Shown: positions 1 to 64,000 of the stretch, piece after piece
How positions within the stretch are numbered: position 1 is the stretch's first letter
Layout: each line of letters starts with the position of its first letter
Assembly: GCA_021777555.1 (NCBI GenBank)
Contig: JAJYDK010000001.1
Span: 1 to 64,000, forward strand
Source of the DNA: Pseudomonadota bacterium
GTDB lineage: Bacteria > Pseudomonadota > Gammaproteobacteria > Steroidobacterales > Steroidobacteraceae
DNA length: 64,000 nt
Reading direction: 5' to 3'
The notes under the pieces: generated by a model
Seen by the model: only the letters and a program-made list of their open reading frames with translations
Database searches by the model: none
What the model was told of the DNA's origin: nothing
Program-made: the position numbers and the translations under genes

Positions 1-218
1 CGCAGCGTGGCCGCATCGTGCTCGAGCGTCTGCCGGCCTACGCTCCGGAAATGAACCCCGTCGAATGCATCTGGGGTTACCTCAAGCATCACGCCATGCC
101 CAACTACTGCGCCGCGAACTTCACCGATCTCGCCCAGCGCGCTCGCAGGAACCTGCGCTCGATGCAGCGACGTGCCACACTCGTGACCGCATTCTGGAAA
201 CAGGCGGAGATGTTTTGA
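1..218 (+). mobile_element. IS630-family transposase, C-terminal fragment (truncated by window start)
   Basis: ORF 18..218 LERLPAYAPEMNPVECIWGYLKHH is the DDE C-terminal signature of IS630/Tc1-type transposases; 5' part lies outside the window. Confidence 0.8.
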
Positions 219-391
219 CATGGTCACGTACTTACGCAAGACTCGATTGGACAGATTTCTCATCGGGATAAGTGGATCTGTCGGCTTCGTTGATGGTCTC
301 TTCGATCTGTATTTTCGTCAATCGTTCCTACGCCGCGCAGTCTGACGCGCAGCGGCAGAAGCTCCGCGGAGCGTGCTTTCGGTGACACCGA

Positions 392-592
392 TCATGCCGC
401 GAGCCTGCATTCTGCACGGCCGTAGTAAACATCGTCCGGGGTCTGGTAGTCCAGCGCCTGGTGGGTGCGCCGGGCGTTGTAGAAGTCAAAATACTCTGTC
501 AGTCCTCGTCGCAGCTGCGTTCCGGTCTCGTAGGCATGCAGGTAAATATTTTCGGTAGCTAAAGCAAAAGCGTCGATTTCGGAATTCCACAA
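392..592 (-). pseudogene. IS3-family transposase (OrfB) C-terminal remnant
   Basis: Translation ENIYLHAYETGTQLRRGLTEYFDFYNARRTHQALDYQTPDDVYYG matches the integrase-core C-terminus of IS3-type OrfB; N-terminal integrase core is absent. Confidence 0.75.
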
Positions 593-825
593 CAGACCGC
601 GCGTGCCTTGTCAATACAGCTCGTAGTAGCGGACTCGTTGGACGCCGACTCTTGGTCGGGTTGCATTGACTGCCTCTTCGAGGACGAGCGGTACAATCTC
701 TACAGGCTGCCTTCTGCTTGCTCGTCGGGGTGTCTTGGTGGGAGTCTCGTTGGTCCCGTGCCGAGCCTGCGGAATGTCGAGCGACCGCAGGCCGACGCGC
801 TCCTGGGCCTCGCGCATGACCCCGC

Positions 826-1794
826 TCAGCCATTTTGGGCGCCGGTTACGGAAGCGAGGATATTGAAGGTGGTCCGCGCAAAGCCTTTGAGCTTGCGTTT
901 GGGCGATCCGGGTAACTTAACCGCGCTCAGGTAGGACCTGATCCCTTCGATTCGACGCCCGGCTCGAATCAGCGCAGTCGCACTGTCGATATGGGCTTTT
1001 ACCAGCCGATCGTTCAGTGCAGCGCGCCGGCTCTCGGTGTCGGCGACGCCATGCAGGTACGATAGAGCCCTCGCTTTGTCCAACTCAATCAGCATTCCGG
1101 ACTCGTTTGTGATGTTCGAGTCGTGCCGCCGTATTTCCACGAGCACTTGAGGCAGCAGGGCGACCTTGCCGCGAACGAAGGTGCGCATGACGAATTCCGT
1201 GTCCGAGCCGATGTGAAGCGACTCGTTCATCCGCATGTCCGAGATGATGGCGCGCCGAAATACCATGCACTGCAAGTAGGCTGGAAATTCATGGAATTGC
1301 ACGAACGTCGAGAATGCGTCCCCTTCGAGAACGAACCCGCCTTTCAGGCTCCGCAGCCGCTTCTGGATGTGCGCGAACTCGCTGCAGAAGGTGAATTGCT
1401 CGTTGATGACCCTGCGAGGATTGTCCCTGATGCGTGCGAAGTTCGAGAAGCAGCACATGAGGCCTTCGTCCTCGGCCAACATCGCCATCTGTCTCTCGAG
1501 CATCGTATGCCGCCAGAGGTCGTCGGAGTCGAGAAATGTCAGATATTCACAGGACGCGATCGCGAGTCCCTTGTTGCGCGCAGCGGCGACGCCGCCGTGC
1601 GGTGTGGTCAGGTAGCGAATTCTAGGATCTTTGTAGGTGGATACGACATCTTTTGTGTGGTCGGTGGATCCGTCGTCGATTATTAGGATCTCGCTCGGCG
1701 AGAATGTCTGTGCAAGCACGGAGTCGATGCACTCGGCGATGTACTTGGCGCGGTTATAGGTGGGAATAATTACGGAAACGCTTGTGCTTCGCAT
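826..1794 (-). CDS. Family 2 glycosyltransferase (paralogue A)
   Basis: [25 protein letters not shown]...IIDDGSTD...[11 protein letters not shown] fold GT2 signature. Confidence 0.9.
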   Translation of the reverse strand: MRSTSVSVIIPTYNRAKYIAECIDSVLAQTFSPSEILIIDDGSTDHTKDVVSTYKDPRIRYLTTPHGGVAAARNKGLAIASCEYLTFLDSDDLWRHTMLERQMAMLAEDEGLMCCFSNFARIRDNPRRVINEQFTFCSEFAHIQKRLRSLKGGFVLEGDAFSTFVQFHEFPAYLQCMVFRRAIISDMRMNESLHIGSDTEFVMRTFVRGKVALLPQVLVEIRRHDSNITNESGMLIELDKARALSYLHGVADTESRRAALNDRLVKAHIDSATALIRAGRRIEGIRSYLSAVKLPGSPKRKLKGFARTTFNILASVTGAQNG

Positions 1795-2163
1795 AATAAA
1801 CTTTTGTTCTTGCGGAGGAGATTTAATCGCTGGCGGTTGGTGTTCCGGAAGTAAGCGGGTCAGGATCGTAAGCCTTGGGGGGCGACCTCATTCCGCGCAT
1901 CGAGGTAGGCTACGCGTCATTGATCGCTTTCGGAGAGCTATGGCGTCTGCCCTGCGACCCAATCCACATTGTCTCCGCAAAGAAGTCTCTCCAACAATTG
2001 TAAATCGCACCGATTATGAAGACACTGTGCTTCTTCATCGCCTCGCCCATCGGCACCATTTTCAATCGTAACGGGAGCTGGACCGGCGCATCCTGCGCCA
2101 CTTCTCATCCCCGACCTGGGAAGGTGAGGTCAGGCTGGCGTGATGTGGCCCATACCGATTCGT

Positions 2164-3135
2164 CTAGAGTGACTTGATTATATTATACAAGGTGCGTGCG
2201 AATCCGTTTACCTTGCGCGCTGGTGATCCCGGCATTCTGAGCGCCTTCACGTAGTGCCCGAGCGCGGCGGCCCTTTTTCCTTTGCCGATCAGCATGGAGG
2301 CGCAATCTAGATACGCCTTGATGATCCGGTCGTCCAAGGCCTTGCGCCGCGCGTCGTCATCAATGGCATTGCGCAACAGCAGGAACGCCTTCAGCTTGTC
2401 CTGGGCCATGGATGAAGTATCCCGGGTGACATTCGCATCGTGGCGTCTCACTTCGGCTAGCACCTCGGGCACGAAGGCGACGCCGCCCTTGAGGCTCACG
2501 CGCAGGAAGAATTCCAGGTCCTCACATTTGCGCAGGGATTCGTTAAGCCGCATGTTCGAAATTACAGAGCGGCGAAATGCGATGCACTGCAGGTAGGCGG
2601 GGACTTCTCCAAATCTCACCAGCTGGGTAAACGCATCACCCTCAATCGTGAATCCTTGTCCTTGCGCACAGGGTTTCGCGCTCACCGTCGAGAGTTCGGG
2701 GTAGAAGGTGAACTGATCGGGCAGCACCTGCCCGGTGGCCTCGACAAAGCGAACAAAGTTTGTGAAGGAGCAGGTGAGACGCGCGTCTTGGCTGAGGATC
2801 CCGATCTGCCGCTCGAGCATGTTCTCCCGCCATCGATCGTCGGAGTCAAGGAAGGTGACATATTCACAGGTGGAAAGCGAGATGCCCATATTGCGTGCCG
2901 CGGAGACCCCGCTGCGTGCTATGGGCACGTACCGGATCCTCGGGTCGGTATAGGCCGACACGACATTCGAGGTATCGTCCGTGGAGCCGTCGTCAACAAT
3001 GATGATCTGTTGTGGCGGGTCCGTCTGGGCCAGCACCGAGTCGATGCTCTCGGCGATGTAAGGGCCGCCATTGTACGTCGGAATTACAACGGATACGGTT
3101 GAGTCTGACACAATTTGGCGTTCCGGTCGGTTCAT
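2164..3135 (-). CDS. Family 2 glycosyltransferase (paralogue B)
   Basis: [27 protein letters not shown]...[10 protein letters not shown]...FLDSDDRW; alignable to paralogues A and C over its whole length. Confidence 0.9.
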
Positions 3136-3140
3136 GCGAG

Positions 3141-4127
3141 TTAGTGTTGGCGGCTGCCTCGAACCGAGGAGAGCATATTAACTGTGGTGCGTGCCAGGCC
3201 TTTCAGCTTGCGCGTGGGAGACCCGGGGGTTTTCAGTGCATTGATGTAGGACAACATCCCATCCATTCGGCGCCCTGTCCGTATGAGCGCCGTGGCGCTA
3301 TCAATATGTCCTTTCACTAGACGGTCGTTCAGTGCCGCGAGCCGATCTCCGGTGTCGACGACCTCACGAAGGTGCAGTAGCGCTCTAACCTTATCCTGCT
3401 CAATCAGGATTCCCGACTCGTTGGTAATGTTTGAATTGTGACGTCGTATGTCGGCGAGCACCTCCGGGAGCACGGCAACCTTTCCACGCATGAATGCACG
3501 CATGATGAATTCCGTGTCTTCGCCGATCCGAAGTGATTCGTTCATGCGCATGTCCGCGATGATGGATCTCCGGAACATGATGCACGGCGTGGCTGCGGGG
3601 AATTCGTGGAATCGGATGAAAGTCGCAAACGCGTCCCCGTCGAGAATGAACCCGTCGCCGGTGCGTCGCAATTCTTTGCTCAGGCCCGCGAACTCGGTGC
3701 AATACGAGAATTGCTCATTGATGATTTTCCGGGGCGCGTCCGTGAAGCGCGCGAAGTTCGTGAATGAACAAACCAGGCTCTCTTCTTGCTGCAGCATCGC
3801 CAGCTGCTTCTCGAGCATGGTGTCTCGCCACAAATCGTCGGAGTCGAGAAATGCCAGGTAATCGCCGCAGGCGAGGGCAATCCCCCTATTGCGGGCGGCG
3901 GCGATGCCGCCGTGCGGGACGGGGATGTACCGGACCCTGGTGTCCGAGTAGGCGGCGACGACGGATCGCGTGTTGTCCGTTGACCCGTCATCGATGATGA
4001 GAACCTCTTCCGCTGGGCGCGTCTGTGCCAGCACGGACTCGATGCTCTCCGCTATATACTTTGCGCGATTATAGGTGGGGATGATTACGGAAATGCTGGC
4101 GATTCGCACAATCGGCTCCAGTGTCAT
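3141..4127 (-). CDS. Family 2 glycosyltransferase (paralogue C)
   Basis: [41 protein letters not shown]...[13 protein letters not shown]; closest to paralogue A. Confidence 0.9.
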
Positions 4128-4163
4128 TCCGAAATTCGCTTGAATTGTATCGCGGCGTTGGAG

Positions 4164-5207
4164 TCATCGCGACCCGGCCATTACGGAATCCCCCAAGCCT
4201 GGCTTTCCGTGTAAGTCCCGGGGCGGCTCGCACGGCGGCTGCTGGCGCGGCTTGTCGTATCCAGCGTCTTGGAGAACTGTGCGTGTGGCAAGGTTGAGCA
4301 GAGCGCGGTCGATCAGCGGGAGCGAATCCTGCCGCAGGTGCGGTGTGGGTGGACGGTCGGACTTGATTTGGCCGATGCGCTTCATCTCCGAAGACCGTGG
4401 CACGGGCCAGCCTATGTATGATTCCAGTCGTGCGACTTCGGCCGGATCGTCGAGATCCTCGTACCGGATCAGTAATCCATTGACTTGCGCATATCCCTGG
4501 AGGTAGCCGCGAGTCATGTTGGCCCAGTTGCGACCGAACGCGTAGGGAGTGGACACGTAATTCGGCCAGTTGCGGGCCCAGTTTAGCCCCCACTCGCGGT
4601 ACGAGAGGTAGGCGTCGTGGGGATGGCGGTAGACGAATACGATCTTGCAGTTCGGAAACAGGACGCGCAGATAGGCGGCATGCTCGATGTTTAACCGGAC
4701 TTCTTTGAATCCCCAGTGCTTGCGTCCGGACTGCGCCGCCGGATCGGAGAACAGCTTGCGGTAGAAGGAACGATGCGCTTCGAAAAGTTGGTCGACATCC
4801 GGATAGAGATTGGCGGTCCAGGTGTCGGAGATCCTGTCGGCCGCCATACGGGAGAGGAAAAAGGAATCTGGAGGCCAATCGTGGGTGAACGCCCGAAACT
4901 GGTTGAGCAGGCCGTCGAAGATGTTTGAGTGTGCGAACGGCTCGCCCCATAGGAGCAAGTCTTCGTTGTGCGCCATGAGCATCCGCTGCAACAGGGTCGA
5001 GCCGGAGCGCCACCCGGCTGACAAGATGAACACCGGGCTGTCGTCCGCCGGGCGCTCCTCGCGAGCAGTTCGTTTGAGGGCGTCTTCCAGGCGAGATGGT
5101 ACATCGGCCCATAGGGTCGTGGCCTTGTAGGCGAGGCCCCAGGTGTGCCTCGGTCCTAGGATTGCCCTGATGATATCGCGCGACACCCGATCAATTGATC
5201 TGAGCAT
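4164..5207 (-). CDS. Sulfotransferase family protein
   Basis: FILSAGWRSGSTLLQRML (5'-PSB/PAPS loop-like) and KIVFVYRHPHDAYLSYREWG (3'-PB-like) motifs of sulfotransferases. Confidence 0.8.
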   Translation of the reverse strand: MLRSIDRVSRDIIRAILGPRHTWGLAYKATTLWADVPSRLEDALKRTAREERPADDSPVFILSAGWRSGSTLLQRMLMAHNEDLLLWGEPFAHSNIFDGLLNQFRAFTHDWPPDSFFLSRMAADRISDTWTANLYPDVDQLFEAHRSFYRKLFSDPAAQSGRKHWGFKEVRLNIEHAAYLRVLFPNCKIVFVYRHPHDAYLSYREWGLNWARNWPNYVSTPYAFGRNWANMTRGYLQGYAQVNGLLIRYEDLDDPAEVARLESYIGWPVPRSSEMKRIGQIKSDRPPTPHLRQDSLPLIDRALLNLATRTVLQDAGYDKPRQQPPCEPPRDLHGKPGLGDSVMAGSR

Positions 5208-5232
5208 GAAGGTCGATCTCCGTCAGGTCGGC

Positions 5233-6510
5233 TCACAACCTTCCATCCACTTCGGCAGCCTTTAACACGTGTTTGATGTCATAGAGCACGTGATTCTTGC
5301 GGCAGAGCCTATGAATCTGTGCCGCGCCGAGCTCGTGGAATTCCTTGTGTGCGACTGCCACGACGGCGGCGTCGTAGCCGTTCTTGTGCAGAGAGCGGGC
5401 AAGGCGCAGCCCATACTCGTGCCGGCACTCCGCGGGGTCGGCCCAGGGATCAAAGGCATCGACTTGAGCGCCGTACTTCTCGAGCTCGCGCACCACATCG
5501 ATGACCTTCGAATTGCGGATGTCCGGGCAGTTTTCCTTGAAGGTGACGCCGAGCACCAGGATGCGAGAGCCATTGACCTGGATGCGCTTCAGGGTCATCA
5601 GCTTGACAATTTCGCCGGCGACGTGAATCGGCATGTTGTCGTTGAGGCGCCGTCCGGCAAGGATCATCTCCGGGTGGTAGCCGATCTCCTGCGCCTTGTG
5701 CGTCAAGTAGTAGGGGTCCACGCCGATGCAGTGACCGCCGACAAGCCCTGGCCGGAAGGGCAGGAAGTTCCACTTCGAGCCCGCGGCCAGCAGCACCTCC
5801 TCGGTGTCGATGCCGAGCCGGGCGAAAATAAGGGCAAGCTCGTTAATCAGAGCGATATTGACGTCGCGCTGCGTGTTCTCAATGACTTTGGCGGCCTCGG
5901 CTACCTTTATGCTCGGGGCTTTGTGAGTTCCCGCTGTGATAATTGACTTGTACAGGGAGTCGACGAACTCGGCTGCTTCAGGGGTGGAGCCGGAAGTCAC
6001 TTTCTTGATGGTGGGCAGGCGATGCATCTTGTCACCGGGATTGATGCGCTCGGGGCTGTAGCCAACGAAAAAATGCTTATTGAAAGTGAGGCCGGATTCG
6101 CGTTCCAGGATCGGAACGCAGACCTCTTCGGTGCAGCCGGGATAAACGGTTGATTCATAGACGACTACATCGCCCCTTTTTAGCACCTTGCCGACGCTGG
6201 TGCTGGCACCGGTCAATGGGCTTAAATCCGGTCGCTTGTAATTGTCGATAGGAGTCGGCACCGTAACAATGTACACCCGGCAAGACTTCATGTCCGCCAA
6301 GTCCGACGTAAATGAGAGGCGCGTGGCCGCGGCGAGCTCCTCCGGGTCAACCTCGAGGGTGCTGTCCCGCCCAGCCTGGAGCTCTTTGATGCGATCGGTC
6401 TTGATGTCGAACCCGATCGTCTCAAAATGCTTGCCGAGCTCAGCCGCGAGCGGCAGGCCGACGTAGCCGAGACCGACGACACCGATGCGGCATTTCCGCA
6501 ATTTCAGCAC
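5233..6510 (-). CDS. Nucleotide-sugar dehydrogenase, TviB/WbpA-like (UDP-N-acetylhexosamine 6-dehydrogenase)
   Basis: [21 protein letters not shown] Rossmann motif, [23 protein letters not shown]. Start set to GTG at 6510 ([13 protein letters not shown]) rather than the longer ORF start at 6726. Confidence 0.85.
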
Positions 6511-6788
6511 GCGAATGCTCCCTGGTTTGGATATGGGTGAAGAGCTGAACAGCACGATAGCATACTGATTTGAAGCTGTGTTTTCAGCGGTACGTGGACG
6601 ATCAGTGCAATGGGCAGAACTTGCGTATCCAGGGCGGCCGGTCCTAAGGTCTTGGTGCCAGGAACCGCGCCGCGCACCCACCGTCGTTGCGGCCTGTGTC
6701 GGCACATGGCGCCAGCGTGGCTTCACATACTGGAGCTAGTTTAGACTAGGGGGCCTGTGCAGCCCGGCGCTTCACTCCGTCCCTCGCG

Positions 6789-7889
6789 ATGCGGGAGGGG
6801 TCCAAGGGCCGGTCCGCGGGGAATGCCTTTCCGCGAGTTCAGGTCGGGCGGACTCCTTTGAACAAGACCGCAAACATCATCGGGCACTACAATGGCGGGG
6901 GCCTGAGCCGCGACATCGACGTGCTGCGGACCGAGCTCGTCCAGTTAGGATGGAGCGTCGTGGTCAATGCGAAGCCCAAACGGCTGAATAGCGCGTCTTC
7001 CGTGGGACGCTTGCTCGGTGGGGTACAGATCAAACTTGCGAAGATGGCGGTTGAAGTGGGTATCTCGAAGCCCACCTTCGACCTGAATCTGCACTTCGAG
7101 GAAATAGACGCCGAGTGCATTCGATTCGCGAAGCGCAATATTCTGATCCCCAACCAGGAGTGGTTCCAGCAGTGGCAGTGCCGTTACTTGAGCCAGATGG
7201 ACGAAGTTTGGGTCAAGACACGCGTTGCGGAGCGCGCGTTCTCGAAATTCGGCTGCAAAGTGCGCTTCATGGGATGGGCTAGTGTCGACCGCAGGGTTGC
7301 CACTCTCCGTGGCCCCAAGACTCTGACGGCGCTGCACATCGCGGGGCGCAGCCGCGTCAAAGGCACTGAGGCGATCCTGGATGTCTGGGGTGAGAATCCA
7401 CAATGGCCGGTGCTCCGGGTGTTGCGCAGCATGCATGCCTACGATGGGCAGCCAATCTCATGGCGTAGCCGCCCGTCAGCGCCGAACATACAGATCATCT
7501 CGGAGCGGGTGGATGAGCGAACGCTCGGCCGCCTGCAGAATGAGAGCTCTATTCACCTGTGTCCAAGCGAGGTCGAGGGATTCGGGCACATCATTCAGGA
7601 GAGTACGAGCGTCGGGGCCGTGGTGATCGTCACGGATGCGCCGCCCATGAACGAAATGATCACGCCCGCAACAGGTATCCTTGTTGCGGCAGAGCGGTCC
7701 GAGCCGATGAGGCTCGGGCGCCGGTATTTCGTCGATCGGGCCGATCTGGCAAGGCAGATCAATGCTGTCCTTGGCATGACCGATGAGCAGCGTGAGTCGC
7801 TGGGGAGGGCTGCACGTCTCGAATTCGAGCAAAGCAATGCGGCGTTTCGCGTAAATCTGAAACATTACCTCGAGTCGATATATGGTTAG
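6789..7889 (+). CDS. Glycosyltransferase (GT-B fold, GT1/GT4-like)
   Basis: IIGHYNGGGLSRDIDVLR N-terminus and HLCPSEVEGFGHIIQESTSVGAVVIVTDAPPMNEMI donor-site motif. Start uncertain. Confidence 0.8.
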   Translation: MREGSKGRSAGNAFPRVQVGRTPLNKTANIIGHYNGGGLSRDIDVLRTELVQLGWSVVVNAKPKRLNSASSVGRLLGGVQIKLAKMAVEVGISKPTFDLNLHFEEIDAECIRFAKRNILIPNQEWFQQWQCRYLSQMDEVWVKTRVAERAFSKFGCKVRFMGWASVDRRVATLRGPKTLTALHIAGRSRVKGTEAILDVWGENPQWPVLRVLRSMHAYDGQPISWRSRPSAPNIQIISERVDERTLGRLQNESSIHLCPSEVEGFGHIIQESTSVGAVVIVTDAPPMNEMITPATGILVAAERSEPMRLGRRYFVDRADLARQINAVLGMTDEQRESLGRAARLEFEQSNAAFRVNLKHYLESIYG

Positions 7890-7964
7890 GCGAACACTAG
7901 ACCGAAGTTTTCATCCGGATCGATTGGGTCTTCGCTGACGCAAGCGCTCATAGAGCGGTGCACG

Positions 7965-8741
7965 GTGGCAATTTCGGAGCTTGGCATGAGGCTCATCGAA
8001 TCCCTCAAGGCGGTAATTCCGGGGGAAGTCAAGGCGCTGGTAATGTCCGGACGAGCCTACTGGCGCAACCGCCGCTCGCCACGAACGGTGTTCTCCGACA
8101 TATACGCTGATAACTTATGGGGTGGCTCCGGGGATGAGCCGTTTTCGGGCGCGGGCTCCCGAGGCATAGCTGCGGTAGCCTATGTGGAGTGCGTTCAGTC
8201 GTTCATTGAGGCGCAATCCATACGGACAGTGGTCGACCTCGGCTGTGGCGACTTCTATATCGGCAAGCAAATCGCACAGGTATGCGAAGGCTATGTCGGT
8301 GTCGATGTCGTGCCGCGGGTTGTTCAGCGCAATGCGGCCCATTTTTCCAATGACCGAGTCCGGTTCACCTGCCTTGATATCGTGAAAGATTGTCTGCCGG
8401 CAGGCGACTTGTGTTTGCTTCGTCAGGTGCTACAGCATCTGTCGAATGTGCAGATCGGCAAGGTGCTGCGCAATGTTGCGCGCTATAGGCAGGTCATCAT
8501 CACAGAGCACTATCCGCCGGACGGTCAGGTTGTCGCGCGTAACGTGGACAAGGTTCCGAGCGCCGACACTCGGCTGTCTGTGGGTTCGGCCGTCTATCTT
8601 GCAGATCCCCCGTTCTCTCTTTCCAATCTTGAACTCCTCCTAGAGTGCCGCCTGCCTGAAAATCCGGACAACACCACTCCCGCGTACAAAGCCGGGGTGA
8701 TTCGAAGCTTTCTCTGGCGGCCTGGGTTCTCCGCGTCGTAA
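7965..8741 (+). CDS. Class I SAM-dependent methyltransferase
   Basis: TVVDLGCGDFYIGKQIAQVCEGYVGVDVV motif I/II, then LLRQVLQHLSNVQIGKVL. Confidence 0.75.
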   Translation: MAISELGMRLIESLKAVIPGEVKALVMSGRAYWRNRRSPRTVFSDIYADNLWGGSGDEPFSGAGSRGIAAVAYVECVQSFIEAQSIRTVVDLGCGDFYIGKQIAQVCEGYVGVDVVPRVVQRNAAHFSNDRVRFTCLDIVKDCLPAGDLCLLRQVLQHLSNVQIGKVLRNVARYRQVIITEHYPPDGQVVARNVDKVPSADTRLSVGSAVYLADPPFSLSNLELLLECRLPENPDNTTPAYKAGVIRSFLWRPGFSAS

Positions 8742-8951
8742 ATGGTCGACGTGCAGTTCATCGTGTCGCTCACGACGTAATCGCGTCGTGGGATGACGTT
8801 GCACATGGCGTTTTCAGCGACTTAAACATGGCCGTCCGCGTACCGCGTCTGAATTCGAATTAGGCAGTCTCTGTGCTGAGATGGCGCCATGCGGTGCGTG
8901 ATGCGCACACTTGTTTCGGAGCCGGTCGTGGCGGGGGCGGTGGGGAAAATG

Positions 8952-9281
8952 ATGGCAGAGACACTTGACAGTCGGGTCGCGACACTGGAATCCGACGTGG
9001 CCAACATCTCGATCAATGTGGCCGACATCAAGCTCGACCTGCGCGAGATGCGCGGGACCCTGGAGAGGAGATTCGAGGCCATCGATCGGAGATTCGCGAC
9101 CTTCTACCAGAAATTCATGAGCTTCGATCGAAAGTTCACGACCTTCGACCAGAAGTTCGATGGCAAGATTGCGACGCTCAATCAGAAGATCGATCACCTG
9201 GCGATCTGGCTGATCTCGACCCTGCTGGGCCTGGGAGCGGCCATCCTCGGAGCCATGGCGGCGGGTTTCCACTGGCTGTGA
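8952..9281 (+). CDS. Small coiled-coil protein with C-terminal transmembrane segment
   Basis: Heptad-like repeats RRFEAIDRRFATFYQKFMSFDRKFTTFDQKFDGK followed by IWLISTLLGLGAAILGAMAAGFHWL. ORF also open from 8889. Confidence 0.6.
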   Translation: MAETLDSRVATLESDVANISINVADIKLDLREMRGTLERRFEAIDRRFATFYQKFMSFDRKFTTFDQKFDGKIATLNQKIDHLAIWLISTLLGLGAAILGAMAAGFHWL

Positions 9282-9519
9282 GCCTGCTCGGGGCGCGCGG
9301 CTGATCGACGAATCGGGATCGGCCGTGGGGCCGGTCCTGTGTCCCGGGGAGGGCGTGCCGGGATGATTCCTTCCGCTCGATAACCCTCAGGCCGGCCGCC
9401 GGGAAGGCGCGCGAGCCGCTCCTTACGCGAATCTCTCCGATTCGTGATGGCGCGCACAGCGCTTCCAGACATTCATTTTACATTAAGCCTTCACCCGGTA
9501 GACTTCGCGCCCTGAACGG

Positions 9520-9560
9520 GGCGCCCGCCGGGCAAGAGCCCGGCACCGGGTGCGGGCGCC
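9520..9560 (+). promoter_or_regulatory. Structured 5' leader (nested stem-loop) upstream of the sugar transferase
   Basis: GGCGCCCGC (9520-9528) complements GCGGGCGCC (9552-9560), with an inner CGGGC-AAGA-GCCCG hairpin. Confidence 0.45.
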
Positions 9561-9601
9561 ATCTTGAGCCGCTTTCGAGGAACCCAGGACAGGGGGGAGT
9601 T

Positions 9602-11011
9602 TTGCGCATCCGCGTTTTCGGACACTACCTTTATGCCTCGATCGCGGTGCTCGCGTTCATCGAGGCCCTGGTGTTCTTCGGGGCGGTGTACGGGGCGGCG
9701 CTGCTGCGCTTCCACGGCTCGCTCAGCTTCAAGGTGGAGGACCCGGGGGACATCGGGGCGCTCTGGCCCCGGGCGGCGCTCTTCAGCGCCATCATGGTGA
9801 CCTGCCTGCTCGCCTTCGGGCTCTACAGCGCCCGCCAGCGGGCGAGGCTCTTTGGCATCGCGATCCGGATCATCCTCTCGGTGCTCATGGCCTTCGCCGT
9901 GGCCTCGGCGCTCTTCTACCTCATTCCCAATCTCTGGATCGGCCGCGGGGTGGTGGGCCTGGCGGCGCTTGGCGCGTTCCTCGGCATGGTGGTCTCCCGG
10001 TCGATCTTCTTCCGGGTGGTGGACGAAGACGTCCTCAAACGCCGTGTATTGATTTATGGGGCGGGACGGTCGGCTGCGACTATTGCGGAGCTGCGCCGCC
10101 GCTCGGACCGCCGGGGCTTTCACGTGGTGGGTTTCGTGCCCGCTCCCGGGGAGGTGCTGGCGGTCGATTCGGGGCGCCTGCTCGAGTCCTCCGGGTCCCT
10201 GGTCGAGCTCTGCGAGCGGCTGGACGTGGCGGAGGTCATCGTGGCCATGGATGACCGCCGCCGGGGCTTCCCGATCTCCGAGCTCCTCAATTGCCGCCTC
10301 GCCGGGGTGGATGTCACCGAGCAGCTCACCTTCCTCGAGCGCGAGACGGGCCGGGTGCGCCTCGACATCCTGAACCCCGCCTGGCTCATCTTCGGGGAGG
10401 GGTTCCGGCGCGATCCGGTGCGCCGGCTCACCTCGCGGGGGCTCGATCTCGCGGCCGCGCTGTGCGTGCTGGCGCTCGCCTGGCCCTTCATGCTGCTCAC
10501 GGCGCTCGCCATCAAGCTGGAGGAGGGGTGGAGGGCGCCGGTGCTCTACCGGCAGCGCCGGGTGGGGCTGCTGGGTGAGTCCTTCGAGCTCTTGAAGTTT
10601 CGCAGCATGCGCGTGGATGCCGAGAAGGACGGCCAGGCGCAGTGGGCGCGCAAGGGCGATCCGCGGGTGACGCGCGTGGGGGCCTTCATCCGCAGGGTGC
10701 GCCTCGATGAGCTGCCGCAGCTCCTCAATGTGTTGCGCGGCCAGATGAGTTTCGTGGGACCCCGCCCCGAGCGTCCGGAGTTCGTCGCCGAGCTCGCCGA
10801 GCGGATCCCGTACTACGTCGAGCGGCACTCGGTGAAGCCGGGGCTTACCGGCTGGGCGCAGCTCTGTTATCCCTACGGGTCATCCGAGCAGGATGCGCTC
10901 GAGAAGCTGCAGTACGACCTGTACTACGTCAAGAACAACACGCTGCTGTTCGACCTCGCGATCCTGGTGCAGACCGCGGAAGTGGTGTTTCTCGGGAAAG
11001 GGGCGCGCTGA
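9602..11011 (+). CDS. Undecaprenyl-phosphate sugar phosphotransferase, TIGR03013/EpsB-type (XrtA/PEP-CTERM-associated family)
   Basis: N-terminal TM helices ([35 protein letters not shown]), C-terminal bacterial sugar transferase domain ([18 protein letters not shown]...[10 protein letters not shown]...[13 protein letters not shown]), C-term FLGKGAR. TTG start preceded by GGGGGAG. Confidence 0.85.
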
Positions 11012-11014
11012 GGG
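10958..11014. repeat. 57-bp direct repeat, copy 1 (3' end of sugar transferase gene)
   Basis: gcgatcctggtgcagaccgcggaagtggtgtttctcgggaaaggggcgcgctgaggg; 55/57 identical to 12474-12530. Confidence 0.95.
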
Positions 11015-11067
11015 TCACAGCAAGGATCCGGGATCGATGCAAGCGCCCCGGACCGTCTGCGCATCCT

Positions 11068-12273
11068 TCAGACGAGAAGCCAGTATGGAATCCAGGCCAT
11101 CGAGGCGGTCCTCGCCACGATCGAATCGCCGCCGTACGCAACCACCACCTTCGATCCCGGGAATTTCTTGAGAAAGGCGCTGGCGCTGCCCAATGTCTTC
11201 GGCGCCGGCTCCCGGCTGAGGGTGCTCACGAAGCCTATCGTGCCCAGGCGCGAGGAGAACGCCAGTGGAACCTCCGCGCCGCCGCGGGTGCGCCACTGAA
11301 ACACCCGGCCCCTGAGCTGCGGCCGGTAGTGAAATTCCTGCCGCAGGTTCGCGTACAATCCACGTGTGAGGTCATCGGCATCCTCCAGAGCCGCCCCTTT
11401 CAGCCAGCTGGCGAGCCCCTGATCCTCCAGGAAGATGCCCGGTCGGCGCTCGCCCACCGCCGGTACCGTCCGGATCAGGAATAGCCCTTCCAGAGCGAAC
11501 AGGATCTTCTTGAGCGTGACCAGCGAGATCTGGCTCGCGCGCGCCGCATCCGCGGCCACAAACGCTCTGCCCTGCATTCTGGCCAGATGCGCAAGCAGGC
11601 TCTTCAGGGGGCCGTAGCCGAGCGTGGTCGCCGAGATCTGGCGCAGATCGCGGTTGAGCAGGGTGTCGAGATGGGCCTCGAAGCGCTGTTCGCGTACATG
11701 GGCGTCGCGAAAGCAGCAGATGCCGGGCAGCCCGCCGCACTCCAGGTAGCGCGCGAAGGCCGCGGCGGACTTGTGGCGGGTCTTGCCGTGCCCAGCGAGA
11801 AGATCCGTCAGCGCCCGCTCGCCGGATGCGTTCAATATCTGCTCGCACACTGGCGGCAGCGGCAGGCTGGCGGACTCGGCGGCCGTGAACGGCAGCAGCT
11901 CGAGCGTCACGATCCGGCCGGTCAGCGATTCCCGGATAGCGGCCCTGCTCGTGAACCGCACCGATCCGGAAAGAATGAATTGTCCGGGAGTGCGATGGGT
12001 GCGCACCCATTCCTTGAGCGCCGGAAAGAGCTCCGGACACAACTGCGCTTCGTCGATGCCGAAGGGCCTCTCTCGTCCGTCAAGAAACAGCTCGGGATCG
12101 GCGCGCGCCTGCTCGAGGTCGTGACGGCGGTCGAAGGTCACATGCGCGCTGCAGGTCGCCGCGAGCTGCGTCGTCTTGCCCACCTGACGCTGCCCGAGAA
12201 TCCCGACGATCGGGCTGTGCGTGAGCGCCTGTGCTATGAGGCTGCCGAGATACCTGGGGCGATCGTGTGGCAC
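11068..12273 (-). CDS. AAA+ ATPase with DUF4143 (ATP-binding protein)
   Basis: GILGQRQVGKTTQLAA Walker A, PFGIDEAQLCPELFPALKEWV, FILSGSVRF, then the DUF4143-type C-terminal half. Confidence 0.8.
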   Translation of the reverse strand: MPHDRPRYLGSLIAQALTHSPIVGILGQRQVGKTTQLAATCSAHVTFDRRHDLEQARADPELFLDGRERPFGIDEAQLCPELFPALKEWVRTHRTPGQFILSGSVRFTSRAAIRESLTGRIVTLELLPFTAAESASLPLPPVCEQILNASGERALTDLLAGHGKTRHKSAAAFARYLECGGLPGICCFRDAHVREQRFEAHLDTLLNRDLRQISATTLGYGPLKSLLAHLARMQGRAFVAADAARASQISLVTLKKILFALEGLFLIRTVPAVGERRPGIFLEDQGLASWLKGAALEDADDLTRGLYANLRQEFHYRPQLRGRVFQWRTRGGAEVPLAFSSRLGTIGFVSTLSREPAPKTLGSASAFLKKFPGSKVVVAYGGDSIVARTASMAWIPYWLLV

Positions 12274-12473
12274 GCCAGGATCTTATCGGCAAGCAGGCCC
12301 TCTGTAAATTCTTAAAGGCTATTCTCAGTAACTGCATATGGCGCGGCAGCCCAAGACCGCGGGCGAGACGGCGCCGATCATCATCGGATTGAAATCGCCG
12401 CCGCGAGGAGACGGAGCCCGGCCGCCAGGGGCTTCGGCAGGGCGCAGGACGCATCGGCCCAGCGGGCTCTGAC

Positions 12474-12530
12474 GCGATCCTGGTGCAAACCGCGGAAGCG
12501 GTGTTTCTCGGGAAAGGGGCGCGCTGAGGG
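12474..12530. repeat. 57-bp direct repeat, copy 2 (orphan duplicate of sugar transferase 3' end)
   Basis: gcgatcctggtgcaaaccgcggaagcggtgtttctcgggaaaggggcgcgctgaggg; two mismatches to copy 1 (one synonymous, one Val to Ala). Confidence 0.95.
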
Positions 12531-12554
12531 CTGCGCGCCCGTGTTGACCCGGTG

Positions 12555-12743
12555 TTACTCGCCGCCGTTGGTGTCCGGCGCGCCCTTGACGCGTGTCTTC
12601 CAGACTTCGAAGGGATCCCAGGCGTTCGAGCGCCGCGGAAGCATCCGTTGCGGGCTCTTGTCCTTGAGCGGATCGTGTGAGGCCTTGCGAGTGGCGGGGC
12701 TTTGAGCTGGCCGGTTGCGTTCAGCTTTCATCGCAGTGTCCAT
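12555..12743 (-). CDS. Possible small hypothetical protein
   Basis: ORF MDTAMKAERNRPAQ...SNAWDPFEVWKTRVKGAPDTNGGE; no family recognised. Confidence 0.3.
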   Translation of the reverse strand: MDTAMKAERNRPAQSPATRKASHDPLKDKSPQRMLPRRSNAWDPFEVWKTRVKGAPDTNGGE

Positions 12744-12969
12744 CCTCCGTCTCGATACCACGTTATGTCCCGGCGGACGCTTGCGCGTCGCCTCCGCACG
12801 CCCGGGACGCATCCTCGGTCCCGTTGCGGGGGACGTGAAGTGTAACTCATTATGTTGTCCCTTCCACCCCTATCTATAGCCGCGTCGTGTGACGGGCGTA
12901 TGACGGCGGCTCGCCCTGTCGCCAGGGCGCGAATTGTCACGCAACCTGTTGTGGATTTGTCATAAGGCA

Positions 12970-13001
12970 CGCAATACCGTGATGGGCATCACGGTATTGC
13001 G
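12970..13001. repeat. Perfect 15-bp inverted repeat with 2-nt centre
   Basis: CGCAATACCGTGATG-GG-CATCACGGTATTGCG. Confidence 0.95.
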
Positions 13002-13057
13002 AGTCCCGGAGGCAGTGTCCACCCGGGGTGGGGCGGCGTCTGTGAACTGCGTCACAC

Positions 13058-13087
13058 TGCGCAGGAACCGCATGCGCAGGAACCGCA
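13058..13087. repeat. Perfect tandem duplication of TGCGCAGGAACCGCA (15 bp x 2)
   Basis: Read directly: tgcgcaggaaccgca|tgcgcaggaaccgca. Confidence 0.95.
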
Positions 13088-13151
13088 GCGCGGCGGCAAC
13101 GAGGGCGGGGCTGGGGCGGGTCCGGGGAGCTCTCGCTCCCCGGAGGTGCGG

Positions 13152-14542
<1,391 letters not shown>

Positions 14543-14546
<4 letters not shown>

Positions 14547-15187
14547 GGTGGTGTCGTCCCGTTGCCGAGTTTGCCCTCGTTCAGCGATTTCTCGATGTTG
14601 GTGATGGCGGCGAGCTTGGCGCGCGCCTCACCGAGTTGTCGCCTGAGCGAGACATTCTGTTGCGCGGCGCTTCGCAGCTGGTGCTCGAGATCCGCCAACT
14701 TCTGAGCGCCGATGACGTGAAGAGTGCGGTTTTCCGTCTCGAGGGTCAATTGTCGCGTTATGAGGACAAGCTCGAGCCGCGCCAGGGTCTGCTCATCGGG
14801 CTTCAGGGCCGGGTGGCCATCGGCGAGCAGGCCGGTGAGGAGAGTCTGTGCCTGCTTCAGGTCCGAGGAGGGCGGATCGGAGGTCGCGAGCAGCAGCGCG
14901 TACTGCAGCGTCTCCCGCGGTCCTGATCGGCCCTGGTAGGCCGACTGCGCGGCATCGAGCATGCCGGCGCGGCCCGCGGCCGAGGCATCGAGGGCCCGGC
15001 CGACGAGCGCGAGGTCCTGCCCGGCGGCCGAGGGTGGGGGCGCGACCTGCGCCGTGTGCGAGGGGCCGGAGAACTGGTGCATCAGCTCGCGGCTCGTCTG
15101 GCAGCCGCTGAGGAGCGCGGCTGCCAGGAGCGCGGCCGCCACGGCCGCCTGTCTCGGGCAAGGGAATATCGGAGTCTTACGCGGCAT
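14543..15187 (-). CDS. QseG/YfhG-like lipoprotein
   Basis: Signal peptide with lipobox LLSGC; coiled-coil C-terminal half; located between glrK-like and glrR-like genes as in enterics. Start set at MPRKTPIFPCPRQ. Confidence 0.65.
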
Positions 15188-16655
15188 GGGCCTGCTTTCC
15201 TTGGGTGGGCGGTTGGTCGCGGATGACGCTGATCGGCATGCGGATGCGGAAATGCGCTCCGGGGTACTCCCCATCGATGATCTGCACGGTGCCGCCGTGC
15301 GCGGTCACGAACTCCATCACCACCGAGAGTCCGATGCCCGTGCCTTTGATCGAGATGCTGTTGGCGGCGCGGCCGGTGTAGAAGGCGTTGAAGACGTGCT
15401 GGCGCTCCTCGGCGGGGATCCCGGGACCGTTGTCGGCCACATCGAGGAGGAGGTGACGGTCCTGCGTGCGGGCGCGAATGTGGATGGTGCCGCCGCGGGG
15501 GGAGTACTTGACGGCGTTCGAGACCAGGTTCTCGAGGATCAGGCGGATCTTGCCGCGGTCGGCCATCAGCGTCACGTCGTCGATCTGCACATCGAGGCGC
15601 ATGCGCTGCGAGAGCACCGTCAGCTGCTGGCTCTCGAGCACCTGTTTCACGAGCGGCCGGAGCCGGAACTCGCTCGCATCGAGGCCGACGGTGGAGGTCT
15701 GCCAGGCGCTGAAGGAGAGCAGGTTCTCGATCATGCGCTGCAGCTGGATGCCGTTGTCGCGCAGGATCGCGGTGACCTCGCGCTGGCTGGCATCGAGCTC
15801 GCCCACCGCGCCATCCATCAGCAGCTCGGTCCCCTCGCGGATGTTGGCGAGCGGGGTTTTGAGCTCATGGGACATGTGGCGCAGGAACCGGTCGCGCTCC
15901 TCGTTGAGATCGATGAGGCGCCGGCGCAGCCACTCGAGCTGTCCCCCCAGGCGCTCGAGGTCGTGGGGACCTGCGACCGTGATCTCCTGGTGCAGGCTCC
16001 CGTGGCCGAGATCGCGGATGGCCCGATCGAGCTGGCGCAGCGGCCGGCCCACCATCAGGGTGAGCATGTAGATGGCGAGGAGTGTCAGCGGCACGAGAAG
16101 CGCGGCCTGCCAGAAGAGGCGCTCGCGCGCGAGGTCGGTGAGGCGCTGGAGCGAGGCGATCTCGGTGTCGATCTGCTCGTTGCTCTGCTGGGCGGTGCGG
16201 TCCACCAGGGCGCCGAGCTGGGCGAAGAGCTTCGAGAAATCCGCGACGTGCGCAGCGGCGATGCCGGGCGGCGTGGTGAGCACGAGGTGGCGGATCTGAG
16301 TCTGGAGCGCGGCGAGCCGGCCGAGCGTCTGGCGCATGTCCTGCGTCGCGTGCGGGAAGAGCTCGTTCCGGGTCGCGGAGAGCGCGTCATCGTGCTGCCG
16401 GTAGAGTGCGAGGAGCTTCGGATCCCCGAGCACGTCGTAGAGGCGCGAGGTGCGCTCCAGGGAATCGATCTCGCTGAAGAGCTTCTGGCTCTCGCGCGCC
16501 GCGGTGACCCCCTCGAGCACGATGTGCTGGCCCTTCGAGGAGAGGGTGCGGATCTGCAGGGCGGCAGTGACGATGGCCACCAACAGCGGCAGCGCGAGGA
16601 GCGCCAACCCGAGAAGCATCAGGCCGCTCAATGACTTGGGGCGGATCCAGCGCAT
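15177..16655 (-). CDS. glrK: Sensor histidine kinase, GlrK/QseE-like
   Basis: Two TM segments, HAMP, FLRHMSHELKTPLANIREGTELL H-box, DNGPGIPAEERQHVFNAFYTG and GTGIGLSVV ATPase motifs. Confidence 0.85.
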   Translation of the reverse strand: MRWIRPKSLSGLMLLGLALLALPLLVAIVTAALQIRTLSSKGQHIVLEGVTAARESQKLFSEIDSLERTSRLYDVLGDPKLLALYRQHDDALSATRNELFPHATQDMRQTLGRLAALQTQIRHLVLTTPPGIAAAHVADFSKLFAQLGALVDRTAQQSNEQIDTEIASLQRLTDLARERLFWQAALLVPLTLLAIYMLTLMVGRPLRQLDRAIRDLGHGSLHQEITVAGPHDLERLGGQLEWLRRRLIDLNEERDRFLRHMSHELKTPLANIREGTELLMDGAVGELDASQREVTAILRDNGIQLQRMIENLLSFSAWQTSTVGLDASEFRLRPLVKQVLESQQLTVLSQRMRLDVQIDDVTLMADRGKIRLILENLVSNAVKYSPRGGTIHIRARTQDRHLLLDVADNGPGIPAEERQHVFNAFYTGRAANSISIKGTGIGLSVVMEFVTAHGGTVQIIDGEYPGAHFRIRMPISVIRDQPPTQGKQAHAA

Positions 16656-16687
16656 CTATTGAATTTTACTCCTACGCCGATGCCGCA

Positions 16688-17683
16688 CTAGCCCCAGGGC
16701 TCGCGCAGCAGCCGCTTCTCCCACTCGAGCGAGGTGCGCACGATGGTGTCGAGATCATCGAGCCGGGGCGTCCAGCGGAGCTGCTTGCGGATGCGATCCG
16801 CCTGCGCCACCAGCGCGGGGGGATCTCCGGGGCGGCGTGGCTCCTCACGGACGGTCAGGCGCTGACCCGAGACCCGCGCCACGCTCTCGAGCACCTCCCG
16901 CACGCTGTAGCCGTGGCCGTACCCGACGTTGAGCACTGTCGAGTCGCCCCCATCGCGCAGGTAATCGAGCGCATCGAGGTGGGCGCTCGCGAGGTCCTCC
17001 ACATGGATGTAGTCGCGCACCCCGGTCCCATCGGCGGTCGCGTAGTCGGTGCCGAAGATGGACACGGCGGGGCGCTTGCCCACGGCATGCTCGCAGGCGA
17101 CTTTCACCAGAAGCGTCGCCTTGGGTGTGGCCTGGCCCAGGCGGCACTGGGTGTCCGAGCCCGCCACATTGAAATACCGCAGCGCCACGTGCTTGAGAGT
17201 CGAGGCCGCCGAGACGTCCCTCAGCATCCACTCCGACATGAGCTTGGAGGTGCCGTAGGGGTTGATGGGGGCGGTGGGGGTGTCCTCGGCGGCGACCCCG
17301 CTCGAGGGGATGCCGTAGACCGCGGCCGTGGAGGAGAACACGAAGTGACGCACGCCGGCCTCGACGCAGCACTCGAGGAGCGCGCGGGTCGAGCAGGTGT
17401 TGTTGCCGTAGTACTTCAGCGGCTCGCTGACCGACTCCGGTACGATGGTATAGGCCGCGAAGTGCAGGACGGTGTCAATCTGGTGCGTGCGCAGGGTCTC
17501 GAGCACAGTGTCGCGGTCGCCTGCTTTGCCGATGACGAGCGGGGTATCGCGCACCGCCTGGCGGAAGCCGCGCGAGAGATCATCGAGGACCACGACCCGC
17601 TCGCCGCGGGCGCGCAGTTGCAGAACGACGTGGCTGCCGATATAGCCGGCGCCGCCGGTCACGAGGATGCTGGAAGACTTCAT
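16688..17683 (-). CDS. galE: UDP-glucose 4-epimerase
   Basis: ILVTGGAGYIGSHVVLQL, YGTSKLMSEWML, GDPPALVAQADRIRKQLRW. Confidence 0.9.
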   Translation of the reverse strand: MKSSSILVTGGAGYIGSHVVLQLRARGERVVVLDDLSRGFRQAVRDTPLVIGKAGDRDTVLETLRTHQIDTVLHFAAYTIVPESVSEPLKYYGNNTCSTRALLECCVEAGVRHFVFSSTAAVYGIPSSGVAAEDTPTAPINPYGTSKLMSEWMLRDVSAASTLKHVALRYFNVAGSDTQCRLGQATPKATLLVKVACEHAVGKRPAVSIFGTDYATADGTGVRDYIHVEDLASAHLDALDYLRDGGDSTVLNVGYGHGYSVREVLESVARVSGQRLTVREEPRRPGDPPALVAQADRIRKQLRWTPRLDDLDTIVRTSLEWEKRLLREPWG

Positions 17684-17746
17684 CTACACTCCACGTCCAT
17701 GACGTCACGAAGCCAGTCATCATAAACGAATCACGATGAACGAACG

Positions 17747-18763
17747 GTGATGCCCAAAACCCCCGACCGCCCCGAAGCGAGACCTTCCCGTGAGCAGCCT
17801 TTCGCGGGCCTGACGCCCGAGCGCGTGCTCGATGCCTCGATCTACGCCGGCCTCGAGCCCGATGGGCGGCTCTTCGCGCTGAACAGCTACGAGAACCGCG
17901 TCTATCAGCTGGGGGTGCCCGAGGGCTTCCTCGTGCTCAAGTTCTACCGGCCCGCGCGCTGGAGCGATGCGCAGATCCTCGAGGAGCACGCCTTCACCGC
18001 CGAACTCGCCGAGGCCGAGCTCCCGGTCGCCTCGCCGCTCGCCCGGGAGGGTACGACGCTCTTTCGCTTCGGAGGGTTCCGCTTCGCGGCGTTTCCGTGG
18101 CTGCGCGGCCGCTCGCCCGAGCTCGATGCCCCGGGGGCGCGGGCGCTCCTCGGGCGCACCCTGGCGCGGTTTCACCAGGTGGGTGCGAGGCGCCCGTTCG
18201 CGCATCGGCCCGCCATCGATATCGAGCGCCTGGGACGGCAGGCGCGGCGGATCGTGCTCGGCTCGCCGCTCCTGCCCGAGGCGCTCCACCTCCAGTACGA
18301 GCGCCTGAGCGGCATGCTGCTCGAGCGCATCGAGCGAGTGTACGGGGAGGTGGGGCCCCTTGCTCGGGTGCGCCTGCACGGGGACTGCCATCTCGGCAAT
18401 CTCCTCTGGGGCGAGCAGGGGCCGCTCTTCGTGGACCTGGACGACTGCGCCATGGGGCCGCGCATCCAGGACCTGTGGATGCTGCTCTCGGGGGAGGCGG
18501 CCGAGCAGCAGGCGCAGTGGGCGCAGCTCCTGGAAGGCTACGGGCAGTTCGCGGATTTCGAGTTCCGGGAGCTGCGCCTCATCGAGCCGCTGCGGGGCCT
18601 GCGCATGCTGCATCACGCCGGCTGGGTCTGCCAGCGCTGGGAGGATCCGGCCTTCCCGCGCGCCTTCCCCTGGTTCGGCGAATCGCGCCATTGGGAGGGG
18701 TATCTGAGTGATCTCGGGGCGCAGCTCGCGGCCATCGACGAGCCGCCGCTGCTCGCGCTCTGA
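17747..18763 (+). CDS. srkA: Stress response kinase A (SrkA/YihE/RdoA)-like protein kinase
   Basis: ALNSYENRVYQLG, RLHGDCHLGNLLW, FVDLDDCAMGPRIQDLWMLLSG. Confidence 0.85.
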   Translation: MMPKTPDRPEARPSREQPFAGLTPERVLDASIYAGLEPDGRLFALNSYENRVYQLGVPEGFLVLKFYRPARWSDAQILEEHAFTAELAEAELPVASPLAREGTTLFRFGGFRFAAFPWLRGRSPELDAPGARALLGRTLARFHQVGARRPFAHRPAIDIERLGRQARRIVLGSPLLPEALHLQYERLSGMLLERIERVYGEVGPLARVRLHGDCHLGNLLWGEQGPLFVDLDDCAMGPRIQDLWMLLSGEAAEQQAQWAQLLEGYGQFADFEFRELRLIEPLRGLRMLHHAGWVCQRWEDPAFPRAFPWFGESRHWEGYLSDLGAQLAAIDEPPLLAL

Positions 18764-18886
18764 GGGCCCGCAAAAACGAGCGGAAATTCACGGTTTTTCA
18801 ATGCGATGGATGCGCAGCGCGTGGCGCGGCGTTACTGTGAAATGCAGGAATAATTCCACGCACATCTGCAGGGCCGCTTCCGCACC

Positions 18887-21769
18887 ATGTCCCGATCCGA
18901 TGCAGCGCCCGCCCGGGCGGTCGAGCCCGAGCCGATCCCCGCTCCGTCCACGGCGGCGACGACGATCGTGCGCGCGGAGCCGGGGTTCTCGCCCGAGACC
19001 GCGCAGCTGCACCCGCAGGTGAGAACCCTGCTCAAGGAAGTCCAGCTGCGCAGCGGCGGCGAGGCGCCCGAGCTCGGCATGCTGCTCTCGCTGGTGAGCG
19101 CCCAGTTCGAGGCCATGGACGCCGAGCGGCGCGGCATCGTGCAGTCGATGCGCCTGATGGCCGATGAGGCCGCGGAGCTCGCCTACCGCTCGCACGAGTC
19201 GGACCTGATCGAGCGCGTGGCGCAGGCCGAGCGCGAGGTGTTCGAGCAGTTGACCGGCAACGTGCCGCTCGCGGAGGTGCTGGCTTCGGTCACCCGGTTC
19301 ATCGAGTCGGTGGGCGTGGGCACGGTGTGCTCCATCTCGGTGCTGATCCCCGATGGCTCGAGGTTCGCATATCTCGTGGCCTCCAGGCTCCCCGAGCCGC
19401 TGCGCTCGGCGCTCGAGCACGCCCCGGCGGACATCCGCAGCGGCTCGTGCGCCGCGGCGGTGTACCTCGATCGCACGGTGCTGGTCGCGGACATCACCAA
19501 GGATCCGTTCTGGGAGCACCACCGGGAGCTTGCGGTCGGGGCCGGGCTCAATGCCGCGTGGTCGACTCCCATCAAGGGCGCCGACGGCAAGGTGCTCGGC
19601 TGTCTCGGGGTGTATCACCACACGGCGGGCCTCCCGGGCCAGCGCGAGACCCGGGTCATGGCGCGCGCGGCCCAGATCGCCGGCATCGCCATCTCCCGGC
19701 GCCTCGCCGAGGAGGCGCTGCGCGAGAGCGAGGCGAAGTTCCGGGGGCTTTTCGAGAGCATCGCCGAGGGGGTGTATCAGAGCGGCAGCGACGGGCGGCT
19801 GCGCTCGGTCAACCCGGCCTTCGTCGCGATCCTGGGCTACGAGAGCGCCGAGCAGCTCTATGCGCTTCGGGACGTGGCGCCGCTTTACTGGAATCCCGAT
19901 GACCGCGCGGAGTTCATCCGCCGCGTGGAGGAGGAGGGGGAGATCCGCAACGCCGAGTTCGTGCTGCGCCGGCGCGACGGCCAGCCGGTGGTGGTGTTGG
20001 AGAACGCCCGCGCGGTGCGCGATGGGACCGGGTGCATCGGCGGCTACGAGGGCACCATCGCCGACATCACCGAGCGCAAGCGCGCCGAGCAGGCGATATT
20101 CGCCGAGAAGGAGCGGGCGCAGGTGACCCTGCAGTCGATCGGCGATGCGGTGATCAGCACCGATGCCGACGGGCGGATCGAGTACATCAATCCGGTGGCC
20201 GAGAACCTCACCGCGTGGCGCCTGGAGGAGGCGCGCTGCCGGCCGATCGGCGAGGTGTTGACGCTCGTCGATGAAATCACGCGCGAGCCGATCGACAATC
20301 CGCTGCTGTGCGTGCTCGGCCGGGCCCGCAACAATGCCGCGAGCGAGCACGCCGTGCTCATCACCCGGGGCGGCCACGAGGTGGCCATCCAGGAGACCGC
20401 GGCGCCGATCTCGGACCGCCAGGGCAAGGTCATCGGCGCCGTGATGGTCTTTCACGATGTGACGCGGGAGCGGCGCCTGAAGCGTGCGCTCTCCTACCAG
20501 GCGAGCCACGATGCGCTCACCGGCCTCATCAACCGCCGCGAGTTCGACAACCGCCTGCAGACCGCCGTGCAGAGCGCGCAGCGGGGCGAGGCCGTGCACG
20601 CGCTGCTTTATATCGACCTCGACCAGTTCAAAGTCGTCAACGACACCTGCGGACACCAGGCGGGCGATCGGCTGCTGCGCGACATCACCGGACTGCTGCA
20701 GTCGCGCGTGCGCACCGCCGACACCATCGCGCGCCTCGGCGGGGATGAGTTCGGCATACTGCTCGAGAGCTGCACGCTCGAGCAGGCGACCCGCATCGCC
20801 GAGGGCGTGCGCCAGGGGATCCGCGACTTCCGCTTCACGTGGGGCTCGACCACGCTCTCGGTCGGCGCCAGCGTCGGGGTCGTGCAGATCAAGGCCGACA
20901 CCGAGAGCGTCGCGAACCTCATGAGCGCCGCGGACATCGCCTGCTACTCGGCGAAGGACGAGGGCCGCAACCGCATCCATCTCTACGAGGCCGATGGCAT
21001 CAGCCACCCGCGCCACCGCGAGATGCACTGGGTGGCGCGGGTGACGCGCGCCGCGGAGGAGAATCGCCTCGAGCTCTATTTCCAGCCGATCCACCCGCTC
21101 TCGAGCGTGGGCCGGACGGGCTTTCACGAGCTGCTCGTGCGCCTGCGCGATGACGACGGGCGGCTCGTGCCGCCGGGGGAGTTCATCCCCGCGGCCGAGC
21201 GCTACAACGTCATGTCGGTGATCGACCGCTGGGTGGTCCGGCGGGCGCTCGAGTTCCTCGCCGGCTGGCGCGAGAGCGGGCGCACCCTGCCGCTGCTCGC
21301 GGTCAATCTCTCGGGCACCTCGCTCAACGACCAGTCCTTCATCGACTTCGTCATGCAGCAGGTGGAGGAGTCGGAGCTCGCCGGTGCCCTGTGCTTCGAG
21401 ATCACCGAGACGGCCGCGGTCACCAACCTCTCGAACGTTGCCTTCGCCATGCGCGAGCTGAAGGCGCGCGGCTGCCGGTTCTCCCTCGATGACTTCGGGA
21501 CCGGGCTCTCCTCCTTCAGCTACCTGAAGACCTTGCCCGTGGACTTCGTGAAGATCGACGGGCAGTTCGTGCGGCGGCTCGCCGATGATCCCGTGGACCG
21601 CAGCATGGTCGAGGCGATCTGCAAGGTGGGGCACACGCTAGGCATCGCGACGGTGGCCGAATGCGTCGAGGCGCAAGCAGTGCTCGATGAGCTCGATCGC
21701 ATTGGCGTCGATTATGCCCAAGGGTTCTTTCTCGCCGTTCCAGAGCCCATCGAGCGCCTGAGGCCGTAG
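18887..21769 (+). CDS. GAF-PAS-PAS-GGDEF-EAL cyclic-di-GMP turnover protein
   Basis: RLGGDEFGILLES (intact GGDEF); EAL domain with GFHELLVRL and DDFGTGLSSFSYLKTLPVDFVKID. Confidence 0.9.
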   Translation: MSRSDAAPARAVEPEPIPAPSTAATTIVRAEPGFSPETAQLHPQVRTLLKEVQLRSGGEAPELGMLLSLVSAQFEAMDAERRGIVQSMRLMADEAAELAYRSHESDLIERVAQAEREVFEQLTGNVPLAEVLASVTRFIESVGVGTVCSISVLIPDGSRFAYLVASRLPEPLRSALEHAPADIRSGSCAAAVYLDRTVLVADITKDPFWEHHRELAVGAGLNAAWSTPIKGADGKVLGCLGVYHHTAGLPGQRETRVMARAAQIAGIAISRRLAEEALRESEAKFRGLFESIAEGVYQSGSDGRLRSVNPAFVAILGYESAEQLYALRDVAPLYWNPDDRAEFIRRVEEEGEIRNAEFVLRRRDGQPVVVLENARAVRDGTGCIGGYEGTIADITERKRAEQAIFAEKERAQVTLQSIGDAVISTDADGRIEYINPVAENLTAWRLEEARCRPIGEVLTLVDEITREPIDNPLLCVLGRARNNAASEHAVLITRGGHEVAIQETAAPISDRQGKVIGAVMVFHDVTRERRLKRALSYQASHDALTGLINRREFDNRLQTAVQSAQRGEAVHALLYIDLDQFKVVNDTCGHQAGDRLLRDITGLLQSRVRTADTIARLGGDEFGILLESCTLEQATRIAEGVRQGIRDFRFTWGSTTLSVGASVGVVQIKADTESVANLMSAADIACYSAKDEGRNRIHLYEADGISHPRHREMHWVARVTRAAEENRLELYFQPIHPLSSVGRTGFHELLVRLRDDDGRLVPPGEFIPAAERYNVMSVIDRWVVRRALEFLAGWRESGRTLPLLAVNLSGTSLNDQSFIDFVMQQVEESELAGALCFEITETAAVTNLSNVAFAMRELKARGCRFSLDDFGTGLSSFSYLKTLPVDFVKIDGQFVRRLADDPVDRSMVEAICKVGHTLGIATVAECVEAQAVLDELDRIGVDYAQGFFLAVPEPIERLRP

Positions 21770-22184
21770 CGGCGCGCACGCGCGCCACACCGCATCCCTG
21801 GCGGGCCGTCCGTTGCTGATGAAAGCGCTCCCGGTTGCGCGGGCAGATGCGGACACGTCTTACGCCTTGCTCGAGCTCAAACTGCATCGGCGTGTTCCTC
21901 TTGTCGGGGTTGGCCGCATGGGCTTTGAGCAGAGGGTCAGCAAGAGGCGTGCCGGAGCGTAAAATCCTCAATGTATTCAACACAGTGTGGCGATTTCATC
22001 TCCCGGTGAAGACATAATATGTAAGAAAGGCCGACAGCCGGAGGGGGTTCTCGGGGACGGCCCGGGGTGCGCGCAATCCGGCCTGGCGGCGGTTGCGCCG
22101 CAGTGGATGCCGGGGGGTCCCCGAGCAGGCGGGCGCCGTCCGGGCGGACACTGGGTTTGACAGAAGGCCTGACCGGATCGCACC

Positions 22185-22883
22185 ATGCCGGGAGTGACGA
22201 ACGAACGACCGTCAGGGCCCCCGATGTTCCAAGCCCCCACGCGGCGCCTCGCGGCCACGGATGCCACGCTTCTGCCCGCGCACCGGCCGCCCGGGACGCG
22301 CGGGGAGATTCTCGCGGCGGCCCTGAAACTCTTCGCCGAGCGCGGCTACGCCGGCGCCTCCATCCGCGAGCTCGCCGATGCGGTCGGCATCCAGCCGGCC
22401 TCGCTCTACGCGCATTACCCCTCCAAGGAGCACGTGCTCGCCGAGCTCTGCCGCATCGGTCACGAGGAGCAGCTGCGCAGCATCCGCGAGGCGCTCGAGG
22501 GGTGCGGCGAGGATCCGCGGGAGCAGGTGGCCGCCTACGTGCGCGGTCACGTTGCCATGCACACCTCATTCCCGATGCTCGCGGTGGTCGCCAACGGCGA
22601 GCTGCATGCGCTGTCCGCGAAGCTCGGAGGCGAGAGCGCCGCGGTGCGCCAACAGTCCGTTCAAACACTGAAGGACATCGTGCAGCGCGGTCTCGATCAG
22701 GGCGTGTTCGAGGTGCCCAACGTGTGGCTCGCGGTGGCGGCGATCGGCGGCATGGGACTGCGCGTGGCGTACTGGTACACGCCCGAGCACGAGCTCGGCG
22801 CGCAGTACATCGCCGAGGTCTACGCCGAGTATGCGCTGCGCATCCTGGGCGCTGCGGCCCCGGGAGCGCTTCGGCGGCGCTGA
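22185..22883 (+). CDS. TetR/AcrR family transcriptional regulator
   Basis: RGEILAAALKLFAERGYAGASIRELADAVGIQPASLYAHYPSKEHVLAEL HTH. Confidence 0.88.
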   Translation: MPGVTNERPSGPPMFQAPTRRLAATDATLLPAHRPPGTRGEILAAALKLFAERGYAGASIRELADAVGIQPASLYAHYPSKEHVLAELCRIGHEEQLRSIREALEGCGEDPREQVAAYVRGHVAMHTSFPMLAVVANGELHALSAKLGGESAAVRQQSVQTLKDIVQRGLDQGVFEVPNVWLAVAAIGGMGLRVAYWYTPEHELGAQYIAEVYAEYALRILGAAAPGALRRR

Positions 22884-22900
22884 GGCTCGGGCGACGCGCA

Positions 22901-22916
22901 ACGCATACGTATGCGT
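22901..22916. promoter_or_regulatory. Perfect 16-bp palindrome, candidate operator
   Basis: ACGCATACGTATGCGT between the TetR gene and the MFS transporter. Confidence 0.5.
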
Positions 22917-23085
22917 CGGCCAGGGCCCCGCAAATCATCACACTTTTGGGCATGAACCCGGCATACTCGGCCCCCGCCAGCCCGATCAGCACGCTCGAGC
23001 CCTCTAGGGCCCGACGGCGGCTGCGCGCCGAGCGCTTGGGGCGCACGGGCTATCGATGGGGTCCAGTGAGCGGGGGAATCTTCTG

Positions 23086-24540
23086 ATGAATAAAGGCAAT
23101 GCGGGCCTGGTGGTCGTCCTCACCTTCGTGGCGACCTTGGGCGGGCTGCTGTTCGGCTACGACACGGCGGTGATTTCCGGGGCGGTGGGGGCGATCGATC
23201 ACTACTTCATCGATCCGCAGCACCTCTCGCAGACGCTCGCGAGCAGCCTTTCCGGCTGGACCATCTCGAGCGCGCTCCTCGGGTGCGTGCTCGGCTCCGC
23301 GGCCGCCGGCTGGCTCTCGATCCGGCTCGGGCGCAAGGGCGGCCTCATCGTCGCGGCGCTCATGTTCCTCCTGGGCTCGATCGGCTCGGCGGTGCCCGAG
23401 TTCGGGCTCGGGGTGATCGGTCAGATGGGCCCGGCGGCGCTCACGCCCTTCATCTGCTACCGCATCCTCGGCGGCATGGGCGTGGGCATCGCCTCGATGA
23501 TCTCCCCGCTCTACATCGCCGAGATCGCCCCGAGCGAGATCCGCGGGCGGCTCATCTCCTTCAACCAGCTCGCCATCGTGGTCGGGATCCTGCTGGTGTA
23601 CTTCGTCAACTGGTTCATCCAGTCCCTCGGCACCCCGGCCTGGTATCTCTCGAGCGCGTGGCGGCTGATGCTCGCTTCCGAGGCGGTGCCGGCGCTGCTG
23701 TTCCTGACGCTCCTCATGTTCGTGCCCGACACGCCGCGCTGGTTCGTCATGCGCGGGCGCAACGAGGAGGCGCTCAAGCAGCTGACCCGGGTGAACGGCG
23801 AGGCCGCCGCGCGCGGGATCCTCGCCGACATCGAGCGCACGCTCAAGGTGCGGAGCGAGCACCTGTTCGCCTTCGGGATGCCGGTGCTCGCCATCGGCAT
23901 CCTGCTCTCGGTGTTCCAGCAGCTGGTGGGCATCAACGCGGTGCTCTACTACGCGCCCCTCATGTTCCAGAACATGGGTGCCTCCACCAACTCGGCGTTC
24001 CTGCAGACCGTGGTGGTGGGCGCGGCCAACCTGGTGTTCACCTTCGTGGCCATCGCGACGGTCGACCGCCTCGGGCGCAAGCCGCTGCTCGTCGTCGGCT
24101 CGGTGTTGATGGCGGTGGCGATGTTCGCCCTCGGCGTGCTCTTCAGTGCCAAGGCCGTGGGATTCGGGGCGCTGGTCGCGGTGGTCGCCTATATCGCGGG
24201 CTTCGCCCTCTCCTGGGGCCCGGTGGTGTGGGTGCTGCTCGCGGAGATGTTCCCCAACTCGATCAAGGGCAAGGCCATGGCGATCGCCGTGGCGGCGCAG
24301 TGGGTCGCGAACCTGTTCGTCTCCTGGTCGTTCAAGGTGATGGACGGGAGTCCGTGGCTCAACATGCATTTCAACCACGGGTTCGCCTACTGGATCTACG
24401 GGACGATGAGCGTGTTGTCGGCGATCTTCGTGCTGCGCTACGTGCCCGAGACCAAGGGCCGCACGCTGGAGTCGATCCAGGAGCTGTGGCACAAGCATCG
24501 CAAGGACGCCGCTCTCGCCTCCGTTCAAGCCGCCGAATAA
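23086..24540 (+). CDS. MFS sugar porter, XylE-like (sugar:H+ symporter)
   Basis: LVVVLTFVATLGGLLFGYDTAVISGAV, FQQLVGINAVLYYAPLMF, FVPETKGRTLESIQELW-type ending (YVPETKGRTLESIQ). ORF also open from 23056. Confidence 0.9.
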   Translation: MNKGNAGLVVVLTFVATLGGLLFGYDTAVISGAVGAIDHYFIDPQHLSQTLASSLSGWTISSALLGCVLGSAAAGWLSIRLGRKGGLIVAALMFLLGSIGSAVPEFGLGVIGQMGPAALTPFICYRILGGMGVGIASMISPLYIAEIAPSEIRGRLISFNQLAIVVGILLVYFVNWFIQSLGTPAWYLSSAWRLMLASEAVPALLFLTLLMFVPDTPRWFVMRGRNEEALKQLTRVNGEAAARGILADIERTLKVRSEHLFAFGMPVLAIGILLSVFQQLVGINAVLYYAPLMFQNMGASTNSAFLQTVVVGAANLVFTFVAIATVDRLGRKPLLVVGSVLMAVAMFALGVLFSAKAVGFGALVAVVAYIAGFALSWGPVVWVLLAEMFPNSIKGKAMAIAVAAQWVANLFVSWSFKVMDGSPWLNMHFNHGFAYWIYGTMSVLSAIFVLRYVPETKGRTLESIQELWHKHRKDAALASVQAAE

Positions 24541-24746
24541 CCCCCCACGAGAGGCGCCGGGGCGCGTCGGCGCGCTCCGGCGTGTTTGGCCGGCCGGCGA
24601 CCGGCCCCGCCAGGGTGTTGATCGAGAAATGAAATCCCCGTTGCCCTCGGGCAACGCGGGCGGGGCGGTCAGGACCGCCATCCCCCACCCGCGGCGCCGG
24701 GAGTATAGTGGCCGCCCGGCGATGAGTCATTTTGGGGGTAACAGCC

Positions 24747-25346
24747 ATGACTTTGAAGCTCAACAGCACCGAAAACCGCTGTGTCAGCACATCGACCGTC
24801 GGCTACATGTGCCTGGCCCTGACGATCTGGATGATCTCGATGACCAATGCCGGCTGGTATGTGAGCGTCTACCCGCACTTCGCCGCGATGATCATGCCCA
24901 TGGCGGTGGTGCTCGGGGTGATGGGCATCCTCTCGCACCTGCGCGCGCGAAGCCTGGATGCCGTCGTGTTCTTCGGCGGGGCGATCCTCTTCTGGAGCGC
25001 GCACGCGGCGGCCGTTGCGGCGGCGGGCCCGTCGACGATGGAGCCCATGAGTTATGCGGGGTGGTTCTTCGCCATCTGGGCGGCGTTCTTCGGCTACGTC
25101 TGGGTGGGGTCGTTTCACACCACGCTGCCGCGCCAGCTGTTCGTGCTCGGCCTCGCGCTCTCGCTCCTCGCGATGGCGCTCACCGACTGGACGGGGATGC
25201 CGTTCTGGCGCTACATCGGCGGCTATATCGGGTTGATCAGCGCGCTGCTCGCCGGGTTCGTCTCGGCCAGCGGCTTCATCGCCTTCGGCGGTGAGGCGCA
25301 CAGCCCGAACGATGAGCACCTCGGGCAGGCGCATCCGGCGGGCTGA
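24747..25346 (+). CDS. GPR1/FUN34/YaaH-type (acetate uptake) membrane protein
   Basis: Six hydrophobic segments; NAGWY..., FWRYIGGYIGLISALLAGFVSASGF pattern. Confidence 0.6.
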   Translation: MTLKLNSTENRCVSTSTVGYMCLALTIWMISMTNAGWYVSVYPHFAAMIMPMAVVLGVMGILSHLRARSLDAVVFFGGAILFWSAHAAAVAAAGPSTMEPMSYAGWFFAIWAAFFGYVWVGSFHTTLPRQLFVLGLALSLLAMALTDWTGMPFWRYIGGYIGLISALLAGFVSASGFIAFGGEAHSPNDEHLGQAHPAG

Positions 25347-25374
25347 GCCTCGGGTCATTGCGGGCGGGGGGAGC

Positions 25375-25394
25375 CGGGCGGGCGCGCCCGCCCG
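25375..25394. terminator. GC-rich perfect palindrome between convergent genes (possible bidirectional terminator)
   Basis: CGGGCGGGCGCGCCCGCCCG between stops at 25346 (+) and 25416 (-); no U-tract. Confidence 0.4.
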
Positions 25395-25415
25395 AGAGGC
25401 CGGTGGCGGGCCTGC

Positions 25416-26174
25416 CTAGCTGCGCTTCTTCGCCTGCATGCGCCGGGTGAGATCGATGCGGTCGACGCCGATGTCGATCACCTGACGCATCGCCTCGGAG
25501 GCGGCCTGCTCGTCGCCCGCCTCGATGGCATCGACGATGGCCGAGTGCGCGGCCACCGTCCGATCCTGGTCGATCGGATCGTCGACCGGGGAGCTGTAGA
25601 TGAAGGAGGCCACGAGCGCGGTCTCGATGACGCCCGCCACGGAACGCAACATCGGGTTGCCGGTGGCGGCGCCCACCACCAGGTGGAAATCGAGATCCGC
25701 CTCGGCGAAGGTCTGCCGGGTGTGACCGCCGCGGCTCATCTCCCGCAGACACTCGCGCATGCGCGCGATGTCCTGCGGGGCTCGCCGCTGGGCGGCGAGC
25801 CCCGCCGCCAAGGGCTCGAGCGCCCGGCGGACCTCGACCAGGCTGTACATGAACTCGTCATCGAAGCCGAGGCGCACCCGCCACGCGAGCACATCGGCGT
25901 CGAAGTAGTTCCAGTACATGTGATCGCGCACCTTGGTGCCGACCCGGGTCTTGGAGACCACGAATCCCTTGGCCGCGAGGGTCTTCATGACTTCGCGGAT
26001 CACGGTGCGTGAGACGTGGAAGCGCCCGAGGAGCTCGGGCTCCGGCGGCATGTTGGTTCCGGGGGGGTATATCCCCTTCAGCAGCTCCATGCCGAGCAGC
26101 GTGGCGATCTGGTCGTGGCTGGATTTCGCCCGTTCGAGAACGAGGCGGCTCAGGCGCGGGAGCGGGGTCGGCAT
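25416..26174 (-). CDS. FadR-subfamily GntR transcriptional regulator
   Basis: N-terminal wHTH (GTNMPPEPELLGRFHVSRTVIREVMKTLAAKGFVVSKTRVGTKVRD) and FCD-type C-terminal domain. Confidence 0.88.
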   Translation of the reverse strand: MPTPLPRLSRLVLERAKSSHDQIATLLGMELLKGIYPPGTNMPPEPELLGRFHVSRTVIREVMKTLAAKGFVVSKTRVGTKVRDHMYWNYFDADVLAWRVRLGFDDEFMYSLVEVRRALEPLAAGLAAQRRAPQDIARMRECLREMSRGGHTRQTFAEADLDFHLVVGAATGNPMLRSVAGVIETALVASFIYSSPVDDPIDQDRTVAAHSAIVDAIEAGDEQAASEAMRQVIDIGVDRIDLTRRMQAKKRS

Positions 26175-26193
26175 GGGTGGACTATAATACTAC

Positions 26194-26207
26194 TGTAAAT
26201 GGGTACA
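26194..26207. promoter_or_regulatory. Candidate GntR operator in divergent intergenic region
   Basis: TGTA-AATGGG-TACA inverted repeat between the GntR gene start (26174) and enoyl-CoA hydratase start (26228). Confidence 0.4.
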
Positions 26208-26227
26208 AGCCGCCGGAGCGGGAAATC

Positions 26228-26983
26228 ATGACCGAGCAGGTGATCGTGACATGCCAGGACGCGGTGTGCGAGGTGCGCCTCAACCGGCCCGAGAAGCGCA
26301 ATGCGTTGACGTTGGATATGTACCGCGCCCTGACGGAGGCGGTCGATGCGGCCGAGGCGGACGAGGCGGTGCGGGTCATTCTCCTGAGCGGCGAGGGTGC
26401 CTGTTTCACCGCCGGCAACGATCTGAAGGACTTCCTCGCCGGCCCCCCGATCGACGATCCCGCACATCCCACGGGGCGCTTCGTGCGCCGGCTGGCGACG
26501 ATGAGCAAGGTCGTGGTCGCGGCGGTCCACGGCTCCACGGTGGGTCTCGGCGTCACACTCCTCCTGCACTGCGACCTCGTCGTCGCGGCGGCGGGCAGCA
26601 CGAGACTCATCACCCCGTTCGTGCAGCTCGGGCTCGTCCCGGAGGCGGCCAGCACCCTGCTGCTGCCGGCCCTTATGGGTCATCAGCGCGCCGCCGAGAT
26701 GCTGCTGCTTGGCGCGCCCCTGGATGCGGAGGCGGCGAGGCAGTGCGGCCTCGTCAATCGCGTGGTGGACGATGAGGGACTGATGGAGGAGGCGAGGGCG
26801 CTCGCCAAGGCCGTGGCCAGCCAGCCGGCCGAGGCGGTGCGCGCCACCAAGCGCCTGATGCGCCATGCGCGCACTCACGATGTGGCCGGGAGGATGGACG
26901 AGGAGTTGCGGGAGTTCACGCTGCGCCTGAAGTCCGAGGAATTCTCCGCCGCGGCGCAGGCGTTTTTCGCCAAGCGCCGCTAG
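26228..26983 (+). CDS. Enoyl-CoA hydratase/isomerase family protein
   Basis: VRLNRPEKRNALTLDMYRAL, LSGEGACFTAGNDLKDF, crotonase fold; start at ATG 26228 (MTEQVIVTC). Confidence 0.88.
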   Translation: MTEQVIVTCQDAVCEVRLNRPEKRNALTLDMYRALTEAVDAAEADEAVRVILLSGEGACFTAGNDLKDFLAGPPIDDPAHPTGRFVRRLATMSKVVVAAVHGSTVGLGVTLLLHCDLVVAAAGSTRLITPFVQLGLVPEAASTLLLPALMGHQRAAEMLLLGAPLDAEAARQCGLVNRVVDDEGLMEEARALAKAVASQPAEAVRATKRLMRHARTHDVAGRMDEELREFTLRLKSEEFSAAAQAFFAKRR

Positions 26984-27016
26984 CCCCACAGTGCGCGCGG
27001 GGGCGGGGTTTTCCAC

Positions 27017-27397
27017 TCAGCCCATCACGCCCTTCACCGTGGCAAGACCCGCGAAGGTCGCCAGCAGCGAGGCGCCGACGTGGACCACCACCTCCGTGAA
27101 GCCCCAGCCCGCCTGGCCGCGCTCGATCGCGCTCACCACCTCGGCCGAGAAGGTGGAGAACGTGGTGAGCCCGCCGCAGAAGCCGGTGATCACCAGCAGC
27201 CGCCATTCGGGCGGCAGGGCGGGGTTGCGCGCGAAGAAGGCGATCGCCACCCCGATCACGTAGCCGCCAATGAGATTGGCCGCCAGCGTCCCGGGCGGCA
27301 GCGAGGGGAAGAGTCCGTTCAGCCGATTGCCCAGCCACCAGCGCAGCAGCGCCCCGAGCGCCGCCCCGAGCCCGATGACCACGATCGACTTCCACAT
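27017..27397 (-). CDS. crcB: Fluoride efflux channel FluC/CrcB
   Basis: [16 protein letters not shown]...[14 protein letters not shown]...[16 protein letters not shown]. Start set to MWKSIVVIG. Confidence 0.92.
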
Positions 27398-27610
27398 GTG
27401 AAAGGCTCCCCTCGGCCCCGTCCGGGGCCGTCCATCGCAAAAGGGCAATGATCGGGCGATCCGCGCAGTCGTGGCAAGCTCTTCGTGCGCAGCGTGCGCC
27501 CAACGCTTTCGGTGGCGCGTTCCGGGGGGGCAAACGGCTCGAGCCGGGGTCGCTCGCGTCCGTGCTCGCGCCATCGGAGATTGCGCGAGGGTGTCTGCGC
27601 TGCGGCCCGG

Positions 27611-28396
27611 CTATTGCAGGTGCCAGCCGTGGCTCACGATCAGCGACTGGCCGGTGAGGGCGTTGGATTCGAAGGAAGCGAGGAACACGGCGGTTGCCGC
27701 GACGTCCTCGAGCGTCGTGAATTGACCGTCGACGGTCTCTTTCAACATGACGGTGCGCACCACCTCCTCCTCGGAGAGACCGAGCGCCTTCGCCTGCTCG
27801 GGAATCTGCCTGTCGACCAGCGGCGTGCGCACGAACCCCGGGCAGATGACGTTGGCGCGTACGCCGTGCGCGGCGCCTTCCTTGGCGGCGACGCGCGCGA
27901 GGCCGAGCAGCCCATGCTTGGCGGCCACGTAGGGAGCCTTGAGGAGGGAGGCCTCCTTGGAGTGCACCGAGCCCATGTAGAGAATCGTGCCGCCCCCCTG
28001 GCGGTACATCTGCCGAAGCGCCGCCCGGGTGGTGAGGAAGGCGCCATCGAGATGAACCGCCTGCACCTGCCGCCACTGCGCGAAGGAGAGCTCGGTCAGC
28101 GGCGAGACGATCTGGATGCCGGCGTTGCTCACCAGGATGTCGAGCCGCCCGTAGGCCTGGATCACCTGCGCCGTGGCGGCCTCGACCTCCTCCTCTCGCG
28201 TGACGTCCATGACCACCGGGAGCGCCTGGCCGCCGTCGGCGAGGATCTGTGCGGCCGCCTGCTCGGTGCGCGGGCGGTCAAGATCGCTCACCGCGACGCG
28301 TGCGCCCTCGCGGGCGAAGGCGCGGGCGATCGCCCAGCCGATCCCGCTGGCCGCGCCGGTGACGAGCGCCACCCGCTCCGTCAGCCGCCCCGGCAT
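27611..28396 (-). CDS. Short-chain dehydrogenase/reductase, 3-hydroxybutyrate dehydrogenase-like
   Basis: ALVTGAASGIGWAIARAFA, NAGIQ, YVAAKHGLLGLARV, VICPGFVRTPLVDRQ. Start ATG at 28396 (MPGRLTERV). Confidence 0.85.
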   Translation of the reverse strand: MPGRLTERVALVTGAASGIGWAIARAFAREGARVAVSDLDRPRTEQAAAQILADGGQALPVVMDVTREEEVEAATAQVIQAYGRLDILVSNAGIQIVSPLTELSFAQWRQVQAVHLDGAFLTTRAALRQMYRQGGGTILYMGSVHSKEASLLKAPYVAAKHGLLGLARVAAKEGAAHGVRANVICPGFVRTPLVDRQIPEQAKALGLSEEEVVRTVMLKETVDGQFTTLEDVAATAVFLASFESNALTGQSLIVSHGWHLQ

Positions 28397-30828
28397 TACC
28401 TGCCCGCCTGGTAGTTGTACGTGACGGTCGCCGAGTAGGTGCGCGGCGCGCCGTAGAAGCCGATCTGGCTCACGCCGCCGATGAAGGAGTTGGCGGGCCC
28501 GATCGGTCCGGGACCGAAGTCGTAGCCGGCGACGCGGTAATACCGGTTGGTCAGGTTTTCCGCGTCGAGCGAGACCTGCCACAGACCGCTCTCGGTCGTG
28601 AATGCCAGGTGGGCGTTGAGCAGCCCGTAGGCCGGCTGGTCGGTGGGGCTCGGCCCGGTGACCGCCACCTTGGTGAAGCTGCGCCAGTCGTAGCCGGCCC
28701 GGGCGACCAGGGCTCCTGCGCTCAAGTGCCATGCATAGGCGGCGTTGACCGAAACGGTCCAGTGCGGCGCGTTCAGCGGGCGATTCTGGTCGGCGATATT
28801 GACCGATGAGACCCCTGCCGTGCATCCCGGGGCGGCGGTGAACACGCTGCAGGGGACGAGATAGTCCTTGTAGTAGGAATCGAGGTAGCCCATGTTGAGG
28901 CCGAGGGTGAGCGCGCGGCTCGCGCGCCAGGCCGACTGCAGCTCCGCGCCCTCGTTGATCTGCTTGCCGGCGTTGAGCTCGGCGGTGAGGTTGGTCGGGG
29001 TGCCATTGTACGTGACGAATTGCTGCACGCCGATCTGCGCGTCGGTGAACGGGTCGTAGAAGACGTCCATGTTCAGCCGGAGCGTGTCATCGAGCCAGGT
29101 CGACTTCAGTCCCATCTCGTAGTTGTTGGCGACCTCGGACGCGTAACCATTCTCGGTCCCGGGATAGACCGCGGCGTTGCCCCGCATGTCGAAGCCGCCG
29201 CTCATGAAGCCCCGGCTGTACATGATGTAGCCCATGACCGCGGGCGAGAAATGGTAGTCGAGCCCGAGCCGGGGCGTGATGTTCACGAAGGGGCGGGTGC
29301 GTGTGTAATCGGTCACGGGCGGAGTGGCGGAGAAGCCCGCGGGGAGGACGTTTGCATCGAAGAATTGCTGGCCGGGATAGAGCTGGACGGGAGCTAGGGT
29401 GGTGTAGTCCGTCTGGTAGACGTGCGCGGTCTTGCGATCCTCGTTCCAGCGCACGCCGGTGTCGAGATCGAGCCTTCGGGTGAGCTTCCAGGTGCTATCC
29501 CCATACGCCGCATAGCTCTTGGTGCGCACGCACCCCTGCACCAGCTCGGTGACGTACAAGGGGAGGCCGATCAGGTTGAGCGTGCCGATCGAGGCGTTGT
29601 AGTCGCCGCAGGCGGTGCTGTTCATGAAGAAGAGCCCGCCCACGCCCTTGACCCGATCGCCGGTGTAGGTGATGTTGCCTTCGCCGGAGGTCTGCTGGTC
29701 CTGGTAATAGGCCGGCACCTCGAACAGGTTCTGATTGATCTCGGCGAAGTTGATGAACTGCTGGCCGTGGCCGTGGTAGTAGGCGCCGATCAGCTTGAGA
29801 TCGAGGTGGTCCGAGAGCTGCTGGGTGTAGGTGCCGGAGAAGCCATTTCTGTGGAAATAATCCCGGCTCACCGGCATGTCGTCGTACATGTCGAAGGGGT
29901 TGGAGAGCTGCGGCACGAGGTAGTTGTTCATGCGCTGCCCGCCCGAGGCGTTCGAGTTGTCGAGGATGTCATCCGCGACCAGCACGAGCCTGGAGCTCGC
30001 GCCCCACAGCAACGTCAGGTTGGCGCGGCCGGCGAGCACGTTCTTGTTCGACACGGACTCGCCGATGAAGTTCTGGGTGCTCGGGGCGGTGCCGGGCTGG
30101 GCGGCGACATGGCCGTAGCCCGCGTGGCGCAGATAGCCGACCGCCATGCCGAAATAGACGTGCTGGTCGACCACGGGGGTGGAGAAGTCGAGCTTGTAGT
30201 CGTTCTCGCCGTAATTGCCTCCGGTCACGGACACTTTGAGACTTCTCGGGCCGACGACTCCCTTGGTCACGTACTTGATGGCGCCCGCGATGGTGTTCTT
30301 GCCGTAGAGCGTGCCCTGCGGGCCGCTCAGGACCTCGATGCGCTTGACGTCGAGTACATCGAGGAGTGCGCCCTGGTTGCGCGCCATGTACACGCCGTCG
30401 ATGTACACGCCCACCGCCGGATCGTTGCCCCACAGGGGATCCGACTGGCCAACGCCTCGGATATAGACGTTGATGGTGCTGCTCGTGGCACGGTCCGCGG
30501 AGATCTTCATGTTGGGCACGAAGCTGTTGAGACCGGTGAGGCTGGTGACGTTCCAGTTGCTCAGCGCCTGCGCAGTGACGGCCGTATCGGTGAGCGGCAC
30601 GTTCTGCAGGTTCTCGGCTCGCCGCCGGGCGGTGACCACGACCTCCTGCAGCTGCGCGGTTGCGGGCGCCTCCGCCGCGGGGTCCGCCCCCTGGGCGTGT
30701 GGCGCGGTGGTGGAAGCGCTCTGGGCGCGGGCGGCGCCCGCGGCGGCAAGACAGGAGATTACGAATGCGCTGACGAATCTGTTCGGCATGGCCGAGCCCC
30801 CTCTGAGCAGATGATTCTCGCTACTCAT
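28396..30828 (-). CDS. TonB-dependent receptor
   Basis: Signal peptide, LQEVVVTARRRAENLQNVPLTDTAVTA plug, VGVYIDGVYMARNQG, C-terminal beta-barrel. Confidence 0.9.
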   Translation of the reverse strand: MSSENHLLRGGSAMPNRFVSAFVISCLAAAGAARAQSASTTAPHAQGADPAAEAPATAQLQEVVVTARRRAENLQNVPLTDTAVTAQALSNWNVTSLTGLNSFVPNMKISADRATSSTINVYIRGVGQSDPLWGNDPAVGVYIDGVYMARNQGALLDVLDVKRIEVLSGPQGTLYGKNTIAGAIKYVTKGVVGPRSLKVSVTGGNYGENDYKLDFSTPVVDQHVYFGMAVGYLRHAGYGHVAAQPGTAPSTQNFIGESVSNKNVLAGRANLTLLWGASSRLVLVADDILDNSNASGGQRMNNYLVPQLSNPFDMYDDMPVSRDYFHRNGFSGTYTQQLSDHLDLKLIGAYYHGHGQQFINFAEINQNLFEVPAYYQDQQTSGEGNITYTGDRVKGVGGLFFMNSTACGDYNASIGTLNLIGLPLYVTELVQGCVRTKSYAAYGDSTWKLTRRLDLDTGVRWNEDRKTAHVYQTDYTTLAPVQLYPGQQFFDANVLPAGFSATPPVTDYTRTRPFVNITPRLGLDYHFSPAVMGYIMYSRGFMSGGFDMRGNAAVYPGTENGYASEVANNYEMGLKSTWLDDTLRLNMDVFYDPFTDAQIGVQQFVTYNGTPTNLTAELNAGKQINEGAELQSAWRASRALTLGLNMGYLDSYYKDYLVPCSVFTAAPGCTAGVSSVNIADQNRPLNAPHWTVSVNAAYAWHLSAGALVARAGYDWRSFTKVAVTGPSPTDQPAYGLLNAHLAFTTESGLWQVSLDAENLTNRYYRVAGYDFGPGPIGPANSFIGGVSQIGFYGAPRTYSATVTYNYQAGR

Positions 30829-30850
30829 CGTTCCGCCGTGACATATCGGT

Positions 30851-30895
30851 CTATTGAACGACCGTTGAAGTCTAAGTCAAACGAGCGTTCAATAG
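30851..30895. promoter_or_regulatory. Paired candidate TetR-family operators in divergent TonB receptor/TetR promoter region
   Basis: CTATTGAACG (30851-30860) perfectly inverted as CGTTCAATAG (30886-30895); each arm includes AACG-NN-CGTT (30857-30866 and 30880-30889), centres 23 bp apart. Confidence 0.65.
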
Positions 30896-30960
30896 CAAGT
30901 GTTCGCCGCTGCGCCCGCCGGCGGGCAGGCTAGAATGAGTCTTTAAAAGAGGGGGGAGAG

Positions 30961-31608
30961 ATGGCTCGCGCCAAGCGCACCACCAAAGAGAAGCTGCTCG
31001 ATGCCGCCGAGAAGCTCTTCGCCCGCAAGGGCTACCACGGCACCTCGCTCCGGCAGATCACGCGCGAGGCGGGAGTCGATCTCGCCCTGGTCAATTACCA
31101 CTTCGGGGGCAAGGAGAAGCTCTTCGAGGCGGTGCTCGATCGGCGGGGCGCGATGCTCAACGAGGAGCGGCTGCGCCGTCTCGAGGAGGTGTGCCGCGCG
31201 GCGGCCCCGCGGCCGGCGGCCACCGAGGCGGTGGTGGGGGCCTTCTTCGATCCCATCCTCGATTTTCTCGAGCACGCCGGTCCCGGCTGGCACAGCTACT
31301 TCTCGCTCCTCGCCTGGGTGAACAACTCCCCGCAGTGGGGCAAGCGCCTCATGGGCAAGACCTTCAACGCCACGGTGAAGCGCTTCATCGAGGCGCTGAT
31401 GGACTCCCTGCCGAAGGCGGCGCCCGAGGACATCTACTGGGGATACAACTTCCTCACCGGCGCGCTTACGCTCTCCCTCGCCGAGACCGGCCGCCTCGAT
31501 GTGCTCTCCGCAGGACTCTGCCGCTCGGCGGATGTCGCGGCGCTCAGGGCGCGTCTCGGTCCCTTCGTCGCCGCCGGGCTGCGGGGGCTCGCGCAGCGGG
31601 GCGGTTGA
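30961..31608 (+). CDS. TetR/AcrR family transcriptional regulator
   Basis: KEKLLDAAEKLFARKGYHGTSLRQITREAGVDLALVNYHFGGKEKLFEAVL. Confidence 0.9.
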   Translation: MARAKRTTKEKLLDAAEKLFARKGYHGTSLRQITREAGVDLALVNYHFGGKEKLFEAVLDRRGAMLNEERLRRLEEVCRAAAPRPAATEAVVGAFFDPILDFLEHAGPGWHSYFSLLAWVNNSPQWGKRLMGKTFNATVKRFIEALMDSLPKAAPEDIYWGYNFLTGALTLSLAETGRLDVLSAGLCRSADVAALRARLGPFVAAGLRGLAQRGG

Positions 31609-31707
31609 GCGCGGGCGCACCCGATGGCTTGGGTGAGCCCCGAGGACAGGGACGGGGCGATGCGCCAGGAATGGGACGCGGGACGGGAGTCCCTCGCCCC
31701 GGCGCGC

Positions 31708-32808
31708 TCAGAGGGGCACGCCGCTGCGGGCCAGGACTTCCCGCAGATCGCGCAGCGCGGGAAACACCTCGTTGTTCCAGTCGCTCCCCTGCGCATCATG
31801 CGCGCGCTGCTCGAACTCCACGATCTCCTTGTCCTCGCGGAAGATGTTCTCCGTGAACCACACCACGAAGGGCCAGGCGAGGTGGATGAGGCCGGGGATT
31901 GGCGGCTTCTTCACCGACAGGTAGCCGAAGGTGCGGTTGGTGCGGTGCTCGGCATCGAGGGGCGTGTAGCAGAGCCACACATCGAGCACCGGGTCCTGGG
32001 TCTGATCGATATTGCGTCCCACCCAGACTTTCAGGCTCTGTGAGGGATAGTCGGTGCGGATGCGCATGTGGTCGCGGAAGTCCTGCCGCTCCTCGCCGCG
32101 CTTGCGCATCATGTCGACGATGACGCGCTCTCCCATGGTGGACTTGCCCTCGGTGCGGCTGAAGCTGTACTCGACCTCCGCCCAGTGATCCCCGTGGCGG
32201 CGCCCGAGGCAGCTCGCGCGGATCGAGCCCATCTGCTTGCGGTGCATGAACTGGTGGTTCATGTCGAAGAGGTTCTCGTGCATGAAGGTGTAGTGGCAGG
32301 CCACCTCGCGATTGAGCCGCCGGGTCTTGTAGTCGCGGCGCTGCGAGGAGCCGAGGGTGGCGGGCAGGCGCTCTGCGGCGAGGGCGGGGTTGCCCGGGAA
32401 GACGAAGATCAGGCCATCGATCTCGCGCACCGGGTAGCTGCGCACCCCGTTCGGCTTGCGCTCCTTGCCGAGGTAGGGCACGTCCACGCATTTCCCGGCG
32501 CAGTCGTACGCCCAGCCGTGGTAGTGGCACTTGAGGACATCGCCCGTGACGACCCCGAGATGCAGCGGCACCTGCCGATGGGCGCACCGGTCCTCGAGCG
32601 CGAACACCTGGCCGCTCGCTCCGCGGTAGAGCGCGATGGGCTCACCCGCGAAGCGGCGCCCGATGATGCGGCCCGCCTTGAGCTCATCGGACCAGGCGAG
32701 CGGATACCAGTAATCGGCATTCGCCGCGGTGCGCCGCAGGTCCACGCCCTTGGGATCCACCGCTCGCGCGGCGGCCACTGTCGACTCGTCCAGCATTGCT
32801 GCCCCCAC
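31708..32808 (-). CDS. Rieske [2Fe-2S] ring-hydroxylating oxygenase, alpha-subunit type
   Basis: Rieske CAHRQVPLHLG...CHYHGWAYD; mononuclear iron-site-like HENLFDMNHQFMHRKQMG. Confidence 0.88.
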   Translation of the reverse strand: MGAAMLDESTVAAARAVDPKGVDLRRTAANADYWYPLAWSDELKAGRIIGRRFAGEPIALYRGASGQVFALEDRCAHRQVPLHLGVVTGDVLKCHYHGWAYDCAGKCVDVPYLGKERKPNGVRSYPVREIDGLIFVFPGNPALAAERLPATLGSSQRRDYKTRRLNREVACHYTFMHENLFDMNHQFMHRKQMGSIRASCLGRRHGDHWAEVEYSFSRTEGKSTMGERVIVDMMRKRGEERQDFRDHMRIRTDYPSQSLKVWVGRNIDQTQDPVLDVWLCYTPLDAEHRTNRTFGYLSVKKPPIPGLIHLAWPFVVWFTENIFREDKEIVEFEQRAHDAQGSDWNNEVFPALRDLREVLARSGVPL

Positions 32809-32926
32809 CTCGTCTCGTAGTGGGGCAAGAGTACGCTCAAGATGCGGCGCGGGGAAACCTCGGCTTTGTGACAGCTGGCCGGAAACCCCAGGGAGGCGCG
32901 CCGGGGCCTCGGGCGAGACCGGTCGC

Positions 32927-35224
32927 TCAGGGCTGAAAGTAATAGCTCGCCTTGAGATAGTAGGTGCGCTGCTGCGGCAGGAGGCGGGTCTCGCCGCTTT
33001 CCTGGTAGCCCTCGGAGCTGCCGGCGTAGAACACGGTCCAGGGATTGACCTGGTAGCCGATCAGCCACTGCGTGGCGAGCGTGCGCGTGCGGCTCGCGAC
33101 GGCCGCGGGATAGAGCGCCGTGTCGTTGCGCACGTCCTGGCCCTGCGCGATGGTGTTCACGAACAGGCGGGGCGTGAAGTACCAATCCAGGCGCACATCG
33201 AATAGGTTGGCCGTAAAGAGCCGGCGACCCTGCAGGTCGAGCCGCTCGTAATCGTCCACGATATCGAGCTTGAGGTGTTTGCCGGTCGCGAAGTCGAGTG
33301 TGGTTGCGACCGACAGCAGGCCGCCCTTGCGCACGCCGATGTAATCGACGCCGTCCCCGTCGACGACGTCCACTTCGGCTTTCACCCAGCCTGCCGGCTG
33401 GATGGTGTCGTCCATCTCGAACTGGTTGAGCGTGAACGTCCGGCCCTGGTAGTACTGCCGGTCGCGCGTTGCGTAGAGGACGATGTGGGTCTGCCGATCG
33501 GCGTGGAGGAACGCGTAGAGCTTCACCTTGCGATCGAGCGTCGGGCCGCTGCCGGTGGCGCGGGTCCAGTTCGACAGCGTTCCGAAGCCGGTGTTCTGCC
33601 ACCACTGTGTGTCGGGCGCATAGAAGTCGTATTCGGCGGTGAGGGCGGCCTGGTCGTAGCCGACCTGCGGCAGGTAGCCGAGGTCGGCGCGATAGCCGTT
33701 CGCGATGTGCAGGGCGTTCACATCGAAGTTGTAATGCCGGCGAGTGCGGGCGAAGTCGACGCTCCACTGCGACCCCCGGACCCCGCCCGGCGCGATGCCG
33801 AAGACGCTCGCGACCGCGCCCGGATAGGTGGTATCGGAGGAGCTCGCGAGCAGGGTGAGGGCATCGCTCGGGTCGATCTGCCAGGCGCCATCGACGGCAT
33901 ACACGCCGTTGTGGTAGCCGCCGCCGTCCCGATCGGAGGCGAAGAGGCCAAAGGCCGAGGCGCCAACATCGTGCCGGTAGCGCACCAGCGCGTCCCGGGT
34001 GCCGAAGTCGAAGGACCGGAGGGTCGAGCCCTCGGGGCCGGGGAGGACGATGTTCGTCGTAGTGTCCTCGGTCGCCAGCACCCCGATGGCGTTCTCCCCC
34101 ACCTGCCCGACGAGCTTGCTCGCCCAGCGCGGATCAGCGACCGCGAGGGTGTCGGCGAGCGCCCCCGAGGGAGTGAAGGTGTCGGCGCTCTGGCGCAGCG
34201 TCGGGGTGTTGAAGACCTGGGTGCCTTGCTCGAAGAACGGCCGGTTCTCCTGGTAGAAGAGCGCGAACTGGCGGTTGACGCTCAGCTGCAGCACATCGGG
34301 GGCGACTTCGGAGAAGTTCGGATCCACGGTGGCCGCCCATTCGAGGTCGGGGCGCAGGATCCAGCGCGCATCGAGGCTGCCTTTGAGCTGCGGTGAGCCC
34401 GGCTTGAGCCCCCCGGTGCCGTTCGGCGAGTCCGTGCGCAGGAGCGTCACGGCGGGAATCAGCTGGAAATTCCTGCGCCGGGCCTTGATGGGCGTGGCGG
34501 TGCGCACCAGCTCCTGCGAGCACAACGTGCAGTTGCTGTCGTAGTCAATGGGGCGGCTCAGCATCTCGTGCCGCAGGGTGCGCGGCCAGTTGCGAAAGAA
34601 CATCATGCCCCACTTCTGCGGGGTGTTCCGGTGGGGGAACTTGATGGAGGCGAAGGGCACGCGCATGACCACCCGGTAGCCGTAGGAGGTGCGGGCGGCC
34701 TTGCAGCCCCACACGGTGTTCCAGGAGGTGTATTCGTTGTTCTGCAGTCGGAAGGCGTCCCATTCGACGCCACCGGCCGTGCAGAAGAGCTCATATGCCC
34801 ACTGCGTGTCATCGAAGGGGCTCAGGAACACGCCGACGTAATCGTCGGCGGTGCTGGTGATGTCATCATGCTCCCGGTAGGGCGCGTGAATGTCCTGTGG
34901 ATGCGGGTCGTACGCGCGAAAGCGCAGCCAGAGCGCATGCGCGGTGTAGCCCGCATCCACCCGCGTGGCGACGGGCGCCGGGCCGTTCTGCTCGGGGTCG
35001 ATTTCGTAGGGAATGGAGAAGTGCGCGGCATGCCGCCACGCCTCGCGGCCCGGCTCGCCGTGCTTGCCGAGCCAGCGGGTGAGGCGGGGGAGGACCGGCT
35101 TGTGGGCGCTGGCCCCTCCGGCGGGCGTCTTCGAGGCGGTCGCGTCCGAGGCGAGCGCCGGGCGCGAGAGTCCTGCGAACGCTAGAAGACAGCCGATGAG
35201 CGTGAGCCGGAGGATGCGGCGCAT
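32927..35224 (-). CDS. DUF5916 domain protein with N-terminal CBM9-like region
   Basis: Signal peptide; YTAHALWLRFRAYDP...DDYVGVFLSPFDD CBM9-like; C-terminal barrel-like region FYFQP-style ending (KASYYFQP). Confidence 0.8.
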   Translation of the reverse strand: MRRILRLTLIGCLLAFAGLSRPALASDATASKTPAGGASAHKPVLPRLTRWLGKHGEPGREAWRHAAHFSIPYEIDPEQNGPAPVATRVDAGYTAHALWLRFRAYDPHPQDIHAPYREHDDITSTADDYVGVFLSPFDDTQWAYELFCTAGGVEWDAFRLQNNEYTSWNTVWGCKAARTSYGYRVVMRVPFASIKFPHRNTPQKWGMMFFRNWPRTLRHEMLSRPIDYDSNCTLCSQELVRTATPIKARRRNFQLIPAVTLLRTDSPNGTGGLKPGSPQLKGSLDARWILRPDLEWAATVDPNFSEVAPDVLQLSVNRQFALFYQENRPFFEQGTQVFNTPTLRQSADTFTPSGALADTLAVADPRWASKLVGQVGENAIGVLATEDTTTNIVLPGPEGSTLRSFDFGTRDALVRYRHDVGASAFGLFASDRDGGGYHNGVYAVDGAWQIDPSDALTLLASSSDTTYPGAVASVFGIAPGGVRGSQWSVDFARTRRHYNFDVNALHIANGYRADLGYLPQVGYDQAALTAEYDFYAPDTQWWQNTGFGTLSNWTRATGSGPTLDRKVKLYAFLHADRQTHIVLYATRDRQYYQGRTFTLNQFEMDDTIQPAGWVKAEVDVVDGDGVDYIGVRKGGLLSVATTLDFATGKHLKLDIVDDYERLDLQGRRLFTANLFDVRLDWYFTPRLFVNTIAQGQDVRNDTALYPAAVASRTRTLATQWLIGYQVNPWTVFYAGSSEGYQESGETRLLPQQRTYYLKASYYFQP

Positions 35225-35391
35225 GGTGACCCGTCCAGTTGGATACCCCCAGAACACCGGCGCGTACGCGGAAGTTGCACGTCCGCGGGGGCGGGCGCAG
35301 CACTATATCGGGTCCGTGGCGCGGATGATCGACGGCACGCGTGCGATGCGGCGAGTCGCTCCGCGCGCACGATGAGCGGGAGCTCAGACGC

Positions 35392-35997
35392 TCACTGGTA
35401 AACGACCTTGGGCACCGGACAGGCGGCGACGCGCGGCGGATTGAGCTCGTGACCCTTGGTGATCCAGCACTGATTGAACGCCGAGCAATAACAGATGCGC
35501 AGCTGCGGCGGCGCGCCGGCCTGGCGCGATTCGAGGACCGAATTGAATTTCTTCCACGGACCCGGATCGCCCGCGGGGTAGGGGTACCAGATGAGGTGGA
35601 TGGTTTCCCCGGGCCGCATGACCCACCCGTCCAGGGTGCTCACGATGAACTCCGGGTTCTGGCTGAGGGAGGGATTGTATCCGCAGCAATCGCGCAGCAG
35701 CTCGCGCGCCGAGCGGTACGCCTTGCCGTGCCAGAAGAGCTCGACGCTCTCGACCTTCGCCGGCCCGATACCGGCGTTCACGACATTCACCGTGAGGAGC
35801 TTCCGTCCGGTGTAGGTCGCATCGCTGAAATACTGCTCGAGGAAGGGCCAGGACGAGGCCGCCACGATCTGGCGGTTCGTGTGCTCGGTGGCCACCGCGA
35901 TCCACAACGAGGCGGCCGCGATCACCACCGCCCCGATGGCGAGCGCGCTCTCGGCCCAGTGGCGATCGAGCAGGGAGGGCAGTGATTTGTCCGGCAT
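35392..35997 (-). CDS. Hypothetical protein with N-terminal transmembrane helix
   Basis: ESALAIGAVVIAAASLWIAVA anchor; several Cys residues near the C-terminus; family not recognised. Confidence 0.6.
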   Translation of the reverse strand: MPDKSLPSLLDRHWAESALAIGAVVIAAASLWIAVATEHTNRQIVAASSWPFLEQYFSDATYTGRKLLTVNVVNAGIGPAKVESVELFWHGKAYRSARELLRDCCGYNPSLSQNPEFIVSTLDGWVMRPGETIHLIWYPYPAGDPGPWKKFNSVLESRQAGAPPQLRICYCSAFNQCWITKGHELNPPRVAACPVPKVVYQ

Positions 35998-36097
35998 CGA
36001 GGTCTCCGAAGGGGGTGGTCTGGACGTGTTGCTTGCGCCATGTGCCGATCGCCCCCACGACCAGGCCGATGGCCGGGATACCTGAGGCGGGCGGCGA

Positions 36098-39000
36098 TTA
36101 CAACACCCGCTGCCCCGCGGCGATCGCCTGCTTCAGCCGACGTTCACCGGTCCGGGCCTTGGCGTCGAGATTCGCAAACACGGCGTGCTCGGCCGCGGTC
36201 GGGGGCTGGTAGGACAGTCCCACTTCGGCGGCGAGATAGGCGAGACGGCCGTGGAGCATGGGCTCGTGCAGGCAGTCGCCCTCGCTCGAGTGGATCTCGA
36301 GCTGCGCCATCGCGCCGATCGCCGCATCGAGGTCCCTGAGCGCACGGTGTGCGCGCGCTTTGCTCACCTTCCCCGTGGCGAGCGCCTTGCGCAGCCGCTC
36401 GCGCACCGCGAGGGCCTGATTGACGGCGCGGTCGAGCGTGTCGAGCGCGCCGTGGATGCGCAGGGCGAGCGTCAGCTGCTCACCGAGGGCATCGGCCGGG
36501 GGATGCAGCCGTGGATCGAGCGAGACTTTGAAGGTGCTCCGCGAGGTGTGGCCGTCGTAATCGAGCACCACGGTGTAACGGCCCGGAGTGACCTGCGGCC
36601 CCGCGACGCTGTCGGTGAGTCCACCGGCGGCCGCGGGCGGGTAGAAGTCGGTCACCTGGGTCGCATCCGGGTAGCGCAGGTTCCAGCGGAAGAGGTTGTA
36701 TCCCGGGGTGATGGCGGTGAGCTTGCGTTCGGCGGCCGCCTTCTCCTCGAGCGGCGTGCGATTGTCGCGCTCGGCGGCAGTGAGCTTCGGCTGCTTCGTT
36801 TTCAGATGCAACGCGAAGGTGCGAACGAGGTGTCCCTGGTCATCGAGGAAGCTCAGGGTGACCGGCACCCGGCCGTCATACTGCGCGGGGATGTGGAAGA
36901 ACACCGCGGCGCCGAAGTGCGGGTTGGTGCCGGCGGCGGGGATCCGCGAGGCCTTGGGGCTCACGCCATAGGCGAAGGTCAGCCAGGCGGTCTGCGGCGT
37001 GAAGAGCTGCGCGGCATCGGCGGCCGCGGGCGCCTCGTGCGAGAGCTGCTCGAGGAGGGGCAGGTGATCGAGCACCCAGAACGAGCGGCCGTGGGTGGCG
37101 ATGGCGATCTCACCCTCCCGCACGTTGATCGCGATGTCGCGCACCTGCACCCGCGGGAGGTTCAAGGTGAGCGGCTGCCAGTGATTGCCGCTGTCCAAGC
37201 TCACGTAGACGGTGTTCTTGGTGCCGGCAAAGAGGAGCTGCGGGTCTTCAGGGTCCTGGCGCAGCGCGAGCACGTACTGCCGATCGGGCAGGCCGCTCAC
37301 GACCTTCGTCCAGTGCTTGCCGTAATCGGTGGTCTCGAACACGTAGGGATGAAAGTCATCCCACCCGTAGCGCGAGGCGCTCAGGTAGGCGGTGCCCGCG
37401 GCGGCGTGCGAGGGCTCGATGGAGCTGATCTTGGCCCACTGCGGCAGCCCCTTCGGCGTCACGGCGCTCCAGTGCTGACCGCCATCCTGGGTCACGTGCA
37501 CGAGTCCGTCCTGAGAGCCGGCCCAGATGACCTGGCCATCGAGCGGGGAGATCGCGAGCGCCGAGAGGTCCGGGAAGATCTCCGCGCCCGTCTGGTCGAG
37601 ATCGATCGGGCCGCCGCTCGGGCGCTCGGTGGCCGCGACGTTGCGCGTGAGGTCCGGGCTCAAGCGCTGCCAGGTGCGCCCGCCGTCGGTGCTCTTCATG
37701 ACGTACTGCGAGGTGATGTAGAGCGCCTTGGGATCGGTTGGGGAGAAGAAGACCGGATGCGTCCAGCCGAAGCGGTACTTGTTCTCCTGCGAGGAGGAGC
37801 CGTCCTGGTAGTCCGGCCACGGGCTCACGTCCCGGTACTCGCCGGTGGCCCGGTCGTAGCGCAGGAAGATGCTGTAGTAGCCGGCGCCGAAGGTGACGTT
37901 GGGATGCCCGGGCTCAGGGGCGACGAACGTGCTCTCGCCATAGGCGACCGCGTGCCAGGCCCTGAGCGGAATCACTCCATTCGGGGTGGCGCTCGGCCCC
38001 TCGTACGAGCCCTCGTCCTGCTGTGCGCCGTAGAGATGGAACGGGAACTGCCCATCGAGGGCGATGTGATAGAACTGGCCCGTGGGCTGGTTGTGCTCGG
38101 TGCTCCAGCTGTCGCCGCCGTCGGTGGAGACCGTCGCGCCGCCGTCATTGCCCTCGAGGAGGACCCGGGGGTTGTTCGGGTTGACCCACACGATGTGATT
38201 GTCACCGTGCGGCGTATGCAGCATGAAGAAGGACTTGCCGCCATCGTGCGATACCCACAGGGCATCCACCTGCGGCACGTACACGGTGTCGGGATTGGTC
38301 GGATCGGCGTAGATCGACATGTAGTAGAACGCGCGCTGGCGCAGGCTCCAGTTCGCATTGACGCGCTTCCAGGTGGCGCCGCCGTCGTCCGAGCGGAACA
38401 CCCCCCCGCCGTGCTTCGCCTGCACGATGCTGTAGAGCACGTTGGGATCGCTCGCCGCGACGGTGATGCCGATGCGGCCGAGGATCCCGCGCGGGAAGCC
38501 GGGGTTGCGCGAGATCTCGCTCCAGTGCCGGCCCCCGTCGAGGCTCTTGTAGAGGCCGCTTCCCGGCCCGCCGTCATCGAGCCGCCAGGGCGTGCGGCGG
38601 GCCTGCCACATCGCCGCATAGAGCACCCGGGGGTTGCCCGGATCCATCACCAGGTCGATGGCGCCGGTCTTGGCGTTGACGTAGAGAATCTTCCGCCAGG
38701 TCTTGCCGCCGTCGGTGGACTTGAACACGCCCCGCTCGGGGTTGGCCTTGAACACGTGGCCCATGGAGGCCGCGTAGAGCACCTCAGGATCATTTGGATC
38801 GACGGCGAGGGCGCTGATGGTGTGGGTCGAGGCGAGACCGGCCGCCTTCCAGGTCTTGCCTGCATCGTCGGAGCGGAATACCCCGTCGCCGGTCACCATG
38901 TCGTTGCGGATGTCGCTTTCGCCGGTGCCGACGTAGAGGATCTTCGGGTCCGACGGCGCCACCGCGATCGCACCGATGCTGTCGCTCGAGCCGGGCAGCG

Positions 39001-39289
39001 TGTGGTCGGTGAGATTGACCCACTTCACGCCGTAGTCGGTGCTGCGCCACACGCCTCCGTCGACCGCGCCCATGTAGAAGAGGTCAGGGTCCTGGGCCAC
39101 CCCCGCCACCGCCACCACCCGGCCGCCGATGTAGGGGCCGACGCTGCGCCACTTGAGCGCCGCGAAGGGGCTCGCGGGCGCGGTCGTGGCGGTTCCCGCG
39201 CCCGCGGTGCAGGCGCCCAGGAGGCCGATTGCGGCCAGCAGGGCCAGGGGCGCACGGTGAGGCGGCGAGGAACGGGTCACTCTCGGCAT
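36098..39289 (-). CDS. WD40/YVTN/BNR-repeat (sortilin/VPS10-like) lipoprotein
   Basis: Lipobox LLGAC; repeated SxDGGxTW-type motifs (VFRSDDAGKTWKA, VFKSTDGGKTWRK, VFRSDDGGATWKR, MKSTDGGRTWQRL). Confidence 0.85.
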   Translation of the reverse strand: MPRVTRSSPPHRAPLALLAAIGLLGACTAGAGTATTAPASPFAALKWRSVGPYIGGRVVAVAGVAQDPDLFYMGAVDGGVWRSTDYGVKWVNLTDHTLPGSSDSIGAIAVAPSDPKILYVGTGESDIRNDMVTGDGVFRSDDAGKTWKAAGLASTHTISALAVDPNDPEVLYAASMGHVFKANPERGVFKSTDGGKTWRKILYVNAKTGAIDLVMDPGNPRVLYAAMWQARRTPWRLDDGGPGSGLYKSLDGGRHWSEISRNPGFPRGILGRIGITVAASDPNVLYSIVQAKHGGGVFRSDDGGATWKRVNANWSLRQRAFYYMSIYADPTNPDTVYVPQVDALWVSHDGGKSFFMLHTPHGDNHIVWVNPNNPRVLLEGNDGGATVSTDGGDSWSTEHNQPTGQFYHIALDGQFPFHLYGAQQDEGSYEGPSATPNGVIPLRAWHAVAYGESTFVAPEPGHPNVTFGAGYYSIFLRYDRATGEYRDVSPWPDYQDGSSSQENKYRFGWTHPVFFSPTDPKALYITSQYVMKSTDGGRTWQRLSPDLTRNVAATERPSGGPIDLDQTGAEIFPDLSALAISPLDGQVIWAGSQDGLVHVTQDGGQHWSAVTPKGLPQWAKISSIEPSHAAAGTAYLSASRYGWDDFHPYVFETTDYGKHWTKVVSGLPDRQYVLALRQDPEDPQLLFAGTKNTVYVSLDSGNHWQPLTLNLPRVQVRDIAINVREGEIAIATHGRSFWVLDHLPLLEQLSHEAPAAADAAQLFTPQTAWLTFAYGVSPKASRIPAAGTNPHFGAAVFFHIPAQYDGRVPVTLSFLDDQGHLVRTFALHLKTKQPKLTAAERDNRTPLEEKAAAERKLTAITPGYNLFRWNLRYPDATQVTDFYPPAAAGGLTDSVAGPQVTPGRYTVVLDYDGHTSRSTFKVSLDPRLHPPADALGEQLTLALRIHGALDTLDRAVNQALAVRERLRKALATGKVSKARAHRALRDLDAAIGAMAQLEIHSSEGDCLHEPMLHGRLAYLAAEVGLSYQPPTAAEHAVFANLDAKARTGERRLKQAIAAGQRVL

Positions 39290-39548
39290 CGGTCTCTCCC
39301 CCGGGACGCGGGGGTCCCAGACGTGTTGTCTCAAGCGGCAAAGCTCGGCTTGAAGGATAGTTTACGCTGCCGGTGGGCCGCGAGCCGCACCGCGGCCGTG
39401 ATGCGCCCAGACGAAACCCTCGCGAGGCGAGCGGAGCGCGAGGCGGGGGCCGCCGTCTTGCCCGGCATGGACCCTCCCCTCGGGAGGCGGGTTCTGATTT
39501 GCCTGCCGGGCGTGCTAGATTACGGGCAAAAGCAAGGAGACCCCCGCC

Positions 39549-40820
39549 GTGAATGCCAGCGACGAGAGCCTGATATCCTCGCCGAAGCCGAAGTCCCACC
39601 CGAGTACCGCGCAACAGAGCTTCCGCCATGGCGCGAGCGCCTCGCTCGAAGGCCGGCTCGTGCGCGGACTCCTGAGGCGCCTGGGCGAGCCGCCCCTCGA
39701 ATTCGTCCTGTGGAACGGGGAGCGCATCGCGCCGGCGGGCATCGAGCCGGCCTGCCAGGTGCGCATTCCCGATCGGGCCACGCTCCTTGCCGTGATCACC
39801 GATCCGCAGGTGCGCTTCCCGGACGCCTACAGCGAGGGCCGCCTCGAGATCGAGGGCGATCTGGTGCGCCTGCTCGAGGAGGTCTATCTCGCGGGCAACC
39901 GCAGCGCCTCCTCGGTCGTGAGCCGGGTGCTCGAGCGTCTGCGCCGCCCGCATGCCAATACGCTCTCCGGCTCGCGGGAGAACATCCACCATCATTACGA
40001 TATCGGCAACCCGTTCTATTCGCTCTGGCTCGGCGCGACGATGGCCTACACCTGCGCCTATTACCCGACGCCCGAGGCGACGCTCGATGAGGCGCAGGTC
40101 GCCAAGATGCATCACGTGTGCAGGAAGCTGCGTCTGCGCCCCGGAGAGAGCGTGGTCGAGGCCGGCTGCGGCTGGGGGACGCTGGCGCTGCACATGGCGC
40201 GTCACTACGGCGTCAAGGTGCGCGCATTCAACATTTCCCGGGAGCAGGTGGCGTACGCGCGCGAGCGGGCCGAGCGCGAGGGCCTCGCCTCGCAGGTCGA
40301 GTACGTGCTCGATGACTATCGCAACATCTCGGGCCGCTATGACGCTTTCGTGTCGGTCGGCATGCTCGAGCACGTCGGCGTGGCCAATTACCGCGGACTC
40401 GGCGAGGTGATCAGCCGCAGTCTCGGGGACAACGGCCGCGGCCTCATCCACTCCATCGGCCGGAATTTCCCCGCGCCGCTGCAGCCGTGGATCGAGAAGC
40501 GCATCTTCCCCGGCGCCTGTCCGCCGTCCCTCGGGGAGATGATGGGCATATTCGAGCCCTGGGACCTCTCCATCGTCGATGTCGAGAACCTGCGCCTGCA
40601 CTACGCGCAGACGCTGCGCCACTGGCTCGCATTGTTCGAGGGCGAAGTCGAGCGCGTGCGCCACATGTTCGATGAGAGATTCGTGCGCATGTGGCGCATG
40701 TACCTCGCGGGCTCGGTGGCGGGATTCACCACCGGGACGCTGCAGCTCTTCCAGGTGGTGTTCGCTTCCCGGCGCAACAACGACATCCCGCTCACGCGCG
40801 AGCATCTCTACCAGACTTGA
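39549..40820 (+). CDS. Cyclopropane-fatty-acyl-phospholipid synthase family methyltransferase
   Basis: VVEAGCGWGTLALHMARHYGVKVRAFNISREQVAYARERA, FVSVGMLEHVGVANY, KRIFPGACPPSLGEM. Confidence 0.88.
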   Translation: MNASDESLISSPKPKSHPSTAQQSFRHGASASLEGRLVRGLLRRLGEPPLEFVLWNGERIAPAGIEPACQVRIPDRATLLAVITDPQVRFPDAYSEGRLEIEGDLVRLLEEVYLAGNRSASSVVSRVLERLRRPHANTLSGSRENIHHHYDIGNPFYSLWLGATMAYTCAYYPTPEATLDEAQVAKMHHVCRKLRLRPGESVVEAGCGWGTLALHMARHYGVKVRAFNISREQVAYARERAEREGLASQVEYVLDDYRNISGRYDAFVSVGMLEHVGVANYRGLGEVISRSLGDNGRGLIHSIGRNFPAPLQPWIEKRIFPGACPPSLGEMMGIFEPWDLSIVDVENLRLHYAQTLRHWLALFEGEVERVRHMFDERFVRMWRMYLAGSVAGFTTGTLQLFQVVFASRRNNDIPLTREHLYQT

Positions 40821-40827
40821 GCCGACC

Positions 40828-41814
40828 ATGCGCACCTGCGATGTCCTGATCGTCGGCGGCGGGCCGGCCGGCTCGAGCGCGGCCTGGAAGCTGCGCCGCG
40901 CCGGCTGCGATGTGCTGGTGCTCGACCAGGAGCGCTTCCCGCGCCTGAAGCTGTGCGCCGGCTGGATCACCCCGGAGGTGGTGCGGGATCTCGAGATCGA
41001 CATCGGCGCCTATCCGCACCGCTTCCTCACGTTCGAGCGGATGCACATGCACTTCAAGGGCCTGCATCTGCCGGTGCGCTGCGTGCAGCACTCCATCCGC
41101 CGCGTGGAGTTCGATGCGTGGCTGCTCGAGCGCTCGGGAGCGCCGCTCATCGAGCACACGGTGCGCCAGGTGCGCGAGGAGGCGGGCGCCTATGTGATCG
41201 ATGAGGCGTTCCGCTGCCGCTACCTCATCGGGGCGGGCGGCACGCGCTGTCCGGTGTACCGGGCCCTCTTTCGCGAGTTGAATCCGCGCGCCGCGGCACT
41301 GCAGACCGTGACGCTCGAGCACGAAATCGAATACGACTGGCGCGATCCGGACTGTCATCTCTGGTTCTTCGATCATGGCCTGCCCGGCTACGCCTGGTAC
41401 GTGCCGAAGCAGGACGGTTGGCTCAACATCGGCATCGGCGGCATGGCCGAGCGCATCAAGCGAAGCGGACGCTCCATCCACGAGCACTGGGCGCTGCTCA
41501 CGGGCAAGCTCGGCCGCTCGCTCGTCCGGGGCGCGCGCTACGATCCCACGGGCTACAGCTACTACCTGCGCGGGCCCGTGGAGGTGGTGCGGCGCGGCAA
41601 TGCGTTCATTGCCGGGGATGCGGCGGGACTCGCCACCCGGGACATGGCCGAGGGCATCGGTCCGGCGGTGCGAAGCGGCCTGGCCGCCGCCGAGACGATT
41701 CTCACCGGCGCCGAGTACCGGCTGACCGATGTCACGGGCTCGAGCCTGGGGGGCGGGGCGGTGAGCCGGCTGGTCGACTGGGCGATGACCCGCGGGGCAG
41801 GCAAGGCGGCCTGA
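40828..41814 (+). CDS. FAD-dependent oxidoreductase, geranylgeranyl reductase-like
   Basis: DVLIVGGGPAGSSAAWKLRRAGCDVLVLDQERFPRLKLCAGWI; AFIAGDAAGLATRDMAEGIGPAVRSGLAAAE. Confidence 0.85.
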   Translation: MRTCDVLIVGGGPAGSSAAWKLRRAGCDVLVLDQERFPRLKLCAGWITPEVVRDLEIDIGAYPHRFLTFERMHMHFKGLHLPVRCVQHSIRRVEFDAWLLERSGAPLIEHTVRQVREEAGAYVIDEAFRCRYLIGAGGTRCPVYRALFRELNPRAAALQTVTLEHEIEYDWRDPDCHLWFFDHGLPGYAWYVPKQDGWLNIGIGGMAERIKRSGRSIHEHWALLTGKLGRSLVRGARYDPTGYSYYLRGPVEVVRRGNAFIAGDAAGLATRDMAEGIGPAVRSGLAAAETILTGAEYRLTDVTGSSLGGGAVSRLVDWAMTRGAGKAA

Positions 41815-41982
41815 GCTTTGCGCGCCCCGGCGCGGGTGTTGCCCCGAGGACATCGGAGCGCGGCGCGGCGGGCGCGAGAGTCGGGCCGGGCGCGGTGAGC
41901 AGACACGCCGCGGCGACGGCCGGAAGGCTCCGCCGGTCCGGCCGAGACTATACTTTGCCCCCTTTTCGGGGGAAATCCCATC

Positions 41983-44139
41983 ATGCCCATCGTACGGACC
42001 TTCGATCGTTCGGCCCGGCGCTCTGCCTTCATCCTCGCGCTCGGCCTGCTGCCGGTGCGCGGGGCGCTCGCGGCGGGCGGCGCGAATCCATTCGCCCGGC
42101 CGAGCCCGCTGCCCTTTCACGCGCCGCAGTTCAACCTCATCCAGGACTCGGATTTCGAGCCGGCGATCGATGCGGGCATGCGCCGCCAACAGGCCGAGAT
42201 CGTGCGCATCGCGAACGATCCCGCGGCGCCGACCTTCGAGAACACCGTGGTCGCGCTCGAGAGATCGGGCCGGATGCTCAATCGGGCGATGGAGGTGTTC
42301 AACGGGCTGACCTCGGCCAACACCGATCCGGTGCTGCAGAAGGTGCAGGCGCGGGAGGCGCCGAAGCTCGCGGCCAACGAGGACGCGATCTACCTGAACG
42401 GCAAGCTGTTCGCGCGCGTCAAGGCGGTCTACGAGCGCCGCGCGGAGCTTGCGCGCCTGCCCGAGGCGAGACAGCTGGTCAAGGTCTACTACACCCAGTT
42501 CGTCAAGGCCGGGGCGCTGCTGCCCGTGGCGAGGAAAAAGCGCCTGGCGGTGATCAACGAGCGCCTGGCGAGTCTCGAGACCACCTTCGAGCAGCAGCTG
42601 CTCGCGGCAACCAATGCCTCGGCGCTGGTGCTCGATCGGCGCAGCGAGCTCGAGGGCCTCACTCCGGGGATGATCGCCGCCGCCTCGCGTGCGGCCGAGA
42701 CCCGCGGGCTCAAGGGCAAGTGGGTGATCACGCTGCAGCTGCCCACCCAGCAGCCGGCGATCGCCTACCTGAAGGACCGGGCGGTCCGGCGCGAGCTCTT
42801 CGAGCACTCCTGGAATCGCGCCGAGGGGGGAGGGCCGAACGACACCCGCCACACGATCGAGGTGATCGCCCGGCTGCGCGCCGAGAAGGCGCACCTGCTC
42901 GGCTACCCGGATTATGCCGCCTACGAGCTGCAGGACCAGATGGCGAAGACCCCCGCGACCGTCGAGCACTTTCTCGAGCAGCTCGTGCCGCCGGCGGTCG
43001 CGAAGGAGAAGGCCGAAGCGAAGATCCTGCAGGCCCTCATCTACCAGGACGGGCATCACTTCACGCTCAGGCCCTGGGACTGGGAGTACTACGCGCGCAA
43101 GGCACGCGCGGTGCGGTATCAACTCAATGAGAGCGAGGTGCGTGAGTACCTCGTCCTCGACAACGTGCTCACGCGCGGACTCTTTTACGCCGCGCACCAG
43201 CTCTACGGGATCACGTTCAAGGAGCTGAGGGATCTGCCGGTCTACCAGAAGGACGTGCGGGTGTTCGAGGTGTTCGACCAGACCGGCAAGCCGCTCGGCC
43301 TCATCTATTTCGACTACTTCAAGCGCTCGAACAAGTCCGGCGGCGCCTGGATGGACAACTTCGTCGTGCAGTCGAAGCTCCTCGGCGATCTGCCAGTGGT
43401 CTACAACGTCGCCAATTTCACCAAGCCCGCCCCCGGGCGGCCGGCGCTGCTGTCGATCGATGACGTCATCACCATGTTCCACGAGTTCGGGCATGGACTG
43501 AACTCGCTGTTCGCCGATGAGGAGTACCCGAGCCTCTCCGGCACCAACACGGCGCGCGATTTCGTGGAGTATCCGTCCCAGTTCGATGAGCGCTGGGCGC
43601 TCGACCCGCAGGTGATCGAGCACTATGCGCTCAACTACCGCACCGGCAAGCCGATCCCGCCCGCGCTCGTGGCGAAGATCCTGCGTGCGCGCAACTTCAA
43701 CGAGGGATACGCGTTCACCGAGGAGCTCTCGGCCTCGTTGCTCGACATGCAATGGCACACGCTCGCGAGCGACAAGGTGCTAGAGAACGCCGATGTCTTC
43801 GAGAGCGCGGCCCTCGAGCGTACGCACATGGCGCTCGCGGATGTGCCTCCGCGTTACCGCTCGAGCTACTTCATGCACATCTGGTCGAACGGCTATGCGG
43901 CGGGCTATTACTCCTACCTCTGGACGGAGATGCTCGCCGATGACTCCTACCAGTGGTGCCGGGATCATGGCGGGCTCACGCGCGCCAACGGCCAGCGGTT
44001 TCGCGACCTCATCCTCGCCCGCGGACACTCCGAGGGGTATCTCGAGATGTTCAAGTCCTTCTACGGGCAGGATCCGCGGATCGGGCCGCTGCTGCGCTAC
44101 CGGGGGCTCATCCCCGCGAAGTCCGCCGCAACGCCGTAA
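41983..44139 (+). CDS. M3 family metallopeptidase (peptidyl-dipeptidase Dcp/oligopeptidase-like)
   Basis: HEFGHGLNSLFAD zinc-binding HExGH motif, Y-rich C-terminal HWSNGYAAGYYSYLW-like (IWSNGYAAGYYSYLW); signal peptide. Confidence 0.9.
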   Translation: MPIVRTFDRSARRSAFILALGLLPVRGALAAGGANPFARPSPLPFHAPQFNLIQDSDFEPAIDAGMRRQQAEIVRIANDPAAPTFENTVVALERSGRMLNRAMEVFNGLTSANTDPVLQKVQAREAPKLAANEDAIYLNGKLFARVKAVYERRAELARLPEARQLVKVYYTQFVKAGALLPVARKKRLAVINERLASLETTFEQQLLAATNASALVLDRRSELEGLTPGMIAAASRAAETRGLKGKWVITLQLPTQQPAIAYLKDRAVRRELFEHSWNRAEGGGPNDTRHTIEVIARLRAEKAHLLGYPDYAAYELQDQMAKTPATVEHFLEQLVPPAVAKEKAEAKILQALIYQDGHHFTLRPWDWEYYARKARAVRYQLNESEVREYLVLDNVLTRGLFYAAHQLYGITFKELRDLPVYQKDVRVFEVFDQTGKPLGLIYFDYFKRSNKSGGAWMDNFVVQSKLLGDLPVVYNVANFTKPAPGRPALLSIDDVITMFHEFGHGLNSLFADEEYPSLSGTNTARDFVEYPSQFDERWALDPQVIEHYALNYRTGKPIPPALVAKILRARNFNEGYAFTEELSASLLDMQWHTLASDKVLENADVFESAALERTHMALADVPPRYRSSYFMHIWSNGYAAGYYSYLWTEMLADDSYQWCRDHGGLTRANGQRFRDLILARGHSEGYLEMFKSFYGQDPRIGPLLRYRGLIPAKSAATP

Positions 44140-44185
44140 GGCCGTCGGCCCGCGGGCGTCGGGATGTTGTGGATTTACAACGCTA

Positions 44186-44214
44186 CGGCGGGCCGGGAGG
44201 CGCCCGGCCCGCCG
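44186..44214. terminator. Strong 12-bp stem, 5-nt loop hairpin after the M3 peptidase gene
   Basis: CGGCGGGCCGGG-AGGCG-CCCGGCCCGCCG, 47 bp past the stop; no clear U-tract. Confidence 0.45.
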
Positions 44215-44363
44215 CCCGAGACCCGCAGGCCCGCGAAGATTGACAAAGTCCCGTGGCGGGGGGTACCCGAGGTCGGGGGGACACTGTATGCTTCGCGTCA
44301 CAGGGACTCGCAAACGAACGATTGTTTTAACTCCTGGGTCAGCGGCGAGTTCGGGGAGGGGGC

Positions 44364-45971
44364 ATGTTGAAGAAGACCGGTGGACTGCTCTGGCTCGCGA
44401 TGGCCGCATTGGCCTTGGCCGGGTGCGGCCATGACAGCCAGACCAGCACAGTGGCGAGCAACAACCAGCAGGGCACGCTGGTCGCGGATCCGCCGATACG
44501 GACCGCATCGCTGACTTCCGCGGCGTTCGCCGCCCAGCTCGGCGCGAGTTCCTCCGGCCAGGCTCTGGCGCAGCTCGCGGGCACACCGACCTGCGGAGTG
44601 GATTTCTACTACTTCAAGTACTGGACGGTGGGTCCGGACAAATCCCCGCAGCTGGCCTCCGGTGCGCTGATGGTGCCCACCGGCTCCGCGGCGCCCTGCA
44701 CGGGTCCGCGGCCCGTCGTGCTCTACGCGCACGGCACGACGACCGCCTCCACCTACAATCTCGCGAACATCAGCGATCCCTCGAACGCCGCCAGCTCCGA
44801 GTCGGCGATGATCGCGGCCGTGTTCGCGGCCCAGGGCTACATCGTGGTGGCGCCGAACGACCTGGGCTATGACATCTCGACGCTCGGCTATCACCCCTAT
44901 GTGGATGGAGCCGAGAACGCGACCGTCATGATGGATGCGCTGACGGCGGCCCGCAAAGCGCTGCTCAGCACGTTTACCCCCAATACCACGGACGACGGCA
45001 AGCTGTACGTCACCGGGTACTCGGAGGGTGGCTACGTGGCGATGGCCACGGTAAAGGCGATGCAGTCGGCCGGCGATACCGTCACTGCATCGGCGCCGTC
45101 TTCCGGCCCGTATGCGCTCGAGGCATTCGGTGACGCGATATTCTTTGGCCAGGTGAACATCGGCTCGACGATCTTCGCGCCGCTGGTGACGACCAGCTAT
45201 CAGCATGCCTACGGGAACGTGTACAGCCAGACATCGGATGTCTATTCCTCCACGTACGCCACGGGGATCGACACGCTGCTGCCGAGCCCGATGTCGCTGA
45301 CCAGCCTCTTCCAGAGCGGCAAGCTCCCGGAGGCGGCGCTGTTCGACAGCACCACGCCGACCTCCTCGACGGGCATCGCGGCGGTGGATGCGGCGGCGGA
45401 TGCGCTGCTGGCCGAGCCCTCGATCACGCAGTACGGGTCGCTCGCGGCCCTCTTCGATGCGGGCTTCGGCACGCCCTACCTCGTCAACGACACGTATCGC
45501 GTGGGCTACGTGGATGATGCGGTGATCCACCCGGATCAGGCGGAGATGACGATTCTCGGGGGCGGGACGCTTGCGAACGGACAGTTGAATGCCGGCACCG
45601 TGGCGCTCGCGGCCTCCCCGGCGGTGGGACTGCGCCAGGACCTCGCGCTCAACGACATGCGCAACAACGGCTGGGCGCCCCATGAGCCCATGCTGATGTG
45701 CGGCGGGGATCAGGATCCGACCGTGTTCTTTGAGAACACGGAGATCATGGCCGCGGAATGGGGTCCGTACGTGACGGGGGGGCTCGTCAGCGTGCTCGAC
45801 CTCAACGGAACGCCGAGCGGCGCGTTCGCGACCCTGCAGGGGGCGTTCCAGAGCACCTACGCGGGCCTGGTGTCCTCGCTCGGCGCGAGCACCGCCATCC
45901 AGGCCTACCACGCGACCGAGGCGCCGTTTTGTATGGTGGCGGCTCGCGGCTTCTTTGCGCAAGTTCCGTAA
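44364..45971 (+). CDS. Secreted lipoprotein alpha/beta hydrolase (lipase-like)
   Basis: Lipobox ALAGC; VLYAHGTTTAS, YVTGYSEGGYVAMA (GxSxG nucleophile elbow). Confidence 0.8.
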   Translation: MLKKTGGLLWLAMAALALAGCGHDSQTSTVASNNQQGTLVADPPIRTASLTSAAFAAQLGASSSGQALAQLAGTPTCGVDFYYFKYWTVGPDKSPQLASGALMVPTGSAAPCTGPRPVVLYAHGTTTASTYNLANISDPSNAASSESAMIAAVFAAQGYIVVAPNDLGYDISTLGYHPYVDGAENATVMMDALTAARKALLSTFTPNTTDDGKLYVTGYSEGGYVAMATVKAMQSAGDTVTASAPSSGPYALEAFGDAIFFGQVNIGSTIFAPLVTTSYQHAYGNVYSQTSDVYSSTYATGIDTLLPSPMSLTSLFQSGKLPEAALFDSTTPTSSTGIAAVDAAADALLAEPSITQYGSLAALFDAGFGTPYLVNDTYRVGYVDDAVIHPDQAEMTILGGGTLANGQLNAGTVALAASPAVGLRQDLALNDMRNNGWAPHEPMLMCGGDQDPTVFFENTEIMAAEWGPYVTGGLVSVLDLNGTPSGAFATLQGAFQSTYAGLVSSLGASTAIQAYHATEAPFCMVAARGFFAQVP

Positions 45972-45989
45972 GCTCAGCGAGGGACGATC

Positions 45990-46682
45990 ATGCAGAAGAA
46001 AATCCTGACCATCGCGCTCGGAACCGCGCTCGCGCTGGCTGCTTCCGGGGCATATGCCGGCAACGGCAATCCGAATGACATCCGCATCGGCGGCTACTTC
46101 GTTCACTACGACACCAGCTCGACCGACATCACCGGTCAGTTCACGCCCGCCGGGCTCAACACCAGCATCGAGAACGTCTCGACGCTGTACCTGGCGTACG
46201 TGCGCACCCTGTCGAGTCATTTCCAGGTCGAGTTCGCCTTCGGCTATCCTCCGGTCACCTATGCCAAGGGCAGGGGACCGGCGACGGTGGGCTCGGTGCC
46301 GTTCAACGGGGTGGAGATCGCGAGCATCCGCTGGGTCTCACCCACGGTGCTTCTCGAGTACGACTTCTTCAGTCCCGAGGCCAGGTGGCGGCCGTTCGTC
46401 GGGGTCGGTGTGAATTACACCAAGTTCATCGACCGGCAGATCACGGCGGCCGGCGCGGCGGTGAGCGGTGGCCCCACCTCGATCTCGCTCCCCTCATCCG
46501 TCGGGCCCGCCGTGACGGCCGGCATCACCTATCACATGAACGACCGCTGGCACTTCACCGCCTCCTACTCGATCGCGCAGGTCAACAGCAAGCTCACCAC
46601 CGACACCGCCGGGATCCTGCGCTCGAACGAGGTGCATTTCTGGCCCAACGCCGCGGTGCTCTCCGTGGGCTACTCGTTCTAA
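45990..46682 (+). CDS. ompW: OmpW family outer membrane protein
   Basis: Signal peptide; VRIGGYFVHYDTSSTDITGQFTPAGLNTSIENVSTLYLAY-type start, FFSPEARWRPFVGVGVNYTKF, VLSVGYSF C-terminus. Confidence 0.9.
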   Translation: MQKKILTIALGTALALAASGAYAGNGNPNDIRIGGYFVHYDTSSTDITGQFTPAGLNTSIENVSTLYLAYVRTLSSHFQVEFAFGYPPVTYAKGRGPATVGSVPFNGVEIASIRWVSPTVLLEYDFFSPEARWRPFVGVGVNYTKFIDRQITAAGAAVSGGPTSISLPSSVGPAVTAGITYHMNDRWHFTASYSIAQVNSKLTTDTAGILRSNEVHFWPNAAVLSVGYSF

Positions 46683-46912
46683 CAGGGAACTTCCTCCCGG
46701 GCGCTCCGGTCCGACTCCGCAGCGCCCGGGGTGTCCCTGGGGAGCGGAGGGGTCGCGCCGCAGGCGATTCGCCCGGTCGCACCGGGTGCTCGGCTCGGCG
46801 CACGCGGTGCCGGGGCGGCTCCTGGGCCGGGTCCGCAGTGCCTAGAATGGAGCCGGTCGGCTGAGACTCCGGCTGCGGGGGCCGGAGCGAGCGAATCAAC
46901 CCTCCAAGAGCC

Positions 46913-47320
46913 ATGACCGGCTGGCGTATCGCGAGACTGCTGCGAAACCTGAGACGTTTTGCGCCCCGGCGCGCCGCGCCGGCGTGGATCGCCGCGCTCG
47001 CGCTCCTCGCGTTCTCCCTGCACGGGCTCATCCCGCTCGGATTCATGCCGGCCGGGGGATCCCTCGTCCTCTGCCACGAGGGCTTCCCGGCGCACTTCTT
47101 CTCCCATGGGGCGCCTTCACACGGCAAGCAGGGAGGCGGTGCGCGAGACGGGCATTGCTTCTTCTGCGGCGGCTCGAGCTCCGCGCCGGCGTTCACGCTG
47201 GCCGGTATCGCGCGCATCGCGCCGGTATCGATCGGCGTCGTGCGCTTCCCGGAGTCCTCAGACCAGAGCGTCCGCCTCGCTCACACCCCCCAGGCCCGCG
47301 CACCGCCTCACCTCGTCTGA
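46913..47320 (+). CDS. DUF2946-like protein
   Basis: Hydrophobic N-terminal segment, LHGLIPLGFMPAGGSLVLCHEGFPAHFF, HCFFCGG, C-terminal QARAPPHLV. Confidence 0.7.
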   Translation: MTGWRIARLLRNLRRFAPRRAAPAWIAALALLAFSLHGLIPLGFMPAGGSLVLCHEGFPAHFFSHGAPSHGKQGGGARDGHCFFCGGSSSAPAFTLAGIARIAPVSIGVVRFPESSDQSVRLAHTPQARAPPHLV

Positions 47321-47426
47321 GCCTTGTGCTCGAGGATCCGCCCACAGCCGAAGGCTGGCCGGGCGCTCGGGGTATTTGCAGTGAGACTGTGGGGTTCCGC
47401 CGGAGGCGGAGCCGGAGGAGTGAGGC

Positions 47427-49754
47427 GTGACATCAGGTGTTGACAGGGTGGGCGAGGGCGCCCGGTATCGCAGGACAGGCCGCGCTCGGCGCCGCTCGTT
47501 CCCGTCATGGTCGCCGTTCGGCGCGGGTCTTGGCGTCGTGGCCGCGCTCGGCCTCCTGCCGGCGCCGAGTTGGGCGGCGACGTTCGGGGACGTGCGCGGA
47601 ACCGTCCGCAGCCTCCTCGGCCGCCCCGTCGCCGGGGCGGAGGTGCAGATTCAATCCCAGGTGTCGGGGCGGCTGAGAACCCGGCGCACCGATCCCCGCG
47701 GGAGGTTCCTGTTCCCCTCGGTGTCGGTGGGCCGCTATGTGGTCAGGGTGCGGCACGAGGGCTTCGCGCCGGCCGAGCAGGCGCTGTCGGTGGTGCCGGG
47801 GTACTTCCCCGATCTCACCCTCACGCTGCACGGCGCCCGCACGCTCGCCCGGGTGACCATCGCCGCCACCGCGCAGGCCCCGGTGGTCGCATCGGTCACG
47901 CCCATCTCGCTCGTGAGCAGCAAGGACATCGAGCTCACCCCGGGAGCGGCCCTCACCAACAGCCTGGCCATGATCACCGACTACGTGCCGGGGGCCTACA
48001 TCGTGCACGATCAGCTGCACGTGCGCGGCGGCCATCAGACCGCCTGGCTCGTGAACGGCGTCGAGATCCCGAACACCAACATCGCGAGCAATCTCGGGCC
48101 CCAGATCGACCCTCAGGACATCCAGGTCCTCGGCGCCGAGCGGGGCGATTACCAGGCCGATCAGGGCGATCGCACCTACGGCATCTTCAACGTGATCCCC
48201 AAGAGCGGCTTCGCGCGCAACAATGAGGGTGTGCTCAACGTGACGGCCGGCAATTTCGGTCAGACCGATGACTACCTGAGCGTAGGCAGCCACCATGGCA
48301 GGTTCGCGTACTACGCGAGCGTCGATGGGAACCGCAGCAATCTCGGCATCGGCACGCCGGTCTCCGAGGTGATCCACGACCGGGAGCACGGCTTCGGCGC
48401 CTTCACCAATCTCGACTACGAGGCGACCGGCAACGATCAGATCCGCTTCGTGGCCTCCTCGCGCCAGGACGACTACCAGATCCCGAACTGCCCGGGTCCG
48501 AACGGGAACTGCCAGGGCTCGCCGCTGCCGAACGTGGCGAACGACGTGCAGCGCGAGGCGGATACCTTCGCGATCCTCTCCTGGGAGCACACGTTCAACC
48601 GGCACGCCGTCCTCACGAGCTCGCTCCTCTATCACTTCAACAGGGCCAATTACGACGGCGCGGCGAATGACACGCCGATCAGCTCCATCGACCGGCGCAC
48701 ATCGACCTACGAGGGCGGTCAGGAGCAGCTGCGGCTCACTTTCGCGCACAATCACCTCGGGGTGGGGCTGTTCGGGTTCGCGCAGCAGGACCGCGACGAG
48801 TTCAACCTGATGTTCAACAACGGCAGCGGCGCCACTCCGCTCGCCGAGACGTTGCAGCCCGGAGGCGGGATGGTCGCGGTGTATGCTCAGGATACGTACG
48901 ATGTGGACCGCTGGGTGCACCTGTCCGCGGGTGTGCGCCACACGCACTTCCACGGTGGCATCACCGAGAGCGCGACCAGCCCGCGAACCGGGATCACCGT
49001 GCAGGTGCCGCACCTGAACTGGGTGTTCGGCGCCTTCTGGGGCAAGTACTACCAGGCCCCGCCGCTCGATACGCTCTCCGGCGGGCTCGTGCAGTTCGCG
49101 CGCGGCACCAATACCGGCTTCCTGCCCCTGCACGGTGAGCGTGACCGGGTGAGGGAGTTCGGCGTCACCATCCCGGTGGCCGGCTGGACTCTGCACGCGG
49201 ACTACTACGTCAACGAGGCGAAGAATTTCTTCGATCACAACGCCCTCGGCAACAGCAACGTATACTTTCCGCTCACCATCACGGGAGCCCTCATCCGCGC
49301 GCGCGAGCTGACGCTGAGCTCGCCGCGCCTGTGGAACCGGGCACAGCTGCATCTCGCCTTTTCCAACCAGACGGCGGATGGTTTCGGCGGCATCACCGGA
49401 GGACTCACCGACTTCCTGCCGCCCGGGGGCTATTACGCGCTCGATCACGATCAGCGCAATACCTTGAATGCCGGCATCGACGCGAATCTCCCGTGGCGCT
49501 CCTTCGCCTCGGCGGAGCTCTACGTGGGCTCAGGCTTCAGCAACGGCAATGCCCCGCCGAGCCACCTGCCGGGCCACGCGGAGCTCAATCTGAGCGTCGG
49601 CCGCCATTTCAGCCGCGATCTGTCGGTGTCGCTCACCGCGCTCAACGTGTTCAACAGGCACCTGATGGTCGACAACAGCCTCACCTTCGGGGGCGAGCAC
49701 TGGAACAATCCGTTCGAGATCTACGCGGCGCTGCACTACAAGTTCCACTACTAG
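47427..49754 (+). CDS. TonB-dependent receptor with N-terminal carboxypeptidase-regulatory-like domain
   Basis: GDVRGTVRSLLGRPVAGAEVQIQS...GRYVVRVRHEGF; plug with DYVPGAYIVHDQLHVRGGHQTAWLVNGVEIP; C-terminal LHYKFHY. Confidence 0.88.
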   Translation: MTSGVDRVGEGARYRRTGRARRRSFPSWSPFGAGLGVVAALGLLPAPSWAATFGDVRGTVRSLLGRPVAGAEVQIQSQVSGRLRTRRTDPRGRFLFPSVSVGRYVVRVRHEGFAPAEQALSVVPGYFPDLTLTLHGARTLARVTIAATAQAPVVASVTPISLVSSKDIELTPGAALTNSLAMITDYVPGAYIVHDQLHVRGGHQTAWLVNGVEIPNTNIASNLGPQIDPQDIQVLGAERGDYQADQGDRTYGIFNVIPKSGFARNNEGVLNVTAGNFGQTDDYLSVGSHHGRFAYYASVDGNRSNLGIGTPVSEVIHDREHGFGAFTNLDYEATGNDQIRFVASSRQDDYQIPNCPGPNGNCQGSPLPNVANDVQREADTFAILSWEHTFNRHAVLTSSLLYHFNRANYDGAANDTPISSIDRRTSTYEGGQEQLRLTFAHNHLGVGLFGFAQQDRDEFNLMFNNGSGATPLAETLQPGGGMVAVYAQDTYDVDRWVHLSAGVRHTHFHGGITESATSPRTGITVQVPHLNWVFGAFWGKYYQAPPLDTLSGGLVQFARGTNTGFLPLHGERDRVREFGVTIPVAGWTLHADYYVNEAKNFFDHNALGNSNVYFPLTITGALIRARELTLSSPRLWNRAQLHLAFSNQTADGFGGITGGLTDFLPPGGYYALDHDQRNTLNAGIDANLPWRSFASAELYVGSGFSNGNAPPSHLPGHAELNLSVGRHFSRDLSVSLTALNVFNRHLMVDNSLTFGGEHWNNPFEIYAALHYKFHY

Positions 49755-49777
49755 GGCGCGCAGGTGCGGCCGCCGCC

Positions 49778-49791
49778 GGGGGGGGGGGGGG
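49778..49791. repeat. Poly-G homopolymer tract (G14)
   Basis: Counted directly: ccgccGGGGGGGGGGGGGGacgg. Confidence 0.9.
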
Positions 49792-49933
49792 ACGGCCGGG
49801 GCGCCGCCCTTTGAGGGGCGGAGGATGTCAACCACGTCACAGCGCTCCCCTGGCGATTCGCCGGATACTGCCGATACAGAGGGTCACCCGGGCGCTCGGC
49901 GGTCTGGCGCAGCCCGCCCGGGTCCATGTCGGC

Positions 49934-52876
49934 ATGACGCCGGGATCACGATCGGAGCGGCTATTGGTGGGGCTCGTCGCGGGTCTTTATTTCCTGGCAG
50001 GCGCCGCGGTCTGCGCGGTGCTGCAGGCGCTCGCCAGGGCCGTGGCCCGGCGCCGGGCCGGCGGCCCCGAGCCGCGCTTCCGGGCGCTTTTCGAGCGCTG
50101 TCCGGATGCCCTGGTGGCGCTCGATCCCAGGACCGGCCGGATCGTGCACGCCAATGCGCGCGCGCGGGGACAGATCGGCTGCGACGGCGACGCGCTCTCG
50201 CGCAGGACGGTCGCCGACCTGATCGTCCCGGAGGAGTTGCCCGAGACGATGCGCCATTTTGCCGACCTGGCGTGCGGGCGCACCGGGACGTGGCGCAGCG
50301 AGCGGCGGGTGGTGTGCCAGGATGGGCGCTGCGTCGTCACCGACTGCTCGGTGGCCGCCTTGAGCGGCGCTTCCGGGGAGATCGAGCTCCTCATCGCCTG
50401 CCTGAGCGACATCACCGATCGCAAGCGCGTGGAAGCGGCCCTGGAGGACAGCGAGCGCAAGCTGCGCAATCTCTTCGAGCTCTCCCCGCTCGGCATCGTG
50501 CTCAATGATTTCGAGGGGCATTACCTCGAGTTCAATCGCGCCTTCGAGACGATCAGCGGCTACAGCGCCGCGGAGCTGCGCGCGATGCCGCGAGGGAGCT
50601 TCACCCCGAGCGAGTACCACGCCGAGGAGGAGCGGCTGATCGAGAGCATGCTGAACAGCGGGCGCTACGGCCCGTACGAGAAGCACTACCGGCGCAAGGA
50701 CGGTACTCTCGTGCCGGTGCGGCTGAACGGCATGTTGATCACCGGGCGCGACGGGCGGTCCTGTGTCTGGTCGATCGTCGAGGACATCTCCGCCGACCGG
50801 CGGGCGCAGGAGGCGCTGCGGCTCGAGAGCGTGAAGAACCTCGCGCTGCTGCGCAACGCGAGCGATGGCATCCACATCCTCGATACCGCGGGCAACGTGA
50901 TCGATGCCAGCGATTCGTTCTGCGAGATGCTCGGGCGGTCGCGCGAGCGCATCATCGGCATGAACGTGCAGGAGTGGGATGCGCACTTCACGAGCGAGGA
51001 GCTCACCGCGATGCTGCGCAAGGACTTTGCCAATCCGGGGCGGCGCGTGTTTGAGACCCGGCACCGGCGCGGCGACGGCTCGGTGTACGAGGCGGAGATC
51101 AGCTCGGTGGCGGTGCGCCTCGGGGAAGTCCCGGTCATGTTCAACTCCGCACGCGACATCACCGAGCGAAAGAGGACCGAAGAGCGCCTGCGCGAGAGCG
51201 AGTTGCGGCTGCGCGTGCTCATCGAGCAGTCGCCCATGGGCATCTCCTTCAGCCGTGCCGGCATCACACTCGATGCCAACGCGCACTATTTGAAGATGTT
51301 CGGTTATGCGAGCGTGGCGGAGGTGCGCGGCACCCCGATCCTGCTGCGCATCGCGCCGAATCAACGCGCGCGGATGCAGGAATACATCGAGCGCCGGCGT
51401 GCGGGCCTGCCGGCCTCGACGGTGTACGAGACGGTGGGACTGCGCAAGGACGGCAGCGAGATGCCGCTGTTCGTCTCGGCCAAGCGCATCGAGCTCGCCG
51501 ATGGTCCGATGAACGTGTCGTTCCTGCAGGACTTCACCGAGCGCAAGGCCTCCGAGGCGCGCATCCGTCATCTGGCGTTCTATGATCAACTGACGCAGCT
51601 GCCCAACAGGGCGCTGCTCGAGGAGCGCCTGCAGGAGGCGCTCGCGGCGAGCGCCCGCAGCGGGCGCTACGGCGCGCTCCTGCTGCTGAACCTCGACAAC
51701 TTCAAGAGTGTGAACGATGCGCGCGGCCACGCCGCCGGGGACGCGCTGCTGCAGCAGGTGGCCTCGAGGCTCGCGGCCGCGGTGCGCGAGGGCGATACGC
51801 TCGCCCGGCTCGACGGCGATCAGTTCGTGGTGCTGCTCCAGGAGCTCGGGCCGCACCCGGTGACATCGGCCGGGGAGGCCAAGGCCTTCGGGCTGAAGAT
51901 GATGCAGGCCCTCTCGGGCGCCTACGCGCTGCCCGAGGGAGAGATTCACATCGGATGCAGCGTGGGCGCGGCGCTTCTTTCCGGGTACCAGCAGACGATC
52001 GAGGACGTGATCCGCCAGGTGAACGTGGCTTTGCACCAGGCGAAGCAGGCGGACCGCAATGCGCTGCGCTTCTTCGATCCGCGCATGCAGGAGAGCGTCA
52101 ACGCGCGGGTCGCGCTCGAGGGCGAGCTGCGCAAGGCGCTCACCGCGGGGCAGTTCCTGCTGCACTACCAGGTCCAGGTCGACTACGCCGGCCGCTGCAT
52201 CGGCGCCGAGGCGCTGCTGCGCTGGAATCACCCGCAGCGGGGCGTGGTGGCGCCGGGGGAGTTCATCGGGCTCGCCGAGGAGACGCACCTGATCCTGCCG
52301 ATCGGTCAGTGGGTCATCGACACGGCCTGCGCGCAGCTTGCGGCCTGGAGCCATCAGGCGAGCGCCCGCGAGCTCGTGATCTCGGTGAATGTCAGCCCGC
52401 TGCAGTTTCAGCAGCCGGATTTCGCCGAGCAGGTGCTGGGGTCGATCCGCCGCCACGGGGTCCCCGCGCACCGGCTCGAGCTCGAGTTGACCGAGACGCT
52501 GCTCCAGGGCGATCTCGAGCGCACGGTCGACACCATGAAGGCGCTCAAGGCGCACGGCGTGCGCTTCTCGCTCGATGATTTCGGCACCGGATACTCCTCG
52601 CTCCAGTACCTGAGGCAGCTGCCGCTGCACCAGGTGAAGATCGACCGGTCTTTCGTTCAGGACATCGCCGATCCCAACGGCAGGGCCATCGTTGGCGCGA
52701 TCCTCGCGATGTCGCGACACCTCAATCTCGAAGTCATCGCCGAAGGGGTCGAGACCGAGGACCAGCTCGCGGTGCTGCGGGGCTGCGGCTGTACGCGCTA
52801 CCAGGGCTATCTCTTCGGCCGGCCCGTACCGGTCGAGCGGCTGCTCGAGGACCCCGAGGCGCTCGCCGTCGGGTGA
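49934..52876 (+). CDS. Multi-PAS GGDEF/EAL protein with degenerate GGDEF motif
   Basis: Start ATG 49934 (MTPGSRSERLLVGLVAGLYFLAG). RLDGDQFVVLLQEL in place of GGDEF; GAEALLRWNHP and DDFGTGYSSLQYLRQLPLHQVKID intact EAL. Confidence 0.88.
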   Translation: MTPGSRSERLLVGLVAGLYFLAGAAVCAVLQALARAVARRRAGGPEPRFRALFERCPDALVALDPRTGRIVHANARARGQIGCDGDALSRRTVADLIVPEELPETMRHFADLACGRTGTWRSERRVVCQDGRCVVTDCSVAALSGASGEIELLIACLSDITDRKRVEAALEDSERKLRNLFELSPLGIVLNDFEGHYLEFNRAFETISGYSAAELRAMPRGSFTPSEYHAEEERLIESMLNSGRYGPYEKHYRRKDGTLVPVRLNGMLITGRDGRSCVWSIVEDISADRRAQEALRLESVKNLALLRNASDGIHILDTAGNVIDASDSFCEMLGRSRERIIGMNVQEWDAHFTSEELTAMLRKDFANPGRRVFETRHRRGDGSVYEAEISSVAVRLGEVPVMFNSARDITERKRTEERLRESELRLRVLIEQSPMGISFSRAGITLDANAHYLKMFGYASVAEVRGTPILLRIAPNQRARMQEYIERRRAGLPASTVYETVGLRKDGSEMPLFVSAKRIELADGPMNVSFLQDFTERKASEARIRHLAFYDQLTQLPNRALLEERLQEALAASARSGRYGALLLLNLDNFKSVNDARGHAAGDALLQQVASRLAAAVREGDTLARLDGDQFVVLLQELGPHPVTSAGEAKAFGLKMMQALSGAYALPEGEIHIGCSVGAALLSGYQQTIEDVIRQVNVALHQAKQADRNALRFFDPRMQESVNARVALEGELRKALTAGQFLLHYQVQVDYAGRCIGAEALLRWNHPQRGVVAPGEFIGLAEETHLILPIGQWVIDTACAQLAAWSHQASARELVISVNVSPLQFQQPDFAEQVLGSIRRHGVPAHRLELELTETLLQGDLERTVDTMKALKAHGVRFSLDDFGTGYSSLQYLRQLPLHQVKIDRSFVQDIADPNGRAIVGAILAMSRHLNLEVIAEGVETEDQLAVLRGCGCTRYQGYLFGRPVPVERLLEDPEALAVG

Positions 52877-52942
52877 GCCGCGCGGCTTTCGATGACACCT
52901 CCCGCGCCAACACCTTCCAGCCCGTCCTGAGGGCTGCCGTCA

Positions 52943-53550
52943 TCAGAGCCAGCCGCGCTGGCGCGCGATGCGCGCCGCCTCCACCCGGTTGGCGGCGCCG
53001 AGCTTGCTGATCGCCTCGGAGAGGTAGTTGCGCACCGTGCCCTCCGAGAGGCTCAGTTCCGCGGCGATCTCGGCCCCCGAGCGCCCCTCGCCGGCGCGCC
53101 ACAGGATCTGCCGCTCGCGCTCGGTGAGCGGGTCCGGGTCGCTGTTCCAGGCCTCGGCGGCGAGCTCCGGGTCGATCACCCGCTGGCCTCGATGCACGCG
53201 CCGCACGGCATCGGCCAGCTCCGCCGCCGGCCGATCCTTCAGCAGGTAGCCCTTCGCACCGCCGTCGAGCGCGCGGCGCAGGTACCCCGGGCGGGCGAAG
53301 GTGGTGAGGATGACGATCTGGGTCGCGGGATGACGCTCGCGCACTTCGGCGGCCAGCGTGAGGCCGGTCATCTCGGGCATCTCGATGTCGGTCACGAGCA
53401 CGTGCGGGTGGAGTCTCTCGACCGCGCAGAGCGCCTCGCGGCCGTTGGCGGCGCGTGCGCAGACCACGATGTCAGGCTCGGTCTCGAGCAGCGCCGCCAG
53501 CGCCCCGAGGATCATGGCCTGGTCTTCGGCGATGACGACGGCAATGGGCT

Positions 53551-53554
<4 letters not shown>
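52943..53554 (-). CDS. NarL/LuxR-family response regulator, DesR-like
   Basis: VVIAEDQAMILGALAALLE receiver; LTERERQILWRAGEGRSGAEIAAELSLSEGTVRNYLSEAISKLGA HTH. Confidence 0.88.
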
Positions 53555-54714
<1,160 letters not shown>

Positions 54715-54747
54715 GGTCGCAGCCGCCGTCGGCGATCCGGTCGCGGA

Positions 54748-55527
54748 TCAGGCCTGGTGTTCTCGCCGCACAAACGTAATCCACGCCGCGGCGAACATCA
54801 ACAGGGTGAAGCCGGCGAGGACCAGCCAGTGTGTGAGGGCGCCGGCGCGCGGCGCGAAGCCGAACACGGCGAGCGCGAGCTGCGCGAGGTGATAGGTGGG
54901 CAGCGCCGGGGCGATCGCCTGCAGCCAGTGGGGCAGGAGGCGCAGCGGCATCCAGAACCCGGACGCAAAGGAGAGCGGGATGTAGATCAGATTGATGATG
55001 CCCGGGCCGGAAGTCGGCGGCACCCACAGGGCGATCAGCAGCCCGAGGGCGGTGAAGGGCACGGACCCGACGAGCATGAGGGCCATGAGGCGCAGGCCCT
55101 GAGAGAGAGTCACCGTGACGCCGCCCAGGGTCACCCCGAGGCCGATGAGGAGCGCGGTGACGATGAGCGCGAAGGCGGCGCTGCTCACCATCTTGGCCGC
55201 GAGATAGGCGAGGCGGGGCATGGGGCTCGCCCACTTGAGCTCGAGCCAGCCCTGGGCGCGCTCCATCGCGATCCCGAGGCCGATGCCGAACAGGCACGCC
55301 GAGCCGAGCCCGAAGCAGCCGTAGCCGGCGATGAGGTAGCGGGTGGTCTCGGCATCGTGCGCCCGGAGTCCGAACAGCAGGAAGAACACCAGCGGAAAGC
55401 CGATGACCGACAGCGAGAAGGCGCGCGTGCGCACCAGGCGGATGAACTCGTACTCGATTTCCCGGACGACGGCGCGCAGGCGCGCAGGGGCCGCCGGCTC
55501 GAAGGTGAGGGGGATGGCGTCGCTCAT
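54748..55527 (-). CDS. ABC-2 type transporter permease
   Basis: Six hydrophobic segments; adjacent to ATPase; LSFASGFWMPLRLLPHWLQAIAPALPTYHLAQLAL ABC-2 pattern. Confidence 0.85.
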   Translation of the reverse strand: MSDAIPLTFEPAAPARLRAVVREIEYEFIRLVRTRAFSLSVIGFPLVFFLLFGLRAHDAETTRYLIAGYGCFGLGSACLFGIGLGIAMERAQGWLELKWASPMPRLAYLAAKMVSSAAFALIVTALLIGLGVTLGGVTVTLSQGLRLMALMLVGSVPFTALGLLIALWVPPTSGPGIINLIYIPLSFASGFWMPLRLLPHWLQAIAPALPTYHLAQLALAVFGFAPRAGALTHWLVLAGFTLLMFAAAWITFVRREHQA

Positions 55528-55542
55528 GGTCGAATCTCCGTC

Positions 55543-56472
55543 TCAGGCCGTGGTGAGCGCGAGGAAGGCCTCATCGAGGCTCGCGGTCGTGACTTCCAGA
55601 TCGCTCAACCCGGCATCCTCGGTGAGCATCCGGCGCAGCACCGCCTCCGGGTCGTGCGTGAAAATGACCACTCTCTCCTGGTCCGCCTCCGCGGCGGTGA
55701 CGGACGGCAGAGCGCGAAGCGCCTGCGGCGTGAGCTGCGTGCGGCAGCGGATGCGGCGGCCCGCGACGCCCTGTTTGATCTGCGCCGGGGTGCCCGCGCG
55801 TACCAACCGGCCTTCGTTGATGAGCACGATCCGATGCGCGAGCGCATCGGCCTCCTCGAGGTAATGGGTGGTGAGCAGGACCGCTTTGCCGGCGGCGGCG
55901 AGGGCGCTCACCTGCTCCCAGACCTGCCGCCTCGAGTGGACATCCAGGCCCACCGTGGGCTCATCGAGGCACACGAGGGCCGGGTCACCGCAGATCGCGA
56001 GCGCGAAGAGTGCGCGCTGTCGTTGACCCCCGGAGAGCGTCCCGAAGCGCTGATGCTCGATGGCGCCCACTGCGGCGAGTCGCAGCACCTCGGGCGTGGG
56101 CAGTGGCCGCGGGTAGTAGCTGCGAAACAACTCGATCTGCTCCCGCACGGTCAGCATGTCCGGCACCCGCGCCACCTGCAGCATCGCTCCGATGGCCGCT
56201 CTCGCGGCGCTCGAGCGCGGATCGCGCCCCAACACGCGGACCGAGCCGCTTGCGGGGCGGAGCAGTCCGAGAAGCAGTTTCACCGCCGTCGTCTTGCCGG
56301 CTCCATTCGGGCCGAGGAGGGCAACGACCTCGCCGCGGCGCAGCGCCATGGAGAATCCGTCCAGCGCGGTGTGCGGTCCGTATCGCTTGCTCACGGCGCG
56401 CAGGCTTGCGATGAGCTCGGGGTCGCGTGAGCTCGCCGGGTCGATGCGTGCAGCGTCTGCGAGGGCTGGCAT
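55543..56472 (-). CDS. ABC transporter ATP-binding protein
   Basis: LLGPNGAGKTTAVKLLLGLL Walker A, LSGGQRQRALFALAI signature, LVCLDEPTVGLD Walker B. Confidence 0.93.
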   Translation of the reverse strand: MPALADAARIDPASSRDPELIASLRAVSKRYGPHTALDGFSMALRRGEVVALLGPNGAGKTTAVKLLLGLLRPASGSVRVLGRDPRSSAARAAIGAMLQVARVPDMLTVREQIELFRSYYPRPLPTPEVLRLAAVGAIEHQRFGTLSGGQRQRALFALAICGDPALVCLDEPTVGLDVHSRRQVWEQVSALAAAGKAVLLTTHYLEEADALAHRIVLINEGRLVRAGTPAQIKQGVAGRRIRCRTQLTPQALRALPSVTAAEADQERVVIFTHDPEAVLRRMLTEDAGLSDLEVTTASLDEAFLALTTA

Positions 56473-56559
56473 GGTGGTTCTCCCTGGGCGGTGGCTGTCG
56501 AGGAGGCCAGCATCGCGCGCCGGGGCCCCCCGTCCCAGTGCGGGGCATCATTTTCCCGG

Positions 56560-56575
56560 CATGACGTTTGTCATG
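56560..56575. promoter_or_regulatory. Candidate DesR-type operator upstream of ABC/two-component operon
   Basis: CATGAC-GTTT-GTCATG inverted repeat, 87 bp upstream of the ATPase start (minus strand). Confidence 0.45.
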
Positions 56576-56623
56576 TGCTGCGCGGCGCGCCCACCCGGGG
56601 CGGTGCGCAGCGGGCTCGCGGGC

Positions 56624-57201
56624 TCAAACCAGAGTCTTGAGCAGCTCGAGCGCTGGAGCGACCCGGATGCCGTCCGGCCGCTGATAATCCTTCGCGCCGG
56701 TGGCGGAGATCTGCCAGGCGGTGGCCTGCGGAAAACGTTCGTGCAGGTAGCGCAGGCCACGGTCCGCGTCGGCATCCGACCACTTGCATTCGATCAAATG
56801 CAGCGGCCGTCCCGCTTCGGTTACGACGAAATCGACTTCACGGCCCGGATCTTCGGCGCCCCGAAGGGTGCCAGGCGGAATATGGCGTAAAGACGCTCGA
56901 GCGCGCCGAGCCACGCGCTCGCGGCTTTGAAGCTGATCCGCAGGTCCTCGCGTAGCGAGGCGACCGAGAGCGGTGAGCCGACGAGCTGAGGCAGACGCAT
57001 CATCATCAGCTCGAGATGACCAAGATCGACTATCCGCTCGAGCGACGCGACGTCCTCGTGGATCAAGCGAGTACGGTACTCGCGAGACCAGCGACGGGCT
57101 TCGGTGTGACTGCCCGAGAGCGGGTGCAGCCGCAGCATGTGATAGCGGCCCTGCAGGGAATCGCCCCCAAAGCGGTACAGATCGAGCCGGGCGCTGCCGC
57201 C
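56624..57201 (-). pseudogene. Decayed DUF4143-type ATPase remnant
   Basis: Frame A (ORF ending 56821): GSARLDLYRFGGDSLQGRYHMLRLHPLS...LERLYAIFRLAPFGAPKIRAVK; frame B (ORF 56624..56914): GREVDFVVTEAGRPLHLIECKW...ISATGAKDYQRPDGIRVAPALELL. N-terminus missing, apparent internal deletions and a frameshift. Confidence 0.75.
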
Positions 57202-57246
57202 GGGGATCCGCCGCTCCCGGGGACGCTCCAGCGCTACAATCCGCCC

Positions 57247-58329
57247 ATGAAGATCTCCGGCACCCCCTATCGCACCATCTGGCCGCTCGAGACCGGCGCG
57301 GTACGCGTCATCGATCAATCGCGCCTGCCGTTCGAGCTCCGTACGCTCGATCTGGGGAGTCTCGAGGACGCCGCGCAGGCCATCCGCACGATGGTGGTGC
57401 GCGGCGCGCCGCTCATCGGCGCGACCGCCGCATACGGTCTGGCGCTCGCCTTGCGCGAAGGGGCTTCGGATCAGCGGGTCGAGGAGGCCTCGAGGGTGCT
57501 CACGGCCACGCGCCCGACGGCGGTCAACCTGGCGTGGGCCCTCGCCAGGGTCCGCAGCCACATCGCGAGTCTCCCCCCGGGGGAGCGCGCCCGCGCGGCT
57601 TTCGAGGAAGCCGGCCGCATCTGCGAGGACGATGTCGAGCAGTGCCGCGCCATCGGCACCCACGGCATGGCCCTCATCGGCACTCTCGCCGAGCGTCTGC
57701 GCCGCCGTGTGAACATCCTGACGCACTGCAATGCGGGGTGGCTCGCCTGCGTCGACTGGGGGACGGCGCTCGCGCCGGTCTACCGGGCGCATGATGCGGG
57801 GATCGAGGTCCACGTCTGGGTGGATGAGACCCGGCCCCGCAACCAGGGAGCCTCGCTCACCGCCTTCGAGCTGGGTGCGCATGGAGTGCCGCACACGGTG
57901 ATCGTGGACAATCTCGGGGGCCATCTGATGCAGCACGGCCGCGTGGACATGGCCATCGTCGGCAGCGACCGCACGACCGCCGGCGGGGATGTGTGCAACA
58001 AGGTCGGCACCTACCTCAAGGCGCTCGCGGCCCGCGACAATGGCGTGCCCTTCTACGCCGCGCTGCCGGTCAGCACCATCGACTGGAGCCTCGAGGAGGG
58101 GCGGCGCATCGAGATCGAGGAGCGCTCGGCCGAGGAGGTCACGCATATCACGGGCCGCACCGCCGAGGGCGCCCTGGAGCGCGTGCGGATCGTGCCCGAG
58201 GGCAGCCCGGCGCTCAATCTCGCTTTCGACGTCACCCCCGGCAGGCTCGTGACGGGCCTGATCACCGAGCGCGGCGTGTGTCCGGCGAGCCGCGAAGGAC
58301 TGCGCCAGTTGTATCCCGAGCGCTCATGA
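57247..58329 (+). CDS. mtnA: S-methyl-5-thioribose-1-phosphate isomerase
   Basis: TMVVRGAPLIGATAAYGLAL-type (IRTMVVRGAPLIGATAAYGLALAL), LTHCNAGWLACVDWGTALAPVY, VGSDRTTAGGDVCNKVGTYLKAL. Start ATG 57247. Confidence 0.93.
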   Translation: MKISGTPYRTIWPLETGAVRVIDQSRLPFELRTLDLGSLEDAAQAIRTMVVRGAPLIGATAAYGLALALREGASDQRVEEASRVLTATRPTAVNLAWALARVRSHIASLPPGERARAAFEEAGRICEDDVEQCRAIGTHGMALIGTLAERLRRRVNILTHCNAGWLACVDWGTALAPVYRAHDAGIEVHVWVDETRPRNQGASLTAFELGAHGVPHTVIVDNLGGHLMQHGRVDMAIVGSDRTTAGGDVCNKVGTYLKALAARDNGVPFYAALPVSTIDWSLEEGRRIEIEERSAEEVTHITGRTAEGALERVRIVPEGSPALNLAFDVTPGRLVTGLITERGVCPASREGLRQLYPERS

Positions 58330-59009
58330 AGGCGGACGAGGACCTGCGCCGCGCTGTGATCGGCGCCTGCCGCGAGCTGGCGCGCCTCGGCCTGAGCCAC
58401 GGCACATCGGGCAATGTCAGTGTCCGCCGTGCCCCCGGATTCTTCGTGAGTCCGACCGGCATGGCCTACGAGACACTCGAGCCGCAGGACATTCCGTTGG
58501 TGGGCCTCGACGGCCGCTGGTACGGGCGCCGCCGCCCCTCGAGCGAGTGGCGATTCCATCGCGACATCCTGGCGGTCCGGGCCGACGTGGGCGCGATCGT
58601 CCACGCCCATCCGCGCTTTGCGACCGCGCTCGCCTGCGCGGGCCGGGGCATCCCGGCATTTCACTACATGGTGGCGGTCGCCGGGGGGGAGGATATCCGC
58701 TGCGCGCCGTACCGCACCTTCGGGTCGCAGGCGCTCTCGGATGCGGCGCTCGCTGCCCTCACCGATCGCAAGGCCTGTCTGCTCGCCCACCACGGGATCA
58801 TCGCCTTGGGCGCCGATCTGGGCGCGGCGCTGAAGCTCGCGGGGGAAGTGGAAAACCTGGCCGCCCAGTACTGCACGGCGCTCGCTCTGGGGCCGGTGGA
58901 GGTGCTCGGGGAGCCCGAGATGCGCCGGGTGTTGGAGAAGTTCAGGACCTACGGCAGCCAGGATGCGCTCGATCCCGGCCTGCACCACGCCGGGGAGGCT
59001 CCGCCCTAG
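58326..59009 (+). CDS. Class II aldolase/adducin family protein
   Basis: LGLSHGTSGNVSVR, FFVSPTGMAYETLEPQDI, AIVHAHPRFATALAC, LLAHHGIIALGADLGAAL. Start overlaps mtnA stop (ATGA). Confidence 0.88.
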   Translation: MKADEDLRRAVIGACRELARLGLSHGTSGNVSVRRAPGFFVSPTGMAYETLEPQDIPLVGLDGRWYGRRRPSSEWRFHRDILAVRADVGAIVHAHPRFATALACAGRGIPAFHYMVAVAGGEDIRCAPYRTFGSQALSDAALAALTDRKACLLAHHGIIALGADLGAALKLAGEVENLAAQYCTALALGPVEVLGEPEMRRVLEKFRTYGSQDALDPGLHHAGEAPP

Positions 59010-59011
59010 AC

Positions 59012-59896
59012 TTACTGCCGGGCGCGGCGCTCGAGCACGAAGCGGGCGAGGACGTTGATGATGAGCACGAAGCCGGTGACCAGGAACGCCGCCGCGTAGG
59101 CGAGCCGATTGGCCGAGGCGAACGGCTCGTTGATGAAGGTCCAGATGGCGTAGGTCAGGTAGCCGATCGGCGACTTGATGAGGTGCCCGTCCCACATGAA
59201 GTTCGACCAGCCCGCGGTGTAGAGGAGCGGGGCGGTCTCGCCGACCGAGACGGCGAGCGCGAGCAGCACGCCGGTCAGGACGGAGGGCATCGCCGCCGGC
59301 AGGCACACCCCGAGCACCACCCGCCGCTCGTTCGCGCCGAGGGAATAGGCGGCGTCGCGCAGGTCATTGGATACCTGTCGCAGCGCGAGCTCCGTGGTGC
59401 GGCAGATGTAGGGCAGGCAGATGATGGCGAGGGCGATCGAGCCGCCGGCCACCGAGAAGTTCCAGCCCATCCACTGCACCATCGCGACATAGCCGAAGTA
59501 GCCCACGACGATCGACGGTACGCCCACCAGCACGTCGGCGAGGAAGCGGATGGTCTTCGCCCAGGGGCTGTTGGGGTATTCCGCGGCGTAGATGCCGGAG
59601 GCCACCCCGAAGGGCACGGCGAGCAGCAGCGCGCCGACCGAGAGCACGAGCGTCCCTTCGATGGCGTTCTTGAGGCCGCCGCCGTTGCCCTGGGTGATGG
59701 TGGCGAAGGTCGCCCATTTGAGCGCGCCGGCACCGCGCAGGAACACCACCATGAGGATCCAGACCATCAGCACCGACAGCACGAGCAGGCACAGGCCCGA
59801 GAGCGTCCAGCCGCCGAGGCTCACGATGCGCCGCGACAGCCTGATCTGTCTTCGCTTCGAGAGGGGTCGCTCCAGGGTGCTCGTCACGGTGGACAT
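59012..59896 (-). CDS. pstA: Phosphate ABC transporter permease PstA
   Basis: GGGLKNAIEGTLVLSVGALLLAVPFGVASGIYAAEY; LPYICRTTELALRQVSNDLRDAAYSLGA. Confidence 0.9.
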   Translation of the reverse strand: MSTVTSTLERPLSKRRQIRLSRRIVSLGGWTLSGLCLLVLSVLMVWILMVVFLRGAGALKWATFATITQGNGGGLKNAIEGTLVLSVGALLLAVPFGVASGIYAAEYPNSPWAKTIRFLADVLVGVPSIVVGYFGYVAMVQWMGWNFSVAGGSIALAIICLPYICRTTELALRQVSNDLRDAAYSLGANERRVVLGVCLPAAMPSVLTGVLLALAVSVGETAPLLYTAGWSNFMWDGHLIKSPIGYLTYAIWTFINEPFASANRLAYAAAFLVTGFVLIINVLARFVLERRARQ

Positions 59897-59911
59897 CGAT
59901 CTTAAGGCTCC

Positions 59912-60880
59912 TCAGACCGCCGCGGTGCGCTGGCCGTTGTTCCACACGAGCAGCAACAGCCGGGCGAGCCCATTGACGATGACGGAGATGATGGCGAGCA
60001 CGAAGGCGATTTCCGCGAGCGAGCGCACCGCCATGCCGGTCGGGTCCTGGAGCGCGCTGTCGAGCTGGGAAACGATGAACGCCGCCATGGTGGAGATCGG
60101 GTCGTAGATGTTGTGCGGCAGGTAGTTGAGCGCGTTGCCGCTCACCATGAGCACCGCCATGGTCTCCCCGAGCGCGCGTCCCAGGGCGAGGAAGGTCGCC
60201 CCGATGAGTGTCTTGCGGGCCCCGGGCAGAATGACCTTCCAGAGCGCCTCGAACCGGGTGGCGCCGAGGCCGAGGGCGGCCTCGCGGAGCGAGACCGGCT
60301 GGCTCACCAGCGCATCGCGCAGCGTCGCGGCGATGATGGGCACGATCATCAGCGCGAGCACGATGCTCGCGGTGAGCAGACTGTAGCCGCTGCCGGTGGG
60401 GCCGGCGAAGAATGGAATCAGTCTGCCGAGGGTCGCGGCGAGCAGCGGAAAGAAGTGGCGGCTCAGGAAGGGGATGACCACCACGTACCCCCACAGTCCG
60501 AAGACCACGCTCGGGATGGCCATCAGCAGCTCGACGAAGAAGGAGATCCAGGTGCGCAGGTGGCTCGGGATCGCCTCGGCGAGGAAGATGGCCGCACCGA
60601 TCCCCACGGGCACCGCGAACAGCAGGGCGAAGAGCGTCGAGAGCAGCGTCCCCACGATGAGAAAGAGGATGCCGTAGGTGGCGCCCGGCTGGACCTGGAA
60701 GCCGTGGCGCATGATGGGGTCCATGTAGAGATTGCCGAGGTTCCAGGTATTGCGGACCACGAATCCCCAGCCATTGAAATGGATGGCCTGCTTGGAATAG
60801 AGGGCCAGGAACAGCACGACCGAGAGCAGGATGACGGGCAGGATGCCCGCGACGAGGGCGAGCCAGGCTCTGAACTTCAT
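59912..60880 (-). CDS. pstC: Phosphate ABC transporter permease PstC
   Basis: YGILFLIVGTLLSTLFALLFAVPVGIGAAIFLAEA; LREAALGLGATRFEALWKVILPGARK; ALGETMAVLMVSGN. Confidence 0.9.
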   Translation of the reverse strand: MKFRAWLALVAGILPVILLSVVLFLALYSKQAIHFNGWGFVVRNTWNLGNLYMDPIMRHGFQVQPGATYGILFLIVGTLLSTLFALLFAVPVGIGAAIFLAEAIPSHLRTWISFFVELLMAIPSVVFGLWGYVVVIPFLSRHFFPLLAATLGRLIPFFAGPTGSGYSLLTASIVLALMIVPIIAATLRDALVSQPVSLREAALGLGATRFEALWKVILPGARKTLIGATFLALGRALGETMAVLMVSGNALNYLPHNIYDPISTMAAFIVSQLDSALQDPTGMAVRSLAEIAFVLAIISVIVNGLARLLLLVWNNGQRTAAV

Positions 60881-60930
60881 GGCGCGAGAGGATGGCCGGT
60901 CCGGCCGCGTCTTTCAAGTGAAGGAAGGAA

Positions 60931-60966
60931 ACCGGCACCGCGCCTCATCCTTGAGGCGGGTACCGG
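60931..60966 (-). other. pstS-pstC intercistronic stem-loop
   Basis: Core CGCCTCA-TCCT-TGAGGCG (60941-60958) with additional CCGG/CCGG pairing outside. Confidence 0.5.
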
Positions 60967-61001
60967 CTTCCGAGGGGGCCTTGATCTTCAATTCTGATCG
61001 A

Positions 61002-62072
61002 TCAATGGATCTTGGCGATCTGCGCCTCGCTCAGCTTCACGATGGCCGGCGGCAGCGGCACGAAGCCGACCTGCTTCATGAAGTACGGGGAGTTGCCGTG
61101 GCTCAGCGCCCAGCTGAAGAACTCCTTCACGGCGCCCGCGGTCTTCCCGTCCTGGTTGGCGTTCACGATGGCGTACTCGTAGTTGATGATCGGGTACGAC
61201 TCGGCGCCCGGGGCGAAGACCAGGCTGATGCGCTCATCCGCCGGGGTGTGCGACGCCATGGCCTGCACCGCGGCCCCGATCGTCTTCGGCTCGGGCAGCA
61301 CGAAGCGGCCGGCGCGGTTCTTCAGCATCGCCTCGCCGAGCCCGGCCTTCTCGATGGCCTGCTTGAAGCTGATGCCGATGTAGGCGATCGAGTAGGGCGT
61401 GCCCTTGCAGGCATTGACCATGCCCGGGTTGCCCTCGGCGCCGATCCCGCCCTGGACGGCCGGCCAGCTGATCGTGGTGCCGTAGCCCACCGAGTTGTTC
61501 CACGAGGGGGTGCTGAAGGAGAGGTACTGGGAGAAGATGAAGGTGTCACCGCTTCCGTCGGTGCGATGGATCAGCACGATCTGCTGGTGCGGCAGGCGCA
61601 CACCGGGGTTCATCGCGCGCACCGCCGGGGCGTCCCAGTAGCGGATCTTCCCGGAATACATGTCCGCGAGCACCGGACCGCTCAGGCGAAGGTGCCTGCC
61701 GTTCAGGCCCGGAAGGTTATAGTTGATCATCTGCGAGGAGATGGTCAGCGGGATGTTCAGGATCGCCGGGTGCATCTTGATCTGGGCGTTGCTCATGTAA
61801 GCATCCGATGCCCCGATCTGCGCAATCCCCGACACGGCCTCGGAGATGCCCGTGCCGCTGCCGGTCGACTGCGTGGTGATCTGCACGCCGGGATGCGACT
61901 TGCCGTAGACCGGCACCCACAGGTTGAACAGCGGGTACAGGAGCGAGGAGCCGGTCTCGAGGAGGCGCGTCTGCGCCAGCGCGGCGTGGCTCACCATCAT
62001 CGTGCCCATCGCCAGGGTGGCCGCGAGGACCACGGATGTCTTCCGGCGGGAAGCGCCAGTTTTCATGCTCAT
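61002..62072 (-). CDS. pstS: Phosphate ABC transporter substrate-binding protein PstS
   Basis: Signal peptide MSMKTGASRRKTSVVLAATLAMGTMMVSHAALAQ; LETGSSLLYPLFNLWVPVY, STGSGTGISEAVSG, HRTDGSGDTFIFSQYL. Confidence 0.9.
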   Translation of the reverse strand: MSMKTGASRRKTSVVLAATLAMGTMMVSHAALAQTRLLETGSSLLYPLFNLWVPVYGKSHPGVQITTQSTGSGTGISEAVSGIAQIGASDAYMSNAQIKMHPAILNIPLTISSQMINYNLPGLNGRHLRLSGPVLADMYSGKIRYWDAPAVRAMNPGVRLPHQQIVLIHRTDGSGDTFIFSQYLSFSTPSWNNSVGYGTTISWPAVQGGIGAEGNPGMVNACKGTPYSIAYIGISFKQAIEKAGLGEAMLKNRAGRFVLPEPKTIGAAVQAMASHTPADERISLVFAPGAESYPIINYEYAIVNANQDGKTAGAVKEFFSWALSHGNSPYFMKQVGFVPLPPAIVKLSEAQIAKIH

Positions 62073-62153
62073 GTCGTTACCTTTATGGGAGAAGGGACAG
62101 TGCGTTATTGGAAGTCGGGTGCCTCTACAGGGCGCGTAATGTACGCGGCCATT

Positions 62154-62171
62154 GTGACAATTTGGTGACAG
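62154..62171 (-). promoter_or_regulatory. Candidate Pho box (PhoB binding site) upstream of pstS
   Basis: Minus strand CTGTCAC-CAAA-TTGTCAC: two 7-bp near-identical direct repeats with 4-bp spacer, 81 bp upstream of the pstS start. Confidence 0.75.
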
Positions 62172-62415
62172 GGCGGATTTTCGTACAAAATCGATTGAAA
62201 ACAAATGGTTGCATTCCACGTGAGGCGCGTGGCGGGGCGCTCCCGCGCGCCGACCCGGCCCGATCGTGCGCCGTGCGCTCGGCCCTTCAGGGGCGCAGGC
62301 CGGGTGCGCGAGCGCAGCGCGCTCCCTGAGGGGAGACATCCCCGGGGCTCATCGGCTAAGGTGCGCCCCCATAGGGGGCGCGCTCGTACTGCGCTCGACA
62401 CCGAAAGATCGACAC

Positions 62416-64000
62416 ATGAATGACACCGCACGCACGACCGGGCGGGACGCCGCGCTCGGGGAATTCACCTTCCGCGGCATGGTGATCGGGGTGCTCATCA
62501 CCCTGGTGTTCACCGCCGCCAACGTCTACTTCGGGCTCAAGGCAGGGCTCACCTTCTCGACTTCGATTCCCGCGGCCGTCATCTCGATGGCCATCCTGCG
62601 CGCCCTCGGCGGGGCCACCATGCAGGAGAACAATATCGTGCAGACCGTGGCCTCCGCGGCCGGCACCCTCTCGAGCATCATCTTCGTGCTGCCGGGACTG
62701 GTCATCGTCGGCTGGTGGACGGGCTTCCCGTTCTGGATGTCCTTCGCCATCTGTGCGACCGGGGGCATCCTCGGGGTCATGTACACGATCCCGCTGCGGC
62801 GCGCGCTGGTGACCGACTCGGACCTGCCTTACCCGGAAGGCGTCGCCTGCGCCGAGGTGCTCAAGGTGGGGGCCGGCGAGGCCCACGACGCCGACATCGA
62901 GGCCGTCGAGAGCGGTGGCGCGGGGTTGAAGGCGGTGCTCGTGGGAAGCATCGTGTCCGCGGCGTTCTACGTCGTGGTGCAGACGCAGATCTTCACCAGC
63001 GATGTCGTGAGGTATTTCCGCATCGGCCGCTCGGGCGCCGCCAGCGGGTTCGATTTCGCCCTCTCGTTCGCGCTGTTCGCCATCGGCCACCTGGTCGGCC
63101 CGGCGGTGGGCCTCGCCATGCTGGTCGGCGCGCTGATCGGCTGGGGGTGGGGCGTGCCGCATTTCCTGCTGTTGCATCCGGCGGCGGGCGCCGCAGCCAC
63201 CGTGGCGCAGGGGGCCTGGAGCCACTACGTGCGGTTCGTCGGGGCGGGCACCATCGGTGTGTCGGCGATCTGGACGCTCGCCACGCTGGTGAAGCCCGTG
63301 ATCAAGGGCATCGCGGGCGCCATGGCGTCTTCGCGGGCGCGCAAGGCGGGCAAGGGGCACACCCTGGCGCGCACCGAGCACGACATCCCGATCGGCACGG
63401 TGGGCCTGGTGTCGCTCGCATGTTTCGTGCCCATGGGCTGGCTGCTGTGGCATTTCAGCGTCATCAGCGGCCTGGGACGCTTCGGGGTGCCGCTCGCCGT
63501 GGGCGGAGTCATCTTCGTCGCCATCATGGGCTTTCTCGTGTCCACCGTGTGCGGCTACATGGCAGGCCTCATCGGCTCATCGAACAGTCCGCTCTCGGGC
63601 ATCGGCATCCTGGTGGTGGTGATCTTCGGGCTGATGCTGGTCGCCGGCCTCGCATCGCGCCTGCCGCCCGAGGCGGGGCGCGCGCTGGTCGCCTTCGCGC
63701 TGTTCGTCACCGCGGTGGTCTTCTCGGTCGCGACCATCGCCAACAACAACCTGCAGGACCTCAAGACCGGGCAGCTGGTCGATGCCACGCCCTCGAAGCA
63801 GCAGTGGGCGCTGGTGGTGGGGGTCATCGCCGGCGCGCTCGTCATTCCGCCGGTGCTCGACCTCGTCAACCGCGCCTACGGCTTCCTCGGGGCCCCGGGC
63901 GTCAATCCGGCGCACGCGCTGCCCGCGCCCCAGGCGGGGCTCATCTCGGCGCTGGCCCAGGGCGTGATCCAACACAACATCGACTGGAGCGCGATCCTGA
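62416..64000 (+). CDS. OPT family oligopeptide transporter (truncated by window end)
   Basis: Own translation from ATG 62416: MNDTARTTGRDAALGEFTFRGMVIGVLITLVFTAANVYFGLKAGLTFSTSIPAAVISMAILRALGG...; open to the window end, so absent from the ORF track. Confidence 0.88.
   Translation, partial: MNDTARTTGRDAALGEFTFRGMVIGVLITLVFTAANVYFGLKAGLTFSTSIPAAVISMAILRALGGATMQENNIVQTVASAAGTLSSIIFVLPGLVIVGWWTGFPFWMSFAICATGGILGVMYTIPLRRALVTDSDLPYPEGVACAEVLKVGAGEAHDADIEAVESGGAGLKAVLVGSIVSAAFYVVVQTQIFTSDVVRYFRIGRSGAASGFDFALSFALFAIGHLVGPAVGLAMLVGALIGWGWGVPHFLLLHPAAGAAATVAQGAWSHYVRFVGAGTIGVSAIWTLATLVKPVIKGIAGAMASSRARKAGKGHTLARTEHDIPIGTVGLVSLACFVPMGWLLWHFSVISGLGRFGVPLAVGGVIFVAIMGFLVSTVCGYMAGLIGSSNSPLSGIGILVVVIFGLMLVAGLASRLPPEAGRALVAFALFVTAVVFSVATIANNNLQDLKTGQLVDATPSKQQWALVVGVIAGALVIPPVLDLVNRAYGFLGAPGVNPAHALPAPQAGLISALAQGVIQHNIDWSAIL

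Follow-up and report, generated by a model that had tools for sequence, protein, structure and literature searches.

The window, a 64,000-nucleotide stretch of a Steroidobacteraceae genome (G000 in what follows), carries an intact sugar transferase gene, the end of which occurs a second time on the far side of a single ATPase gene (Table 1). The two copies form a direct repeat of 58 bp, identical at 56 of the 58 positions, with a within-window BLAST E value of 2.8e-20. The initial annotation had described a 57-bp duplication (55/57 identical); the repeat itself is confirmed, and its left end had been placed one base short. Copy 1 runs 3 bp beyond the transferase stop codon (TGA, 11009-11011). 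The same annotation had placed exactly one gene, a minus-strand ATPase of the DUF4143 type, and no integrase or transposase between the repeats, and this holds: the ATPase is the sole gene of the inter-repeat cassette, in which there is no recombinase gene.

Table 1. Features of the repeat-bounded cassette and its surroundings in the window
Feature	Coordinates	Strand	Evidence or remark
XrtA/PEP-CTERM-type polyprenyl glycosylphosphotransferase (sugar transferase); target gene, intact	9602..11011	+	TIGR03013 E 1.8e-171; Bac_transf E 4e-64
Repeat copy 1	10957..11014	+	Final 55 bp of the transferase gene and the 3 bp behind its stop
Inter-repeat cassette	11015..12472	.	GC 65.8% vs 66.6% for the window
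AAA_14/DUF4143 ATPase, PDC-S01 type, 401 aa	11068..12273	-	AAA_14 E 2.3e-18; PADLOC candidate PDC-S01 E 1.3e-54
Repeat copy 2	12473..12530	+	Displaced duplicate of the target 3' end; both mismatches derived
Hairpin across the copied stop codon, bridging copy 2 and the native flank	12516..12540	+	DNA fold -14.3 kcal/mol, z -2.7
Small convergent ORF, 58 aa (...WDPFEVWKTRVK...), native neighbor of the target gene	12555..12731	-	Similar sequence at the same place in relatives
GlrR-like sigma-54 response regulator, right-side syntenic anchor	13152..14546	-	

Which of the two copies abuts the native sequence downstream? The hairpin GGGGCGCGC-TGAGGGCT-GCGCGCCC is preserved at copy 2 and disrupted at copy 1, where the fold reaches -3.8 kcal/mol as against -14.3 kcal/mol at copy 2; thus, it is copy 2 that adjoins the native flank. 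Downstream of copy 2 lie the small convergent ORF, for which no Pfam match was found (tested with a longer start), and then the GlrR-like regulator, as in relatives.

The ATPase combines a P-loop AAA_14 domain with a DUF4143-type C terminus, the DUF4143 match standing at 22 bits and thus below Pfam's gathering cutoff of 28.1 bits. Because the family is a PADLOC candidate defense system, the protein is probably defense-type cargo, as assigned by family alone. Walker A (GQRQVGKTT) and DEAQ are kept, and the nuclease-like EVD...ExK motif of classical members is gone, both from the window protein (EVP...GFVST) and from its two relatives at 40% identity. The same pattern marks the subfamily made up of the window protein and its homologs at loci L130 and L131, in which the Walker motifs are retained and the EVD...ExK motif of two classical members is lost. 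Since the subfamily is without this motif, we infer that the window ATPase, if active, probably does not cut DNA by means of it.

The genus was sampled at 58 genomes, and the site was scored wherever the junction between transferase and regulator could be read; G036, G072, and G062, in which a contig ends within or close to the transferase, did not count as insertions. The uninterrupted gene end, an empty site of the kind for which the initial annotation had proposed a search, is present in G006, G030, G011, G020 (two contigs), and G023 (contig C20), with a stop-to-stop gap between transferase and regulator of approximately 460 to 480 bp. At the occupied sites, three unrelated cargos are found at one and the same gene end: the ATPase in G000, a two-gene cargo in G003 and G069, and a VapBC-type toxin-antitoxin pair in G004 and G012 (PIN_3 E 8e-11; the antitoxin is named by position and, by eye, by sequence). 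Behind each cargo lies a duplicate of the transferase 3' end, measuring 58 bp in G000, 210 bp in G003 (locus L093; 99.5% identical), 90 bp in G069 (locus L202; 98.9%), and 60 bp in G012 (87%, decayed); the copy in G004 is degenerate and heavily decayed, further than that of G012. These cassettes span 0.7 to 1.9 kb and hold one or two genes with the cargo intact, and no integrase gene is found in those of G003, G069, G004, and G012.

The cargo of G003 and G069, 90% identical between the two, consists of a 143-aa gene and a 454-aa protein, part of which weakly resembles ImmA/IrrE (Peptidase_M78 E 0.0089, short of the cutoff). Among the 40 genomes searched, the 454-aa protein occurs in G003 alone, and it is also present in G069, which lies outside that set. 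Its distant relatives sit on plasmids of Massilia, Rhizobium, Sphingomonas, and Allorhizobium, and this cargo is therefore, judging by its homologs, of a kind that moves horizontally. The transferase 3' end itself gave no phage match, and among plasmids only a distant sugar transferase matched it.

Could copy 2 instead be the remnant of a second, tandem transferase, with the cargo merely lying between paralogs? In G069, a 67-bp stretch before copy 2 resembles an upstream segment of the transferase at approximately 70% and outscores all 1581 genomic control windows; however, its frame differs from that of copy 2, and relatives with an empty site have a single transferase here. In the window, a decayed longer transferase copy looked plausible by eye and failed the genomic control, as 532 of 2031 control sequences match or beat the sequence upstream of copy 2. 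The larger degraded second transferase that the initial annotation had named as a possible source of copy 2 is thus unsupported here, and the tandem reading, largely refuted for the window, is highly improbable overall. The likelihood that chance or an assembly artifact produced the arrangement is smaller still, to the point of being negligible: the assemblies are draft and multi-contig, and nothing further speaks for it, whereas the E value of the repeat and the recurrence of the same architecture with different cargo in independent genomes speak against it.

How many times was this gene end entered? In a tree of the adjacent regulator gene, the sites with the ATPase and the ImmA-like cargo fall in one clade and the VapBC sites in another, with empty clades between them. 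Copy 2 of G012 shares a 3-bp deletion with its own clade, and its nearest sequence is the G004 gene, so this duplication arose within the VapBC clade, apart from that of G000, G003, and G069. This gives a minimum of two independent insertions with duplication, or of three if the ATPase cassette and the ImmA-like one arrived in separate events. For G003 and G069, the dS of the cargo (0.24 to 0.26) lies between the values of the flanking genes (0.17 and 0.33), which fits a single insertion in the common ancestor; alternatively, the same cargo may have been inserted a second time independently. The dN/dS of the cargo (approximately 0.14 and 0.27) indicates purifying selection. The two genomes differ in the left edge of the repeat despite their common cargo, and the repeat copies show 1/90 differences within each genome versus 6/90 between the genomes. 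Copy 2, outside any gene, would be expected to drift yet matches copy 1, so the repeats have become homogenized, for which gene conversion between the copies is the simplest reading; no homogenization is seen in the VapBC clade (G004 and G012). The two cassettes of G003 and G069 look vertically inherited over species-level time, stable rather than mobile.

The att-like architecture proposed in the initial annotation is therefore borne out by the intact gene, the distal copy, the empty sites in relatives, and the other cargo at the site. Its narrower suggestion of a non-autonomous mobile unit built on the ATPase is too specific, given that the ATPase is one of three unrelated cargos and that two cassettes look vertically inherited. 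The other option it offered, a local recombination scar, is too weak a description, since the same scar arose on at least two separate occasions, always with toxin-antitoxin or defense-type cargo. The site, rather than the ATPase, is the special feature.

We posit, as the probable reading, that the convergent gap behind the sugar transferase stop codon serves as a hotspot where small toxin-antitoxin or defense cassettes are inserted, by recombination in trans or by homology. In this model, a cassette would arrive as a circle or a linear piece matching the 3' end of the gene and would be joined there through a single crossover, catalyzed by a tyrosine integrase supplied in trans or resulting from homologous recombination of the host. 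Seen directly at the site are the intact target gene and, beyond each cargo, a copy of its 3' end (approximately 55 to 190 bp of coding sequence plus 1 to 20 bp past the stop). RecA-type gene conversion may afterwards keep the repeat copies alike, such that the cassette could pop out and leave the gene intact. Of the two routes, a trans-acting integrase is the one that the tRNA-end cassettes of the same genus suggest; these parallel, integrase-less cassettes, some of them with DUF4143 genes, count in favor of a hotspot. Against it count several observations: no circular or excised form was observed in what appear to be assembled genomes, no integrase acting on the transferase site was identified, the number of arm-type repeats is zero at all transferase cassettes tested, the variable repeat length (58, 90, and 210 bp) is unusual for one att site, G003 and G069 have unlike left edges with common cargo, and the cassettes appear stable across species divergence. 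It is also conceivable, if distinctly unlikely, that the system is free of recombinases altogether, with toxin-antitoxin and defense genes inserted and held at a core-gene 3' end purely by homology and host RecA, the homogenized repeats allowing loss or exchange without harm to the gene.

The tRNA-end cassettes take several forms. At locus L215 (G020, contig C263, 3841-7413), an intact tRNA-Val(cac) is followed by a Fic cassette, a copy of the tRNA 3' end, a DUF4143 cassette, and another such copy; in G010, tRNA-Leu(caa) is followed by a DUF4143 gene and a 40-bp copy of the tRNA 3' end. At L131 (G036, contig C243, 6515-15860), toxin-antitoxin cassettes are parted by four direct repeats of 200 to 390 bp that hold a tRNA 3' end with CCA. 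The cargo there, named by eye, comprises two PIN-like genes, a DUF4143 gene, and MNT/HEPN-like and DUF433-like genes, the DUF4143 member being 40% identical to that of the window, and the locus has the look of an integrase-free cassette array anchored at a tRNA. By eye, no integrase ORF is seen between the repeats in G020, G010, or G036. Small cassette arrays also occur at L217 (G030, contig C23) and L218 (G026, contig C8), where the repeats are built on GTACCCCCA or TGGCACATTCC and resemble integrase arm sites; arm-type short direct repeats are present only in parts of the L131, L217, and L218 arrays. In G000 itself, tRNA-Leu(caa), the tRNA used in G010, has beside it an array rich in repeats that includes Fic-like genes (L268, contig C72, approximately 7900-16400).

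A survey of 1.48 Mb of that genome returned 31 repeat pairs that pass the filter used for the window repeat. The inspected pairs touching gene 3' ends are paralogs, tRNA-linked arrays, or a decayed island, and none is a second single-gene cassette between copies of a protein-gene 3' end (L113, L134, L149, L259, L265, and L273 were listed only). Two other loci of G000 may be recorded here. A short tandem repeat of approximately 73 bp, with palindromic parts and an N gap inside, lies at L128 (14124-14628; contig C69, approximately 194.1-194.6 kb). Contig C61 (L258, 1-4749) has ends identical over 127 bp and is therefore probably a circular molecule of approximately 4.6 kb, likely a small mobilizable plasmid, with an ORF resembling a MobA/MobL relaxase by eye.

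Could the transferase cassettes be what is left of tyrosine integrase islands that integrated at an att site in the gene 3' end and were later stripped of the integrase and most cargo, so that attL and attR now enclose one gene? Such islands classically leave a 3'-end duplication and a restored gene, 78-bp repeats elsewhere in the genome enclose a broken integrase-like ORF (L222), and tRNA-end cassettes are common in the genus. We nonetheless regard decay as unlikely: the independent cassettes at this end, at least two in number and all of 0.7 to 1.9 kb, have intact cargo and no integrase remnant; arm-type repeats are lacking; and in G003 and G069 both copies bear the host lineage's own sequence. 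That the copies are lineage specific agrees with a further alternative, in which a staggered break or replication event at the stop-codon hairpin was filled in, 55 to 190 bp were duplicated in place, and a stray gene was captured. The duplication does vary in length, and it ends within 1 to 20 bp of the stop on the downstream side, where G000 and G003 have a hairpin close by. However, the hairpin is weak in G030 and G006, lineage-specific identity is equally explained by gene conversion, and the repeated, independent capture of toxin-antitoxin and defense cargo is left unexplained; we consider such a long, variable target-site duplication quite improbable.

Gene 3'-end att sites, tRNA cassettes, and defense hotspots are all already known. 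Integron gene cassettes and pdif modules carry small cargo, often toxin-antitoxin genes, and are mobilized by a recombinase in trans; small size and toxin-antitoxin cargo are common to them and to the transferase cassettes, whereas here the recombination unit is a coding 3' end, and a comparison by eye identified no attC-like or dif-like site at the transferase cassettes. The tRNA-linked arrays (L131, L215, and L216) are alike in their toxin-antitoxin, Fic, and DUF4143 cargo, in the copy of the target 3' end behind each of them, and in that no integrase is seen between the repeats, and differ in having a tRNA as target, several tandem cassettes, and, in some, arm-site-like short direct repeats. 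Genomic islands at gene 3' ends include SGI1-like elements at trmE and the dusA islands (PMC8409611), and islands at tRNA sites may be set beside them. The transferase cassettes share with them insertion at the 3' end, an intact gene, flanking direct repeats, and empty sites in relatives, and differ in lacking integrase and transfer genes, in their size of 0.7 to 1.9 kb with one or two genes, and in having homogenized repeats of up to 210 bp. Core-gene defense hotspots hold variable defense cargo at a conserved chromosomal place (PMC10250203), whereas here a cargo of one or two genes is tied to a duplicated gene end. Among open-license papers, we found no description of a recurrent, recombinase-less hotspot for one- or two-gene toxin-antitoxin or defense cargo at a protein-gene 3' end with homogenized repeats of at most 210 bp.

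If the hotspot reading is true, defense and toxin-antitoxin genes would enter and leave chromosomes as units of one or two genes at the ends of ordinary protein genes, without a recombinase of their own. This would explain isolated "orphan" defense genes beside conserved genes, and scanning for duplicated gene 3' ends would offer a simple route to more such cassettes.
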